DNA of 64,000 nt from a bacterium (GTDB lineage Bacteria > Vulcanimicrobiota > Vulcanimicrobiia > Vulcanimicrobiales > SCRA01). The DNA lies in assembly GCA_004298675.1 (NCBI GenBank), contig SCRI01000086.1, positions 62,001-126,000 of the forward strand. The letters run 5' to 3'. The position numbers and the translations under genes were made by a program. Every line of letters begins with the position of its first letter. Position 1 is the stretch's first letter. The notes beneath the pieces were generated by a model. That model had not been told where the DNA came from, did no database searches, and saw only the letters and a list, made by a program, of their open reading frames with translations. This document shows, in pieces, positions 1 through 64,000 of this stretch.

Positions 1-819
1 GAGACGACGCTGCTCGACCTCGCTGGAAAAGGCGCGCTGCTCGTGCTCGACGGCGAGGAGCCGGCACCCGCTGCCGTGCTCGACGAAGCCGCCGCCAAGC
101 CGGCCGGCGAGGTGGTGGAGGTCGTGCCGCGTATCGCACCGTTGGCAATGACGGAGGAAGCGCTACGCAAGGCCGTGGCCGCGCACCCGTTTATCGTCCT
201 GGGCGAGCGCGCCGCGAAGTGGCTGCCCAAGCCGAAGAAATCGATCGACCTGGCCGGCCAGGAGCTGACGATCGAGACCGGACGCACCGGGCGTGTCCTC
301 GAGCAGGCGAAGACGTGGGTCGAGCGCGGCGACGAGCTGTGCATCGTGACGGCGAAGCGTTCGCGCATCGCCGGGCATCTGCGCGCGCTGGGGCTCGAGC
401 CGAAGAAGGGCAGCAACGTCTACGTCGACCGCGGTGCCTTGGGGCGTGGCTTCTCGCTGCCCAAGCAGGGACTGCATTTCATCTGCGATGCCGAGCTCTT
501 CGGGGAGGCCGCTACGGCGGAGGACGTGTTGCCGTCGTTCGAGGGCGAGCCGATCACGCTCAAGGAGCTGGCTCCGGGCGACTACGTGCTGCACGCCGTG
601 CATGGATTGGCACGTTACGGTGGCGTGCGCGAGGAGACCATCCTAGGGGAGAAGCGGGAGCTGATCGAGTTGAGCTTTGCCGGTAACGATCGGCTGCTGC
701 TGCCGCTCTCGGCCATCGACGTGCTTTCACGGTACGAGAGCCGGGCTACGGGCGTGGTCGTGGCACTGGCGAAGATGGGTGACGCCGTCGAGCAGAAGCG
801 CTCCGCGGCACGACGCTAG
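1..819 (+). CDS. Mfd-like protein (N-terminal UvrB-like region plus CarD/RID domain), 5' end outside window, terminates before any helicase domain
   Basis: Frame open from base 1; motifs [26 protein letters not shown] and [20 protein letters not shown]...[27 protein letters not shown] match Mfd pre-RID and CarD/RID regions; stop TAG at 817-819. Confidence 0.75.
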
Positions 820-847
820 GCAAGACTTTACAGAATTATTGCTCCGC

Positions 848-876
848 GGCCCGCTCCATGAAAGGGAGCGGGCCCT
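848..876 (+). terminator. hairpin downstream of Mfd-like gene
   Basis: 10-bp perfect stem ggcccgctcc (848-857) / ggagcgggcc (865-874), weak T content afterwards. Confidence 0.5.
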
Positions 877-896
877 TGCATAGCGATCACCCTCCC

Positions 897-3053
897 ATGG
901 ACGGCTCTCTCGGGCGCGCGCATGACGCTCTTGATCGTGCCCGTTCCCTGCGTCGTGGCTTTGCGCGAACGCACGGGATCCGTTTGCTCGTCAGCCTTCC
1001 ATTTCTCGCTTGGTATATTTATGCCAACGTCGCCTTCGACGGCGCGCATACGTTGGCGATCGCCATTGGTTTCCTGGTGGGCTTGGGGGCGACGATTCCC
1101 ATTGGCGCATGGATCGAGCGGCGCGCCATCCGCAGCGCTATGGGCATCTTCTACGAACCGCAGAGCCGTGCGCCCGACGGCAGCCTCGACGAGCTGAGCA
1201 CGCTGGCCCAGCGTATCGCGCTGCTGGTGGCCGTGGAGTATCCGGTGGGCGGCGTCGCCGGCGTAGCCGCCGCGCAGATATTCTTGGCACAGCGAAGCGA
1301 GCCGCTGTTCGAGCTGCCGGTCATTGCGCAATTGCTGTCGGCGATCGTGTTGGCGGGATGCTTTGCCGCCGTCGTCACCTATCTGTTGAATGACGACGTG
1401 GCCGCGGCACTGGCGGGAGTGGTAGCGGAGAGGCACTCCGTTTCCGCTGAGAGCGGCCGCGGCGCGCGCATGCGGACGCGCCTGTTTATCGTCTTCACCG
1501 CCATCGTCGTGCTGCTGGCCTTTGCACTGGGCTCCTTCGCCTACCATCAGGCGGCGCTTGCGCTGGTGGGTGTGGAGGGGCGCCAGAGCACGCTCAACCA
1601 TTTGCTGTTGAACTTCGCGGCGATCGCGCTGGTGACGTTGGCGTTCGCGCTGCTCATGACCCACTTGCTGGCGGAGAATCTCGTGCAGCCGGTGCGCCGC
1701 GTGACCGCGTTGATGCGCCGCATCCGCGAAGGCGACCTCAGTGCGGGTACGGAGATGCGCGGCGATCCGCGTGCATTCCATGAGGCTGGTGGTCTGGCGG
1801 CCATCTTCATCTCGACGAGCACGCGCCTGGCGCAGATTGCGCAGCAGGCCGAGGGCTTCGCCGCGGGCGACCTGGGTATCGAGATCGCGGTGGCGCACGA
1901 TCGCGACCGCATGGGGAGAGCGCTCGCGACGCTGTTGGCCACCATGCGCGCGGTACTGCGGGACGCCGGCTCCACTTCGGCCCGGCTGCGCGAAGGCGTC
2001 GAGGTGCTGCGGCGTACCGGGAACGATCTTACCGGCGCCTCGGTGGAGGCGGCGAGCCTCGCCAGCGCTACCGCGGGCGCGATGGAGCGCAGCCGCGGCC
2101 AGGTGGAGGAGTTGGATCGCGACGTCGTCACGCTGCGCCGCGGCTTCGAGACGCTTAGCGGCGGTGCCGACGGGCTCACGGAGGCGGCACAGGCCTCCGC
2201 CACCTCGGTGGGTGAGCTCTCCACCGCGCTGACGCAGAGCGCCGTTTCGGCCAAGGAGATCTTGGCGCGCTCGCACGCCGCCGCCGGTGCCGCCGCAGAA
2301 GGGCAAGCCGCCGTCTCGGCCTCCATCGAGGCTTCGCGTGCCAGCGAGGCCGCAATGGAACGCCTGCGCGGCGTGGTCGAGGCACTCTCCGGCGCGAGCG
2401 AACGCATCGGCACGATCACCACCGCGATCGAGGAGATCGCCGATCAGACCAATCTTCTGGCGCTCAACGCGGCGATCGAGGCGGCGCGCGCCGGCGATCA
2501 GGGGCGCGGCTTCGCCGTGGTGGCCGACGAGATCCGCAAGTTGGCCGAGCGCTCGCGCTCCGCAACCAAGGAGATCGGCAACCTCGTCCGCGACGTGCAG
2601 CGCGAGTCGGGGAGCGCGGTCGGCGCCGTGGGTGAGAGCCTCGCCGCCGTCTCCGATGGTCAGGAGCGCGCGCACGCGGCGGGAGGGGCGATCGCCACCA
2701 TCGTTCAGGCCGTGGGTGAGGTGCGTGGGTTGATGGCTGAGATCGAGTTCACGCAACGCGAGCAGAGCACGGTCACGCAGCACCTGGTGGAGATCATGGC
2801 GCGGGTTAGCCAAACGGCGTCCGAGAACCGGGCCGAGGTCGAGTCGATCAGCGGTGTCGCCGACCGGCTCTCGCGCATCTCGCGTGACCACCGCGAGAGC
2901 GCGGCTGAGGTTTCGGCCTCGGCCGAGGCGTTGCGCGAACGGGCCGGCGCCGTGGAGGGCGCATCCAAGCGCGTCAACTCGTTGGCGGAGCGCCTGGAGG
3001 GCGAGGCCTCGGCGCTGCGCGGCAGCGTCGGCCGCTACATGCTCAAGAGTTGA
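897..3053 (+). CDS. methyl-accepting chemotaxis protein (TM regions, HAMP, MCP signalling domain)
   Basis: [43 protein letters not shown] is the MCP hairpin tip signature; ATG at 897 preferred over 858, which lies in the hairpin. Confidence 0.93.
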
Positions 3054-3447
3054 CCGCGGACTCGATGGCCTGCGCCGCCATCGCCGTGACGTTGATGATG
3101 GCGCCGACACCCTCCGCACGGAACAGCTCGTGCAGCGCAGGTTCGTTGACGCGCGCGACGCAGCGCGGCACGTTGAATTTCCGCCGCGCGATCTTGCAGA
3201 TGGTGTAGTTGTCCTTGTCTTCGCCGGCGGCGGCGACGATCACGTCGGCGCGCTCGATGCCCGCGCGCTTGAGGACGCTGCTCTCGGTGGCGTCTCCGGA
3301 GAAGACGCAGACATCGGGAAAATGGTCGGCGACCGTGCGTCCGATGTCCTCGTCGCGCTCGATGATCGCGACTTCGTAGCCGTCGGCGATCAAGCCGCGG
3401 ACCAGATGCACGCCGACTTTACCGCTGCCGCAGATGAGCACGAACAT
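3043..3447 (-). CDS. single-domain TrkA-N (RCK N-terminal) NAD-binding protein
   Basis: [33 protein letters not shown] Rossmann motif; [23 protein letters not shown] typical of TrkA-N. Confidence 0.88.
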
Positions 3448-3860
3448 CAGACGCGCTCCGTGAGCGGAACGATCGAGTGCGTGAAGGCCGTAACGGCGAG
3501 GTCGAGCGGGCTGACCACCTCGTAGCCGCTTTCGCGGAAGACTTGCGTGAGCACGGGATCATCCAAACGAACGATAATGCGTTTCGATGGGTAGCGCGCG
3601 CGCAGCAGATCGGCCACCAGTACGTTGAGCGCGTCGTCGCGGTTGGCAACGCAGATGATGTCGGCACGCTCCATACCGGCGCGCGCGAGTACGTCGGGGT
3701 CGGTCGGCGAGCCGAGCACGACGGTGGCGCCGTGGTCGTCGGCGAGATACTGCTCTAAGTAACGGCGGTTGCGCTCGACGATCGTCACCTCTTGCGAGGC
3801 GGCGCGCAGCGCCTTCACGAGACGGGCTCCCAGACGCGTGCTTCCCAATACGAGGATCAT
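3447..3860 (-). CDS. second single-domain TrkA-N protein
   Basis: MILVLGSTRLGARLVKAL...VVLGSPTDPDVLARAGMERADIICVANRDD; start at 3860; stop overlaps next start (ATGA). Confidence 0.85.
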   Translation of the reverse strand: MILVLGSTRLGARLVKALRAASQEVTIVERNRRYLEQYLADDHGATVVLGSPTDPDVLARAGMERADIICVANRDDALNVLVADLLRARYPSKRIIVRLDDPVLTQVFRESGYEVVSPLDLAVTAFTHSIVPLTERV

Positions 3861-3921
3861 GACCGGCGCATTTTCCGGGTGCAGGAGTGTCGACTCCTGC
3901 CGCACGAACCCCGCAGGCCGA

Positions 3922-5532
3922 ATGCTGAGCAAGAAGGCCGAGGGAGCGCCGCCCCCGACCCTGCGTCGCGCCGTTACTCCGTGGGGTTCGTACTCATGGG
4001 GATACGCCGACGTCGGCGCCGACATCTATGCGGCGCTAGGCTTAGTGGTTGGGGCTGCGGCGGGTGCCGCAAACGTCGCTTTCGCCTTCGCCGGCCTGGT
4101 GTACGTGCTCGTGGGGCTCGCTTATACCGAGCTCGCCAGTGCGTTTCCCGTCGCCGGCGGCGGGCAGTTTTTCGTATTGCGAGGCTTGGGCGACATCTGG
4201 GGCTTCGTGGCCGGCTGGGCGGTGCTGCTCGACTTCACGATCGACATCGCGCTCTTCGCCTGGACGATGATCGGTTACCTGAGTAATCTCGTTCCGTTCT
4301 TGGCCAGCTCGAATACGATCCCGCACTTCATTTTCGTGCTGCTCGTGGTTGCCGGGCTGACCGCGCTCAACGTCGTGGGCGTCCGTGAGAGCTCGCGCCT
4401 CAACGAAGTGGTGGGCGCCATCGACATCGCCAACGAGTTGGCGATTCTCTGTTTGGCCGCGCTATTCACGTTCGACCCCAACCTCTTGATTCACACGATG
4501 GAGACGCACTGGCCGACCACGTTCGAGTTGCTAAACGGCGTCTCGTTGGCGATCATCTCGTTCGTCGGCATCGAGTCGATCTCGCAGGCGGCACAGGAGA
4601 CGGAACGGCCGGCCTCGATCATCCCGCGTACGTCGATCTCGCTGATTCTGACGATCCTGATCTTTGCGCTATCGTACTCCAACATCGTGCTGGGGATGCA
4701 TCCGTGGCACCCGCAGATGATGCTCGACGCGCACGGCCATCAGCTGCAGATGTTTCAGTGGCTGGGGCTGCCCGCAAACCAGGATCACGCGGTCGCGCTC
4801 TTGGCCAGCCAAATCCCGTACTACGGCGTGGTGGCCGCGCTCTACGTGCCGCTGGTCGGCGCGGTGCTGATGCTGATCTCCTCGAATTCCGGTGTCTACG
4901 GAGCCTCGCGCATCGCGTACTCGATGGCCACCTACCACCTGCTGCCGTCCACGTTCGCTGCGGTGGCCAAGCGCTTCCGCACGCCGGCGATCTCGATCTT
5001 GGTGTTCAGCGGCGTGGCGGTGGTGGAGCTGATCTTCGCCGCCGTCCAGGGCGACCAAGGCTTGGCGTTCCTGGGCGATCTCTACGCCTTCGGTGCGGCC
5101 ACCAGCTACTCGCTGGTCTTCATCGCGCTGATCGCGCTGCGTTACAAGGATCCGCATAGCCCGCGCACCTACCACATGCCGCTGGGCATCCCGATCACGA
5201 CCAACGGCAGGCGCTGGAGCTTTCCGTTGCTGGCGGTGCTCGGCTTCATGGGTACGTTTTCCATCCTCGTGTTCGCGTTTATGACGCACCCCATCGGGCG
5301 CATCGCCGGGCCGTCGTGGGTTCTGGCCGGACTGATCTTCTACGTTCTCTACCGGCGCCTGCACGGTCAGCCGGTCCTACGCTCCCGCCGGCATGACTGG
5401 GTACGCGACCAAGTGGTGGTACTGCGCGAGGCCGGCGAACTAGAGTTGATGGACAAGTACGTCACCGACGTGCAAGCGGCGGGGCTGCTGGACAAGAACG
5501 TCAGCGTGACGACCATGGAGCGAGAAAAGTGA
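3922..5532 (+). CDS. APC-superfamily permease
   Basis: Multiple TM segments, WGSYSWGYADVGADIYAALGLVVGAAAGAANVAFAFAGLVYVLVGLAYTELASAFPVAGGG; ATG 3922. Confidence 0.85.
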   Translation: MLSKKAEGAPPPTLRRAVTPWGSYSWGYADVGADIYAALGLVVGAAAGAANVAFAFAGLVYVLVGLAYTELASAFPVAGGGQFFVLRGLGDIWGFVAGWAVLLDFTIDIALFAWTMIGYLSNLVPFLASSNTIPHFIFVLLVVAGLTALNVVGVRESSRLNEVVGAIDIANELAILCLAALFTFDPNLLIHTMETHWPTTFELLNGVSLAIISFVGIESISQAAQETERPASIIPRTSISLILTILIFALSYSNIVLGMHPWHPQMMLDAHGHQLQMFQWLGLPANQDHAVALLASQIPYYGVVAALYVPLVGAVLMLISSNSGVYGASRIAYSMATYHLLPSTFAAVAKRFRTPAISILVFSGVAVVELIFAAVQGDQGLAFLGDLYAFGAATSYSLVFIALIALRYKDPHSPRTYHMPLGIPITTNGRRWSFPLLAVLGFMGTFSILVFAFMTHPIGRIAGPSWVLAGLIFYVLYRRLHGQPVLRSRRHDWVRDQVVVLREAGELELMDKYVTDVQAAGLLDKNVSVTTMEREK

Positions 5533-5699
5533 GAAGCTGGAAGCGTCCGCTGGGATACGTGTACGTGGTGTTCGGCGTGCTCATCATGGCTCAGGTCCTC
5601 ACGCGCACGCACGATCCTCACCAGATGTTTCCAGGCGTACTGCTGGGGGCGGCGTTTGCCGCGCTAGGGGTGCTGCGCTTGCGGAGTCGCGCCGCGTGA
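5529..5699 (+). CDS. small membrane protein (56 aa)
   Basis: GTG start overlapping upstream stop (GTGA), MRSWKRPLGYVYVVFGVLIMAQVLTRTHDPHQMFPGVLLGAAFAALGVLRLRSRAA, stop overlaps next gene start. Confidence 0.65.
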   Translation: MRSWKRPLGYVYVVFGVLIMAQVLTRTHDPHQMFPGVLLGAAFAALGVLRLRSRAA

Positions 5700-6310
5700 C
5701 GCTGACCCTCTCCATCCATCCCGCCGGTGCGGTGCTGGCGGTGGCGATCTTCATCAGCACGGTGACGACGCTGTGGTGGATGCTCCACCCGCCCAAGACC
5801 AAGGCTGAGGAAGCGGCGGAAGTCATCGAGGAGCGCGCGGAGGAACTCGTCTCCACGACCGTGCTCGTCATGTCTGAGGATACCTCGTCGGAACACATGC
5901 TGCCATTTGCGCTGAAGGCGGCTGTCAAGCAGCGAGCCAGCGTGCTCGCCGTCTACGTGATCGAGGTCCCGATGCAGCTTCCCGTCAACGCCGCCATGGG
6001 CGACCAGGAGCGCCGTGCCTTGGAGGCACTGGCGGCGGCGCAGGCCGTCGCGAAGAAAGTCGGCGTGGAGATCCGCACGGAGACGGTCAAGACGCGCAAT
6101 ACCGGTCAAGCCATCGTTGCCATCGCCCGACGCGAGCGGGCTCACCTGCTGGTGCTGGGAACGGTGCGCCGCGCGCACTTCTCCGGCAATCCCTTCAGCG
6201 GGTTGATCGAGTACGTCTCCGCGCATGCGCCCTGCGACGTGGTGGTCGGTGTCCGTCCCGAGGGCGAAGCCACCAAGATGCTGGAGTCCTTGAAGGAAGG
6301 CTTAGGCTAG
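5696..6310 (+). CDS. universal stress protein (UspA) domain with N-terminal TM anchor
   Basis: N-terminal TM VLAVAIFISTVTTLWWML followed by Usp domain ending LLVLGTVRRAHFSGNPFSGLIEYVSAHAPCDVVVG. Confidence 0.8.
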   Translation: MTLTLSIHPAGAVLAVAIFISTVTTLWWMLHPPKTKAEEAAEVIEERAEELVSTTVLVMSEDTSSEHMLPFALKAAVKQRASVLAVYVIEVPMQLPVNAAMGDQERRALEALAAAQAVAKKVGVEIRTETVKTRNTGQAIVAIARRERAHLLVLGTVRRAHFSGNPFSGLIEYVSAHAPCDVVVGVRPEGEATKMLESLKEGLG

Positions 6311-6328
6311 GGAGCCTGGGAGGCGCCC

Positions 6329-7288
6329 CTAGAGCGCAGCGATCAGTTCATCGGTCTTGATCGGCGTGGTATACGCGAGCACGCCCAAGCTGGAGAAGAC
6401 GCGCTGCATGTCGGCTAACGTCTTGGTGTCGACGCGCAGCTCGGGATCGTAGTCGTAGCGCGGCATCGCTTTGAGCACCGCGATCGGCAGCTTGGTATAC
6501 GACTGGAAGATCTCCAGGTTCGCGGCATCGTAGAAGGCCTCGCCTTGCAGATCGCGTGCGCCCTGGACGAAGGCTGAGCGCACCGCGCGGGCGGCGCGCG
6601 CATCCGCGATCAGCGTCGGACCGATGAAGCTCGCGGTGCAGGAGATGCCGGGTGGGGGTGCGGCGATCTCGCGCGCCAACCGCTGTTCCTCGAAGCTGGT
6701 CGTGAAAGGGGCAGCCGAGAAGACCGCGTCGATGGCGTGGCGCGCGAGCGCCGGACCCTGGTCGGGGCTGGCGAGGCTGCGCACCTCGAGATCCGGCAGC
6801 GTCAGACCGGCGGAGCGCAGCACGAGCGTCACGTAGTACGCGCCGGTGGCACCCTTGCCGCCTAAGAAGGCGATGCTTCGCCCCTTCAGGCCCGCGGGGG
6901 TGGTGAGGCCGGCGGCATAGAGATCGGTGCGGACGAGCAGGGCACTGGGGTGGCCCTGGTGAGGTTGATAGGCGGCAGAAGAGAGGATCTTCACGTTGAA
7001 GCCGCGCTGCACGGCATTGAAGGTGGCGGCCGAGATGCCGCCCAGGACGACGTCGAGCTGGCCGTTGGCCAGGAGCGCCATCGCCTCCTCACCGGAGCCG
7101 ATGCGCTGCACCACGGGCGTGAAGCCGGCCCGCGCGAGATAACCACGCGCGATGGCCACGTAGAACGGCGCGAAGAGCGTGCTTGGAACTTGCCCGATGG
7201 CCAGCGTGCGCCCGGCGCCGCGTGCGGCGGTGGGGACGGTGGCGGCGGCGGCAAGCGCCGCGACGAAGGCGCGTCGGCTGAACGTCAT
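6329..7288 (-). CDS. ABC transporter substrate-binding protein, nitrate/sulfonate/taurine type
   Basis: Tat/Sec-like leader MTFSRRAFVAALAAAATVPTAARG; LAIGQVPSTLFAPFYVAIARGYLARAGF is NMT1/SsuA-like. Confidence 0.85.
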   Translation of the reverse strand: MTFSRRAFVAALAAAATVPTAARGAGRTLAIGQVPSTLFAPFYVAIARGYLARAGFTPVVQRIGSGEEAMALLANGQLDVVLGGISAATFNAVQRGFNVKILSSAAYQPHQGHPSALLVRTDLYAAGLTTPAGLKGRSIAFLGGKGATGAYYVTLVLRSAGLTLPDLEVRSLASPDQGPALARHAIDAVFSAAPFTTSFEEQRLAREIAAPPPGISCTASFIGPTLIADARAARAVRSAFVQGARDLQGEAFYDAANLEIFQSYTKLPIAVLKAMPRYDYDPELRVDTKTLADMQRVFSSLGVLAYTTPIKTDELIAAL

Positions 7289-7368
7289 CGAGACTCCTTT
7301 CACGGATGACGTCACGCATTTGCGTGGGGGAGGGCGTGTGCCTGCCGCAGAACCGCGAGGCCGCAGCA

Positions 7369-8127
7369 ATGTTGGATCACCGCATGGTCGTTGAGGCCGT
7401 CAGCAAACGTTTCGAGGATGGCACGGCCGCGCTGGAGGAGGTCTCGCTGGAGATACCGGCGGGGCAGTTCGCGGCCGTGATCGGGCCCAGCGGCTGCGGC
7501 AAGACGACCCTGTTGCGGATCCTGGCGGGTCTGGATGAGCCGACCAGCGGGTGCGTCGCCACCAGCTCCGACGGGGACCCGCGCGGCCAGATGGCGATGG
7601 TCTTCCAAGAGCAGTCGATCTTCCCGTGGATGCGCGTGCGCGAGAACGTGGCGGTGGGCCTGAACGGCCTGGGGTTGGGCCGGGCCAGCATCAGGGCCCG
7701 TGTGGACGAGCAGCTCGATTTGGTAGGGCTGAGCGACTTTGCGGAGGCCTTCCCGCATCAGCTCTCCGGTGGCATGAAGCAGCGCGTCTCGATCGCGCGC
7801 GCGTTCGCCTCGCGGCGCGGCGTGCTCTTGATGGACGAGCCCTTTGCCGCGCTCGACGAGCAGACCAAGATCGGTCTGCACGGTGAGCTCCTGCGCATCT
7901 GGGAGCGCTCGCGCAAGACCGTGGTCTTCATTACGCACGGTATCGAGGAGTCGGTGGCGCTGGCGGATTGCGTCTACGTCATGACGGCACGGCCCGGGCG
8001 CATCCACGCGCGCGTCGAGGTTCCGTTCGCGCGCCCGCGTGACATGGTGGCGCTGCGCGGCGATCCGGCGTTCGGCAAGTTGGTCGTGGAGATCTGGGGG
8101 CTGCTGCGCGAGGCGATGGCGGCGTGA
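7369..8127 (+). CDS. ABC transporter ATP-binding protein, SsuB/TauB type
   Basis: Walker A GPSGCGKTT, signature LSGGMKQRVSIARA, Walker B VLLMDEPFAALD. Confidence 0.92.
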   Translation: MLDHRMVVEAVSKRFEDGTAALEEVSLEIPAGQFAAVIGPSGCGKTTLLRILAGLDEPTSGCVATSSDGDPRGQMAMVFQEQSIFPWMRVRENVAVGLNGLGLGRASIRARVDEQLDLVGLSDFAEAFPHQLSGGMKQRVSIARAFASRRGVLLMDEPFAALDEQTKIGLHGELLRIWERSRKTVVFITHGIEESVALADCVYVMTARPGRIHARVEVPFARPRDMVALRGDPAFGKLVVEIWGLLREAMAA

Positions 8128-8918
8128 GCGCTGCCTGGGAGGCGCAAGCGCGCCGCTCGCGGCGGCTGCGTGCCGCCGAGCATGCGTTGCGTTTGACTTC
8201 GCCGCTCGTGCTATTGCTGCTCTGGGAGTGGGCCGTGCGCATGCGTCTGCTCGATGCACGCTTCTTTCCCGCGCCTTCGTCGGTCATCGCGGCGGCGGTG
8301 GGATTGGCGCGCACGGGCGAACTGTGGGGCGACCTGGGCGTGACCCTCTACCGCTTGGCGCTGGGCTTCGTTGCCGGTGCGTTCCCGGGAATCGCACTGG
8401 GGCTGCTGATGGGTCTCTCACGCTGGGCGCGCGCGGTGGCCGGTCCGCTGATCGCGGCGCTCTACCCCATTCCGAAGATCGCGGTGCTGCCGCTCATCAT
8501 CCTGATCTTCGGCTTGGGTGACCTCTCCAAGATCGTCGTCGTCGCCGTCGGCGTGTTCTTCATCATGGCGATCAATACGAGCGCCGGCGTGCTGCAGATC
8601 GAGCGCATCTATCTCGACGTCGCCAAAGCATACGGCCTGCGCGGCCTGGCGTACGTGCGCGGTGTGCTGTTGCCGGGCGCGCTGCCCTCGCTCCTGACGG
8701 GGGCGAAAGTGAGCCTGGGGATTGCGCTCATCCTGGTGGTGGCGGCGGAGTTCCTCGCCGCGAAGGATGGCCTGGGCTACTTGATTTGGAACGGCTGGCA
8801 GACGTTGCAGGTCGAGCAGATGTACGTCGGCTTGGTCGTCGTGGCGGTCCTCGGCTATGCCATGACGATCGGGCTCGAGGAGGCCGAGCGCCGCGCGCTG
8901 CCTTGGCTGCCGCGGTGA
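8124..8918 (+). CDS. ABC transporter permease, SsuC/TauC type
   Basis: TM segments and binding-protein-dependent permease region AKAYGLRGLAYVRGVLLPGALPSLLTGAKVSLG; 4-nt overlap with upstream gene. Confidence 0.9.
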   Translation: MSAAWEAQARRSRRLRAAEHALRLTSPLVLLLLWEWAVRMRLLDARFFPAPSSVIAAAVGLARTGELWGDLGVTLYRLALGFVAGAFPGIALGLLMGLSRWARAVAGPLIAALYPIPKIAVLPLIILIFGLGDLSKIVVVAVGVFFIMAINTSAGVLQIERIYLDVAKAYGLRGLAYVRGVLLPGALPSLLTGAKVSLGIALILVVAAEFLAAKDGLGYLIWNGWQTLQVEQMYVGLVVVAVLGYAMTIGLEEAERRALPWLPR

Positions 8919-9640
8919 TGCGTGGGCTCAAGCGTAGCGCCGCGGGGCTGCTCGTGGCTGGGGCCGTCGCGGTGCTGGCGACCTGCGCCCAGCCGGTGCC
9001 ACGCGTGGAGCCCGCGCAGCCGCTGGTTTCGCTGGACGCGCTGGCCGACTATCTGCCGTCGGAGGATGGGGCGATCGCCGCCGTCGCCGCACCACGCGGA
9101 CTGCGCCTGTTCGTGGACGCGCCGCGCGGCGCGGACTTGGCGCTGGCGCGCTCCATTCTGCAGGCCAACCATCGCATCGCACCCGTGCGGGCGCTGGGCC
9201 TGACGCTGGAGACCGACCGCGTCGCGCGCGATCAGGGTATCCCGCGCGACCTGCTGGCGAGTGTGGTGCTCCAGGAGTCCGCGTATTCGCGCCATGCGCT
9301 CTCCACGGCCGGCGCGATTGGGCTCGGACAACTCACGAGCGGAACAGCGGTGTGGCTGGGAGTCGGCCATCCCTTCGAGCCCCACGCGAACTTGGCGGGA
9401 TCCGCCCGGTATCTCGCGCTGCTGCTGGACCGCTATCGCGCCCGCGGCGATCGCGTGGAGTTGGCGGCCGCCGCGTATAATGCCGGGCCCGGCGCCGTGG
9501 ATGCCTATGGCGGCATTCCGCCGTATCCCGAGACGCAAGCCTACGTGCGTCTGATCCTCTACCGCTGGGGGCACCTGCTCTACGACGGCGGAATCGAACG
9601 TGCGAGCAGCAGCGCCAGCAGTAGCCAATTGACGAGATGA
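8918..9640 (+). CDS. lytic murein transglycosylase (SLT domain), probable lipoprotein
   Basis: Leader LLVAGAVAVLATC; SLT motifs ASVVLQESAYSRHALSTAGAIGLGQL and AAAYNAGPGAVDAYGGIPPYPETQAYV. Confidence 0.88.
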   Translation: MRGLKRSAAGLLVAGAVAVLATCAQPVPRVEPAQPLVSLDALADYLPSEDGAIAAVAAPRGLRLFVDAPRGADLALARSILQANHRIAPVRALGLTLETDRVARDQGIPRDLLASVVLQESAYSRHALSTAGAIGLGQLTSGTAVWLGVGHPFEPHANLAGSARYLALLLDRYRARGDRVELAAAAYNAGPGAVDAYGGIPPYPETQAYVRLILYRWGHLLYDGGIERASSSASSSQLTR

Positions 9641-9975
9641 GAGGTCCAGCAGTAGCGGCACGCCCTGCGTGTCACGAAGAGCAGCGAGTACGCGAGGTAG
9701 AGCGAGAGGAGCGCAGCCGCCACGGCGGCCGCGAGCGCGGCGGCGCGTACGGCGGGGACGAAGAGAAGGAACGAGGCCGCGGCAAGCGCGGCATAATAAG
9801 CGGCGCCGACAGCGGCGTTGGAGAGGCCGAAGAGCACGCGCGCGCGCGGCGACTGAACGACGCTCTCCTCGCGCAGCTCGCCGCGGCGGGCGAGGCGCGC
9901 GCGGGACTCCATGTGCAGCGCCGCGTGGAATCCGATGGCGCATAACAGCAGTAACGCGGCGTGAGCGGCGGTCAT
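9580..9975 (-). CDS. VKOR-family-like small membrane protein
   Basis: Four TM segments, SPRARVLFGLSNAAVGAAYYA and C-terminal CRYCW redox-type motif. Confidence 0.6.
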   Translation of the reverse strand: MTAAHAALLLLCAIGFHAALHMESRARLARRGELREESVVQSPRARVLFGLSNAAVGAAYYAALAAASFLLFVPAVRAAALAAAVAAALLSLYLAYSLLFVTRRACRYCWTSHLVNWLLLALLLARSIPPS

Positions 9976-10027
9976 CGCGCACGCCTTGTGCCGGAGTAGA
10001 TTTTTCTCCTGCGCAGAAGGCTCCGGC

Positions 10028-11017
10028 GTGGACGGACGCTACGAAGAGTCCAAGGTCGTGGCGCTGGTGCGGCTGCTGGGCGCGATCGACGAGGGCTGCC
10101 ACGATTTCGACGCGTTGCGCGACGCCGTGAGCGAGACGCGCCCTCCCGGCACGCGCACGCTGCGCCGCTACCTGCAAGAGCTTGCCGCAGCAGGCTTCCC
10201 CTGGTACTACGAGCGCGAGCGCCGCTGCTACCGCTTTCCCGAGGGGTACAGTTTGAAGGCGCTGCGGCTGCGCCCGCGCGAGCTCTTGGGGCTGATGGCG
10301 CTGGGCCGCGTGGGCGCGGCGCTGGGCGGTGCCTTCGTCGGCGAGGTCGAGAATCTGTTGGAGCGTCTGGTCGGGCAGGGCGATCGCCAGGCGCCGGCCG
10401 TGACGGTGCGCATGGCCGAGGTCGAGCTGGGGGAGGCGGCGCGCGCCGTGCTCGCCACGCTGCAGGAGGGCGAGCGTGCTTCACGCCGCCTGCGCTTTCG
10501 TTATGCCGACAAGCGTGGCGCGATCAGCGAACGCAGCGTGGAGCCGTACGGTTTCATCGTCTCACTCGGGCGCGTCTATCTCGTGGCCAAGGATTTGCAT
10601 CGGCGTGCCATTCGCACGTTCGCGGTCGACAGTGTGGCGGAGGCGCGCCTGGAGCCAAACGTCTTCGTGCGCCCTGCCGACTTCGATCTCGAGGCCTACG
10701 CGGGCAGTTCGATTGCCGGGGTCATGCACGATGGCGAGCTCGCCGAGGTGACGGTGCGCTTCGCGCCGCGAGTGGCTAAGGCCGCGGCGCAGGCGCGCGT
10801 CGTGCGCGAGCGCCGGGTGAGCCATCTAGCCGGTGGCGCATGCGAGATCGTCTATCGCGTGGCCTCCGTCGACGAGCTGGTACGCTGGGTGCTGGGCTGG
10901 GGTGAGGAGGCGGAGATCGTTGCACCGCCGGCGGCGCGCGAACGCGCCGGCGCGATCGCGCGCGCGCTGGCCGTGCGCTACCGCAAGAAGCCCCCTGTCC
11001 GGAGTGCCAGGCAGTAG
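10028..11017 (+). CDS. WYL-domain transcriptional regulator
   Basis: N-terminal helix-turn-helix-like region, then RFRYADKRGAISERSVEPYGFIVSLGRVYLVAKD (WYL-type core); GTG start 10028, alternative 9986. Confidence 0.85.
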   Translation: MDGRYEESKVVALVRLLGAIDEGCHDFDALRDAVSETRPPGTRTLRRYLQELAAAGFPWYYERERRCYRFPEGYSLKALRLRPRELLGLMALGRVGAALGGAFVGEVENLLERLVGQGDRQAPAVTVRMAEVELGEAARAVLATLQEGERASRRLRFRYADKRGAISERSVEPYGFIVSLGRVYLVAKDLHRRAIRTFAVDSVAEARLEPNVFVRPADFDLEAYAGSSIAGVMHDGELAEVTVRFAPRVAKAAAQARVVRERRVSHLAGGACEIVYRVASVDELVRWVLGWGEEAEIVAPPAARERAGAIARALAVRYRKKPPVRSARQ

Positions 11018-11059
11018 GCACAGCGCGCCGGTACGCTACGATCCAAGGAGGATCGAACG

Positions 11060-11218
11060 ATGCCGCGAGCCGGTCTCACGCAGCGCTGCCGGGATGGAAT
11101 GTTTGAAGATCTCTGGGAGGCCACGCTCTACGCGGAGGGGCTCACCGAGCTCGACGGTCGCCGTCATGCCGTCGTGGAGTGTTACGGCTGCGGCGGCTAT
11201 CACATCGCCGGCGCATAA
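11060..11218 (+). CDS. small protein of unknown function with CxxC (52 aa)
   Basis: AAGGAGG at about -14; MPRAGLTQRCRDGMFEDLWEATLYAEGLTELDGRRHAVVECYGCGGYHIAGA. Confidence 0.55.
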   Translation: MPRAGLTQRCRDGMFEDLWEATLYAEGLTELDGRRHAVVECYGCGGYHIAGA

Positions 11219-11221
11219 CCG

Positions 11222-11257
11222 AAAAAAAAGACGAAGCGGGGAACGAGCCCCGCTTCG
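11222..11257 (-). terminator. intrinsic terminator, minus strand
   Basis: 10-bp perfect stem cgaagcgggg/ccccgcttcg; on the minus strand followed by GTCTTTTTTTT. Confidence 0.85.
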
Positions 11258-11436
11258 CTGACGGTAGTCGTTGTGTCGCTCTTCGCCTGCTCGGAGATGC
11301 TCCAAGCTGACGTGCGCGTGAGCGGCATCATTTCGAGTCCGGCGCTCGTGCGCTGCCGCTTTTACGCGACCATCGCCGTCATCGCTACCGGCCTCGGCGC
11401 CCCTACCATCTGGGTGCCGCCTCGCGTTACCGAGGT
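11222..11436 (-). ncRNA. candidate orphan structured RNA
   Basis: Minus-strand promoter TTGCAG-17 nt-TACGAT with extended -10 TG (11443-11471), strong terminator at 11222-11257, internal perfect hairpin CUUGGAG-CAU-CUCCGAG, no convincing CDS. Confidence 0.5.
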
Positions 11437-11442
11437 GCATGG

Positions 11443-11471
11443 ATCGTAGCATGGTGCCGCTCCCGCTGCAA
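11443..11471 (-). promoter_or_regulatory. predicted sigma-70-type promoter for candidate ncRNA
   Basis: CTGCAA 11466-11471 (= TTGCAG) and ATCGTA 11443-11448 (= TACGAT), spacer 17. Confidence 0.5.
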
Positions 11472-11582
11472 GGGCCGTCCCACCCATTCCACAAGCAATC
11501 CACAAGAAACTTTGCTTATTCGCAATCCGTCCACACAAGGCGTATGCTTGCCTTCGCCATGCGATGCAGCAATCGATGGGTT

Positions 11583-12977
11583 CTATCGACTCAATAGCCT
11601 GCGCAATAGTCCGCGTACCAACGGTCCTCGCTTGGCGTATGGGAACCAAACCGGCTCGCGTGGGAGACGCAGGCGCGGCTCCAAGATCGACTTGGTGCGC
11701 GTGAACGCGCGCAGTCCCTCCTCGCCCATGAGGCGCCCGTATCCGGAGTGTTTGACCCCGCCGTAGGGGAGGCTGGATACGGAGAGATTGACGAGCGCGT
11801 CGTCGACGGTGATCGAGCCGCTCTCGAGCAGTCTTGCCAACCGTCGCGCGCGCCGGCGGTCACGGGTCCAGACCGTGGCGTTGAGGCCGTAGGGTCCGCG
11901 GTTGGCGAGCGCGACCCCCTCTTCGGCGCTCTCGACGGGGCATAGCGGGAGCAAGGGTCCAAACGTCTCGGAGACATGGAGTACCGCGTCGAGCGGAACG
12001 TCGGCAAGGACCGTCGGCTCCAGAGCCAAGCCTTCACCGCCGCCGCCGCAGAGCACGCGCGCCCCGCGTTCCACGGCGTCCGCGAGGGCACGGCGCGCGA
12101 TGGGGACTTGCGGTGGAAAGGTCATGCGGCCGATGTCGCTCTCCCGGGTCGGCGGGATCGCACGGCGCAGCGCGCGTGTCTCCTTCACAACCAGCTCGCA
12201 AAAGCGCGCATAGACCGTTCTCTCCACGAATGCGCGCTCGATGCTGACGCAGGCTTGACCGCAGTTACTGAATGCCCCCCACACCACACCGCGTGCGGCA
12301 CGTTCGAGATCGGCGTCGGCGCACACGATGGCGGCGTCGTTTGCGCCGAGCTCGAGAATGCATGGCGTGAGGTGCGCCGCCGCGGCGGTGGCGATGCGGG
12401 TACCGGTACGCTCGCTGCCCACGAAGGCGATGATGTCAGGCGGCGCATCGACGAGTGCGGCGCCCGCCTCGCCGCCGCCTTGCAGCACCTGTGCCGCCTC
12501 CTCGCAGCCGGCTGCACGCAGCGCGTTGCGCGCGATCTCGACGAACAGCGCGCCGGAGCGCGGGGTGACCTCGGATGGCTTGACGACGATGGCGTTGCCC
12601 GCCGAGAGGGCGCAGACCGCCGGAATGCCGACCAGCGAGAAGGGGTAGTTCCACGGTGAGATCACCGCGGCTACGCCCAACGGCTCGTAGGTGACGTACG
12701 CGCGCTTGTGCAGCAGTAAGCCGGGATCGGTGCGGCGCGGGCGCAGCAGGCGCGGCATCAGCCGCTCGTAGTAGCGCAGCAGCGCCGCAACCACGAGCAC
12801 TTCGTGAGCGAACGCCTCCAACTCGGGCTTGCCCGTCTCTTGCGTCACCAGTTGCGCGATCTCGTCGCCGCGGCGGAGCACCTCGCGACGCATGCGCCGC
12901 AGGACGTGTGCGCGCTCGCACAACGGCAGAAGCGCGTAACGCGGCCACGCGCCGCGGGCACGATCGACGCATTCCAT
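11583..12977 (-). CDS. aldehyde dehydrogenase family protein
   Basis: ISPWNYPFSLVGIPAVCALSAGNAIVVKPSEVTP, FVGSERTGTRIATAAA, LELGANDAAIVCADADLE, FSNCGQACVSIER. Confidence 0.95.
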   Translation of the reverse strand: MECVDRARGAWPRYALLPLCERAHVLRRMRREVLRRGDEIAQLVTQETGKPELEAFAHEVLVVAALLRYYERLMPRLLRPRRTDPGLLLHKRAYVTYEPLGVAAVISPWNYPFSLVGIPAVCALSAGNAIVVKPSEVTPRSGALFVEIARNALRAAGCEEAAQVLQGGGEAGAALVDAPPDIIAFVGSERTGTRIATAAAAHLTPCILELGANDAAIVCADADLERAARGVVWGAFSNCGQACVSIERAFVERTVYARFCELVVKETRALRRAIPPTRESDIGRMTFPPQVPIARRALADAVERGARVLCGGGGEGLALEPTVLADVPLDAVLHVSETFGPLLPLCPVESAEEGVALANRGPYGLNATVWTRDRRRARRLARLLESGSITVDDALVNLSVSSLPYGGVKHSGYGRLMGEEGLRAFTRTKSILEPRLRLPREPVWFPYAKRGPLVRGLLRRLLSR

Positions 12978-13032
12978 CGTGGGCTCTTCATCCCAAGAGG
13001 GGTTCCTGGAATCCTTTTACAAATCGGCGGCG

Positions 13033-13545
13033 ATGAACGTACGTCTGCTCTTCGTGTTGGCATTGGGGCTCGGTGCACTGACGGCGTCCTCGCCGCCCCC
13101 GCTGCAGCCGGTCGCCGGCGCGCCGGTCGACGGCGTGCGCTGTGAGCCGCTGGAGGGGCAGGCCGTCCACCTGCATGCCCATCTCACCGTCCTGATCGCA
13201 GGCAAGCCGTATCCGGTCCCAAGCGACGTTGGGCGTCCGGCTACGGCCGGCTGCATCTACTGGATCCACACGCATGCCGGGGACGGCGTCATCCACGTCG
13301 AATCTCCGCAGGCTGGGCACTTTACGTTGGGGCAGTTCTTCGCGCTCTGGGGGCAACCACTCGATGCACGCAACGTGGCGGGGGTCACGCTGAACGGCTC
13401 AAACCGGGTACAAGTCTACTTGGGCGGCAAGGCATGGAGGCGTGACCCTGCTGCTATTGTCTTAACGCAGCACGCCGATATTGTACTCGAGGTGGGGCCG
13501 CCGTTCACCGAGCCCACGCCGTTCGCCGCTTGGAACGGGTTATAG
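13033..13545 (+). CDS. secreted protein of unknown function
   Basis: Signal peptide MNVRLLFVLALGLGALTASS; conserved-looking core HLHAHLTVLIAGKPYPVPSDVG...CIYWIHTHAGDGVIHVESP. Confidence 0.75.
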   Translation: MNVRLLFVLALGLGALTASSPPPLQPVAGAPVDGVRCEPLEGQAVHLHAHLTVLIAGKPYPVPSDVGRPATAGCIYWIHTHAGDGVIHVESPQAGHFTLGQFFALWGQPLDARNVAGVTLNGSNRVQVYLGGKAWRRDPAAIVLTQHADIVLEVGPPFTEPTPFAAWNGL

Positions 13546-13601
13546 ACTAACGGAAGGATAAGGGGGAACTCAACGAGGCCGTGCCTCGTATCTAAAGATC
13601 G

Positions 13602-14837
13602 ATGCAGATACTCGGAGCACCCTCGACACTCGAACTACGGAACACCGAGCCGTTGCGGCTCAGTTTCCTGGTTCACAACGAAAGCGACGACGACGTCGTC
13701 TGCTTCCCCACGCTCGACGGCGCTGCCGCTGTCGCGGACGTCGAGTTCGAGCCGGCGCTGGGTTTCGTCGAGGGCCGGAGCACCGCACGCTTCGATGTGC
13801 GCGTCGGCCACCTCGGCGGTACGACGATTCAGCCTGGTGGGCTAGCGGCACGTTGGCAACTCTTTGCCCGCGGAGCGCTGCAAGACGAGCGTCCGTGCGC
13901 GTTGGAGATCGAGCCGCCGCGTTCCGTTCACGCCGAGTTCGTCGGTATGCGTGCGTTGCGCTTGGAGAATCGCGGCTCGCGTGCGGAGTCCCTGTCGGTT
14001 CGTCTCGCGCCCGGCTTCGGCGGCGATCTGCTCGTGCCCAGCGGGCCCTTTGACGTCGCGCCCGGCGAACAGTACGAAGTTCCACTCTATATCAGCGGCG
14101 GTGAGGAGAGTAACGAGCACTTAGGCCTGCTGATCGTCGGCGGCCCCGAACCGCTTCTGCTGCAGCTCGACGTCCGGCCCGAATTCGCGTTGGCCGCCTC
14201 TGCCGCGGCGTTGCGCAGACCGGCTCGGCCGCCGCGGCGCGTGGCCGTTGCGGCGCTGGGCGCGGCGCTCGCCGCTAGTCTCGCGTTGGCGCTGACGCTG
14301 GGGGGGCGCATCCCGGGACTCACCTCGAGCTCGGCGACGCCCTCGCTCGCGCCTGCCCCGCCGGTGGCCGCGCAGCCTGTGGCCGCGCTCGGTGGCGATC
14401 GGTACCAAGCGCGCCTGGCTGCCGTTCCGCATGCCGTCGATCATCACGCTCCCGCGCGCGCACGCCGTGCTGCGGCAATCCCCGCCGCCGTCGCGCGCGC
14501 CCCGGTGACCCCCCGGCCGCTGCCGCCGGCGATCGTCGCGCTCAGCATCCCCGACAGCGCGAGCAGCGGCGATCACGTGCGTGTTCGTTTCGCCACCAAG
14601 CGCGCCACGCAAGTGGAGGTGTTGGCGAAGGTGGGGCCGGTAGTCATCGCCGATCATATCACCTCGGCTACCAGCGGATATATTACGGTGCCCGCGCCGA
14701 AGACGAGCCGCTGGGTGAAGATCATGACCGTGCGCGTTTTGGCGCAACGCGACGGCGGCCACGCCTCGCGCTCGGGGCTGGTGGCGATTCTTCCACCCAA
14801 CGACGTGGCTGCGAACCGGGAGATCTCGCTGCGCTGA
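13602..14837 (+). CDS. single-pass membrane protein with Ig-like regions either side of the TM, unknown function
   Basis: One central TM RRVAVAALGAALAASLALALTL; N-terminal beta-rich LRLSFLVHNESDDDVVCFPTL; C-terminal IVALSIPDSASSGDHVRVRFATKRATQVEV. Confidence 0.65.
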   Translation: MQILGAPSTLELRNTEPLRLSFLVHNESDDDVVCFPTLDGAAAVADVEFEPALGFVEGRSTARFDVRVGHLGGTTIQPGGLAARWQLFARGALQDERPCALEIEPPRSVHAEFVGMRALRLENRGSRAESLSVRLAPGFGGDLLVPSGPFDVAPGEQYEVPLYISGGEESNEHLGLLIVGGPEPLLLQLDVRPEFALAASAAALRRPARPPRRVAVAALGAALAASLALALTLGGRIPGLTSSSATPSLAPAPPVAAQPVAALGGDRYQARLAAVPHAVDHHAPARARRAAAIPAAVARAPVTPRPLPPAIVALSIPDSASSGDHVRVRFATKRATQVEVLAKVGPVVIADHITSATSGYITVPAPKTSRWVKIMTVRVLAQRDGGHASRSGLVAILPPNDVAANREISLR

Positions 14838-14898
14838 CCGGCTGAGCAGCCTCGGATACTCCGGTACGCTTGCGCGTGCGTGGTACGGTGGAAGCGTC

Positions 14899-15663
14899 AT
14901 GCTTCTGGTCGTGAAGTACGGCGGCAACGCCATCGGTGGCGACGATAGCGTGCTGCGCGAGCTCGCGGAGCGCGTGCGTGCAGGCGATGCGTGCGTGCTC
15001 GTCCACGGCGGCGGTCCGATGATCGCCACAGCCCTTGCGCGTGCCGGCGTGAGCTCGCGCTTCGTGGAGGGGCTGCGGGTCACCGACGACGCGGCCATGG
15101 AGATCGTCGAAGGCGTGCTCTGCGCCACCGTCAACAAGGATCTCGTGCGCCGTTTGCAGGCCTGCGGCGCGCGGGCAGTCGGTGTGAGCGGCCAGGATGC
15201 GGCGCTGCTGCGCGCCCTTGCCATTCGCGAGGAATTGGGGCGGGTTGCAGGCGACGTGTCGGTTGACCCGGAGCTCGTACAAGCGCTGGCCGGGCGCGGT
15301 TTTCTCCCGGTCGTCTCGCCGGTGGCGATTGGCGACGATGGCCGCCCTTACAACGTCAATGCGGACGTAGCCGCTGGGGCCCTCGCCGGCGCCCTCGCGG
15401 CCGATGCCTACGTGGTGCTGACCGACGTCGACGGGGTTCGTGCCGACGCCGCCGATCCGGCCAGCACGGTTCCCAGCCTGGACCTCGTGGAGCTCGCACG
15501 CTGGCGCGCGCTGGGGCGCCTGCAGGGTGGGATGATCCCGAAACTGGAGGGGGCCGAGCGCGCGGTCCGCGATGGGGTGCAGTACGTGGCCATCGCTCAG
15601 GCCAGATACGAGCGCCCGATCGAGGCCGCTCTGGCGGGGAGAGGGACCCGGATCACGCTCTAA
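14899..15663 (+). CDS. argB: acetylglutamate kinase
   Basis: VVKYGGNAIGG, CVLVHGGGPMIATAL, YNVNADVAAGALAGALAADAYVVLTDVDGV. Confidence 0.93.
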   Translation: MLLVVKYGGNAIGGDDSVLRELAERVRAGDACVLVHGGGPMIATALARAGVSSRFVEGLRVTDDAAMEIVEGVLCATVNKDLVRRLQACGARAVGVSGQDAALLRALAIREELGRVAGDVSVDPELVQALAGRGFLPVVSPVAIGDDGRPYNVNADVAAGALAGALAADAYVVLTDVDGVRADAADPASTVPSLDLVELARWRALGRLQGGMIPKLEGAERAVRDGVQYVAIAQARYERPIEAALAGRGTRITL

Positions 15664-15666
15664 GCA

Positions 15667-15696
15667 CTTGCATATTTATGCAAACTATGTATAAAT

Positions 15697-15703
<7 letters not shown>
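15667..15703 (+). promoter_or_regulatory. tandem ARG-box-like operators overlapping argF promoter/start
   Basis: CTTGCATATTTATGCAAA (15667-15684) and TATGTATAAATATGAGTA (15686-15703) versus TNTGNATWWWWATNCANA; argR lies in the same cluster. Confidence 0.75.
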
Positions 15704-16664
<961 letters not shown>

Positions 16665-16668
<4 letters not shown>

Positions 16669-17131
16669 AGAATGCTCGACATCGCGCCATCCTGCAGACC
16701 ATCGCCTCACGGCCCGTTCATTCGCAAGAAGAGCTGATGCAGCACTTGGCCGAGCAAGGCTTCGACGTCACGCAGGCCACGGTTTCGCGCGATATCAAGG
16801 AACTGGGCCTGCTCAAGGTGGCGTTGAAGAAGAACGGCAACGGTGCCGCCTCGTTCAAGTACGTCGAGCCCGGCGCCTCACGCGAGTACCCGTCGCGGCT
16901 GCACCGGGTCGTGGCCGAGTTCGTGGAGCAGATCAACGGCTCCGTCAATTTGATCGTGCTGCGCACGCCGCCGGGGAGCGCGATGATGCTCGCCAGCGCG
17001 ATCGATCAGAGCACCTGGCCGGAGGTGATCGGAACTATCGGCGGCGACGACACCGTAGTCGTCATACTCTCAGACCCAGAGAAGCTCCCCATTGTGATGC
17101 AGCGTTTCCAAGACATGAAGGATGCAGGCTT

Positions 17132-17135
<4 letters not shown>
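16665..17135 (+). CDS. argR: arginine repressor
   Basis: RHRAILQTIASRPVHSQEELMQHLAEQGFDVTQATVSRDIKELGLLKV winged helix; C-terminal ALMLASAIDQ...GTIGGDDTVVVI-type region. Confidence 0.95.
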
Positions 17136-18355
<1,220 letters not shown>

Positions 18356-18360
18356 CGCCG

Positions 18361-19734
18361 GTGCGCAGCGATCTCCAGTGGGGCGGGCGGTTCACGCACG
18401 CCCCCGACGCCGATCTCTTGGCGTTCGGCTCCTCGCTCGAAGAGGATCTGCCGCTGGCGGCCTGCGACGTGCGCTGCTCGTTGGCTCACGTCGAAGCGCT
18501 GGCCGGCGGCGGCATCGTGAGCGCCGGCGACGCGCAGGCGTTGCGCGAAGCGCTGGCGCGCGTGGGCGAGGAGATCGCGGCGGGGACGTTTGCAACTTGG
18601 GCGCGCGCGGGAGCGTTCGAGGACGTCCACGGCGCCATCGATGCGCGCGCGCGCGAGCTAGCCGGCGAGCCCGGCGCGCGCCTGCACGCGGGGCGCTCGC
18701 GCAACGATCAAGTGGCGACGACGCTCCTGCTCTACGTACGCGAGCAGTGCCAAACGCTGGCGGGGCTGGTGCGTTCCGCCGCGCTACGTCTGCTCGATGC
18801 GGCCGACGAGGAGTTGGCGGCGGGCACGCTGGTGCCGGGGATGACGCATTGGCAGCACGCGCAGCCGATTGCGCTGGCATTCTGGCTGCAGGCGTGGGCC
18901 ACGGCTTTGGCGCGGGACGCGCGCCGGCTGGACGACGCCGAACGCACGGCGCGGCGCAGTTGTCCGCTTGGTTCCGCGGCGCTGGCGGGGAGCACGCTCC
19001 CGCTCGACCGCGCCGCAGCGGCGCGCGCGCTGGACTTCGACGCTCCGTCGCGCAATGCGCTGGACGCCATCGGCAACCGTGACGCCGCGCTCGACGCGTT
19101 GCATGCCGCGACGCGCGCGCTGCTCACCGCCTCGCGCTGCTCCGAGGAGCTGGTGATCTGGATGACCCAGGAGTTTGCCTTTGCACGCCTGGACGATCGT
19201 GCCTCGACCGGCTCGAGCCTGATGCCGCAGAAGAAGAACCCCGACGTCTTCGAACTGGTGCGAGCTCACGGCGGCACGGCCATTGGCATGCTGACCGGGG
19301 CGCTGGCCACCGTGAAGGGCGTGGCGCAGTCGTACCAACGCGACCTCCAGGAGACGAAGGCGGTGGTGGTGGGTGGCTTGGAGCACGCGCGCACGGTCTT
19401 CTCGGCATTCGAGCGCGGGCTGGGTTACGTGCGCTTCGAACGCGAGCGCTGCACGGCGCGCGCGGCGGTGGGCTTCGCCGTCGCGACGGACGTGGCCGAC
19501 GCTCTGGTGCTGAGCGGTCTGCCCACGCGCGCCGCGCACGAACGCGTGGGCCGCGCGGTGGCGCAAGCTGAAGCGCAAGGACGCGAGCTGAAGCGCGAGG
19601 ATCTACAGGCGCTGGGTATCGACGTACCGTTGGACGGGGCGGGCTCGGTCGCCGCCAAGCGTACGAGCGGCTCCACCAATCCCAGCGAGATTCGTCTCGC
19701 CATCGCCGCGCTCAGAGAGGAGCTGCAGTCATGA
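18361..19734 (+). CDS. argH: argininosuccinate lyase
   Basis: WGGRFTHAPDADLLAFGSSL, HAGRSRNDQVAT, STGSSLMPQKKNPD; GTG start. Confidence 0.96.
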   Translation: MRSDLQWGGRFTHAPDADLLAFGSSLEEDLPLAACDVRCSLAHVEALAGGGIVSAGDAQALREALARVGEEIAAGTFATWARAGAFEDVHGAIDARARELAGEPGARLHAGRSRNDQVATTLLLYVREQCQTLAGLVRSAALRLLDAADEELAAGTLVPGMTHWQHAQPIALAFWLQAWATALARDARRLDDAERTARRSCPLGSAALAGSTLPLDRAAAARALDFDAPSRNALDAIGNRDAALDALHAATRALLTASRCSEELVIWMTQEFAFARLDDRASTGSSLMPQKKNPDVFELVRAHGGTAIGMLTGALATVKGVAQSYQRDLQETKAVVVGGLEHARTVFSAFERGLGYVRFERERCTARAAVGFAVATDVADALVLSGLPTRAAHERVGRAVAQAEAQGRELKREDLQALGIDVPLDGAGSVAAKRTSGSTNPSEIRLAIAALREELQS

Positions 19735-20696
19735 CGCGCCTGCACATCGTCGGAGCCTCCGGGTACGCCGCGGGTGAGGTGATTCGCTTCGCAGCCAAGC
19801 ATCCGCGCTTGGAACTGGGGGCGCTCGAGAGCGAGAGCGCGGCCGGGCGGCCGCTGGGAGAGATCTTCCCGGCGCTGCGGCGCGTCGGACGCACGTTTGA
19901 TGCCCCCGGTGCCGTGGAGCGCTCGATGCAGCCCGGTGATGCCGTGATCTTCGGCGCCGGGAGCGGCGTGGCGCTCTCGCGCGCGCCGCAAATGGCAGAG
20001 CGCGGCGTGAAAGTCGTCGATCTCTCCAGCGACTTCCGCCACGATCCGAGTGCGGTGTACGGCGCGCCGGAGCGCCACCGCGCCGAGATCGTGCACGCGA
20101 GGCTCGTAGCCAATCCCGGCTGCTACCCCACGGCGACGGCGCTGGCCCTCGCGCCGCTCGCGCTGTGGGCGGACGAGATCGTTCAGGTCGTGGTAGACGC
20201 CAAGAGCGGCGTCTCCGGCGCCGGACGCACGCCCAAGACCTCCTCGCTCTTCTGCGAGATCGACGGCGAGGTGATCGCCTATGGGCTCGAGGGACACCGC
20301 CACCTGCCCGAGATGACGGCGGAGCTGCGTGCCTGTGGCATCACGGCGCCGCTGCTCTTCACGCCGCAAGTGGTGCCGCTCAAGCGCGGCATGTTGGTGA
20401 ACGCGTACGCGGTCTTTGCACAAGCTCCGGCTGAGGAGGAAATTTTGGAAGCGTTCCACGCCATGTACGAGCGCGAGCCGTTCGTGCATCTCGTAACGAA
20501 CGCTCCCAGTTTAGGGAGCGTGCTGGGCACCAACGATGCCGAACTGCACGTCTCCGTTGCGGGGAATGCCGTACGCGTGATCTGTGCCATCGACAACCTC
20601 GGCAAAGGTGCCGCCACGCAGGCTCTCCAATCGCTCAATATCATGCTCGGTTATCCCGAAGAGGAGGGACTCGATGCTCGCGCCCTCATCGCCTGA
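19731..20696 (+). CDS. argC: N-acetyl-gamma-glutamyl-phosphate reductase
   Basis: [44 protein letters not shown]. Confidence 0.95.
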
Positions 20697-21888
20697 TCGT
20701 CTCATCGCGGTACGTGGTGGACTGGGCGCGGTGCCGGGAATCTCGCTGACCGGCATCCACGCGGGCTTCAAGAAGCGCAAGCCCGATCTCGTCTTGATCT
20801 CGGCCGCGCAGGATTGCGTAGCCGCGGGCTGCGTGACCACCAACGAGATCAAGGCCGCGCCGGTGCTGGTGAGCAACGAGCACCTGGCGGCGGACGGCGA
20901 GGCGATCCGCGCCATCGTCTGCAACTCCGGTTGTGCCAACGCCTGCACCGGCGAACGCGGCCTGCACGACGCGCGCACCACCGCACGCCAGACCGCGGCG
21001 CTCCTGGGCGTGCGCCCCACGCAAGTGCTGGTGGCGTCGACGGGCGTGATCGGCGTGCCGCTCGCGATGGACCGCATGCAGAAGGGGCTGGAGCGCATCG
21101 TGGAGTTGGTGCGCGAGGGCAGCGAGGCCGCTTACGAAGCCGCCGAAGCGATCATGACCACCGACCATGTGCCCAAGCTCTCGGCCTATGCCTTCTACCA
21201 CGAAGGCAAACGTTACGTGGTGGGCGGCATTGCCAAAGGCGCCGGCATGATCGCCCCCAACATGGCGACGATGCTCGCGTTCGTGGCCACCGACGCGCCG
21301 ATGAACCGGGACTCGCTGCAGGCGGCGCTCTGCGAGGTCGTGGCCGACAGCTTCAACATGATCTCCGTCGACGGTGATATGAGCACCAACGACTCCATCT
21401 ACGCGCTGGCGGCGCGCGGCGAGGGTGAGGCCTCGCCCGCTTTCAAGACGGCGCTGCGCGCGGTGTGCGAGGAGTTGGCGGTGGCGATGGTGCGCGACGG
21501 CGAGGGCGCCACCAAGACCATGACGGTCACGGTCTCCGGCGCGGCGTCGCGCGAGCAGGCACGCGCGGTCTGCAAGGCGATCATCAACTCGAGCTTGGTG
21601 AAGTGCGCGCTCTACGGCGAGGATCCCAACTGGGGCCGCATCGTCGCCGCTGCCGGAAGTATCGGTGCCGGCGTCTCGGACGGTGCGTGGCGGCTCTTGC
21701 TCAACGACAAGGTCTGGGTCGAGCGCGGCGCCGTGGAGGCCATCAGCGAGGCGGAGGCCCACGCCGAATTGGAAGGGCAGGACGTACGCGTCGTGCTCGA
21801 CCTTGGATTGGGGCAGGAGCAGGCCACCGGATGGGGCTGCGACCTGACCGGGCAATACGTGCGCATCAACGCGCACTACCGCACCTAG
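20674..21888 (+). CDS. argJ: bifunctional ornithine acetyltransferase / N-acetylglutamate synthase
   Basis: [15 protein letters not shown] cleavage-site motif, [34 protein letters not shown]. Confidence 0.96.
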
Positions 21889-21921
21889 CGCCGGCATTTC
21901 GTTACGGCAAAGGAAGGCATT

Positions 21922-23163
21922 GTGGAGACGCTTTCGTCCGCCACTACTGCGGGGTTGGCACCCGCGAGCACCGAGCAGATCGTGGAGTTGGACCGCAACT
22001 GTGTGGTGCAGACGTACCGCCGGCTGCCGGTGCTGTTCGTGCGCGGCGAGGGCTGCGAGCTGGTGGACGCCGAGGGACGCCGCTACGTGGACTTCGTGGC
22101 CGGCATTGCCGTCTGCGCGCTGGGCCACGCGCATCCAGCTGTAACCGCGGCCATCGCGGCCCAGGCCGCGACGCTCGTGCACGCCAGCAATCTCTACTAC
22201 ACCGTGCCGAGTACTCAGTTAGCGGCGCAACTAGTTCGCCGTTCAGGTTTGGCGCGCGCATTCTTCTGTAATAGCGGCACGGAGGCCAACGAAGCCGCTA
22301 TCAAGCTGGCGCGCAAGCACGCCTACCGCAAGGGCGAGCCGGGCCGCACGACCATCATCACGATGCAGGGCGCCTTTCACGGGCGTACGTTCGGCGCATT
22401 GGCGGCCACGCCCAATCCGAAGTACCAGGAGGGCTTCGCGCCGCTGCCGGGCGGTTTCGCCAGCATCGAGTTCGGCAACGTCGCGCAGGCGCGCGCGACG
22501 ATCGGCGCCGATACGGCGGCGGTCTTGGTGGAGCCGGTCCAGGGCGAATCGGGGATCCACCCCGCCGATCCCGCCTACCTTGGCGCATTGCGAGAACTGT
22601 GCGATCAACGCGGGGTGCTGTTGATTTTCGATGAAGTGCAGTGCGGCCTAGGCCGGATCGGCACGCCGTTTGCCTTCCAGCACTTCGGCGTCGTACCCGA
22701 CGCGGTGACGTTGGCCAAAGGGTTGGCCAACGGTTTGCCGATTGGCGCGCTGGTGGTGGGCGAAAAGGCGGCGCAATCGCTGCAGCCGGGCGATCACGGC
22801 ACCACCTTCGGCGGTAATCCCGTGGCCTGCGCGGCGGCGCTGGCACACCTCGCGGTCTCCGAACGCGACGACGTGCCCGGCAACGCGCGCCGCGTGGGTG
22901 CGGTGCTGCACGAGGAGTTGGAGCGCCTCGCCGCCGCATACCCCGCGCTCCTGGGCGAAGTGCGTGGAATCGGGATGATGCAGGGCGTGCAGGTGAAGGA
23001 GCCCGCGAAGGCCCGTGCGATCGTGGAGGCGGCGCTGGAAGAGCGGGTCGTGGCCAACGACGCGGGCGGCAACACGCTGCGTTTCGTGCCGCCGCTGATC
23101 ATGACGGCGGAGCAGGTCCGCGAGGGGATCCGCCGTCTGGAGCGCGCCCTGGCCCGCATGTAG
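21922..23163 (+). CDS. argD: acetylornithine aminotransferase
   Basis: Class III aminotransferase, FCNSGTEANEAAIKLARKHA, LLIFDEVQCGLGRIGTPFAFQHFGVVPDAVTLAKGLANGLPIGAL. Confidence 0.93.
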   Translation: METLSSATTAGLAPASTEQIVELDRNCVVQTYRRLPVLFVRGEGCELVDAEGRRYVDFVAGIAVCALGHAHPAVTAAIAAQAATLVHASNLYYTVPSTQLAAQLVRRSGLARAFFCNSGTEANEAAIKLARKHAYRKGEPGRTTIITMQGAFHGRTFGALAATPNPKYQEGFAPLPGGFASIEFGNVAQARATIGADTAAVLVEPVQGESGIHPADPAYLGALRELCDQRGVLLIFDEVQCGLGRIGTPFAFQHFGVVPDAVTLAKGLANGLPIGALVVGEKAAQSLQPGDHGTTFGGNPVACAAALAHLAVSERDDVPGNARRVGAVLHEELERLAAAYPALLGEVRGIGMMQGVQVKEPAKARAIVEAALEERVVANDAGGNTLRFVPPLIMTAEQVREGIRRLERALARM

Positions 23164-23173
23164 CAGGCGCCGT

Positions 23174-23230
23174 GACTGTGCAAAGTTATTTGCAGAGTCA
23201 CTTGATCTAGCAAATATTCCGTGCTAGAGT
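23174..23230 (+). promoter_or_regulatory. RpiR-gene promoter/operator region
   Basis: 26-bp inverted repeat GACTgTGCAAAGTTATTTGCAgAGTC (23174-23199), second IR CTAGCA/TGCTAG (23207-23227), TTGATC-17-TAGAGT ending 6 nt before ATG. Confidence 0.55.
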
Positions 23231-23236
23231 GGCCGC

Positions 23237-24166
23237 ATGGCAAAGCGCCGTGCCGGCCCGAAGAGCTATGCGGACCTGGCGGAACTCCTACAGCGTGATT
23301 TCGAAGGGCTCACGCCAAGCCACCAGCGTGTTGCGCGCCTGATTCTCACAGAGCCGGCCAACTGCGCGTTCATGACGGTCTCGGAGTTGGCGGATGCGGC
23401 CGGGGTGGATGCCTCCACCGTCTCCCGCTTCGCGATGCAGCAGGGCCTGGGAGGGTTTCCGGCGCTCGCGCGTCTGTGCCAGGAGCGGCTGCGCGCGGAC
23501 GCCCAGCTCCTGCAGCGCTTTGACAGCCTCCCCTATCGTACGTCGCCCGGCTCCAGCCTCTTTACGGACGTGGTTGCCAACGATCAGCGCAACATCGCGC
23601 AGACCTTCGCGCACGCGCAGGCCAGCGGCGACTGGGCCGCAACCGTGTCGACGCTCGCCAAGGCTCGGCACGTCTACGTCGTGGGCATGCGCGTCTGCCA
23701 CAGTCCCGCGTATCTGCTTGCCTATCTCTTGTCGATGCTGCGTGCCGGCGTCGTATTCGCCAGTGCCGAGGCCGGACGGCTTCCAGACTTGCTGCGCCGC
23801 CTCGCTCCCGAGGATGCCGTGGTCGTGGTCTCGATCCACCCCTACTCGCGGGATGCGGTGGCGACGTTCCGTTTCGCGCAGCGGCGGGGCGCCGTCACGA
23901 TCTCGTTGACGGATAATGCCGCCTCGCCGCTGGCGCGAGGGGCAGCGTTCGTCTATTGCGTCGAGACCGCGGGCGTCTCCATCATGCGCTCGGTGACGGC
24001 GTTCGTGAGCTTGGCGGAGACGTTGGCGTCCGCGGTGGCATTGCGGCTGGGAAAGGCCGCGCGCACCGAGCTTTCGGCGCAGGAGGAGATGCTGCGCGAG
24101 TTCGGCGCCTACGAGACGCATTCCGAGGATGCCGGCACGTATTTCAAGCTCGCCGTTGACGAGTAG
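23237..24166 (+). CDS. RpiR/MurR-family regulator (HTH_6 + SIS domain)
   Basis: LTPSHQRVARLILTEPANCAFMTVSELADAAGVDASTVSRFAMQQGLGGFP; SIS region ARHVYVVGMRVCHSPAYLLAYLLS. Confidence 0.93.
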   Translation: MAKRRAGPKSYADLAELLQRDFEGLTPSHQRVARLILTEPANCAFMTVSELADAAGVDASTVSRFAMQQGLGGFPALARLCQERLRADAQLLQRFDSLPYRTSPGSSLFTDVVANDQRNIAQTFAHAQASGDWAATVSTLAKARHVYVVGMRVCHSPAYLLAYLLSMLRAGVVFASAEAGRLPDLLRRLAPEDAVVVVSIHPYSRDAVATFRFAQRRGAVTISLTDNAASPLARGAAFVYCVETAGVSIMRSVTAFVSLAETLASAVALRLGKAARTELSAQEEMLREFGAYETHSEDAGTYFKLAVDE

Positions 24167-24185
24167 TCTAGGAAAGGAGCGAGGC

Positions 24186-24713
24186 ATGGCACGGGTCCCC
24201 TACGTGGATCCAGAGCGCGCAACGGACGAGCGCGTCGGTCAGCTCTACCGTGAGATCGCGCAGTTGCGGGGCTCTGTGCTCAACCTGTACCGGGCCTTGG
24301 CCAATCAGCCGGAGGCGCTGCGCTCGTTCATGGTGATGTCGCGCCACGTCCGCGACGAGTCGAGTCTGCCCGGGGATCTGCGGGAGCTGGGGATTCTCGC
24401 CGTGGCGCATACCCTGGACGTTCCCTACGAACGTATGCACCACGAGCCGGCCGCGCGCCGCGCGGGCGTGAGCGAGGAGCAGATTGCGGCGCTGCCGCGC
24501 TGGCGCGAGAGCGGCGCGTTTGATCCGGCGCAGCGCGCCGTGTTGGCTTACGCGGAGAGCGTCGCGCGCCACCATGCGGTGGATGCGGCGACATTCGACG
24601 CGCTGCGCGAGCACTTGTCGCGCGAGCAGCTCGTCGACCTCGCCGTGACCATCGCCTGGTATCACTTTTGTGCCGCGCTCATTGGACCATTGGAGATCGA
24701 CCTGGAACGATGA
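24186..24713 (+). CDS. carboxymuconolactone decarboxylase family protein
   Basis: LYRALANQPEALRSFMVMSRHVRDESSLPGDLRELGILAVAHTLDVPYERMHHEPAARRAGVSEEQIAAL. Confidence 0.85.
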   Translation: MARVPYVDPERATDERVGQLYREIAQLRGSVLNLYRALANQPEALRSFMVMSRHVRDESSLPGDLRELGILAVAHTLDVPYERMHHEPAARRAGVSEEQIAALPRWRESGAFDPAQRAVLAYAESVARHHAVDAATFDALREHLSREQLVDLAVTIAWYHFCAALIGPLEIDLER

Positions 24714-26050
24714 CCAACGTATTCTACCGGGATGTTGCCAAGCGCTACCCTAAGGCGGTGCGCGGCAACGGGGTCTACCTGTACGATGCCGACGGAAAGC
24801 GTTACCTAGACGGCAGTGCCGGCGCCTTGGTGGCGGCGGTTGGGCATGGCCGCCGGGAGATCGCCGACGCCGCCGCGGCGGCGATCTCCACGCTTGGCTT
24901 CGCGCACACGTCGCAGTTCACGACCGAGGCGCAGGAGCAGCTCGCTGCGCGAGTCGCGGCCATGGCTCCGCAGGGTCTCGAGCACGTCTACCTCGTCTCG
25001 GGTGGCTCCGAAGCCAACGAGACGGCACTCAAAATGGCCTACCAGTACCACCAGCGGCGCGGGCAGCGCGCGAAAGAGATCGTGATCTCACGCAGCCCCA
25101 GCTATCATGGCAACACACTGGGGGCGCTCTCAGCCTCAGGCCACCGCTCGCGGCGCGCTGCGATGGCGCCGCTGGCGGACGCGTGGGTACAAGTGCCGGC
25201 GCCCGCGTGCGCGGAGCATGGCTGCCGCTACGTGCCGTCTTGCAGCGCTTGCGGCGCAGGCTGGGCCGATGCCGTCGAACAGGCCATCCTACGAGCCGGT
25301 CCACAGCGCGTGAGCGCGTTCATCGCCGAACCGGTCACGGGCTCGTCATGCGCGGCCTACGTGGCACCGGAGCCTTTCTTTGCGCGCATGCGCCAAATCT
25401 GCGACCGTCACGACGTGCTCTTCATCGCCGACGAGGTCATGTGCGGCATGGCACGCACCGGCACCAATTTCGCGATCGAGCAGCACGGTGTCGCACCCGA
25501 CATTCTGACGACGGCCAAGGGCCTGGGCGCGGGCTACGTGCCGCTCGGAGCCGCGATCGTCTCGCACGGCGTCTACGAGGCCTTCAGTACGACGCGGACC
25601 TTCACGCATGGTTTTACCTACTGCGGATCGTCGATTGCCGCGGCCATCGGCAATGCCGTTCTGTCCATCTTCGAGCGCGAATCATTATGCGAGCGCGCCC
25701 GACAGCACGGTATCTACCTGCGCCATGGTCTCGAGCAGTTGGCGCGCAGCCATCCCTTGATCGGTGAGGTTCGCGGCGTAGGACTGATGCAGGGGCTCGA
25801 ATTGGTGGCGGATCGCGAGCATGCGGTCTCCTTCGATCCCAGCGTGAAGATCACGGCGCGAGCGGTTGAGATTGCGTTTGCGCACGGTCTCATTCTCTAC
25901 CCCGCGGGCACGGGCGCAACCGAGCGCCATCGCGACCAACTCTTGATCGGCCCACCGCTCTCGATCGAGCGCGCGGAGATCGATGAACTTCTCTCCTTAC
26001 TCGATGCCGCGCTCAGCACGCTGGAGGCTGACGTGTCCAGCGCGCGCTGA
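24710..26050 (+). CDS. class III PLP-dependent aminotransferase
   Basis: VSGGSEANETALKMAYQYHQRRGQ, LFIADEVMCGMARTGTNFAIEQHGVAPDILTTAKGLGAGYVPLGA; ATGA overlap with upstream gene. Confidence 0.93.
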   Translation: MTNVFYRDVAKRYPKAVRGNGVYLYDADGKRYLDGSAGALVAAVGHGRREIADAAAAAISTLGFAHTSQFTTEAQEQLAARVAAMAPQGLEHVYLVSGGSEANETALKMAYQYHQRRGQRAKEIVISRSPSYHGNTLGALSASGHRSRRAAMAPLADAWVQVPAPACAEHGCRYVPSCSACGAGWADAVEQAILRAGPQRVSAFIAEPVTGSSCAAYVAPEPFFARMRQICDRHDVLFIADEVMCGMARTGTNFAIEQHGVAPDILTTAKGLGAGYVPLGAAIVSHGVYEAFSTTRTFTHGFTYCGSSIAAAIGNAVLSIFERESLCERARQHGIYLRHGLEQLARSHPLIGEVRGVGLMQGLELVADREHAVSFDPSVKITARAVEIAFAHGLILYPAGTGATERHRDQLLIGPPLSIERAEIDELLSLLDAALSTLEADVSSAR

Positions 26051-26087
26051 CTTCACAGCGTCTTCCATACCTAGGAGGTACACGAGC

Positions 26088-27314
26088 ATGTCCGGGACTT
26101 CACGCTCTCGTGCCGTGCGAACGGCCCTGGCGTTCCTCTGCGCAATCGTCCTCAGCGGTCTTTCGATGCCGGCGCCGGCAGCGGCCGCCGATCAAACCAT
26201 CAAGATCGGCTTGGACTTCTCCGTCTCCGGGGCCGATGCCGCGGACGACCAGCCGCCGCAGTTCGGCGCGATGCTGGCCATCGACGAGGCTAACAAGACC
26301 GCACCCAAGGGATTCCGCTTCGAGGCCATGGCGCTCGACGACGCCGTGGCTGGAATCCACAATCCACAGCAGGGCGCGACCAACATTCGCGCGCTGATCG
26401 CCGACCCCGCCGTCCTCGCGGTCGTGGGGCCGGGCTTCTCCAACGTTTCGGCGGCAACGATCCCACTGACCAACCCGGTGGGCTTGGTGCAAATCACGAC
26501 CCAAGCAACAAATCCCACGCTCACCAAGACGACCAAGTACCGGACCGCCTACCCAGACCGGCCGAATTACTTCCGCGTGTGCGCGACGGACGATCTTCAA
26601 GGCCGTGCCGACGCGGAGCTCGCGAAGAGTCTGCACCTCGAGCGCGTCTACATCATCGACGACAATGAGACCTACGGCCGTGGTCTCGCGGAAGTCTTCG
26701 AAAAGAAGTTCCGTGAGCTCGGCGGTACGGTGCTCGGCCACGACCACATCACCGCTCAGCAGCAAGACTTCAAGGCGCTGCTTACCAAGATCGCATCGAT
26801 GTCACCACAGGCGATCTTCTTCGGTGGTACTACCTCCACGGGGGGTGGATTGATCCGGCAGCAGATGCCTAGCGCCGGTCTCGATCCCGAGCATGTGGCG
26901 TACCTGGGCGGCGATGGCCTCAATAGCAAGGAGTTCGTGAAGCTGGCGGGCGCCGCGGCGAATAACATCTACTACACGGTGGCATCGCCGCACCTCGCCG
27001 ATACGCCGGCTGTCCGGTCGTTCACTGCCACCTACCGCGAGCACTATCATAGCGATCTCGGAGCCTACTCGGCCAACGGATACGTGGCGGCACAGACGGT
27101 GATCGCCGCGATCGAGAGCGCCATCAAGAAGAACCATGGCGCCATGCCGACGCGCGTTCAAGTACTCGACGCGATGCGGCAGACCAAGATGGAGACGTTG
27201 ATCGGGCCGGTGAGTTTCGACAAGAACGGCGATACCACCAATCCGATCTTCTCCGTGATGCATGTCAAGGACGGTAAGCAGCTCTACATGAGCCAGATCA
27301 CCATCAAAGACTGA
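26088..27314 (+). CDS. branched-chain amino acid-type ABC substrate-binding protein
   Basis: Signal peptide, IKIGLDFSVSGADAADDQPPQFGAMLAIDEAN, VVGPGFSNVSAATIPL; AGGAGGT upstream. Confidence 0.9.
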   Translation: MSGTSRSRAVRTALAFLCAIVLSGLSMPAPAAAADQTIKIGLDFSVSGADAADDQPPQFGAMLAIDEANKTAPKGFRFEAMALDDAVAGIHNPQQGATNIRALIADPAVLAVVGPGFSNVSAATIPLTNPVGLVQITTQATNPTLTKTTKYRTAYPDRPNYFRVCATDDLQGRADAELAKSLHLERVYIIDDNETYGRGLAEVFEKKFRELGGTVLGHDHITAQQQDFKALLTKIASMSPQAIFFGGTTSTGGGLIRQQMPSAGLDPEHVAYLGGDGLNSKEFVKLAGAAANNIYYTVASPHLADTPAVRSFTATYREHYHSDLGAYSANGYVAAQTVIAAIESAIKKNHGAMPTRVQVLDAMRQTKMETLIGPVSFDKNGDTTNPIFSVMHVKDGKQLYMSQITIKD

Positions 27315-27338
27315 CGCTATCCCGTGTAGATCGTGGAA

Positions 27339-27373
27339 GAAGAGGCGTTCGAACTGCATCGAACGCCTCTTTC
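27339..27373. terminator. intrinsic terminator between convergent genes
   Basis: 11-bp stem agaggcgttcg (27341-27351)/cgaacgcctct (27360-27370). Confidence 0.75.
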
Positions 27374-27383
27374 GTGCACCGGA

Positions 27384-27776
27384 TTAGCGCTTCGTCAAGG
27401 TATGGTAAATACTCTGAGGCTCGTGTCGATGGCCAAACCCTCGCAGCTCGATTGAACCTTCGCCCAGCACTCGATAGACGAGGCGCAGATCCGCTCGTTG
27501 ATTGCGCCGTACGCAAGACTGGAATTTGGAGCGCTTCCAGCCCGTGTGTGCGTGCTGAAAATCCGTACCGCGGCCAGGCTCCCGCGTCACCAGGAGCACC
27601 TCCTTTGCGACGGCATCGATGGCGGCGATGTATGCATCGTCCTGGTCATAGGCGAGACGCAGGTTCGCGATGTCGTCGGAGATGTGTTCTGGGTTCGCGA
27701 CAATGTCGAGTTTCGCGATCATCGCGAGAAACCCGCTTACTGCGTCGCGGACACTCCTCTTGGAAGGCGTGCTCAG
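27384..27776 (-). CDS. putative toxin of a type II toxin-antitoxin-like pair (RelE/ParE-like C-terminus), CTG start proposed
   Basis: Frame continues from antitoxin stop (CTGA overlap), GGAG 6 nt before CTG; RNQRADLRLVYRVLGEGSIELRGFGHRHEPQSIYHTLTKR resembles RelE-like toxin C-termini. Confidence 0.55.
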   Translation of the reverse strand: MSTPSKRSVRDAVSGFLAMIAKLDIVANPEHISDDIANLRLAYDQDDAYIAAIDAVAKEVLLVTREPGRGTDFQHAHTGWKRSKFQSCVRRNQRADLRLVYRVLGEGSIELRGFGHRHEPQSIYHTLTKR

Positions 27777-28102
27777 AGAAGGCTCCGCTGCTTCAGGCGC
27801 TTCGAAACAGCTGCACTGAGCTCTCGGCCTTGCAGTAACGGCGCACCTTCCCGCTCCTCGATGATGCGGCTGGCGACTTCGTCTTCCAGTGCTTCTAGTT
27901 GCGCTTCGAGCCGTTCTTGTGACGCTGCGATGGCGCGCCAACGCTCCGGCGAAACGAGGACCCCAACAACACCCGACTCTCCACGGCCGCGCCGCTCGAC
28001 GCGGAGTTGCTTAAAGCGGCCGAGTCGCTTTCGCCAGGTCTCTTCGTGCCGCATCTCGGAGACCGAGATCGCGGCGTCCATCTCGAACTTGAGGTCCTTC
28101 AT
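27773..28102 (-). CDS. putative antitoxin
   Basis: 109 aa, charged helical C-terminus, directly upstream of and coupled to the toxin frame: MKDLKFEMDAAISVSEMRHEETWRKRLGRFKQLRVERR... Confidence 0.6.
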   Translation of the reverse strand: MKDLKFEMDAAISVSEMRHEETWRKRLGRFKQLRVERRGRGESGVVGVLVSPERWRAIAASQERLEAQLEALEDEVASRIIEEREGAPLLQGRELSAAVSKRLKQRSLL

Positions 28103-28125
28103 GGTTTGCCCCCTCGGCTAGCGTA

Positions 28126-28164
28126 CTGTATGGGCTATGGATTGTCAATCTATAGCCCATACAG
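28126..28164 (-). promoter_or_regulatory. 39-bp palindromic operator with embedded TTGACA -35 upstream of TA-like pair
   Basis: CTGTATGGGCTAT-A-GATTG-A-CAATC-C-ATAGCCCATACAG (minus strand): 18 of 19 arm positions pair. Confidence 0.75.
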
Positions 28165-28173
28165 GGATGTCCC

Positions 28174-28878
28174 CTAATGGAGTAGCGTCGTGGCGCGAGC
28201 GGCGTCGGCCACGCCGCTCAGGCCATGGTGGAAGTAGATGAAGACGCCCTCGTCCGCGTGGAAGAGGCGTTGGAGTTGGGCGTGAACCGCGCGCAGCGCC
28301 GCCTCCGTATAGGGCTCGTCGGCGCCGGCGGGGCCGCGAAAGCGCACGTAACCGAAGCTGGCCGTGCGTACCGCTTGCGCCGCGGCTTCTGTGTAGTCGC
28401 TCGTGACGAGGGCGATGCCGTGCTCCTGAAGCAGCGCGAGGGCATCGCCCTGGAACCATGAAGCGTGGCGAAACTCGAAGGCATAGCGATTACCGGACGG
28501 CAGCGCGTCGAGATAGGCGTGAAGCCACGCGTCGTCGCGCTTGCGTGTGGGCGGGAACTGGAAGAGGAACGGCCCCAAGCGGTCGCCGAGGGCTTCAAGC
28601 CGGGCTATGAACCGCTCGACCTCGACGAGGCTCGGTGCATCGCGCCGGTGCGTGAGGCGCTGCGAAGCTTTGACGGAGAAGAGGAAGCCTGGCGGAGCCG
28701 CGTTGCGCCAGGTCGCGATCGCCGGAGCGCTCGGCATGCGGTAGAACGCCGCGTTCAGCTCCACCGTCGTGAAGCGCTGGGCGTAGTATTCGAGCCATTG
28801 CTTCTGTGGAAGATCGCGCGGGTAGAAGTGGTCGCGCCACTCCGGAAAGCTCCACCCGCTGGTCCCAATGTGTAGCAT
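28174..28878 (-). CDS. DUF72 family protein
   Basis: MLHIGTSGWSFPEWRDHFYPRDLPQKQWLEYYAQRFTTVELNAAFYRMPSAPAIATWRNAAPPGFLFSVKASQRLTH. Confidence 0.93.
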   Translation of the reverse strand: MLHIGTSGWSFPEWRDHFYPRDLPQKQWLEYYAQRFTTVELNAAFYRMPSAPAIATWRNAAPPGFLFSVKASQRLTHRRDAPSLVEVERFIARLEALGDRLGPFLFQFPPTRKRDDAWLHAYLDALPSGNRYAFEFRHASWFQGDALALLQEHGIALVTSDYTEAAAQAVRTASFGYVRFRGPAGADEPYTEAALRAVHAQLQRLFHADEGVFIYFHHGLSGVADAARATTLLH

Positions 28879-28977
28879 GGCAACCCCCCGCCGTCTTCGC
28901 TCATTCCCGACTGAACGCTCTGCGCGTGCGCTTCGAGGACGGCACGACTTGGGCATCTGCCATAGCCCGGCAGGCGG

Positions 28978-29697
28978 TTACGCGTGTGATCCCAGATATG
29001 CTTCCACGACGGCGGGCTGGTGCAGCAGCTCGCTGCCCGTTCCCGAGAGCGTGATGCGACCGCGCTCCAGCACGTAGGCGCGGTCGGCCAGCGCCAGCGC
29101 CTTGCGCGCGTTCTGCTCTACCAGCAGCACGGCGGTACCGGTTGCTCGCACCTCTGCAATGATGGAGAAGATGGCATCGACGAGCTTGGGCGCCAAGCCC
29201 ATCGAGGGTTCGTCCAACAGCAGCAGCCGCGGACGGGCCAGGAGCCCGCGCGCGATCGCCAGCATCTGCTGCTCGCCTCCGGAGAGCGAGCCTGCCGGCA
29301 GCACGCGGCGCTCGCCCAGCACGGGGAAGCGCTCGTACATCGAGTCGATGGCGGCCCGGCGCTCGGCCGCCGGCGTGCGTGCCGCACCGAGTTGAAGATT
29401 CTCCTCGATCGACATCTGCGCCAGAATTAGCCGCCCTTCTGGCACTTGGATCAGCCCGCGTGCCACGATCGCGTGCGGGCGCAAGCCGGAGAGGCGCTTA
29501 CCGTCGAGCACGGCGCTGCCGGAGCGCGTGCGCACGAGGCCGCTAAGCGTCAGGAGAAAGGTCGTCTTCCCCGCCCCGTTGGCGCCGACGATCGACACGA
29601 GCTCGCCTTCACGCACCTCCAGCGAGATGCCGTGCAGCACCTCGATGCGGCCGTAGCCCGAGTGGATACCGTCCACGTGCAGCAACGCAGCGCTCAC
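28978..29697 (-). CDS. branched-chain amino acid ABC transporter ATP-binding protein (LivF type)
   Basis: GANGAGKTT, LSGGEQQMLAIARGLLARPRLLLLDEPSMGLAPKLV. Confidence 0.94.
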   Translation of the reverse strand: MSAALLHVDGIHSGYGRIEVLHGISLEVREGELVSIVGANGAGKTTFLLTLSGLVRTRSGSAVLDGKRLSGLRPHAIVARGLIQVPEGRLILAQMSIEENLQLGAARTPAAERRAAIDSMYERFPVLGERRVLPAGSLSGGEQQMLAIARGLLARPRLLLLDEPSMGLAPKLVDAIFSIIAEVRATGTAVLLVEQNARKALALADRAYVLERGRITLSGTGSELLHQPAVVEAYLGSHA

Positions 29698-30464
29698 GGC
29701 AGCGCCTCCGATCCCAGGTAGGCCTCGACGACGGCGGGGTCGCGCGAGACTTCGGCTGGAGTTCCGGTGGCGATGAGCTCGCCGAAGTTCAGCACGGCGA
29801 CCTGGTCGCAGGTGCCCATCACCAGCGGCATGTCGTGCTCCACCAGCATCACCGCGACGTCTTCCTTGGCGATCGAGCGAATCAGCGCTTGCAGGTTAGC
29901 GGTCTCCGCAGGGTTCATCCCCGCGGCTGGCTCGTCCAGCAGCAGCACGCGCGGCCGCATCGCCAACGCCCGCGCGATCTCGAGCCGGCGCTGCGAACCG
30001 TAGGGCATGACGCTGGCCACCGTGTCCCACTCGTCGCGCGGCACGCCCACACGATGGAGCAGATAGCGCGCGTGCTCCTGCAGCTCGATGCGTGCGCGGC
30101 GTACCGACGGGAGGAAGACGAAGGCGCCCAAATCCGGATCGTGGCGGATGCGAGTGGCGCCGACCACGACGTTGTCGATGGCGGTCATGCGGGGAAACAG
30201 ACGAATGTTCTGGTACGTCCGCGCCACGCCCACGCGGGCGATTTGGTACTGGCGGCGCCCCGAGAGCGGCATGTCGTCGAGCGTCACGCTGCCGGTAGTC
30301 GGCGCAACCACACCCGTGGTCACGTTGATCAGCGTGGTCTTGCCCGCACCGTTTGGTCCGATGAGGCCCACCACGTGGCCGCTCTGCACGTCGAAGGAGA
30401 CGCCGTGCAGCGCGTGCACGCCGCCGAAGTTGACGCCGACGTCGCGATAGTGGAGGACGCTCAT
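29694..30464 (-). CDS. branched-chain amino acid ABC transporter ATP-binding protein (LivG type)
   Basis: GPNGAGKTTLINVTTGVVAPTTG, LEIARALAMRPRVLLLDEPAAGMNPAET. Confidence 0.94.
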   Translation of the reverse strand: MSVLHYRDVGVNFGGVHALHGVSFDVQSGHVVGLIGPNGAGKTTLINVTTGVVAPTTGSVTLDDMPLSGRRQYQIARVGVARTYQNIRLFPRMTAIDNVVVGATRIRHDPDLGAFVFLPSVRRARIELQEHARYLLHRVGVPRDEWDTVASVMPYGSQRRLEIARALAMRPRVLLLDEPAAGMNPAETANLQALIRSIAKEDVAVMLVEHDMPLVMGTCDQVAVLNFGELIATGTPAEVSRDPAVVEAYLGSEALP

Positions 30465-31342
30465 GATCCCTGCGCCTCCGCGGCGCCAGGCGGTGTGGCC
30501 TTGCGGCCGCGCCGGTCGCGTGCCCATAGCCCGGCGAGCCCCTGCGGTGCGAAGATGACGACGGCCAGCAGCACGACGCCGTTGACGATATCGCGGTAGT
30601 CGTGCAAGAAGCGGAAGACCTCCGGAAGCAGCGAGATGATCCCGGCGCCGAGCATCGCGCCCCACGGGCTTGCGGCGCCGCCGATCACGCAGTAGACGAG
30701 AATGTCGACCATGCGCGAGAAGCCCCAGTCTCCGGGAGCGATGAAGAAGTTCTCGTGCGCGTAGAGCGAGCCCGCGACGCCGGCGATGGCGGCGCTGGCC
30801 ACGAAGGTCCAGAACTTCACGCGCGTGGGGTCGATGCCGAAGGAGGCGGCGGCGTGCTCGTCCTCGCGTACCGCGGCGATGGCCCAACCGGCGCGCGTGC
30901 GCCGCAGCCGCCAGAAGATGAAGGCCAGCACCGCCAGCACGAGGTAGATCTTCCACGTCGTGGTCTGGTTGGGAATCTGCGAGAGGCCCTCGGCACCGCC
31001 GGTGATCGAGAGATTGTTCTCCACGATCAGCGCGATCTCACCGAAGCCGATGGTGGCGATAGCCAGGTAGACGCCGCGCAGCCGTGTCACGGGCCAGCCT
31101 ACGGCCGCTCCCACCAGCGCCGCGGCCGCCGCGCCGATCAGCGTGGTGACGCTTAGCGGCCAGCCCCGCGCAATCGAGAGCAGCGAGGCGACGTAGGCCG
31201 CGATGCCGCCGAAGGCGGCGTTTGCCAGCGCCAGATGCCCTGCTTGCAGCGTGATCGAGAGCGAGAGCGCGAAGATGGCGTTGATGCCGACCTGATCGAT
31301 CAGCTTGGAGTGCAGCGCGTAGAAATGTACCAGCCACTCCAT
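30461..31342 (-). CDS. branched-chain amino acid ABC transporter permease (LivM type)
   Basis: TM protein with AAVREDEHAAASFGIDPTRVKFWTFVASAAIAGVAGSLYAHENFFIAP. Confidence 0.92.
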   Translation of the reverse strand: MEWLVHFYALHSKLIDQVGINAIFALSLSITLQAGHLALANAAFGGIAAYVASLLSIARGWPLSVTTLIGAAAAALVGAAVGWPVTRLRGVYLAIATIGFGEIALIVENNLSITGGAEGLSQIPNQTTTWKIYLVLAVLAFIFWRLRRTRAGWAIAAVREDEHAAASFGIDPTRVKFWTFVASAAIAGVAGSLYAHENFFIAPGDWGFSRMVDILVYCVIGGAASPWGAMLGAGIISLLPEVFRFLHDYRDIVNGVVLLAVVIFAPQGLAGLWARDRRGRKATPPGAAEAQGS

Positions 31343-31345
31343 GGT

Positions 31346-32230
31346 CTACGCCGTCCGCCCCGCGCGCTTACCGAGCAGTCCGGATGGGCGCACGATCAAG
31401 ATGAGGAACATGACGGCAAACGCGATGGCGTCGCGATAACTCGACGAGAGGTAGGCGACGCTGAAGACCTCCAGCAGCCCCAGCAGAAATCCACCGAGAA
31501 CGGCTCCGGGTATGGATCCCATACCGCCCAGGATGATCACGGCGAGACCCTTGAGCTCGATGCGCTGTCCCATCAGGATACCCACGGCGTTGAACTGCGC
31601 GCCGATCAGGATGCCGGCGGCCGCGCCCAGCGCCCCGGCGATGAGGAACGTCAAACCGATCGTGTGCTCGACGTTGATGCCGAGCAGCGAGGCCGCCTTG
31701 GTATTCTCGGCGACGGCGCGAATGGCACGTCCGAGCGGGGTGGCCTTCAGCAGCAGACTGAGCAAGATCATCATCACGAGCGACACGAGCAGCACCGAGA
31801 GGTCCATCGCGGTGAACGAAGCGTGTCCTAGATGGAGATTGGCGGTGGGAACGGAGCCGGATGGATAGCCGATCTCGTCCGGTCCGAAGATGCCGCGCAT
31901 CACCGAGACCACGATGATCCCGAAGGCGATCGAGGAGATCAGCGGTCCGAGCGCCCCGCCGCCGACGCCGCGCGCGCGCAGCGGCGCGAAGGCGACGCGG
32001 TCGAGCACCACGCTCAGCGCGCCGCCGAACATGGTGGCGGCGAGGAACGCAGCCCAAAACGGGACACCATGCCGTACCAGCGCCAGCGCCACGAACGACG
32101 ACGCCATGAAGATGGCTGAGTGCGCCAAGTTCAAGATGTCGAGCACGCCGAAGATCAGCGTGTAGCCGACGGCAAATAGCGCGTACACCGCGCCGAGAAA
32201 GATTCCGTTGGCGAGTTGCTGGTCGAACAC
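31346..32230 (-). CDS. branched-chain amino acid ABC transporter permease (LivH type)
   Basis: TM protein with NGIFLGAVYALFAVGYTLIFGVLDILNLAHSAIFM and IILGGMGSIPGAVLGGFLLGLLE. Confidence 0.93.
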   Translation of the reverse strand: MFDQQLANGIFLGAVYALFAVGYTLIFGVLDILNLAHSAIFMASSFVALALVRHGVPFWAAFLAATMFGGALSVVLDRVAFAPLRARGVGGGALGPLISSIAFGIIVVSVMRGIFGPDEIGYPSGSVPTANLHLGHASFTAMDLSVLLVSLVMMILLSLLLKATPLGRAIRAVAENTKAASLLGINVEHTIGLTFLIAGALGAAAGILIGAQFNAVGILMGQRIELKGLAVIILGGMGSIPGAVLGGFLLGLLEVFSVAYLSSSYRDAIAFAVMFLILIVRPSGLLGKRAGRTA

Positions 32231-32247
32231 GGTCCCCTCAATTCGCG

Positions 32248-32284
32248 AGTGGAGGGCGTGGGCCTTTTGCCCCCACCCTCCACT
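32248..32284 (-). terminator. intra-operon hairpin/attenuator between SBP and livHMGF
   Basis: agtggaggg/ccctccact 9-bp stem extended by 4 bp; no U-tract. Confidence 0.5.
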
Positions 32285-32313
32285 CTAGGCGATGTCCGGT
32301 GCGCGAAGCGCGC

Positions 32314-33447
32314 CTACTCGAACTTGGAGAAAGTGCCGTTCTTGATCTGTACCACGAAGCCGTGTGCGTCGGCATCGCGTGTCGAGGCGAACTTGAACGG
32401 ACCGATCACCGTCTGCACCGAGCCGACCTGCTTGAGCGCGGAGCACATGCCGGCGGCGTCGGCTGGGTGCGACTTCTTCACCGCCGCAGCGGCGATCTGT
32501 GCGCCCGCGTAGGCCTGCGCGGCGAATTGATCGGGGGACTTGCTGTACTTGGCCGTATAATTTTTCACGAAGGCGGCGTTCCCGTTGGTCTCCGCGCCCG
32601 CGTACCACGCGGCTCCGACGATGACGCCGTCGGCGGCCTTACCGGCCAGCGCGATGATCTGGGGCGAGTTGAATCCGTTGCCGCCGATCTCGTGACCATG
32701 GAGCCCGACTTGGCGTGCCTGATCGAGGAGCTTGGCGCCCTCGGCGTAGAGTGCGCCGTAGACGATCACGTCGGGCTTGGCTTCCTTGATCTTGGTGAGC
32801 TGCGCCTTGAAGTCGACGTCGCCCTTGTGGAAGGTCTCGACGTCGACGACCTTCACGCCCGCCTTGGGTAAGTCGGCATTGAAGATCGTGTAGTCGGCCT
32901 TGGTGAACTGGTCGTCGTCACCGTAGATGATGGCCGCGGTCTTGACGTGCCAGCTTTTCTTGGCCGCCTCGATCACATCGGGAACGATCTGTGCCTCGGA
33001 GAGCGAGTTGCGGAAGACGCAAGGGCCCATCTCGGTGATACCGTTGGCGGTGTTGGAGACGCCCATCACCGGGACGTTGGCCTTGACGGCGAGCGGGTCG
33101 GCCTTGAAGGCTTCGCTGGAGAGCGTCGGCCCGACGATCAGCGAGGTGCCGTTGCCGAAGGCGGACTGCATGATGTTGATGACTTGCGCGGGCGAGGTCG
33201 CGGAGTCCTGAATGTCGATCGAGATCTTCTGGCCGCCGGATTCGATCTTGCCGGCGTCGATGTCGGCCGCAGCCAACTCCAGCGCGTTCTTCTGTGAGGT
33301 GCCGTAGGCACCGGCGGGGCCCGTCGAATCGAAGATCGCCGTCCATTTAAGATCAGGGTGCGAGGCCGCGAGGCCGGCACCCGTCGCCGCGGCCAGCGTC
33401 CCGCCGAGGGCCGCAGTCGCGATGAGTACGCGAGTGATGTTACGCAC
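32314..33447 (-). CDS. branched-chain amino acid-type ABC substrate-binding protein (LivK type)
   Basis: GTG start with GGAGGATTT upstream; signal peptide; FDSTGPAGAYGTSQKNALELAAADIDAGKI, VGPTLSSEAFKADPLA. Confidence 0.9.
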   Translation of the reverse strand: MRNITRVLIATAALGGTLAAATGAGLAASHPDLKWTAIFDSTGPAGAYGTSQKNALELAAADIDAGKIESGGQKISIDIQDSATSPAQVINIMQSAFGNGTSLIVGPTLSSEAFKADPLAVKANVPVMGVSNTANGITEMGPCVFRNSLSEAQIVPDVIEAAKKSWHVKTAAIIYGDDDQFTKADYTIFNADLPKAGVKVVDVETFHKGDVDFKAQLTKIKEAKPDVIVYGALYAEGAKLLDQARQVGLHGHEIGGNGFNSPQIIALAGKAADGVIVGAAWYAGAETNGNAAFVKNYTAKYSKSPDQFAAQAYAGAQIAAAAVKKSHPADAAGMCSALKQVGSVQTVIGPFKFASTRDADAHGFVVQIKNGTFSKFE

Positions 33448-33598
33448 GAAATCCTCCCAACAGAGAAAGAGCCTCGGCCGACAGGATGCCGGCGAGCGAT
33501 GAGGCGGTGGGCGGTCATTCGCGCGCGGCGCCGCGCGTGCCTGGTGGCCGGCGCGACGATGCCAGGGGGCGCTTTGGGGCGGCGCGAAGGGCCTGAAC

Positions 33599-35140
33599 GT
33601 GGCGACCTCGCTCGGGTCTGAAGTCATCATCGATGGCGAGCATCTGCGGCTCGAGGACGTCGAGGCCGTGGCCGTACGCAACAGCGCCGTGCGCGTTGCC
33701 GATCAGGCTTGGAGCGCCGTGGAGGCGGCGCGCAGGACCGTGGAGCGCCAGTTCGAGCGCGGCGCCGTCATCTACGGCGTCACGACGGGCTTCGGGCGCT
33801 TAGCCAACGTGGCCGTTCCGGCCTCGCAGGCCGGTGCCTTGCAGCTCAATCTCGTGCGCTCGCATGCGGCGGGCACGGGGGCACCGCTGCCGATACCACA
33901 GGTGCGCGCGGCCCAGGTGTTGCGCGTCTCGACGTTGGCCGCCGGCCACTCCGGCGTGCGCCGCGAGGTCGTTCAACTCGTGCTGGATCTGCTCAACCGC
34001 GGCGTGACGCCGCTGGTCCCCTCGCAGGGCTCGGTGGGCGCGAGCGGAGACTTGGCTCCGCTGGCGCACATGACGCTGACGTTGCTGGGCGAGGGGGACG
34101 CCTACGCCGGCGAGCAGCGCATGCCGGCCCGTGAGGCGCTGAGACGCGTGGGGCTGGAGCCGATCCAGCTCCATCCCAAGGAAGGCCTCTCGCTGGTCAA
34201 CGGCACCGAGGTGATGACGGGTATCGCGGCGCTCGCGCAGTTGCGCGCGGAGCGGCTGATCGCCGCCGCCGACGTGATCGGCGCGATGAGCCTGGAAGGC
34301 TTCCTGGGAACGGATAAAGTCTTCGACGATCGCATCAACCGCCTGCGTCCCCATCCCGGTCAAGCGCACGTGGCCGAGAACCTGCGCAAGCTGCTGGCCG
34401 GCAGCGAGATCATGCAGTCGCATCGCGATTGCGGGCGCGTCCAAGATCCCTATTCGTTCCGCTGCATCCCCGTCGTGCACGGTGCCGTGCGCGACGCCGC
34501 CGCCTATACGCGGCGCGTCTTCGAGATCGAGGCGATCTCGGTGACGGACAATCCGCTGGTCTTTCCCGAAGATGACGCCTTTCTCACCGGAGGCAATTTC
34601 CACGGCCAGCCGGTGGCGCTGGCTTGTGACGTGCTCAAGACGGCGCTGGCGGAGCTGGCGTCGATTAGCGAGCGGCGCCTCTACCTGCTGCTCAACGCGC
34701 AGGACCGCGGTCTGCCGCTCTTCCTGGCGCCACAGAGCGGCGTGCAGAGCGGCCTGATGCTCACGCAGTACACGGCGGCGGCGCTGGTCAGCGAGAACAA
34801 GGGCTTGGCTTGGCCCAACAGCGTCGACTCGATTCCAACCAGTGCCGGACAGGAGGACCACGTCTCGATGGGAACGACCGCGGCGCGCAATCTCGAGCGC
34901 GTACTCGACAACGTCGAGGGCGCGCTCTGCTGCGAACTCTTGGGGGCGTTGGCCGCCGCCGATTGCCGGCGTCCCTTGCGCGCGGGGGTAGGAACGCGAG
35001 CGGCCTACGCGGCGGGGCGTGCGGTGGTGCCGCCGCTGGTCGAGGATCGTCCGCCATCCCCCGACATCGAGGCGCTGCGCGAGCTGCTGCGCTCGGGCGA
35101 TCTCGTGCAGGCCGTCGAGGCCGCGGTAGGAAGGGTGTAG
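33599..35140 (+). CDS. hutH: histidine ammonia-lyase
   Basis: [16 protein letters not shown] motif [23 protein letters not shown]-type region [14 protein letters not shown]. Confidence 0.96.
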
Positions 35141-35145
35141 ACGCC

Positions 35146-36795
35146 ATGAAGGCAACGATGCCGATTCGCGCAGCGCACGGTAGCGAGCGCACGTGCAAGG
35201 GCTGGGAGCAGGAAGCGGCCTTGCGCATGCTGATGAACAACCTCGATCCCGCCGTGGCGGAGCGTCCCGAGGATCTGGTGGTCTACGGCGGCAACGGCAA
35301 GGCCGCGCGCGACTGGGAGTCGTTTGACAAGATCGTGCGCACGCTGCGCCGCTTGGAGAACGATCAGACGCTGCTGGTGCAGTCCGGCAAGCCGGTGGCC
35401 GTCTTCACGACGCACCCGCGCGCGCCGCGCGTGTTGATCGCCAATTCCAATCTCGTGGGCAAGTGGGCCGACTGGGAGCAGTTCCGGACGCTCGAACGGC
35501 GCGGCTTGATGATGTACGGCCAAATGACCGCGGGCTCGTGGATCTACATCGGCTCCCAGGGAATCGTTCAGGGCACGTTCGAGACGTTCGCGGAGTTGGC
35601 GCGGCAGTATTTTGGCGGCAGCCTCTTGGGGCGCGTCGTCCTGACGGCAGGTTTAGGTGGAATGGGCGGCGCTCAGCCGTTGGCCGTCACGATGAACGAC
35701 GGCATCGCGCTCTGCATCGACGTCGATCCGGCGCGGCTGGAGCGGCGGCTGCAAACGCGCTATTTGGACATGATCGCATCTTCGCGCCTGGATGCATTGA
35801 CGATGATCGAGTCGGTGCGCGCGCGCAGCGAGCCGGTTTCGATCGGCTACGTAGGCAACGCCGCCGAGGAGCTGCCGGCGCTGTTGGCCGCAGGCTTGAA
35901 GCCGGACGTCGTGACCGATCAGACCAGCGCCCACGATCCCTTGAACGGCTACGTGCCCGCGGGCCTGAGCCTGGCGCAGGCGGCGGAGTTGCGTGCGGCC
36001 GACCCGGTGGAGTACGAGCGCCGCGCCCTCGAGTCGATCGCTGGGCACGTGCGCGCGATGCTCGCTTACCAAGAGCGCGGCGCGGTGGTCTTCGACTACG
36101 GCAATAACATCCGCGAGCAGGCGCGCCGGGGCGGCGTGGACAACGCGTTCGGCTTTCCCGGCTTCGTTCCGGCCTTTATCCGGCCGCTCTTTTGCCGGGG
36201 CAAGGGTCCCTTCCGTTGGGTGGCGCTCTCGGGCGACGCGCGCGATATCGTGCGCATCGACGACGAGCTGCTGGCGCTCTTCCCCAATGATGCCCAGCTG
36301 CGCCGCTGGATCGAAATGGCACGTACGCGCATCCGGTTTCAGGGGTTGCCCGCGCGCATCTGCTGGCTAGGCTACGGTGAGCGCGCGCGCTTCGGCCTGC
36401 GCATCAACGAGCTGGTGGCGGCGGGCGAAGTGAGCGCCCCGATCGTGATCGGGCGCGATCATCTCGACGCGGGGAGCGTCGCTTCGCCATACCGCGAAAC
36501 GGAGGCTATGAAGGATGGCAGCGACGCCGTAGCCGATTGGCCGCTGCTTAACGCGTTGCTCAATACGGCCGCGGGGGCTTCGTGGATCTCGATTCACCAC
36601 GGCGGCGGTGTTGGTATCGGTTATTCCCAGCATGCCGGAATGGTGGTGGTGGCCGACGGCTCGGAACTGGCGCGGGAAAAGTTGGCGGCGGTGCTGACCA
36701 CCGATCCGGGTCTTGGCGTCGTGCGCCACGCCGACGCTGGCTATGAGGAAGCGGAGGCCACGGCGGACGAGCGGGGTATCGATTGGCGGCTGTAA
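35146..36795 (+). CDS. hutU: urocanate hydratase
   Basis: [71 protein letters not shown]. Confidence 0.97.
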
Positions 36796-38063
36796 GCGCG
36801 AGCTCCAGCGAGCCGAAGCTGCGCGGCGGTTCGCTGCTGCTGCATGGTGGTGCGGTCGTCAGCAACGAAGGCGCGTGGGATGCGCGCCAGACCGGCGTCT
36901 CATTCGAGCGCTTAGGATACTACCGCGAAGGCGCGTTCTTGGCGGTCGAGGGCGTGGTGACGGCGGTAGGCGACGAGCGCGACGTGCGCGAGGCTCTGCG
37001 CGAGCTGCCGGCTGGCAAGCGCCGCCACGTCGTGGAACTGAGTTTGAATGGGCGGGTGCTCTTGCCTGGATTCGTCGACGCCCATACGCATCCGCTCTAC
37101 GTGGGGGACCGCGAGCCGGATTTCAACGCACGCCTCCAGGGGGAGCGTCCGGTGCTGGGTATGGCGTACACCGTGGAGCAGACGCGCGCCGCGCCGCAGA
37201 CGTTGCGCGAGGAGGCGCTGGGCGCACATCTGCGCACGATGTTCCGCCATGGAACCACGACCGCGGAGGTGAAGACCGGCTACGATCTGCGCACCGACGG
37301 TGAGCTGGAGCTGCTGCGCACGATCGCAGCGGTGGCCGCGCGCCGGGCCGTGCCGCGCGTCGTGGCGACGCTGACGGGGCCGCATACGCACTCGCCCGAG
37401 TATCCCGATGACGACGCCTTCGTCGATGCGTTGATCGAGCAGACGTTGCCGCACGCGCACGCCGCCGGCGCGCTCTATGCCGATGCGTTTTGCGAGCCGG
37501 GTTACTTCACCGTGGAACAGACGCGGCGCTATCTCTTGGCGGCGCGCGCCGCCGGCTTACGCCTGCGGCTGCACTGCGACGAGTTCGCCGACGGCGGCGC
37601 GGCCGCGTTGGCTGCGGAGTTGGCCATAGACGCCGCGGATCACCTCAACTGCATGGATCCCGGTGCGATTCCGGGGCTGGCGCGCGCGGGCACCGTCGCC
37701 GTGCTCTGCCCGGCCACGCTCTGGTACATGGACGTGCCCAAGGCCGCGCCGGCCCGTGCGCTGCTCGACGCGGGCGTGCCGGTGGCCTTGGCCACGGACT
37801 TCAATCCGGGAACGGCGCCTTGTGCTAGCCTGCAGATGGCCGCGCACCTCGGCCGCCGTCTATTGGGTCTGAGCCCCGCGGAGGTGTTGATGGCGATCAC
37901 GACGGTGGCCGCGCGTTCACTGCGTGCGCGGGCGGGGACGCTGGAGGTCGGCGCGCGGGCCGACGCGGTGGTGCTGGAGATGTCGCATCCGCGCGAGTTG
38001 GGCTGGAGTTTCGGCACGAATCTCGCGACGGCGGTAGTCGCCGCGGGGGAGGTTTATACGTGA
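36783..38063 (+). CDS. hutI: imidazolonepropionase (TTG start)
   Basis: [66 protein letters not shown]. Confidence 0.94.
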
Positions 38064-39394
38064 AGCGGCTCGTGCGTGCGCGTCACGCGATCGTCGGTGG
38101 TGAAGCGGTGCGCGACTTCGCCTTCGTAGTGGATGGAGAGCGCATCGTGTGTGTGGGTGAAGGCGGCGCGCTCGCCGCCGCCAACCCGGATCTGCCGTGC
38201 CTGGATTACGGTGAGGACCGTCTGCTTGCACCGGGGGCCGTCAACGGGCACAGCCACTGCTATCAGATTCTGCTGCGCGGCTGGGCCGATGACTGGGGCT
38301 TCGAGCGGTGGCGTGACGACGCGCTCTACCGCATCATCCCGCAGCTCGAGCCGGAGGAGTTGTACTGGGTGGCGTTGGCGGCATTCGTCGAGATGCTCGG
38401 CAACGGCATCACCACGGTGGTCGAGTTCTTCTATTTGAACGGCGCCGGTACCGCGCGCCTGGAGAAACTGGTCGAGGCGGCCATCGACTGCGGCATCCGG
38501 TTAGTGGTAGCGCGCGCGTGGATGGACGCGCCCCAGGCGCCGGCGCTGTTCCGGGAGGACCTGGCCGCGGCACGCCGTGATACGCTCGCGCTGGCCGAAG
38601 AGCTGCGCTCCGCGGGCGTGATGGTGTGCCCCGCTCCGCATTCGCTGCACGCGGCCTCGCCTGAAATGACGCGCGCCGCCGTGGACCTCGCGCGCGAGCT
38701 GGGCGTTCCCGCTCACATGCACGTGGCCGAGGCACGCTACGAAGTCGAGCAGGTGCGCGCGCGCACCGGACTCACGCCCATCGCTTTCCTCGATTCACTC
38801 GAGGTACTCGGCCCGCACTTTGTGGCGGTGCATGCGATCTGGCAGACGGAGGAGGAGAAGGATTTGCTGGCCCAGCGCGGTGCGGCGCTGATCCACAATC
38901 CTGTCACCAACCAGTATTTAGGTGACGGCATCGCGGATTTGGCAGGTCTGCGACGGCGCGGCGTGCGCGTGGGCCTGGGCACGGACTGCGATCTGCGCCC
39001 GTGTATGTACGACGAGATGCGCGCGGCAGCGTTTCTGCAGAAGACCGCCACGCTCGACGGGGCGACGCTATGCGCCCGGGAGGCGTGGCTCATGGGCACG
39101 CGCGAGGGGGCTCGCGCCGTGGGCGTCGAGGCCGGCGACTTCGCGGAGGGTTGTTATGCGGACTGGTGCGTCATCGATCGGACGCATCCGTCCTTTCACC
39201 CCTGGTCGCACCCTGTGAACCAGCTCGTCTACGTCTCGGATCCCGGCATCGTGGTGGAAACGTTCGTGGGCGCGCGCAAAGTCAGCGACCGCCGCCGCGC
39301 TCAACGCTACGGCAACGAACGCATCGGCGCGGAGCTGCGCAAGGTGGCGCAACGCTTGGGGTTGCCTCTCGACCACGCGGCCGCGCCGGCGTGA
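38060..39394 (+). CDS. amidohydrolase (TRZ/ATZ-type), N-formimino-L-glutamate deiminase-like by context
   Basis: APGAVNGHSHCYQILLRGWADDW, PAHMHVAEARYEVEQV, LGTDCDLRPCMYDEMR; 4-nt overlap with hutI. Confidence 0.8.
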   Translation: MKRLVRARHAIVGGEAVRDFAFVVDGERIVCVGEGGALAAANPDLPCLDYGEDRLLAPGAVNGHSHCYQILLRGWADDWGFERWRDDALYRIIPQLEPEELYWVALAAFVEMLGNGITTVVEFFYLNGAGTARLEKLVEAAIDCGIRLVVARAWMDAPQAPALFREDLAAARRDTLALAEELRSAGVMVCPAPHSLHAASPEMTRAAVDLARELGVPAHMHVAEARYEVEQVRARTGLTPIAFLDSLEVLGPHFVAVHAIWQTEEEKDLLAQRGAALIHNPVTNQYLGDGIADLAGLRRRGVRVGLGTDCDLRPCMYDEMRAAAFLQKTATLDGATLCAREAWLMGTREGARAVGVEAGDFAEGCYADWCVIDRTHPSFHPWSHPVNQLVYVSDPGIVVETFVGARKVSDRRRAQRYGNERIGAELRKVAQRLGLPLDHAAAPA

Positions 39395-40176
39395 TCGACG
39401 CGGCCCTGTTGGCCGCCGCCGCGCGGGAAGCGGGGTTGGCCCCCGTCAGCGCCGTGGTGGAGCGCATCGACCGCCCTGGTGAGCGAGCGGAGCTCGACCC
39501 CGAGCTGGAGCTCTACCCCGCCAGCATGATCAAGGTGCCGATCGCCGTGGCGGCGCTCGCGCGCGTGGAGGCGGGGGCGCTGACCCTCGGTCAGGACGTA
39601 GCCGTGGATGAGCGTAATCTCACCGCCAATGACGCCCCCAGCCCCATGCGCGCGGGCTACCGCGCGACGCTGGGGGAGCTGATCGACCTCATGCTCTCGC
39701 GGTCCGATAACGTCGCGACCAACCAATTGATCGATCTGCTGGGCCGCGAGGCGATCACGCGACATTGCCGGTCCATCGGCCTCACGCGCACCGCGGTACG
39801 CCGCAAGCTCTCCGGAAGTCTCCCGCTGATCGCCGATCCGGAGGCGAACGGGCGCAACGCTCACCCGGCTGGAGATGCCGCGGCGCTATTTGCCGCTCTC
39901 GACGCGCGCAGGCTGCCGGGGGCGCTGGTCGTGCTGGGTGCGCTGGCCCGGCAGTACTGGACGGGGAAGCTGCCGCTGGGGCTGCGCCCTGGCGATCGCT
40001 TCGCGCATAAGACCGGCGACACCGATGAAGTGAGCCACGACGGCGGGATCCTCACCCTGGCCGACGGCCGGCGCTACGTCGTGGTGCTCTATACGGGCGC
40101 CACCAGCCCGGACACCGATCCACGCTTCGGGACGTGGATGGCCCGGGTCCGCGCGGGGCTGGGCGAAAATAGTTAA
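39391..40176 (+). CDS. class A beta-lactamase-like serine hydrolase
   Basis: PASMIKVPIA (SxxK), LSRSDNVATNQLI (SDN), FAHKTGDTDEVSHDGGIL (KTG); GTG start overlaps upstream stop. Confidence 0.88.
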   Translation: MIDAALLAAAAREAGLAPVSAVVERIDRPGERAELDPELELYPASMIKVPIAVAALARVEAGALTLGQDVAVDERNLTANDAPSPMRAGYRATLGELIDLMLSRSDNVATNQLIDLLGREAITRHCRSIGLTRTAVRRKLSGSLPLIADPEANGRNAHPAGDAAALFAALDARRLPGALVVLGALARQYWTGKLPLGLRPGDRFAHKTGDTDEVSHDGGILTLADGRRYVVVLYTGATSPDTDPRFGTWMARVRAGLGENS

Positions 40177-40195
40177 GTATGCGTCTATTTAGGAC

Positions 40196-40238
40196 TTGAC
40201 AAAATTCCAAGCGTGATGTAAGTATTTGCTTACATCAC
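40196..40238 (+). promoter_or_regulatory. tetR-emrAB promoter and palindromic operator
   Basis: TTGACA (40196-40201)-17-TAAGTA; perfect 10-bp inverted repeat GTGATGTAAG-TATTTG-CTTACATCAC (40213-40238). Confidence 0.75.
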
Positions 40239-40239
40239 G

Positions 40240-40827
40240 ATGGAAGGCACGCACCGGCAGAACAACCCCGAGCAGACGCGCGACCGCATCTTAGCGGCGG
40301 CGCGGGAGGTCTACGTCCGCAACAACGGCAGCCGCGGGGCTACCACCCGTGAGATCGCCCAGCTTGCCGGGGTCAACGAAGTCACGCTGTTCCGCCATTT
40401 CGGATCGAAGGAACGGCTGCTTGCTTCCATGATCAGCCATTGCTGCGTTCGGCAGAAGATGACCCGGATCGAGGAGACCGGGGATCTTCGCACCGATCTG
40501 ATCGGCGTGGGATTCGTGCTCGCACAGGGGATGGAACATGTTGAGGACCTCATCCGTGTCAACCTCAGCAACTCCTCGCTGGAAGGCGACTCGACACTGC
40601 TGGAGGGGCCGCGGCAGGTCCAGCGTGCGATCGAGGGCTTCATGAGCCGCAAGGTGGCGGCAGGGCTGCTCGAGGGTGAACCGCGGCAGTTGGCGCGCGC
40701 CTTCTCCGGGATGATCTTCGCCCACGTCATGGGCAAGCGGCTATGGGGCGAGCAGACCCCGACGACCGTGGAAGATGTGGCCCGTTACACCGGCATTTTT
40801 TTGAAAGGGACGCTCCGACATGAGTAG
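40240..40827 (+). CDS. TetR-family regulator
   Basis: TRDRILAAAREVYVRNNGSRGATTREIAQLAGVNEVTLFRHFGSKERLLASM. Confidence 0.94.
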   Translation: MEGTHRQNNPEQTRDRILAAAREVYVRNNGSRGATTREIAQLAGVNEVTLFRHFGSKERLLASMISHCCVRQKMTRIEETGDLRTDLIGVGFVLAQGMEHVEDLIRVNLSNSSLEGDSTLLEGPRQVQRAIEGFMSRKVAAGLLEGEPRQLARAFSGMIFAHVMGKRLWGEQTPTTVEDVARYTGIFLKGTLRHE

Positions 40828-42175
40828 CACGAGCACCGAAACGCCCGCGGCTGCGGCCGAAGCGAACGCTTCCGGCGAACGCCAACCACGTACTCCGGTA
40901 GAGCGTGGCACCAACGCCGTGCCGCCGGGCCGCCGTGCCGTGCTGGCCGTTGCGATCTTCGTGGGCGTGCTGCTGCTGGTCGTGTTCGGCATCAAATGGT
41001 TCGCCTACGCGCATGCCCACCAAGGTACGGACGACGCCATCGTAGACGCCGACATCGTCCAGGTGAACTCCAAGCTCGCGGAGCGAGTCGATGCGATCTA
41101 TACCGACACCAACATGCACGTGCGCAAAGGGCAGCTGCTAGCGCGGCTGGCCGATCGCGACGAGTTGGATCGCCTGCGTGCGGCGCGCGCGGCGCTAGCC
41201 GCGGCGCAGGCGCAGGCGGGCGAGGCCGGGGTAGGGGTGGATCTGACGCGGTCCACGCAGGGCGCTCAAGTCGAGCAGAACCGGGGCGGCGTGGGCTCGG
41301 CGCAGTCGGCGGTGGAGAGCGCGCAAGCCAATCTCTCGGCCGCCCGCGCGCAGCTGATCGGTGCCCGCGCGCAGGCAAAGGCGGCCGATGCCGCGGTGCC
41401 GGCCGCGCAGGCGGCGCTCTCCAAAGCAAAGAGCGATCTGCAACGCACCACCCAACTCGTAGGTGAAGGAGCGGTAGCGGCCAACCAGCTCGATGCCGCG
41501 CAAGCCCAGGCTGCGGGTGCGCTCGCTCAGTATCAGCAGTCCCAACAGAACGCCGGCGCCGCGGCTGCGGCGGTAAAGGCCGCCAGCGATCGCTACGTCG
41601 CCGCGCAGGCCGACGTTGGGCAGGCGCAATCCGCGCTCGTCACGGCGAGCGGCAAGCTTGCGGAGAGCTCGACACCGTACAAGGTTGCCGCGCAGCAGGC
41701 GCAGGCGGCGGCGGCGCAGGCGCAGGTGAAGAATGCGTTAGCCACGCTCGCGCAAGCGGAGTCGGCGGTGTCGTACACCTCGATCTACGCCCCCAGCGAC
41801 GGCGTGGTCGGCGAGAAGGACGTTACGGTGGGTCAGATGGTCGCGGCCGGACAGACGCTCTTCGCGATCGTGCCGCTCGACCGGATCTACATCACCGCCA
41901 ACTACAAAGAGACGCAGATTGCCGGAATGCAGCCCGGGCAGCACGTCGATATTCGCGTGGACGCCTACAAGGGCACGACGCTCTCGGGACACGTCGTGGC
42001 GATCGGTCCGGCCACCGGCTCCACGTTCTCGATCGTGCCCGCGCAGAACGCAACCGGCAACTTCGTGAAGGTCACGCAACGCATCCCCGTGCGCATCGAG
42101 CTGGACGGATCCAATCCTTCACAGACGCCGCTGCGCCCGGGCATGAACGTGGTCACCAACGTCAAGATTCGTTAG
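40820..42175 (+). CDS. HlyD/EmrA-type membrane fusion protein
   Basis: TM near N-terminus, TDDAIVDADIVQVNSKLAERV, long Ala/Gln coiled coil, YTSIYAPSDGVVGEKDVTVGQMVAAGQ. Confidence 0.93.
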   Translation: MSSTSTETPAAAAEANASGERQPRTPVERGTNAVPPGRRAVLAVAIFVGVLLLVVFGIKWFAYAHAHQGTDDAIVDADIVQVNSKLAERVDAIYTDTNMHVRKGQLLARLADRDELDRLRAARAALAAAQAQAGEAGVGVDLTRSTQGAQVEQNRGGVGSAQSAVESAQANLSAARAQLIGARAQAKAADAAVPAAQAALSKAKSDLQRTTQLVGEGAVAANQLDAAQAQAAGALAQYQQSQQNAGAAAAAVKAASDRYVAAQADVGQAQSALVTASGKLAESSTPYKVAAQQAQAAAAQAQVKNALATLAQAESAVSYTSIYAPSDGVVGEKDVTVGQMVAAGQTLFAIVPLDRIYITANYKETQIAGMQPGQHVDIRVDAYKGTTLSGHVVAIGPATGSTFSIVPAQNATGNFVKVTQRIPVRIELDGSNPSQTPLRPGMNVVTNVKIR

Positions 42176-42210
42176 CGCTCGTAACCACACGCTCGTAGAG
42201 GCCGTTCAAG

Positions 42211-43734
42211 GTGCAACATCATCATCGCTCCCTCGTGGAGTACGGATGGCGGCGGCTCTTGGTGACCCTTGCGGTCAGTCTGGCCACGATGCTGGAGATC
42301 GTCGACAGCACGATCGTCAACGTCGCGTTGCCGACGATTCAGGGGAACCTCGGCGCCACCATCGACGAGGCAGCCTGGGTCGTGACCGGGTACATCGTCG
42401 CCAACGTCGTCGTGATTTCGCTGACGCCGTGGCTGCAGGCGCGCTTCGGCCGCAAGCAATACTACACGGCCTCGATCGTCGGCTTCACGCTGGCCTCGGT
42501 GCTGTGCGGCCTCTCGGGCTCGTTCGCGGAGCTGGTTTTCTGGCGCATCGTGCAGGGCATCTTCGGCGGCGGTTTGATCTCGACGTCGCAGGCGATTCTG
42601 CAGGAGACCTATCCGCCCGAGGAGATCGGCAAAGGGCAGGGCATCTTCGCGCTGGGTGTGGTCGTTGGCCCCACCATCGGCCCCGCGCTGGGCGGCTTCA
42701 TCACCGATCAGCTTTCGTGGCGCTGGGTGTTCTTCATCAACATCGTCCCCGGCGTGTTGGCCGCGCTCTTGACGCTGTGGCTGCTGCGCAATCCCGAGCA
42801 GCCGCGCCGCCTACCCGTCGATGTGGCGGGAATCGCGCTCTTGGCCGCGGGCATCGGCTCGCTGCAGTATGTGCTGGAGGAGGGTGAGCGCAAGAATTGG
42901 TTCGCGGACGGGGGGATTATGTTCTTCACCGCCCTGGCGGTGCTGGGATTGCTGGCGTTCGTGGTGTGGGAATTACGGTACGCCGAGCATCCGGTCGTGG
43001 ACCTGACGATTCTCAAGAATCGCGGCGTGGCGGCGGGCTCGCTGCTGGGCATGACATTGGGCATCAGCCTCTATGGGTCGATCCTGATCTTGCCGCAGTT
43101 TGTGCAGTCGATCCTGGGATTTACCGCTACGTTGTCCGGCTATCTCATCATGATCCGTGCCGCGGCCATCGGCCTCTTGACGCCGGTTGCCGCGCTGCTC
43201 GTGATGCGTGGGAAACTCGACATGCGCTGGGTCATCGGCGGAGCGTTCGTGCTCGTGGGCGTGGGAAATTTCATGCAGGCGGCGGTGACGACCACGAGCA
43301 CGGGCTTCTGGGAGTTCGCTCCCATGCTCATCGTCGGCGGGATCGGCCTCTCGCAACTCTTCGTACCGCTCTCGGTGGCGATCTTCGCCTCGGCGCCACC
43401 GCGCGACACGCCGAAGGTCTCGGCGTTCTTCAACTTGGCGCGTCAACTGGGCGGCTCGATCGCAACAGCGGTGCTGGTGACGATCCTCGACCGGCGCGAG
43501 GCGTTCCACTACGCTGCGCTCGCGAGTGACGCCACGCTGCATCGCTTGCCGGTGTCTCAGTACCTCGCGCACGCCTCGCCGCTGGCGCTCTACGATCTGA
43601 TCTCGCACCAGGCGCAGACGATGGCCTTTGCCGACACGGCGTTGTGGACGGCGATCATCTCGATCGCACTAGCGCCGCTGGTCATCCTGATGCGCCGGCC
43701 GCGCGGGGGCATGCCGGCCATGCTCGGCGAGTGA
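42211..43734 (+). CDS. DHA2-family MFS drug transporter (EmrB/QacA)
   Basis: EIVDSTIVNVALPTIQGNLGATIDEAAWVVTGYIVANVVVISLTPWL. Confidence 0.95.
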   Translation: MQHHHRSLVEYGWRRLLVTLAVSLATMLEIVDSTIVNVALPTIQGNLGATIDEAAWVVTGYIVANVVVISLTPWLQARFGRKQYYTASIVGFTLASVLCGLSGSFAELVFWRIVQGIFGGGLISTSQAILQETYPPEEIGKGQGIFALGVVVGPTIGPALGGFITDQLSWRWVFFINIVPGVLAALLTLWLLRNPEQPRRLPVDVAGIALLAAGIGSLQYVLEEGERKNWFADGGIMFFTALAVLGLLAFVVWELRYAEHPVVDLTILKNRGVAAGSLLGMTLGISLYGSILILPQFVQSILGFTATLSGYLIMIRAAAIGLLTPVAALLVMRGKLDMRWVIGGAFVLVGVGNFMQAAVTTTSTGFWEFAPMLIVGGIGLSQLFVPLSVAIFASAPPRDTPKVSAFFNLARQLGGSIATAVLVTILDRREAFHYAALASDATLHRLPVSQYLAHASPLALYDLISHQAQTMAFADTALWTAIISIALAPLVILMRRPRGGMPAMLGE

Positions 43735-43738
43735 TGTT

Positions 43739-44479
43739 CTAGGAAAGCAGCGCTGCGGCGGCGCGGTCGACGAGCCACGTCAGCGTCCCGTTCGCCGGCG
43801 CCACCACCTGTACCGGCGTGAGGTTCGGGTCGAAGGCGCCCTCCAGCGCACGCTGCAGCGCCTCCGCTTTCTCGGGGCCCGCCGCCGCGATCACGATGCG
43901 GCGCGCGCCGTTGATCGTGCGCGGAGTCAGTGTGAGACGGTGGGCGCCGAATTTCGGTACGAAGGGTGCCGCTACCAATAGCCGCTGCTCGCCGATGGGC
44001 GAGGTTCCTGGAAAGAGCGAGGCGGTGTGACCGTCGGGCCCCATGCCCAACATCACGAGATCGAGCTGTGGATCTTCGCCGAGCGCGTCACGCAAGACCA
44101 CCGCGTATTCGTCGGCGGCCTGTTCTGGCGGAATCTCTCCGCGCATGCGGTGAACGTGTTCCGCGGGGATGGGGACCTGCGCGAGCAGTACGCGCTCCGC
44201 CATGCCGTAGTTCGACTGCGGATCCTCGGGCGGCACGCAGCGCTCGTCGCTGAAGAACACTTGGAGCGCACGCCACTCCACCCGCGACCGACGCGGCTCC
44301 TGTGCCAACAGCGCGAACGCACCCTTTGGCGTGGTGCCGCCAGAGAGCGCCACCGCGAAGCGGCCATGGCGCGCGATGGCTTCGCGCGCGGCCGTCACGA
44401 AGATGTCCGCCAGTGCCGCCCACAGTTCCGCCTCGCCGGCGACTACCCGCAACTCGTCGTGCACATGCGAAGCCTTCAT
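43739..44479 (-). CDS. pgl: 6-phosphogluconolactonase
   Basis: FAVALSGGTTPKGAFALLA, VFFSDERCVPPEDPQSNYGMAE, MGPDGHTASLFPGT. Confidence 0.95.
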   Translation of the reverse strand: MKASHVHDELRVVAGEAELWAALADIFVTAAREAIARHGRFAVALSGGTTPKGAFALLAQEPRRSRVEWRALQVFFSDERCVPPEDPQSNYGMAERVLLAQVPIPAEHVHRMRGEIPPEQAADEYAVVLRDALGEDPQLDLVMLGMGPDGHTASLFPGTSPIGEQRLLVAAPFVPKFGAHRLTLTPRTINGARRIVIAAAGPEKAEALQRALEGAFDPNLTPVQVVAPANGTLTWLVDRAAAALLS

Positions 44480-45471
44480 GCGCGCAGCAGCCGTGCAGTC
44501 AATCCTAGTGCGCGTGAGAAGCCCGGATCGCCGCCCAATCCGAAGAGCGCCCCCGCGACGACGTCCTCCAGCGAACGCTCCAGCATCGGCTCGCAGCGGC
44601 TCCTGCGCTCGCCCTCGGACTCCACGCTCAGGCGCACGCCGCAGTCGCCTTCTACGTGCGCGCTGTAGGTTGCGCCCGCTGCGTGCAGGCGAACCATCCG
44701 CACCTCGCCCGGCGCACCGCCGCTGAGATGGGAAAACGTGACCGTCGCGCCCGAGCCGGTACGGAAGCTGCGCGCCGGTTCGGATATCTCGTAGTTCAAC
44801 TGGACGCCGATCCATGCCGCCAGCAGCGCCGCCTCGGCAAGCGAGCCGCTCTCCACTTCGATAGCCTCGATGTGCGTGAGTGCCCCGGCGCGCGTTGGAT
44901 CGTCGAAGAGCCGGGCGGCCATCTCACGCCAGGGCGCGACGCGCAGCCAGGCGAGGTCCCAAAGCTGTGCGTGCGGCTGACGTGAGAGGATGGCATCGAG
45001 CGCGACCAAGCTTGCGGCGGGATCGCTGCAGCGCGAGGTGTCGACGACGATGCGCCTTGCCAGCGCGCCCAATCCGCGCAGCAACGCACCGTCGAGCTCC
45101 CCGCCGACCCACCAGAGGTAGCACGGTAGGCCGGGCAGCGCAAGCTCCTCGACGTCGGCGATAACGCTCGCGGGCCGGCCGGCGTCGATAGGGAGGGCAA
45201 TCTCCTCGCAGCAAACCGTTTCGCCGCCCGCGCGCCCGCAGAAGGCGCAGACGCGCGCCGCGCTGCCGCCGGCGCCGGCATCAAGCAACAGGAGACGCGC
45301 ACCGTGGGCGATCGCCATTCTGCGCGCGCTTTCGGAGAGTACTGCCAGTTCGCCGGCGCCGGCCGCGCAGACCACCAGAGTCGAGGTGGAGGCCGTCGCG
45401 CCCATGACGCGACCCTCGCTCTGCGTTTCGCGCAGTCGATGCAGCTCGGCCACGATCGTCTCGACGCTCAT
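44476..45471 (-). CDS. opcA: glucose-6-phosphate dehydrogenase assembly protein OpcA
   Basis: Position after zwf, LPCYLWWVGGELD, DTSRCSDPAASLVALD, IDLAWLRVAPWREM-type motif DLAWLRVAPWREMAARLFDD. Confidence 0.9.
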   Translation of the reverse strand: MSVETIVAELHRLRETQSEGRVMGATASTSTLVVCAAGAGELAVLSESARRMAIAHGARLLLLDAGAGGSAARVCAFCGRAGGETVCCEEIALPIDAGRPASVIADVEELALPGLPCYLWWVGGELDGALLRGLGALARRIVVDTSRCSDPAASLVALDAILSRQPHAQLWDLAWLRVAPWREMAARLFDDPTRAGALTHIEAIEVESGSLAEAALLAAWIGVQLNYEISEPARSFRTGSGATVTFSHLSGGAPGEVRMVRLHAAGATYSAHVEGDCGVRLSVESEGERRSRCEPMLERSLEDVVAGALFGLGGDPGFSRALGLTARLLRA

Positions 45472-47030
45472 AGTTGCCTCCACGAGTCGCCGTCGGCCGC
45501 CAGCAGCGCATCGGCTGCTGGAGGCCCCTGCGACCCAGCCGCGTAGTTCGGGAAATCGGCGGGGCGTTCGCTCTGCCAGCGCTCGAGCACGGGCATCACC
45601 ACTTCCCAGGCCGCCTCCACGGCGTCCCAGCGCGTGAAGAGGGTGGCGTCGTCACGCATGGCGTCGGCCAGGAGCCGCTCGTACGCCGGCGCGATCTTCA
45701 CGCCGAATCCTTGCCCGTACGCGAAATCCATCGACACGCTGCGGATGTGCATCGCCTGCCCCGGATACTTCGCGTTGAAGGAGAGCGAGATGCCCTCTTC
45801 CGGTTGAATCTTTACCACCAGCGAGTTGGTTTCGAATTGGTCGCCCAGCTCACCGAACAAGCGATGCGGCACGCTGCGGAACGCGATGGCGATCTCGCTG
45901 TTCTTGCGCTTGAGCCGCTTGCCGCTGCGCAGGTAGAACGGTACCTGACCGCCCCAGCGCCAGTTGTCGACGATCAGTTTGAGCGCGGCGTAGGTCTCCG
46001 TCGATGACTCGACGTCGACGTCGGGCTCCTCGCGGTACGCGGCCACCGCTGCGCCGGCGATCTCGCCGCGCGCGTATTGCCCGCGCACGGCGTGGTGGTC
46101 GAGGCGATCGGACGGAATGGGACGGACGGCGCGCAGCACCTTGAACTTCTCGTCGCGCAGGGCGTCGGCGTCGGAGGAGACCGGCGGTTCCATCGCCACC
46201 AGCGTCATCAAGTTGATGACGTGGTTCTGCAGCATGTCGCGCAACGCGCCCGCGCGCTCGTAGTAGCCGCCACGCTGCTCCACTCCCACGGTCTCCGCCG
46301 CGGTGATCTGCACGCTCTTGATGTAACGGTAGTTCCAGAGCGGCTCGAAGATCACGTTGGAGAAGCGCAGCGCCATCAGATCCTGCACCGGTTCCTTGCC
46401 GAGATAGTGATCGATGCGGTAGATCTGCTTTTCGGGGAAGACTTTCTCGATCTCCCGCTGCAGGGCACGCGCGGAGGTGAGGTCGGTGCCGAAGGGTTTC
46501 TCGATCACCAGGCGGCACCAGCCGCGGGTGTCCTTCGGGCCGAGCTTGGCGAGGTCCAGGTGGCGGACGATCTCGCCGAACACCACCGGCGGAGTCGCCA
46601 GGTAATACAAGGCGTTGCCATGGGTGTTGAACTCGGTAAGGTCGGTTTCGAGATGGTGCTGCAGCTGCCGGTAGCACTCCACGTCGTCGAAATCGCCGCT
46701 GACGTACGAGAGGCGGCGCGCGAAATCGTCCCAGACGGGGCCTTGCGGGTGGCCAAGTTGAGCGAACTGCGCGATGCCCTCTTTCATCGCCTCGCGGAAC
46801 TGGTCGTCGGACCAGGGCGAGCGCGAGTAGCCCACGATGGCAAAGTCCGATGGCAGCAAGTCCTGCAGGCGCAGGCTATAGAGCGCGGGCATCAGCATGC
46901 GCTTGGTGAGGTCCCCGGTGGCTCCGAAGAGCACGATGGTGCAGGGATCGGCGATGCGATGGCTCTGTAGACCCGCGCGCAGCGGGTTACTCTGACCGTC
47001 GGACGTGGTGACCGTCGTGGTGATCGACAT
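45468..47030 (-). CDS. zwf: glucose-6-phosphate 1-dehydrogenase
   Basis: FGATGDLTKRMLMPALY, RIDHYLGKEPVQDLMALRFSN, LRSGKRLKRKNSEIAIAF. Confidence 0.97.
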   Translation of the reverse strand: MSITTTVTTSDGQSNPLRAGLQSHRIADPCTIVLFGATGDLTKRMLMPALYSLRLQDLLPSDFAIVGYSRSPWSDDQFREAMKEGIAQFAQLGHPQGPVWDDFARRLSYVSGDFDDVECYRQLQHHLETDLTEFNTHGNALYYLATPPVVFGEIVRHLDLAKLGPKDTRGWCRLVIEKPFGTDLTSARALQREIEKVFPEKQIYRIDHYLGKEPVQDLMALRFSNVIFEPLWNYRYIKSVQITAAETVGVEQRGGYYERAGALRDMLQNHVINLMTLVAMEPPVSSDADALRDEKFKVLRAVRPIPSDRLDHHAVRGQYARGEIAGAAVAAYREEPDVDVESSTETYAALKLIVDNWRWGGQVPFYLRSGKRLKRKNSEIAIAFRSVPHRLFGELGDQFETNSLVVKIQPEEGISLSFNAKYPGQAMHIRSVSMDFAYGQGFGVKIAPAYERLLADAMRDDATLFTRWDAVEAAWEVVMPVLERWQSERPADFPNYAAGSQGPPAADALLAADGDSWRQL

Positions 47031-47936
47031 CTAGGCCGGCTCGGTTTTGACGGGATGGCCGCCGAACTGGTTACGCAGCGCGGCGATGACCTTCGCCGAG
47101 AACGCATCGGGGTCGCGCGAGGCGAAGCGCGCGAAGAGTGAGGCGGTGATGACCGGTGCGGCCACGGCTTGTGCGATCGCAGCCTCCACCGTCCAGCGCC
47201 CTTCCCCGGAATCGTCGACGTAGCCGCGGATGTGCTCCAGTCCAGGATCGTCTTGAAAGGCCAGCTCCGCCAGCTCCAGCAGCCAGGAGCGGACCACGCT
47301 GCCGTGGTTCCAGAGTTTGGCTAGACCGCCCAAATCGTACGTAAACGGCGCCTTCTCTAGAATCGCGAAGCCCTCGGCATACGCTTGCAGCAGGCCGTAC
47401 TCGATACCGTTGTGCACCATCTTGGAGAAATGTCCGGAGCCCACGGGGCCGGTGTGAAGGTAGCCGTCCGGCGGCGCGAGCGTGCGGAAGACCGGCTCCA
47501 CGAAGCTGACGTCCTCGACGGCGCCCCCCACCATCAAGCAGTAGCCTTCTTTGAGTCCCCAGATGCCGCCGCTGGTGCCGGCATCGCAGAACCCGATCTC
47601 CACCTCGCGCAGCGCCTGCGCGTGGCGCAGCGAGTCGGTATACTTGCTGTTGCCACCGTCGATCACGACGTCGCCTGCGTGCAGGAGCTGGCCTAACGCG
47701 GTAATCGTTTGATCCGTCGGGGCGCCCGCGGGCACCATCACCCAGACCGCTCGGCGCGCCCCTGCGAGTGCGCCCACCAACTCCTCGAGTGACGCGGCGC
47801 CGCGCGCGCCCGTCGTGACGGCCCGCTGCACGGCTTGCGTGCTGCGGTCGTAGACGACCACCTCGTGCCCGCCGCCTATGAGACGCTCGGTCATGTTCGC
47901 GCCCATGCGCCCCAAGCCAACCATACCGATCTGCAT
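47031..47936 (-). CDS. gnd: 6-phosphogluconate dehydrogenase, short (decarboxylating) form
   Basis: GMVGLGRMGANMTERLIGGGHEVVVYDRS, VIDGGNSKYTDSLR, DAGTSGGIWGLKEGYCLMVGG, HFSKMVHNGIEYG. Confidence 0.94.
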   Translation of the reverse strand: MQIGMVGLGRMGANMTERLIGGGHEVVVYDRSTQAVQRAVTTGARGAASLEELVGALAGARRAVWVMVPAGAPTDQTITALGQLLHAGDVVIDGGNSKYTDSLRHAQALREVEIGFCDAGTSGGIWGLKEGYCLMVGGAVEDVSFVEPVFRTLAPPDGYLHTGPVGSGHFSKMVHNGIEYGLLQAYAEGFAILEKAPFTYDLGGLAKLWNHGSVVRSWLLELAELAFQDDPGLEHIRGYVDDSGEGRWTVEAAIAQAVAAPVITASLFARFASRDPDAFSAKVIAALRNQFGGHPVKTEPA

Positions 47937-47948
47937 CGACGTCTTCCC

Positions 47949-50828
47949 CTAGGTGCGCGCGGTGATCGCGTCATGGGCGGCCCACAGCAGCCGCTCCAGG
48001 CCGCGCGCGGGGTCAGTTCCCAAATGCATGCGCGCGCCGCGGCGCTTGCGCCCGTCCAGCGCCAGGAAATCTCCCAGCGCCTGGGCATGTATCAGCGTCC
48101 CGAACGTGATACCCATACCCGGAATCGAGCGATCGGTACCGTGCTCCGCGGTCAGCTGCAGCACGACGATGGTGTTGGGGCCGCCCTTGTGGAGCTGACC
48201 GGTCGAGTGCAGGAAGCGCGGTCCGAAGCCCACGGTCGTGGCAACTCGGTAACGGTCACGCACGAGCACGCGCAGATCGCGCAGCGCCTCGACGTTGGAC
48301 TGTGTCATCGGCAGGAAGGCATTGAGCGCGAGGTAGTCGCCGGGACGCAGCAGCCCGAACAGCGCGGCCAACGTTTGTGTGAGGTCCGCCGCTGCGAGCG
48401 CTGGGCTGCCGGAGAGCGGATAGACCGCCAAGCCGTCGCCATATTCGCGCGCCGGAGCCGCAGCGCCGAACGAGCCCTTTTCTTTATACGTGGCCAGCAA
48501 TGCGTTGGTGTTGTCCTTCGACTCCTGCACGTTGGGTTGATCGAAGGCGTCGATGCCGAGCAGCGACCCTGCGGCGGCCGTCGCGACCTCCCAGAGATAC
48601 ATCCATTGGCCCAGCTCGTCCAGCGCCGGCATGCACAGGCGCACCACCGGCTGCCCCGCCGCTTCTAGGGCTTGCAGCTTGGAGTCCGCCTCCCGCTCGA
48701 TGGTGGGGCGCGGCACGGCGCCGGCGGGCGGATCGCCCGGCAGGCCGTCGGCCACCGCCACGAAGAGGCGATCGTTGCCGTAAGCGTGCGGATCGCCCAG
48801 CGGCTCGCCCTCGATCGGCACGATGCCCGTTCCGTTCTTCCCAGTGGATTCGGCCAGGAGTTGCTCGAGCCAGTAACCGAACGCTGCGGCAGCCGGCGGC
48901 GCCACCAGCGTGAGCTTGTCGCGGCCGGCCTTGGCCAGTCCGCCGATGATGGCACCCAGACGCGCCCCTGGGCTATGGTCCTCCGGTACGGAGGAGGCCG
49001 CGGCCGCGGCTCCGGCGTTGCCCGCCTCCAGCAGCGCCTTCACGTCGTAGCCGGCCGCGGCTGCGGGGGCCATCCCGAAGAAGGAGAGCGCCGAGTAGCG
49101 GCCGCCGATGTCGGCCATGTTGGTGAAGCAGCGCAGGAAGTTGCCCTCGCGCGCCTCACGCTCCAGCGGCGTGCCCGGGTCGGTGATGGCCACGAAGTGC
49201 TTGGCGGCGCGCTGCGAGCCGACCGCTTTCTGCACGCGTTCGTAGAAGTAACGGAAGAAGGCGTTGGGCTCGATGGTCGTTCCGCTCTTGCTCGAGACGA
49301 AGAAGAGCGTCCGCTCCAAGTCGAGGCGGCCCTCCAGCGTAGCGATCTGTCCGGGATCGCTGGAATCGAGCACGTGCAGGCGCGGGGCGCCCGGACGCTC
49401 ACCGAAGGTCAGCCGGAAGACGTCCGGCGCCAGCGAGCTTCCACCCATGCCCAAGACGACGGCGTCGGTGAGGCCGGCGGCTTTGACCTCGGCCGCGAAG
49501 CTCTGCAGGTCGGCGACGTGTTCGAGCAGCGCCTGCGGTGCATCCAGCCAGCCCAGCGCGTTCTCGATGATCTTGACGTGCGCCGGCTGATTGGACCACA
49601 GCGTGGCGTCATGCGCCCAGAGCCGCTGATCGAAGCGGTTCTCACCGAGCCGGCTCAAGGCTTGGTCGGCGCTGCCCTTGGAGTAGCCGAGCGCGCACGT
49701 GATGCGCTCGGGAGCCTTGGCGCGCAGGCTCGCCAGCTTCGTTTGAATGGAGGCGAGCAGCTCGTCGTAGCTCTCGGAGAAGAGCACGACGCCGTCGTCC
49801 TGTAGACGCTGCGTCACGTCGAAGAGCGAGATGCCGGCAGCGCGCAGGTGCGCCAAGTTGGTCTGGGCCCGGTCGAGGCCCTGACCGATCGTATCGCCGG
49901 CGATGGTGCCGTGATCGAGCAGCGCCTGCAGCGTCTGCGTCGGCATGGTGTTGACGGTGTTGCGCCCGACCAGGTTCTCCACGTAGAGCAGGTCCGAGTA
50001 CGCCGGATTCTTGGTGCCCGTGGAGGCCCACAGTGGCCGCTGCACGCGCGCACCTACGGCCGCCAATGCGGTGAAGCGCTGGTGGTGCTCGAAGACACTC
50101 TGGTAAAGACGATACGACTCTTTGAGGTGCGAGACCCCGATCGTGCCCAGCAGGCTCTTGAGGTCCTCGCCTTTAGCGATCAGCGTCTGCAACTGGCGGT
50201 CGACTGCGGTGTCGATGCGGCTGACGAAGATGGAGGCCACGGAGTGCAGATCGTCCACCGGCTGCCCCGCGGCCAGGCGCGCCTCCAGCGCTTCGACGTA
50301 GGTCCAGATCACGCGCTCGTAGTTCTCGTTGCCGAAGAGCAGCGTGATGTTGATGTTGATACCTTCGGTCAGGCACTGCCGGATCGACGGCAAGCACTCC
50401 GGCGTGCCGGGAATCTTCACCAGCACGTTGGGGCGGGCGACTTCACGCCACAGGCGGCGCGCCTCTTCGATGGTGCCCTGCGTGTCGCGTGCGAGTTTGG
50501 GCGAAACCTCGATCGAGACGAAACCGTCGCTGTGACCGCTCGTATCGTAGAGCGGGCGGAATCCGTCACAAGCTTGTTGGATGTCGCGCACGGCCAAGCG
50601 CTCGAAGATCGCCGGTCCGTCGAGATTTGCGTCGAGCAATTCGCGCAGTTGCTCGTCGTAGTCGTCGCCCGCGCCGATCGCCTTCGAGAAGATGGTGGGA
50701 TTGGAGGTCATGCCCCGCACGCCTGCAGCGATCAAACGCTCGAGCTCGCCCGAAGCGAACATGGCGCGGCGGATGTTGTCGAGCCATACGCTCTGCCCGC
50801 AAGCCGTGAGTTGCTGGATGGTATTCAC
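47949..50828 (-). CDS. transaldolase / glucose-6-phosphate isomerase fusion
   Basis: N-terminal Tal (SVWLDNIRRAM, GVRGMTSNPTIF, VLVKIPGTPECLPSIRQCL) fused to Pgi (VLGMGGSSLAPDVFRLTFG, FFVSSKSGTTIEPNAFFRYFY). Confidence 0.95.
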   Translation of the reverse strand: MNTIQQLTACGQSVWLDNIRRAMFASGELERLIAAGVRGMTSNPTIFSKAIGAGDDYDEQLRELLDANLDGPAIFERLAVRDIQQACDGFRPLYDTSGHSDGFVSIEVSPKLARDTQGTIEEARRLWREVARPNVLVKIPGTPECLPSIRQCLTEGININITLLFGNENYERVIWTYVEALEARLAAGQPVDDLHSVASIFVSRIDTAVDRQLQTLIAKGEDLKSLLGTIGVSHLKESYRLYQSVFEHHQRFTALAAVGARVQRPLWASTGTKNPAYSDLLYVENLVGRNTVNTMPTQTLQALLDHGTIAGDTIGQGLDRAQTNLAHLRAAGISLFDVTQRLQDDGVVLFSESYDELLASIQTKLASLRAKAPERITCALGYSKGSADQALSRLGENRFDQRLWAHDATLWSNQPAHVKIIENALGWLDAPQALLEHVADLQSFAAEVKAAGLTDAVVLGMGGSSLAPDVFRLTFGERPGAPRLHVLDSSDPGQIATLEGRLDLERTLFFVSSKSGTTIEPNAFFRYFYERVQKAVGSQRAAKHFVAITDPGTPLEREAREGNFLRCFTNMADIGGRYSALSFFGMAPAAAAGYDVKALLEAGNAGAAAAASSVPEDHSPGARLGAIIGGLAKAGRDKLTLVAPPAAAAFGYWLEQLLAESTGKNGTGIVPIEGEPLGDPHAYGNDRLFVAVADGLPGDPPAGAVPRPTIEREADSKLQALEAAGQPVVRLCMPALDELGQWMYLWEVATAAAGSLLGIDAFDQPNVQESKDNTNALLATYKEKGSFGAAAPAREYGDGLAVYPLSGSPALAAADLTQTLAALFGLLRPGDYLALNAFLPMTQSNVEALRDLRVLVRDRYRVATTVGFGPRFLHSTGQLHKGGPNTIVVLQLTAEHGTDRSIPGMGITFGTLIHAQALGDFLALDGRKRRGARMHLGTDPARGLERLLWAAHDAITART

Positions 50829-50845
50829 GAGATCTCCTCTACTGT

Positions 50846-52858
50846 CTAGCGGCGCGCCAGGCCGGCTACGAGCGCGGCGCCGCGCTCGGCGACCTGGGCG
50901 GGCGTGAAGCCGAAATGCTCGGCCAACGCTGCCAGCGGCGCGGACTCACCGAACGTGTGCATGCCCACGCAGGCGCCGTGGTCGCCCACCCAACGGCTCC
51001 AACCCAGCGTCGCGGCGGCCTCCACGGCAAGGCGCGCGCCCGCTGCAGGTGGGAGCACCTCGTCGCGGTAGCGCTGCTCTTGGCGCTCGAAGAGCTCCCA
51101 AGAAGGCATCGAAACCACGCGCGTGCCGATGCCGCGCTGCTCCAGGATGTCGCGCGCGCGCAGGCAGAGCGAGACCTCTGAGCCCGTCGCGATGAGGATC
51201 AGATCGAGCTCTCCGCTGCTCTCCGCAAGCACGTAGGCACCGCGCTCGACCGGCGCCCCTGCCGTGGCCGCCAGCACCGGGAGCTTTTGGCGCGTGAGGA
51301 CGATGGCAGTGGGGCCGCCGCGGTCGCGCAGCGCGTGCAGCCAGGACGCCGCCGTCTCGTTGGCGTCGGCCGGCCGCAGCACGGTGAGGCCTGGCACCGC
51401 ACGCAGCGCCGCAAGATGTTCGATCGGCTGGTGCGTCGGTCCGTCTTCTCCCAGGAGTATGGAGTCGTGGGTGAAGACGAAGACGACGTGCAGCTTGCTG
51501 AGCGCGGCGAGGCGGATGGCGGGCTTCATGTAGTCGGAGAAGGTCATGAACGTCGCCGTGAACGGCAGGATCGCACCATGCGCCGCCAAGCCGTTGGCGC
51601 CGGCGCCCATCGCATGCTCGCGAATGCCCCAATGGATGTTGCGTCCCTGGGGCGTCGCGCGTTGGAAATCGCCCAGGCCCTTGAGGTACGTCTTGGTCGA
51701 GGGGTCTAGATCGGCGCTGCCGCCGGTCAGCTCGGGGAGTTGGGCTGCCAGCGCGTTCATGACGCTACTCCCGGCATCGCGCGTGGCCATCTCGCCCCCA
51801 TCCGCTGAGAACGCCGGCAACAGCGTCGCCAAGCCGTCCGGTAGCTCACCCGCGATCATCCGGCGCAGCTCCGCGGCCTCGGCTGGATAGGCCGCGGCGT
51901 AGCGCTCAAAGCGCGTGTTCCAATCCGCCTCCGTCTCCCGCCCGCGCTCGAGCGCGCCACGGAAGTAAGCCAGGCTCTCCTCCGGCACGAAGAACGGCGG
52001 ATAGAGCGGCCAGCCCAGCGCCTCCTTCGTCTTCTCGGCGTTCTCCTTGCCTAGTGGCTCGCCGTGCGATTTGGACGTGTCGGCCACTGGCGAGCCGTAG
52101 CCGATCGTGGTGCGCACGACGATCAGCGAGGGGCGATCCTCGACGCGGCGCGCGCGCTCGACGGCGTCGGCCAAGATTTCGACGTCGTAGGCTTCATTGT
52201 GTCCCACGAACTGAACGTGCCAACCCAGCGCTTCGTACTTCGGCGCTACCCCCTCGGTGTAGGTGACGTCGGTGGCGGCGGCAAGCGAGACGTGGTTGTC
52301 GTCGTACAGGTAGATGAGTTTGCCGAGGCCGAGGTGCCCTGCCACCGAGGCCGCCTCTTGCGAGACGCCCTCCATCATGTCGCCGTCGCTGACGATGGCG
52401 TAGGTGTAGTGATCGATGATGGTGTGGCCGGGGCGATTGTAGCGCGCCGCCAAGTTCGCCTCCGCGATCGCCATGCCCACGCCATTGGCGAAACCTTGGC
52501 CCAGCGGCCCCGTGGTGACTTCGATACCGGGGGCTATGCCACGCTCGGGATGGCCCGGAGTGCGGCTTCCCAGCTGGCGGAAGGCGCGCAGATCATCGAG
52601 CTCCAGGCCGTAGCCGGTCAAGTAGAGCAGCGCGTAGAGGAGCATGGAGCCGTGGCCCGCCGAGAGCACGAAACGGTCGCGATCGAACCAGTTGGGATTG
52701 GCGGGGTTGTGCTTGAGGTGGCGCGTCCACAGGGCGTAGGCCATTCCCGCCGCGCCCAGCGGCAGGCCGGGGTGCCCGGACTTCGCCTTCTCGATGGCGT
52801 CGACGCAGAGGAAGCGGATCGTGTTGATGTTCAGGTCGTCGGCTGGCGTGTTCGGCAT
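50846..52858 (-). CDS. tkt: transketolase
   Basis: [80 protein letters not shown]. Confidence 0.97.
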
Positions 52859-52949
52859 GGTCCCGGATGTTCTGGAGTCGTACCCATCTTTCCGTCTCAC
52901 AGCCCGCCGCCAGGTATCGTGACGCGCTGCACGCGAACCCGGGGACGCT

Positions 52950-53774
52950 ATGGATCTCAGTGAACTCGAGGGCGCTGTAACGCGCCTTACTGCCGATCGC
53001 GCCGCCGTGCGCAGTCCCGAGGGACACGCCATCGACGAGATCGTCGATCTGCTGGACCGCGGAGTCTTGCGCGTCTGCGAGCCGGGCCCGCGAGGCTGGG
53101 TCACGCACGCGTGGGTGAAGCAGGCCATCCTGCTCTACTTTGCGCGTCACGACAGCCGCGAGCTGCGCGATCCGCAGACAGAGCTGACCTTCTACGACAA
53201 AGTTCCGACCAAGCGCAACTATGCCGAGCTGGGCGTGCGCTGCGTGCCTCCAGGCGTGGCACGCTACGGCTCGTTCTTGGCACGCGGCTCGATCCTCATG
53301 CCGGGCTTCGTGAACATCGGCGCATACGTCGACGAAGGCACGATGGTCGACACCTGGGCCACGGTGGGCTCGTGCGCGCAGATCGGCAAAGGCGTGCATC
53401 TCTCCGGAGGCGTGGGCATCGGCGGCGTACTGGAGCCCGCGCAGGCACAGCCGGTGATCGTGGAGGACGGCTGCTTCATCGGCTCGCGCGCCATCGTCGT
53501 GGAGGGTGTGGTGGTAGAGCACGAGGCCGTCCTGGGCGCCAACGTCGTCTTGACCGCATCGACGCCGATCGTCAACGTCACCGGCTCCGCGCCCGTCGTT
53601 ACGCGCGGACGGATTCCCGCGCGCAGCGTCGTCATCCCGGGCACCATGCCCAAGCGCTTCACCGCCGGAGAGTTTCAGGTGCCCTGCGCGCTCATCATCG
53701 GCCAGCGCCAAGAGTCGACGGACCGCAAGACCTCGCTCAACGCCGCCTTACGCGACTTCGGCGTCAGCGCCTAA
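52950..53774 (+). CDS. dapD: 2,3,4,5-tetrahydropyridine-2,6-dicarboxylate N-succinyltransferase
   Basis: [87 protein letters not shown]. Confidence 0.97.
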
Positions 53775-53786
53775 CGTAGCGCCTTT

Positions 53787-53923
53787 GGCGGGGGCAGGGC
53801 GACACCTCGCTCCGGGACCGCGGCTCGCACATCCTGTGCGACCGCTTAGTTCCGCGCGCTTCCGGCCCTCCAGGCCTCGCGCGCTGCATAAGTCCCTGCG
53901 CGAGGAATCGCCCCGCCCCCGCC
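53787..53923. other. structured intergenic element (long imperfect palindrome with internal hairpins)
   Basis: Closing stem ggcgggggcagggcga (53787-53802) / tcgccccgcccccgcc (53908-53923), one mismatch; inner hairpin tcgcac-atcct-gtgcga. Confidence 0.55.
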
Positions 53924-53942
53924 GCGAGCATTGTTCTCGGCG

Positions 53943-54740
53943 TTAGTGCGCCGACCAGCCTCCGTCGATGGGGATGGCCGCGCCGGTGATGGACTTGGCG
54001 CCATCGGAGCAGAGGAACGCCGCCAGGTGGCCGATCTCCGAGGGGTCGATCATCTTCTTGGTGGGCATGGCGTAGAGGAAGGCCTTCTCCAGCACCTGCT
54101 CGTCGCTGAGGTCTTTGCCGTAGGCTTCGCGCAGCTCGGGGAGCTGGTTGCGGATGATGTCGGTCATCACGGCGCCGGGGCAGATCGCGTTGACGGTGAT
54201 GCCGGACTCCGCGCCCTCGAGCGCGGCCGCCTTCGTCAAACCGACGACACCGTGCTTGGCGGCGATGTAGGCGGGCTTGAACGGCGAGGCCACGAGTCCG
54301 TGGACGCTGGAGATGTTCACGATGCGCCCGCGCTTACGCTGCACCAAGTAGGGCCACGCGGCTTTGGTGACGTGGAAGATGCCGTTGAGGTCGATGTCGA
54401 CCACGAAGTCCCACTTGTCTTCAGGGAAATCGGCCAGCGGCGTGACGAATTGCACGCCGGCATTGTTGACGACGTGGTCGAGCGCGCCCAGGTCCTTGAC
54501 GACGCCGGCGCAGAGTGCCTTCATCTCCTCCGCCTTGCGCACGTCGCCGGCGTAGCCGCGGGCGCGCACGCCGTGCGCCGCCGCCAGCTCTTTGGCCGTC
54601 TCTTCCGCTTGCGCGAGGTCGAGGTCGACGATCGCGAGATCCGACCCCTCCTGCGCGAGTGCGGCGGCGATGGCGCGTCCAATTCCCCGGCTCCCGCCGG
54701 TCACCAGCGTTACGCGCCCGTGCGCGTCAAGTGCGGACAT
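53943..54740 (-). CDS. 3-hydroxybutyrate dehydrogenase (SDR)
   Basis: VTGGSRGIGRAIAAALAQEG, VNNAGVQFVTPLADFPEDKWDFVVDIDLNGIFHVTKAAWP, SSVHGLVASPFKPAYIAAKHGV; AGGAGGT upstream. Confidence 0.9.
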   Translation of the reverse strand: MSALDAHGRVTLVTGGSRGIGRAIAAALAQEGSDLAIVDLDLAQAEETAKELAAAHGVRARGYAGDVRKAEEMKALCAGVVKDLGALDHVVNNAGVQFVTPLADFPEDKWDFVVDIDLNGIFHVTKAAWPYLVQRKRGRIVNISSVHGLVASPFKPAYIAAKHGVVGLTKAAALEGAESGITVNAICPGAVMTDIIRNQLPELREAYGKDLSDEQVLEKAFLYAMPTKKMIDPSEIGHLAAFLCSDGAKSITGAAIPIDGGWSAH

Positions 54741-54747
54741 TCCGTTA

Positions 54748-55065
54748 CCTCCTCCTTGCCTCTCCGCAGGCCAGACGTTCGCGCAGCGATGCCAAGACCA
54801 GCGAGAGTGCGTCGAAAAAATCATCGGGGCGGGGCGTGATCGCCGTCCAACGCTCGGCGTAGGCCGCCAAGTTGGTGTTGAAGGCGCCGTCACGGGGATC
54901 GCTCAACCACGCTGCGACGGTCTCCGGAAGCCTGCGTAAGAGGGCTTGTGCGGCGGGAACGTCCTGCCGCTCGCGCTCCGCGTCGAGGCTGTCGAGTATC
55001 GCTACGAGAGCGTGTTGGGGGTCGATGGCTGCAACGGCTCGGCGCCGCCTCCTTGAATGAGGCGG
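54748..55065 (-). pseudogene. coding-like open frame without in-frame ATG/GTG/TTG start at expected place
   Basis: 106 codons open, peptide AIDPQHALVAILDSLDAERERQDVPAAQALLRRLPETVAAWLSDPRDGAFNTNLAAYAERWTAITPRPDDFFDALSLVLASLRERLACGEARRR. Confidence 0.35.
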
Positions 55066-55099
55066 TTACGCTGGAGGGGGTGCGGCTCCCTTCGCCGCG

Positions 55100-55576
55100 T
55101 TAGGAGGCGTGCTCTTCAGCGATAGGGATGCGCTTGATGAGGCGCACGACGTTGCCCGCGCGGCGATGTTCGTAGTGCACCTCGTCCATCAATTCGCGCA
55201 TGAGGAAAATGCCGAAGCCGCGGGGGGTGTGGTACTCCTCGTCCGGGCGCGTCCCATGGCGGCCGAAATCGAAGGCGGCGCCGGAGTCGACGACCTCCAC
55301 GACGAGATGACCGTCATCGGTGCGGCGGATGCGCAGGATGATCTTGCGGCTGCCGCGGCCCACGCGGCGGCCATGCTCGACGGCGTTGGCAAGCGCCTCA
55401 CCAACGGCAAACTCAACATCGGCCGATGTCTGAGCGTCGGCGCCGAGGTGGCGGCTCATTGCAACGATCCAATGTCGGGCTGTGCTGACGAATTCGGGAC
55501 GGTTGGGGATCTCGCCCCGCCAAGACGGCGTCGTTTTCACCTCTCCCAGCATTGCTTGTTGACTCTTTCCCATCAT
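55100..55576 (-). CDS. anti-sigma regulatory factor (RsbW-like histidine kinase-type ATPase)
   Basis: DVEFAVGEALANAVEHGRR, VEVVDSGAAFDF, RGFGIFLMRELMDEVHYEH. Confidence 0.9.
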   Translation of the reverse strand: MMGKSQQAMLGEVKTTPSWRGEIPNRPEFVSTARHWIVAMSRHLGADAQTSADVEFAVGEALANAVEHGRRVGRGSRKIILRIRRTDDGHLVVEVVDSGAAFDFGRHGTRPDEEYHTPRGFGIFLMRELMDEVHYEHRRAGNVVRLIKRIPIAEEHAS

Positions 55577-55615
55577 CGGCGAAGATATATCAAGACTTCA
55601 CCCGAACGGGTGCGC

Positions 55616-56128
55616 ATGCTGTTCGGCTTACCTCCTCCGCCACCGGCCGTTGTAGCAAGCGTCCGCACGCCACGCGCGACGATCCCCGCGGGCACCGTTA
55701 TCGCAGTGGCTCTCGCTGAAACCGTGGATTCCGCAACGGCAAAACCAGGGCAATTCTTTCGCTTTGAAACGATCGAGCCGCTGACGATCGGCGGCCGGAC
55801 CGTGCTGCCGGCGCACACTCCGGGCGTTGGGATCGTCTCCGATGCCCAGGCCGCCGGCCCCCATAGCCACCCGGGATCGCTGCTGTTGGAGGCGCGTTAT
55901 CTACGGCTCCCCAGTCAACAGCTATTGCAAGTTACCGTCGACCGGAATGTCAGCGACCTACGTCGCAAGGGCGCGGATCCCCAGCTCCCATTCTATACGA
56001 GTTATCTCCCTATACCGTCGCTGGGATTGATCACCAGGGCGTACGACTACGTGCTCAACGGAAAAAACGTCGTGCTTCCAAGCGGCACGGTCTTCATCGT
56101 CGTATCGATTCAGAGCGCCCAAGCTTAG
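55616..56128 (+). CDS. hypothetical protein
   Basis: 170 aa, ATIPAGTVIAVALAETVDSATAKPGQFFRFETIEPLTIGGRTVLPAHTPG; TrbI/SAF-like 'avoid-fixed-cost' beta region possible but not assignable. Confidence 0.6.
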   Translation: MLFGLPPPPPAVVASVRTPRATIPAGTVIAVALAETVDSATAKPGQFFRFETIEPLTIGGRTVLPAHTPGVGIVSDAQAAGPHSHPGSLLLEARYLRLPSQQLLQVTVDRNVSDLRRKGADPQLPFYTSYLPIPSLGLITRAYDYVLNGKNVVLPSGTVFIVVSIQSAQA

Positions 56129-56997
56129 AGGTAGACGTCGGTGGCCTGCAGACCTTGCAGGCCGCCGTAGTAGGCAGCGGCGGCGGTCAGGGCCTCCAGC
56201 GGCAGGAGGCCGATCAGCTCGCCGCCGATGATGCGCCCGCCCGCGCGCGCAACCTGGCGGCGCGCGAGCTCTATCACGCGGTGCAGCGGCGTGGCCGTGG
56301 CGTCGGTGAGATTGAACGAGAGCTGGATCTGCCCGCCATCCAACGGGAACGCAAGGACTTTGAGCGTCGCGAGGCCGCCGTCGCGCCCCCGCATGCGCCG
56401 CGCGATCGCGTGAGCCGCGTCCAGGTCGATGCCTTCCGCGACGAGGTTCCAGGCAATCAGCGGGCGGCGCGCGCCGACCGCCACGGCCCCCGCGCTGGGA
56501 TGCGGCGACGCCGCACCGACGTCGGGTGCGCCGTCCGGCTCGCGCATGCGCGCGCCGAGCGCCTCGAAGCCGGCGTTGCGCACGCGCGCCAGATCGCGCC
56601 GCTCGGGACGCAGGGCGGCGTCTTCATACAGATAACAGGGCAGGCGCAGCTCGTCCCACAGACGTTGTGCGGTCGAACGCGCCAGATCGACCGCGGCGCT
56701 CATCTCGGCGTCGCGCAGCGGCACGAACGGCAGGACGTCGAGTGCGCCGATGCGCGGATGGAGGCCACGATGGGAGCGCAGATCGATGCGCTCCACCGCC
56801 ACGCGCGCCAGCGCGAGCGCGGCCTCGGAGAGTTCGGTAGCCGTGCCAACCAGCGTGAGCACGCAGCGGTTGTGCTTGCCGTCGGCGGTTCGATCGATCA
56901 CGCGCGCCCCGGCGCGCGACGCGGCCTCGACGAGGGCATCGACGATCCGTGCATCGCGCCCTTCGGAGAAGTTGGGAATGCACTCGAAGAGCGCCAT
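56125..56997 (-). CDS. ftcD: glutamate formimidoyltransferase
   Basis: FECIPNFSEGRDARIVDALV, DRTADGKHNRCVLTLVG, RSHRGLHPRIGALDVLPFVPL, VQLSFN-type motif IQLSFNLTD. Confidence 0.93.
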   Translation of the reverse strand: MALFECIPNFSEGRDARIVDALVEAASRAGARVIDRTADGKHNRCVLTLVGTATELSEAALALARVAVERIDLRSHRGLHPRIGALDVLPFVPLRDAEMSAAVDLARSTAQRLWDELRLPCYLYEDAALRPERRDLARVRNAGFEALGARMREPDGAPDVGAASPHPSAGAVAVGARRPLIAWNLVAEGIDLDAAHAIARRMRGRDGGLATLKVLAFPLDGGQIQLSFNLTDATATPLHRVIELARRQVARAGGRIIGGELIGLLPLEALTAAAAYYGGLQGLQATDVYL

Positions 56998-57002
56998 CGC
57001 TG

Positions 57003-58361
57003 CTAGAGATCGAGGGCGGCGTTGACGGCCGCGCCGATCTCGTCGACGGGGATCACGCGCATGCCCTTGGGTGCCGCCGCGGCGCTTACCACCGCGGGGA
57101 CCACGGCCAGGCGAAAGCCCAAGCGCGCCGCCTCCGCCAACCGCCGCTCGCTCTGCGCCACGCCGCGTATTTCACCGGAGAGGCCGAGCTCGCCGAAGGC
57201 TACCAGATCGTGAGGGAGCGCCGCGTTGCGGTGGGCCGATGCCACCGCCAACGCCAATGCGACGTCGGCAGCGGGCTCGCCGACACGCAAGCCGCCCGCG
57301 ACGCTGGCGTAGACGTCCTGTCCGCCGACGAGCAAGCCCGCGCGTTTCTCGAGCACCGCCAGCACGATGGCGAGACGATTGGCGTCGAGGCTGGAGGCCA
57401 AGCGCCGGGGCGTGCCGTAGGCGGCGCCGGCCAACAGCGCCTGCACTTCCAAGAGTATCGGGCGGCTGCCCACGACCGCGGGGACGACGCAGGAACCACT
57501 CGCGCGCGCCGCGCGCCCTTCGAGGAAACGTTTTGAAGGCTCGGCGATCTCGCGTAATCCCTGTGGCCCCATGGCGAAGACGCAGACCTCGTCGACGGAG
57601 CCGAAGCGGTTCTTGTACGAGCGCAAGACACGCAGCCCCGCGCCGCCGTCGCCTTCAAAGTAGAGCACGGTGTCGACCAGATGCTCGAGCAGGCGTGGAC
57701 CGGCGATCGCTCCGTCTTTGGTGACGTGGCCGACGACGAACGTCGCGCACTCCGTGCGCTTCGCGAAGCGCTGCAGCGCCTGCGCGCACTCCCGCACCTG
57801 CGCCACGCTACCGATGCCCGACTCGCACGTCTCCAGATACACCGTCTGGATGGAGTCCACGACCAGCACGCGCGCGCCCGCGCGCTCGATCTCCTCCAGC
57901 GCCGGCTCCAGATTCGCGGCGGCAAGGAGCAGCACGTCGCCGGCGGTACCCAAGCGCTCCGCGCGCAGTTTGGTCTGCGCGGCCGACTCTTCGCCGCTGA
58001 GGTAGACCACGGGACCGGCGCGCTGCGCCAAGCGCGCAAGGACGTCGAGCAGCAGCGTGGACTTACCGACGCCGGGCTCTCCGCCGATCAGGATCACGCT
58101 TCCCGGCACGACGCCGCCGCCTAACACGTTGTCGAATTCGCGCAGCCCGGTGGAGATCCGGTCTTCGGCGCCCGCTTCGACCTCGCGTAAGGGAACCAGC
58201 GCCGGGGCCTGCGCAAGCCGCGCGGTGCGACGAGCTGGAGCAGGGGCCGGTGCCTCGGCAAACGTGTTCCAACCCTCGCAGCCCGGGCAGCGCCCGCGCC
58301 AACGAACCGATTCGAATCCACAGGATGAACAGAAGAAGAGCGTCTTGGCGGCCTTGGCCAT
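57003..58361 (-). CDS. radA: DNA repair protein RadA
   Basis: Zinc finger CSSCGFESVRWRGRCPGCEGWNTF, GGEPGVGKSTLLLDV, KNRFGSVDEVCVFAM, C-terminal Lon-like region. Confidence 0.96.
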   Translation of the reverse strand: MAKAAKTLFFCSSCGFESVRWRGRCPGCEGWNTFAEAPAPAPARRTARLAQAPALVPLREVEAGAEDRISTGLREFDNVLGGGVVPGSVILIGGEPGVGKSTLLLDVLARLAQRAGPVVYLSGEESAAQTKLRAERLGTAGDVLLLAAANLEPALEEIERAGARVLVVDSIQTVYLETCESGIGSVAQVRECAQALQRFAKRTECATFVVGHVTKDGAIAGPRLLEHLVDTVLYFEGDGGAGLRVLRSYKNRFGSVDEVCVFAMGPQGLREIAEPSKRFLEGRAARASGSCVVPAVVGSRPILLEVQALLAGAAYGTPRRLASSLDANRLAIVLAVLEKRAGLLVGGQDVYASVAGGLRVGEPAADVALALAVASAHRNAALPHDLVAFGELGLSGEIRGVAQSERRLAEAARLGFRLAVVPAVVSAAAAPKGMRVIPVDEIGAAVNAALDL

Positions 58362-58421
58362 CACGGCGGCGATTCGGTGCAGCCAGGGGGTGCGCCTGTG
58401 CATGCGCGAAGCCAACGCCCC

Positions 58422-59108
58422 GTGACGCTCCCGCATATCGCCATCGACGGCCCCGTGGCTAGCGGTAAATCGACCGTAGCCATGCTGGTGGCCCGGCGCC
58501 TCAATCTGCTCTACGTCGATACCGGTGCCATGTACCGCGCCGTCGCACTGGCGGCGCTGCACGACGGTGTCGAACTTCAGGATGGTGATGCGCTGGCTGC
58601 GCTGGCGCAGCACCATCGCATCGACCTCGAGCCCTTGGCCGATGCTCGCGGCTATGCCGTACGTCTCGACGGAGAGGACGTCACCGCGCGCCTCTTCGGC
58701 GGCGCGGTCACCGCGGCCGTCTCCACGGTCGCGGCGCAGCCTCAAGTCCGCCGGCTGCTGGTGCAGCGCCAGCGCGAGATCGCCGCGCAGCGCGCGGTGG
58801 TGATGGCGGGCCGTGACATCGGCAGCGTCGTGCTGCCGGATGCGCCGTTCAAGATCTTCCTCACGGCATCGGTTGAAGAGCGCGTCCGGCGCCGCTTGGC
58901 GGAACTGCGCGCGGCGGGGAGGGCGATCGACGCGGCTACGCTGCGCGAAGACGTGGAGCGGCGCGATCGCGCCGACACCGAGCGTGCCGACTCACCGCTG
59001 CTGCCGGCCCCGGGCGCGCTGGTGCTGGACTCGAGCACGCTGCAGGCCTCCGACGTCGCGGCACGCATCGTCTCCTGGGTGACTTCGAGCACCGCGGCGG
59101 AGAGCTAA
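58422..59108 (+). CDS. cmk: cytidylate kinase (GTG start proposed; alternative 58377)
   Basis: IAIDGPVASGKSTVAMLVARRLNLLYVDTGAMYRAVALAA, VMAGRDIGSVVLPDAPFKIFLTAS. Confidence 0.94.
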   Translation: MTLPHIAIDGPVASGKSTVAMLVARRLNLLYVDTGAMYRAVALAALHDGVELQDGDALAALAQHHRIDLEPLADARGYAVRLDGEDVTARLFGGAVTAAVSTVAAQPQVRRLLVQRQREIAAQRAVVMAGRDIGSVVLPDAPFKIFLTASVEERVRRRLAELRAAGRAIDAATLREDVERRDRADTERADSPLLPAPGALVLDSSTLQASDVAARIVSWVTSSTAAES

Positions 59109-59696
59109 ATGGAGGCCTACGATCTGGCGAGGTTCCTCTTGAACGTCGCCTTCCGCAGCCTCTGGCGCCTGCGCGTGGAGGGGGCCGCACGCGTACCGCG
59201 CGAGGGGCCGCTGATCCTAGCCTGCAACCACGTCTCCTACGTCGACCCACCGGTGCTCGGTTGCGCCGCGCCGCGCACGGTCTCGTACATGGCCAAGTCC
59301 GAGCTCTTCCGCGTTCCGTTGCTCGGGCCGGCGATCCGGATGGTGCGGGCCTTCCCCGTCGAGCGGGGCAAGGGCGACGTGGCGGCGATACGCACGGCCG
59401 TGAAGGTGATCGAGCGCGGAGGCTGCGTCGGAATTTTTCCGGAGGGTGGGCGCGTCAAGCGTGGCGAGGAGCGTCAGCCGCAGGCGGGCGTAGCGCTGCT
59501 GGCCTATCTCTCGGGGGCGCGCGTGGTTCCAGCGGCGATCGTGGGAAGCGATCGCGCCGTCCACTTGGGCGCGATCACCGTGCGCTTCGGCGATCCCATG
59601 GAGTTCCGGCCCGCCGGTGCAAAGGCCACGCGCGAGGAGTTGGCGGCGTTCAGTGCGGCGGTGCTCGAGCGCATCCGGGCGTTACGGGAAGGATAA
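59109..59696 (+). CDS. 1-acyl-sn-glycerol-3-phosphate acyltransferase (PlsC family)
   Basis: ILACNHVSYVDPPVLGCAAP, FPVERGKGD, VGIFPEGGRVK. Confidence 0.93.
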   Translation: MEAYDLARFLLNVAFRSLWRLRVEGAARVPREGPLILACNHVSYVDPPVLGCAAPRTVSYMAKSELFRVPLLGPAIRMVRAFPVERGKGDVAAIRTAVKVIERGGCVGIFPEGGRVKRGEERQPQAGVALLAYLSGARVVPAAIVGSDRAVHLGAITVRFGDPMEFRPAGAKATREELAAFSAAVLERIRALREG

Positions 59697-59708
59697 AGGG
59701 GGGAGCTG

Positions 59709-60695
59709 ATGAGCGTTCCATCGCCTGTGTTGGCGAGATTCGAGGAGCAGCTGGGGCGTTGGCTCTCCCGCTTCGGCGGCGATTCCCCCGTCTACGAGAT
59801 GGTGGCGTATCATTTCGATCTCGCCGGCGCCGGGCAGCGCGGCAAGCGACTGCGCCCGCAACTCTGTCTGTTGGTGGCGGAGGCGGAGGGCGCGCGCGTG
59901 GAGGCGGCGTTCGATGCCGCGGTCGCCGTCGAGCTGCTGCACAACTTCTCGCTCATCCACGACGACATCGAGGACAACGATCGGCTGCGTCATGGGCGCG
60001 CGACCGTCTGGGCGCGCTACGGCGTGGGACATGGGATCAACGCCGGCGACGCGCTGTGCTCGATGGCCTACCTCGCCTTGCTGGAGAACGCGGCGCGATT
60101 GCCTGAAGAACGCGTCATCGTGATGTCGCGGCTGCTGCACGAGGCGCAGTTGCAGATGTGCGCGGGGCAGGCGTTGGACATGGCGTTCGAGACCGCGCCG
60201 GCCGTCGATCCCGGCGCGTACCTGCAAATGATCGAAGGGAAGACCGCCGCGCTCTTTCGCGCGACGGCGCGCATGGGCGCGGTTGCCGCCGGCGCGGCGG
60301 TGGAACGGGTGGACGCGTACGGTGAGATGGCGCGGCGCTATGGTCTAGCCTTTCAGATCCAAGACGATCTCCTAGGTATCTGGGGGCGCTCTGAGGAGAC
60401 CGGAAAACCGAGCCTGGCCGACCTGCGCAAGCGCAAGTGGACCTATCCCGTGGTTTGGGGGATTGCCGCGGGCGCGGGCGCGGTGGAGGCACTCTACCGC
60501 ACGGGCGCCGGTCTCGATCAGGGGCAGGCCGAGCAGGCACGCTTGACGTTGGAGCGCGCTGGCGCGCGTGAGGCCGCACAGGCGGCTCTCGATCGCTATC
60601 TGGGCGAAGCGGAGGCCATCGCGCGTGAATGTGGCCTCGACCGTGACGGCGCCGTGCGTACCTTTCTGGCGCAAGGCGGACGCCGCAGCGCATGA
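59709..60695 (+). CDS. polyprenyl synthetase family protein
   Basis: GKRLRPQLCLLVAEAEG, LLHNFSLIHDDIEDNDRLRHGRATVW, FQIQDDLLGIWG. Confidence 0.93.
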   Translation: MSVPSPVLARFEEQLGRWLSRFGGDSPVYEMVAYHFDLAGAGQRGKRLRPQLCLLVAEAEGARVEAAFDAAVAVELLHNFSLIHDDIEDNDRLRHGRATVWARYGVGHGINAGDALCSMAYLALLENAARLPEERVIVMSRLLHEAQLQMCAGQALDMAFETAPAVDPGAYLQMIEGKTAALFRATARMGAVAAGAAVERVDAYGEMARRYGLAFQIQDDLLGIWGRSEETGKPSLADLRKRKWTYPVVWGIAAGAGAVEALYRTGAGLDQGQAEQARLTLERAGAREAAQAALDRYLGEAEAIARECGLDRDGAVRTFLAQGGRRSA

Positions 60696-63600
60696 AGGGC
60701 AGCGCAGTTCGCGGCGCGGAGGGCACCGCCGTGCGCGCCGCCTTGCCGCTGGCTGGCATGCTGGCGCTGGCGCTGGTGGTACGGTTGCTCTTGCTCCCCG
60801 CGCAGGGATACGCAAACGACATCGCGGCGTTCGAAAGCTGGGCGCTGACGCTCTACGATCACGGTGTCCGCGCCTTCTATCAGAGCACGAGTTTCGTCGA
60901 CTATCCGCCCGGCTATCTGTGGGTGTTGACGGTGGTGGGCTGGCTCTATCACGCGCTGCATGTGAGCGACGCCAACGCCGGCTACTACGTGCTGCGCGAT
61001 CTGGTCAAACTACCCGGCATCTTGGCCGATCTCGGTTGCGCCGCGTTGATCTACGTCATGGCGCTGCGTTTGGCGGGAAGCAAAGCGGCGTTGGGCGCGG
61101 CGGCGCTCTTCGCATTCAATCCGGCGACGATCTACGTCTCGTCGTATTGGGGGCAAGTCGACTCCGTGTCCGCGTTCTTCACGCTCGCGGCGCTGCTCGC
61201 AACGCTGCGCCGCCGTTGGCATTGGGCGTGGGCGCTGCTGGCGATCGCCGTCCTCATCAAGCCGCAGGCCTTCGTGCTGGCGCCGCTGTTGCTGGTCTAC
61301 CGGGCCTGGCAAGAAGGGCGCCCGCGCTTCTCGCCGGATCTCGCGACGGGGCCGCTCGTGGCGGTTGCCGTCGGCTACGCCATCGCGGCGCCGTTCGCGC
61401 CGGATCCGGTCAATCCGCTCTCGACGCTCTCTTGGCTTCTCGAGCGCTACGTCCACGGCACGTCGGTCTACCCGTACAGCTCCATCAACGCCTTCAATAT
61501 CTACGCCGTGGCGCGCAGCTTCTGGCAGCCCGACGGCAGGATCGTCGGTTTTCTGCCGCAAGCGGTGTGGGGCGTGCTCTTGGTGTTGGCCGCGACGTTC
61601 ATGGTGCTCTGGCGCGCCGCCCAACGGCGGGACGAGCGCGGCCTGCTGGAGGCGGCGCTGCTGATCTCGCTGGCACTCTTTCTCTTCGCCACGCGCATGC
61701 ACGAGCGCTACATCTACAACGCGTTTGCACTGGCCGTGCTGATGGCGCCGCTGGGCCGGCGCTACGTGACGGTGGCGCTGCTGCTCTCCGCCACGTTCTT
61801 CGCGAACCTGCTCTACTCGTACGCGTATCTGGGCGTCATGGAGCAACACGTCCAGGGCGTCGATCCCACCAATCTCATGCCGCTCGTGAGCCACCCCGCC
61901 GCACTGCTCAACGTGCTCCTCTTCGCCTTTCTCGCCTACGCCTATCTGGGTGGAGAGGAGCGGCCCGCAGCGGCCGTTGCTGAGAGCGGACCGCTCCAGC
62001 TCCTGCGGGGGCGGATGCGCGCGTGGTTCTCGCCGCTGGAGGGCAGCGCAGCGCTGACGCGGCTGGACTGGCTGATCGCGATCGGCTTGGGTCTGTTGTG
62101 CCTGGCGATCACGCTGACCCGGATCGCGCATCCCGCCACGCAGATCTTCGACGAGATCTACTACGCGCGCACGGCCAAGGAGTATCTGCAGCATCGCGAC
62201 GTCTTCGAGTGGACGCATCCGCCGCTCACCAAGCTGCTGATCGCCTTGGGCATCATCGCCGATGGCGGCTACCCGCGCGGCTTCACGAGTTTTGGCTGGC
62301 GTCTAGCCTCGGCTTTCGTGGGCAGTCTGACGGTGCCGCTCCTGTACGCCTTTGCCAAGCGTCTGCTGCGCTCGACGGCCTTTGCCGCAGTTGCCGCCGG
62401 CCTGCTGATCTTCAGCGGTTTCCATCTCGTTCAATCCCGCATCGCCACGCCCGAGATCACGGTGGCGTTCTTCTCCTTGGCGTCGCTATACTGTGCGTAT
62501 CGCTACGTGATTGCGGCGCAGGTTCGCGTCGTCGAGCGCCTGCGCGCGGGCTGGCAATGGGTGCTTGGCGCCGGCGGCGCAGTGGCGCTCGTGGTGGGCT
62601 GGCTGGCACAGTGGATCATCGCGCGCCCGCCCGTCGTCTATGGGGATGGACGCGGCGACGATATCGCGGCGCGCATCGCCATCTTCGCGGTCTTCGGGTC
62701 GGCCGCGTATCTCGTCGTCCGGCTCGTGCTTCCACGCCTCTACGGCAGCGGCCGGCTCGTCGCGTGCTACGCCGACGGCAGCAGCGTGGAGACGTATGGC
62801 CGGGAGCGGCTCAACGTCCCCGCGGCCGCCGATGGTGGAACCAAGAAGAGCGCCGTCTACCGGCGCGACGGGCTCGAGGTCACCCTCGGCTCCGACGGTG
62901 TGGAGCACTATCGCACCGCTGAGGGCGAGGCGCGCTTCACTCCGGAGGGGACGCTGGAGATCGAGCCCGGCGGGCTGCGCGTGCGTTCCCGCGACGCCAC
63001 GCTCTGGATGTGGCTGCTGGCGCTGGCGCTCGCGGGCGCGATCGACAGTAAATGGAACGGTTTCTTCACGCTGGGCTGGGTGCTGCTGGGCCTCGCGCTG
63101 GTCGCCTCGCAGCGCTGGTGGTGCCGCCCCGCGCAGTGGGGCAATCCGCGTGGCATCCCGCTGGATATCGTCTACGCGGCGGTCCTGTTGGTGGGCGCGG
63201 TCGTCTACGTGCTCTCGTACGTTCCGTACTTCACGTTAGGGCACAACTTGGCCGACCTGATGGGGCTGCAGCGCCAGATGTTCCTCTATCACGACGAGCT
63301 GAAGGCGACGCATCCGTATTCGGCGCGCTGGTGGGAGTGGCCGCTGATCTGGCGGCCGATCTCTTACTACTATCACGACTTCGGCGGGCCGGGGCACATC
63401 GTGGCGGAGATCCTCGCGCTTCCCAATCCCGTCAACTGGTGGTTCGGACTGCTCAGCGTCCCCGCGCTCTTCGTGATCGGATTGCTGCGGCGGCACAAGG
63501 GCTACGCGCTGCTCGTGGGGGCCTACCTGTGGCAGTGGCTACCTTGGATGACGAGCCCGCGTATCACGTTCGAGTACCACTTTTTCCCGAATCTCGCCAT

Positions 63601-63802
63601 CATCTGCCTGGCCAACGCGCTCGTGCTCCAGGAGGCGTGGAGGAGCTTTGGGCGCTGGGGGCGCATCGCCGTCATCGCCTTCCTGGCCGCCGTGGCTTGG
63701 GCATTTCTCTTCTGGCTTCCGATCTGGGTCGGAACTCCGATCCCGTACGACGAATGGCAGAAGCGGATGCTGATGTGGCTGGTGGGAACGCACTGGATCT
63801 AA
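60692..63802 (+). CDS. large membrane glycosyltransferase fusion: N-terminal Gpi18/GT-C-like mannosyltransferase region + C-terminal dolichyl-phosphate-mannose--protein mannosyltransferase (PMT) region
   Basis: N-half [17 protein letters not shown]...YPPGYLWVL...[16 protein letters not shown]-half [36 protein letters not shown] and [17 protein letters not shown]. Confidence 0.88.
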
Positions 63803-63830
63803 CGGAAGAAGCGAAGAGAAAGAGACAACC

Positions 63831-64000
63831 ATGTCCGGACACTCCAAGTGGCACAACATCCGGCTGCGCAAGGGCAAGGTGGATGCCCAGCGCGGCGCGC
63901 TGTTCACCAAGCTCTCGAAAGAGATCATCCTGGCCGCCAAGAGCGGTTCCCCCGATCCCGAGGCCAACTACCGCCTGAAGATGGCGGTGGACAAAGCGCG
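63831..64000 (+). CDS. YebC/PmpR-family transcriptional regulator, 3' end outside window
   Basis: [57 protein letters not shown]. Confidence 0.95.

Follow-up and report, generated by a model that had tools for sequence, protein, structure and literature searches.

In the window, that is, the whole stretch of 64,000 nucleotides analysed here, we found a pair of small genes that probably forms a two-gene type II toxin-antitoxin operon, in which toxin translation would restart at low yield at the CTG of a CTGA junction. The first-pass annotation had proposed a toxin-antitoxin-like pair with inefficient CTG initiation coupled to the antitoxin; the finding is real, and the interpretation is the best one available. 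What is known of this module is the toxin-antitoxin superfamily to which it would belong, and what appears to be new is a forced near-cognate start that turns up repeatedly in one phylum, both inside this family and in others.

The gene pair and its families

The two genes are adjacent and co-directional, with the antitoxin first and the toxin second, as in a type II module, and they fill exactly the interval 27384-28102 given by the first-pass annotation. To judge from the translations, the neighbours would be a DUF72-like gene on one side and a gene for a branched-chain amino-acid binding protein on the other; in G001, a genome of the same genus, the syntenic contig ends beside the locus. 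The features of the module are as follows.

28126..28164, no strand: 19-bp inverted repeat around a single central nucleotide, upstream of the antitoxin gene; likely operator
28109..28115, minus strand: GAGGGGG, Shine-Dalgarno-like as read from the sequence, 6 nt before the antitoxin ATG
27773..28102, minus strand: antitoxin gene for 109 aa, running from an ATG to a TGA, Phd/YefM-like by the profile of family members and by fold
27783..27786, minus strand: GGAG, Shine-Dalgarno-like, 6 nt before the CTG; anti-SD duplex of -5.8 kcal/mol
27774..27776, minus strand: CTG, putative toxin start, in overlap with the TGA that ends the antitoxin gene; homology begins directly after it
27384..27776, minus strand: toxin gene for 130 aa, running from the putative CTG start to a TAA, of the RelE/ParE superfamily by predicted fold, with an N-terminal helical extension

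The inverted repeat is nearly perfect and contains a TTGACA (28148-28143, minus strand); its position before the antitoxin gene makes it the likely operator of the module.

Both proteins, previously described only as resembling a toxin-antitoxin pair, fall by profile and predicted fold into type II toxin-antitoxin families. The PF02604 (PhdYeFM_antitox) profile matched 4 of 8 members of the antitoxin family at E<=1 (best 9.4e-7); the window antitoxin taken alone had no PF02604 match. The top 18 PDB matches to its predicted fold were all antitoxins of the Phd/YefM type (best E 0.044), and the profile of the family and the fold agree in pointing to this type.

Counted from the CTG at 27776, the toxin translation is of 130 aa (LSTPSKRSVRDAVSG...IYHTLTKR). 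The PF05016 (ParE_toxin) profile matched it with E=0.01 and 16.8 bits, under the curated cut-off of 23, and weakly matched 6 of the 10 toxin family members (best E 0.005); NCBIfam and PADLOC gave no useful match for the toxin, and a search for a sequence match to RelE gave none. Its AlphaFold model has a pLDDT of 90, and the top 14 PDB matches of this model in Foldseek were all toxins of the RelE/ParE superfamily, the best four with a probability of 1.00 and a TM-score on the target of 0.65-0.73 (about 0.7 for ParE), at E-values of only about 5e-3. By its predicted fold, and below the Pfam cut-off, the toxin is thus of the RelE/ParE type. The Pfam and fold matches would favour a ParE-like action, on gyrase; the residues Arg98 (invariant in the toxin family), Arg117 (nearly invariant) and Tyr124 (invariant) recall what we take to be the catalytic Arg/Arg/Tyr of the E. 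coli RelE nuclease.

The toxin start in the window and in its relatives

On the minus strand, no stop interrupts the toxin frame between 28010 and its TAA at 27386..27384. Three statements of the first-pass annotation hold at its junction with the antitoxin gene: the frame has no ATG, GTG or TTG nearby, the CTG (27776-27774) and the TGA of the antitoxin (27775-27773) run into each other as CTGA, and the GGAG (27786-27783) stands exactly 6 nt upstream of this CTG. Upstream, the nearest standard start in the frame is a TTG at 27941, at a distance of 55 codons and within the antitoxin gene; downstream, it is an ATG at 27722, 18 codons away. The match to the family profile begins at residue 82 of the frame, which is codon 4 if the CTG is taken as codon 1, and CTG 27776 is apparently the only plausible start of this toxin. 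A CTGA is not improbable by itself, because this DNA is 66% GC and 13 of 208 same-strand neighbour pairs have one; what exceeds chance is the onset of homology right after the CTGA, together with the lack of a usable standard start and the repetition of the arrangement in relatives.

Relatives of the toxin frame were found in 13 of the 149 genomes of the phylum examined, the window's own and those with fragments included, all within its own order. With the tools used, the family was found only in Candidatus Eremiobacterota, some of its loci coming from bog samples; a pattern search of viral contigs and a tblastn search of plasmids gave no toxin relatives, and a scan of genome contigs with the single window protein gave no matches. 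Scanned with a family alignment, the genome contigs gave three hits, which correspond to loci already counted from G130, G047 and G002. The antitoxin-toxin pair is kept across the order at roughly 23-44% identity, with the matching antitoxin directly upstream of the toxin, except at L006, where there is none, and at loci decayed or cut by contig ends. At L006 (G002:C52) the toxin lies directly behind a helicase-like gene; the CTG is kept at the homologous start, and an ATG 12 codons further upstream overlaps the end of that gene.

Eleven junctions could be read, with the toxin starting at GTG in 7 (L002, L003, L004, L005, L007, L009 and L027), at CTG in 3 (the window, L020 and L024, all of them CTGA), at ATA in one (L008, as ATAG) and at ATG in none. 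Of the GTG starts, those of L007 and L027 form a GTGA with the antitoxin stop, and those of L002, L003, L004, L005 and L009 lie near the stop. L026 was left out of this count as frameshifted; TTG and ATG are available there. As in the window, the frames of L020, L024 and L008 hold no ATG, GTG or TTG between their opening and the conserved block. The starts are homologous: L007 reads GTG-ACC-CCG-GCC-GAC and L020 CTG-ACC-CCG-GCG-GAC, and the two proteins begin at the same residue. All the antitoxins of the family start with ATG. The occurrence of relatives with an upstream ATG, named in the first-pass annotation as a possible refutation, was looked for, and no intact paired relative starts its toxin in this way. 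In a weakly supported tree, the toxin of the window groups with GTG members and not with the other CTG members, which suggests separate origins for these CTG starts. A conserved Shine-Dalgarno site was considered as a common cause and rejected: the GGAG, well placed in the window, is not conserved among relatives, so that coupling would have to do the work in the other loci.

The relatives also bear on where translation of the toxin begins. Upstream in the toxin frame, the TTG at 27941 stands alone as a standard start and could give a protein of 185 aa, but this is extremely improbable: the additional stretch is the arginine-rich sequence of the antitoxin overlap, the family profile starts only at residue 82 of the frame, and in L002, L003, L005, L020 and L024 a stop interrupts the frame no further than about 10 codons from the start. 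The ATG at 27722 (Met19) is the first standard start past the junction, and with it the reading upstream would be untranslated. We regard this as decidedly unlikely, as it would put the start about 50 nt past the antitoxin stop and would cost the toxin both its conserved N-terminal block, present in GTG-started relatives, and roughly half of its first helix (residues 9-22, predicted in a high-confidence model). The same Met, in FLAMIAKLD, was the second possible refutation named in the first-pass annotation, and it fails by this loss of conserved block and helix.

Initiation at the CTG could also be dispensed with altogether if a -1 frameshift at the end of the antitoxin gene produced an antitoxin-toxin fusion. 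In the window and in L007, L008, L020 and L024 the two genes do overlap by 4 nt, with the toxin in the -1 frame, but it is in the +1 frame in L003, L004 and L005 and in the same frame behind a stop in L002, and by eye no slippery heptamer is seen at the window junction. Because these frame relations vary, we reject the frameshift as very unlikely. Decay is the other way to account for a missing start, the toxin being then an untranslated relic whose start was lost to mutation. Decayed relatives do exist: L022 (G007:C20) is an N-terminal fragment, L026 (G031:C25) a frameshifted copy, and L042 and L043 each hold an antitoxin of the window's family alone, with no recognisable toxin downstream. 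The window frame, nevertheless, runs through its 130 codons without a break, retains the invariant residues and has a confidently predicted fold; L020, L024 and L008 are likewise intact without a standard start, and the same junction in other ParE families argues against a relic, which we hold to be very unlikely. A toxin initiated at the junction codon remains the preferred reading.

Start codon use was compared with a background of 464 kb, drawn from three of the order's genomes (400 kb of genome regions plus the window), in which a crude coding score called 208 same-strand neighbour pairs. A GTG start alone is unremarkable, since among the four-base overlaps of this background GTGA (34) is about as frequent as ATGA (29). 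The lack of ATG in all 11 toxins is unusual against these overlaps (p about 0.001, for 11 loci that share ancestry) and against the antitoxins (Fisher test, p=7e-7, a value that overstates independence because the loci are related). There is also a large excess of near-cognate starts over ordinary pairs: a standard start near the junction is missing in 4 of 11 toxins (the window, L020, L024 and L008) and in about 2 of the 208 pairs (p=5e-5). In the pairs, standard starts were sought up to 60 nt from the junction, and two of those without one looked truly near-cognate on inspection. These two background candidates are an acyl-CoA dehydrogenase, with a CTGA junction, and a membrane protein. The acyl-CoA dehydrogenase-like gene (L104, minus strand, around base 4110 of the reverse complement) overlaps the upstream stop as CTGA with no standard start nearby, and CTG initiation is therefore probably not peculiar to toxins in these genomes.

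Proposed mechanism and known systems

The two genes, their family and fold, the junction, the lack of a standard start and the recurrence in relatives can all be read from the sequences and the models built on them. From these we infer CTG initiation, coupling, a set dose ratio, toxicity and autoregulation, in the following manner. The Phd/YefM-type antitoxin would be translated from a strong ATG site, and some of the ribosomes finishing it at the CTGA would restart at the overlapping CTG, helped by the GGAG. This restart would yield the RelE/ParE-fold toxin at a low level, and the toxin would therefore stay below the antitoxin; the antitoxin-toxin complex would probably repress its own promoter at the 19-bp palindrome.

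The weak start may thus act as a built-in brake that keeps the toxin scarce, a view strengthened by the 0 of 11 ATG starts among the toxins, as against antitoxins that all start with ATG, and by the precedent of KacT4. In Klebsiella KacAT4, the KacT4 toxin starts with GUG in 369 of 370 cases and with CUG in 1 of 370, and it inhibits growth only with AUG, expression from the native GUG start being harmless (PMC9431474). As in that GNAT-RHH module, the toxin gene studied here is overlapped by the antitoxin gene and apparently has a weak start codon; unlike it, the toxin and antitoxin are of unrelated families, and where the GUG of KacT4 is nearly universal, a CTG or ATA is here forced in 4 of 11 loci. 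An orphan Rhs toxin is expressed at a low level from an internal CTG and acts as a toxin-antitoxin module (PMC7043789). It shares with our toxin the CTG codon, but it derives from a large delivery gene and is not coupled to an upstream antitoxin stop. Compared with modules that combine a PF02604 Phd/YefM antitoxin with a RelE/ParE toxin, the pair in the window has the same gene order, overlap, antitoxin fold and profile, toxin fold and upstream palindrome; it differs in that its 130-aa toxin has an N-terminal helical extension, lies under the Pfam cut-off and has no NCBIfam model.

Gene finders allowing only ATG, GTG and TTG would miss or truncate such toxins and leave apparent orphan antitoxins. 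If the proposed mechanism is true, evolution could set the ratio of toxin to antitoxin simply through the junction codon, and CTG would be the regular start of a gene family and not a rare exception.

Other toxin families of the order

Other PF05016 ParE-family pairs of the order have a CTGA (L062, L066 and L086) or an ATAG (L061) with no other start available. One might speculate, tentatively and at somewhat less than even odds, that in Eremiobacterota selection has favoured near-cognate or absent starts (CTGA, ATAG, none) for RelE/ParE-superfamily toxins from several toxin-antitoxin families unrelated to one another, the junction acting as a translational throttle by which the toxin is made only by ribosomes that have just completed the antitoxin. 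Among the VapC toxins of the order, against the 4 of 11 in the window's family, 0 of 30 are without a standard start, all of these starts being within 18 codons of the domain.

In a separate RelE family (PF05016; L113-L119, the same places as L075, L078, L081, L082, L080, L079 and L058), there is no ATG, GTG, TTG or CTG between the in-frame TGA and the conserved domain, and the Phd antitoxin, read in a different frame, ends at NTA TAG. Either ACG, AGG or TCG may serve as a very weak start, or there may be recoding. L125, of another family, has an ATG at about the place where these seven loci have no start.
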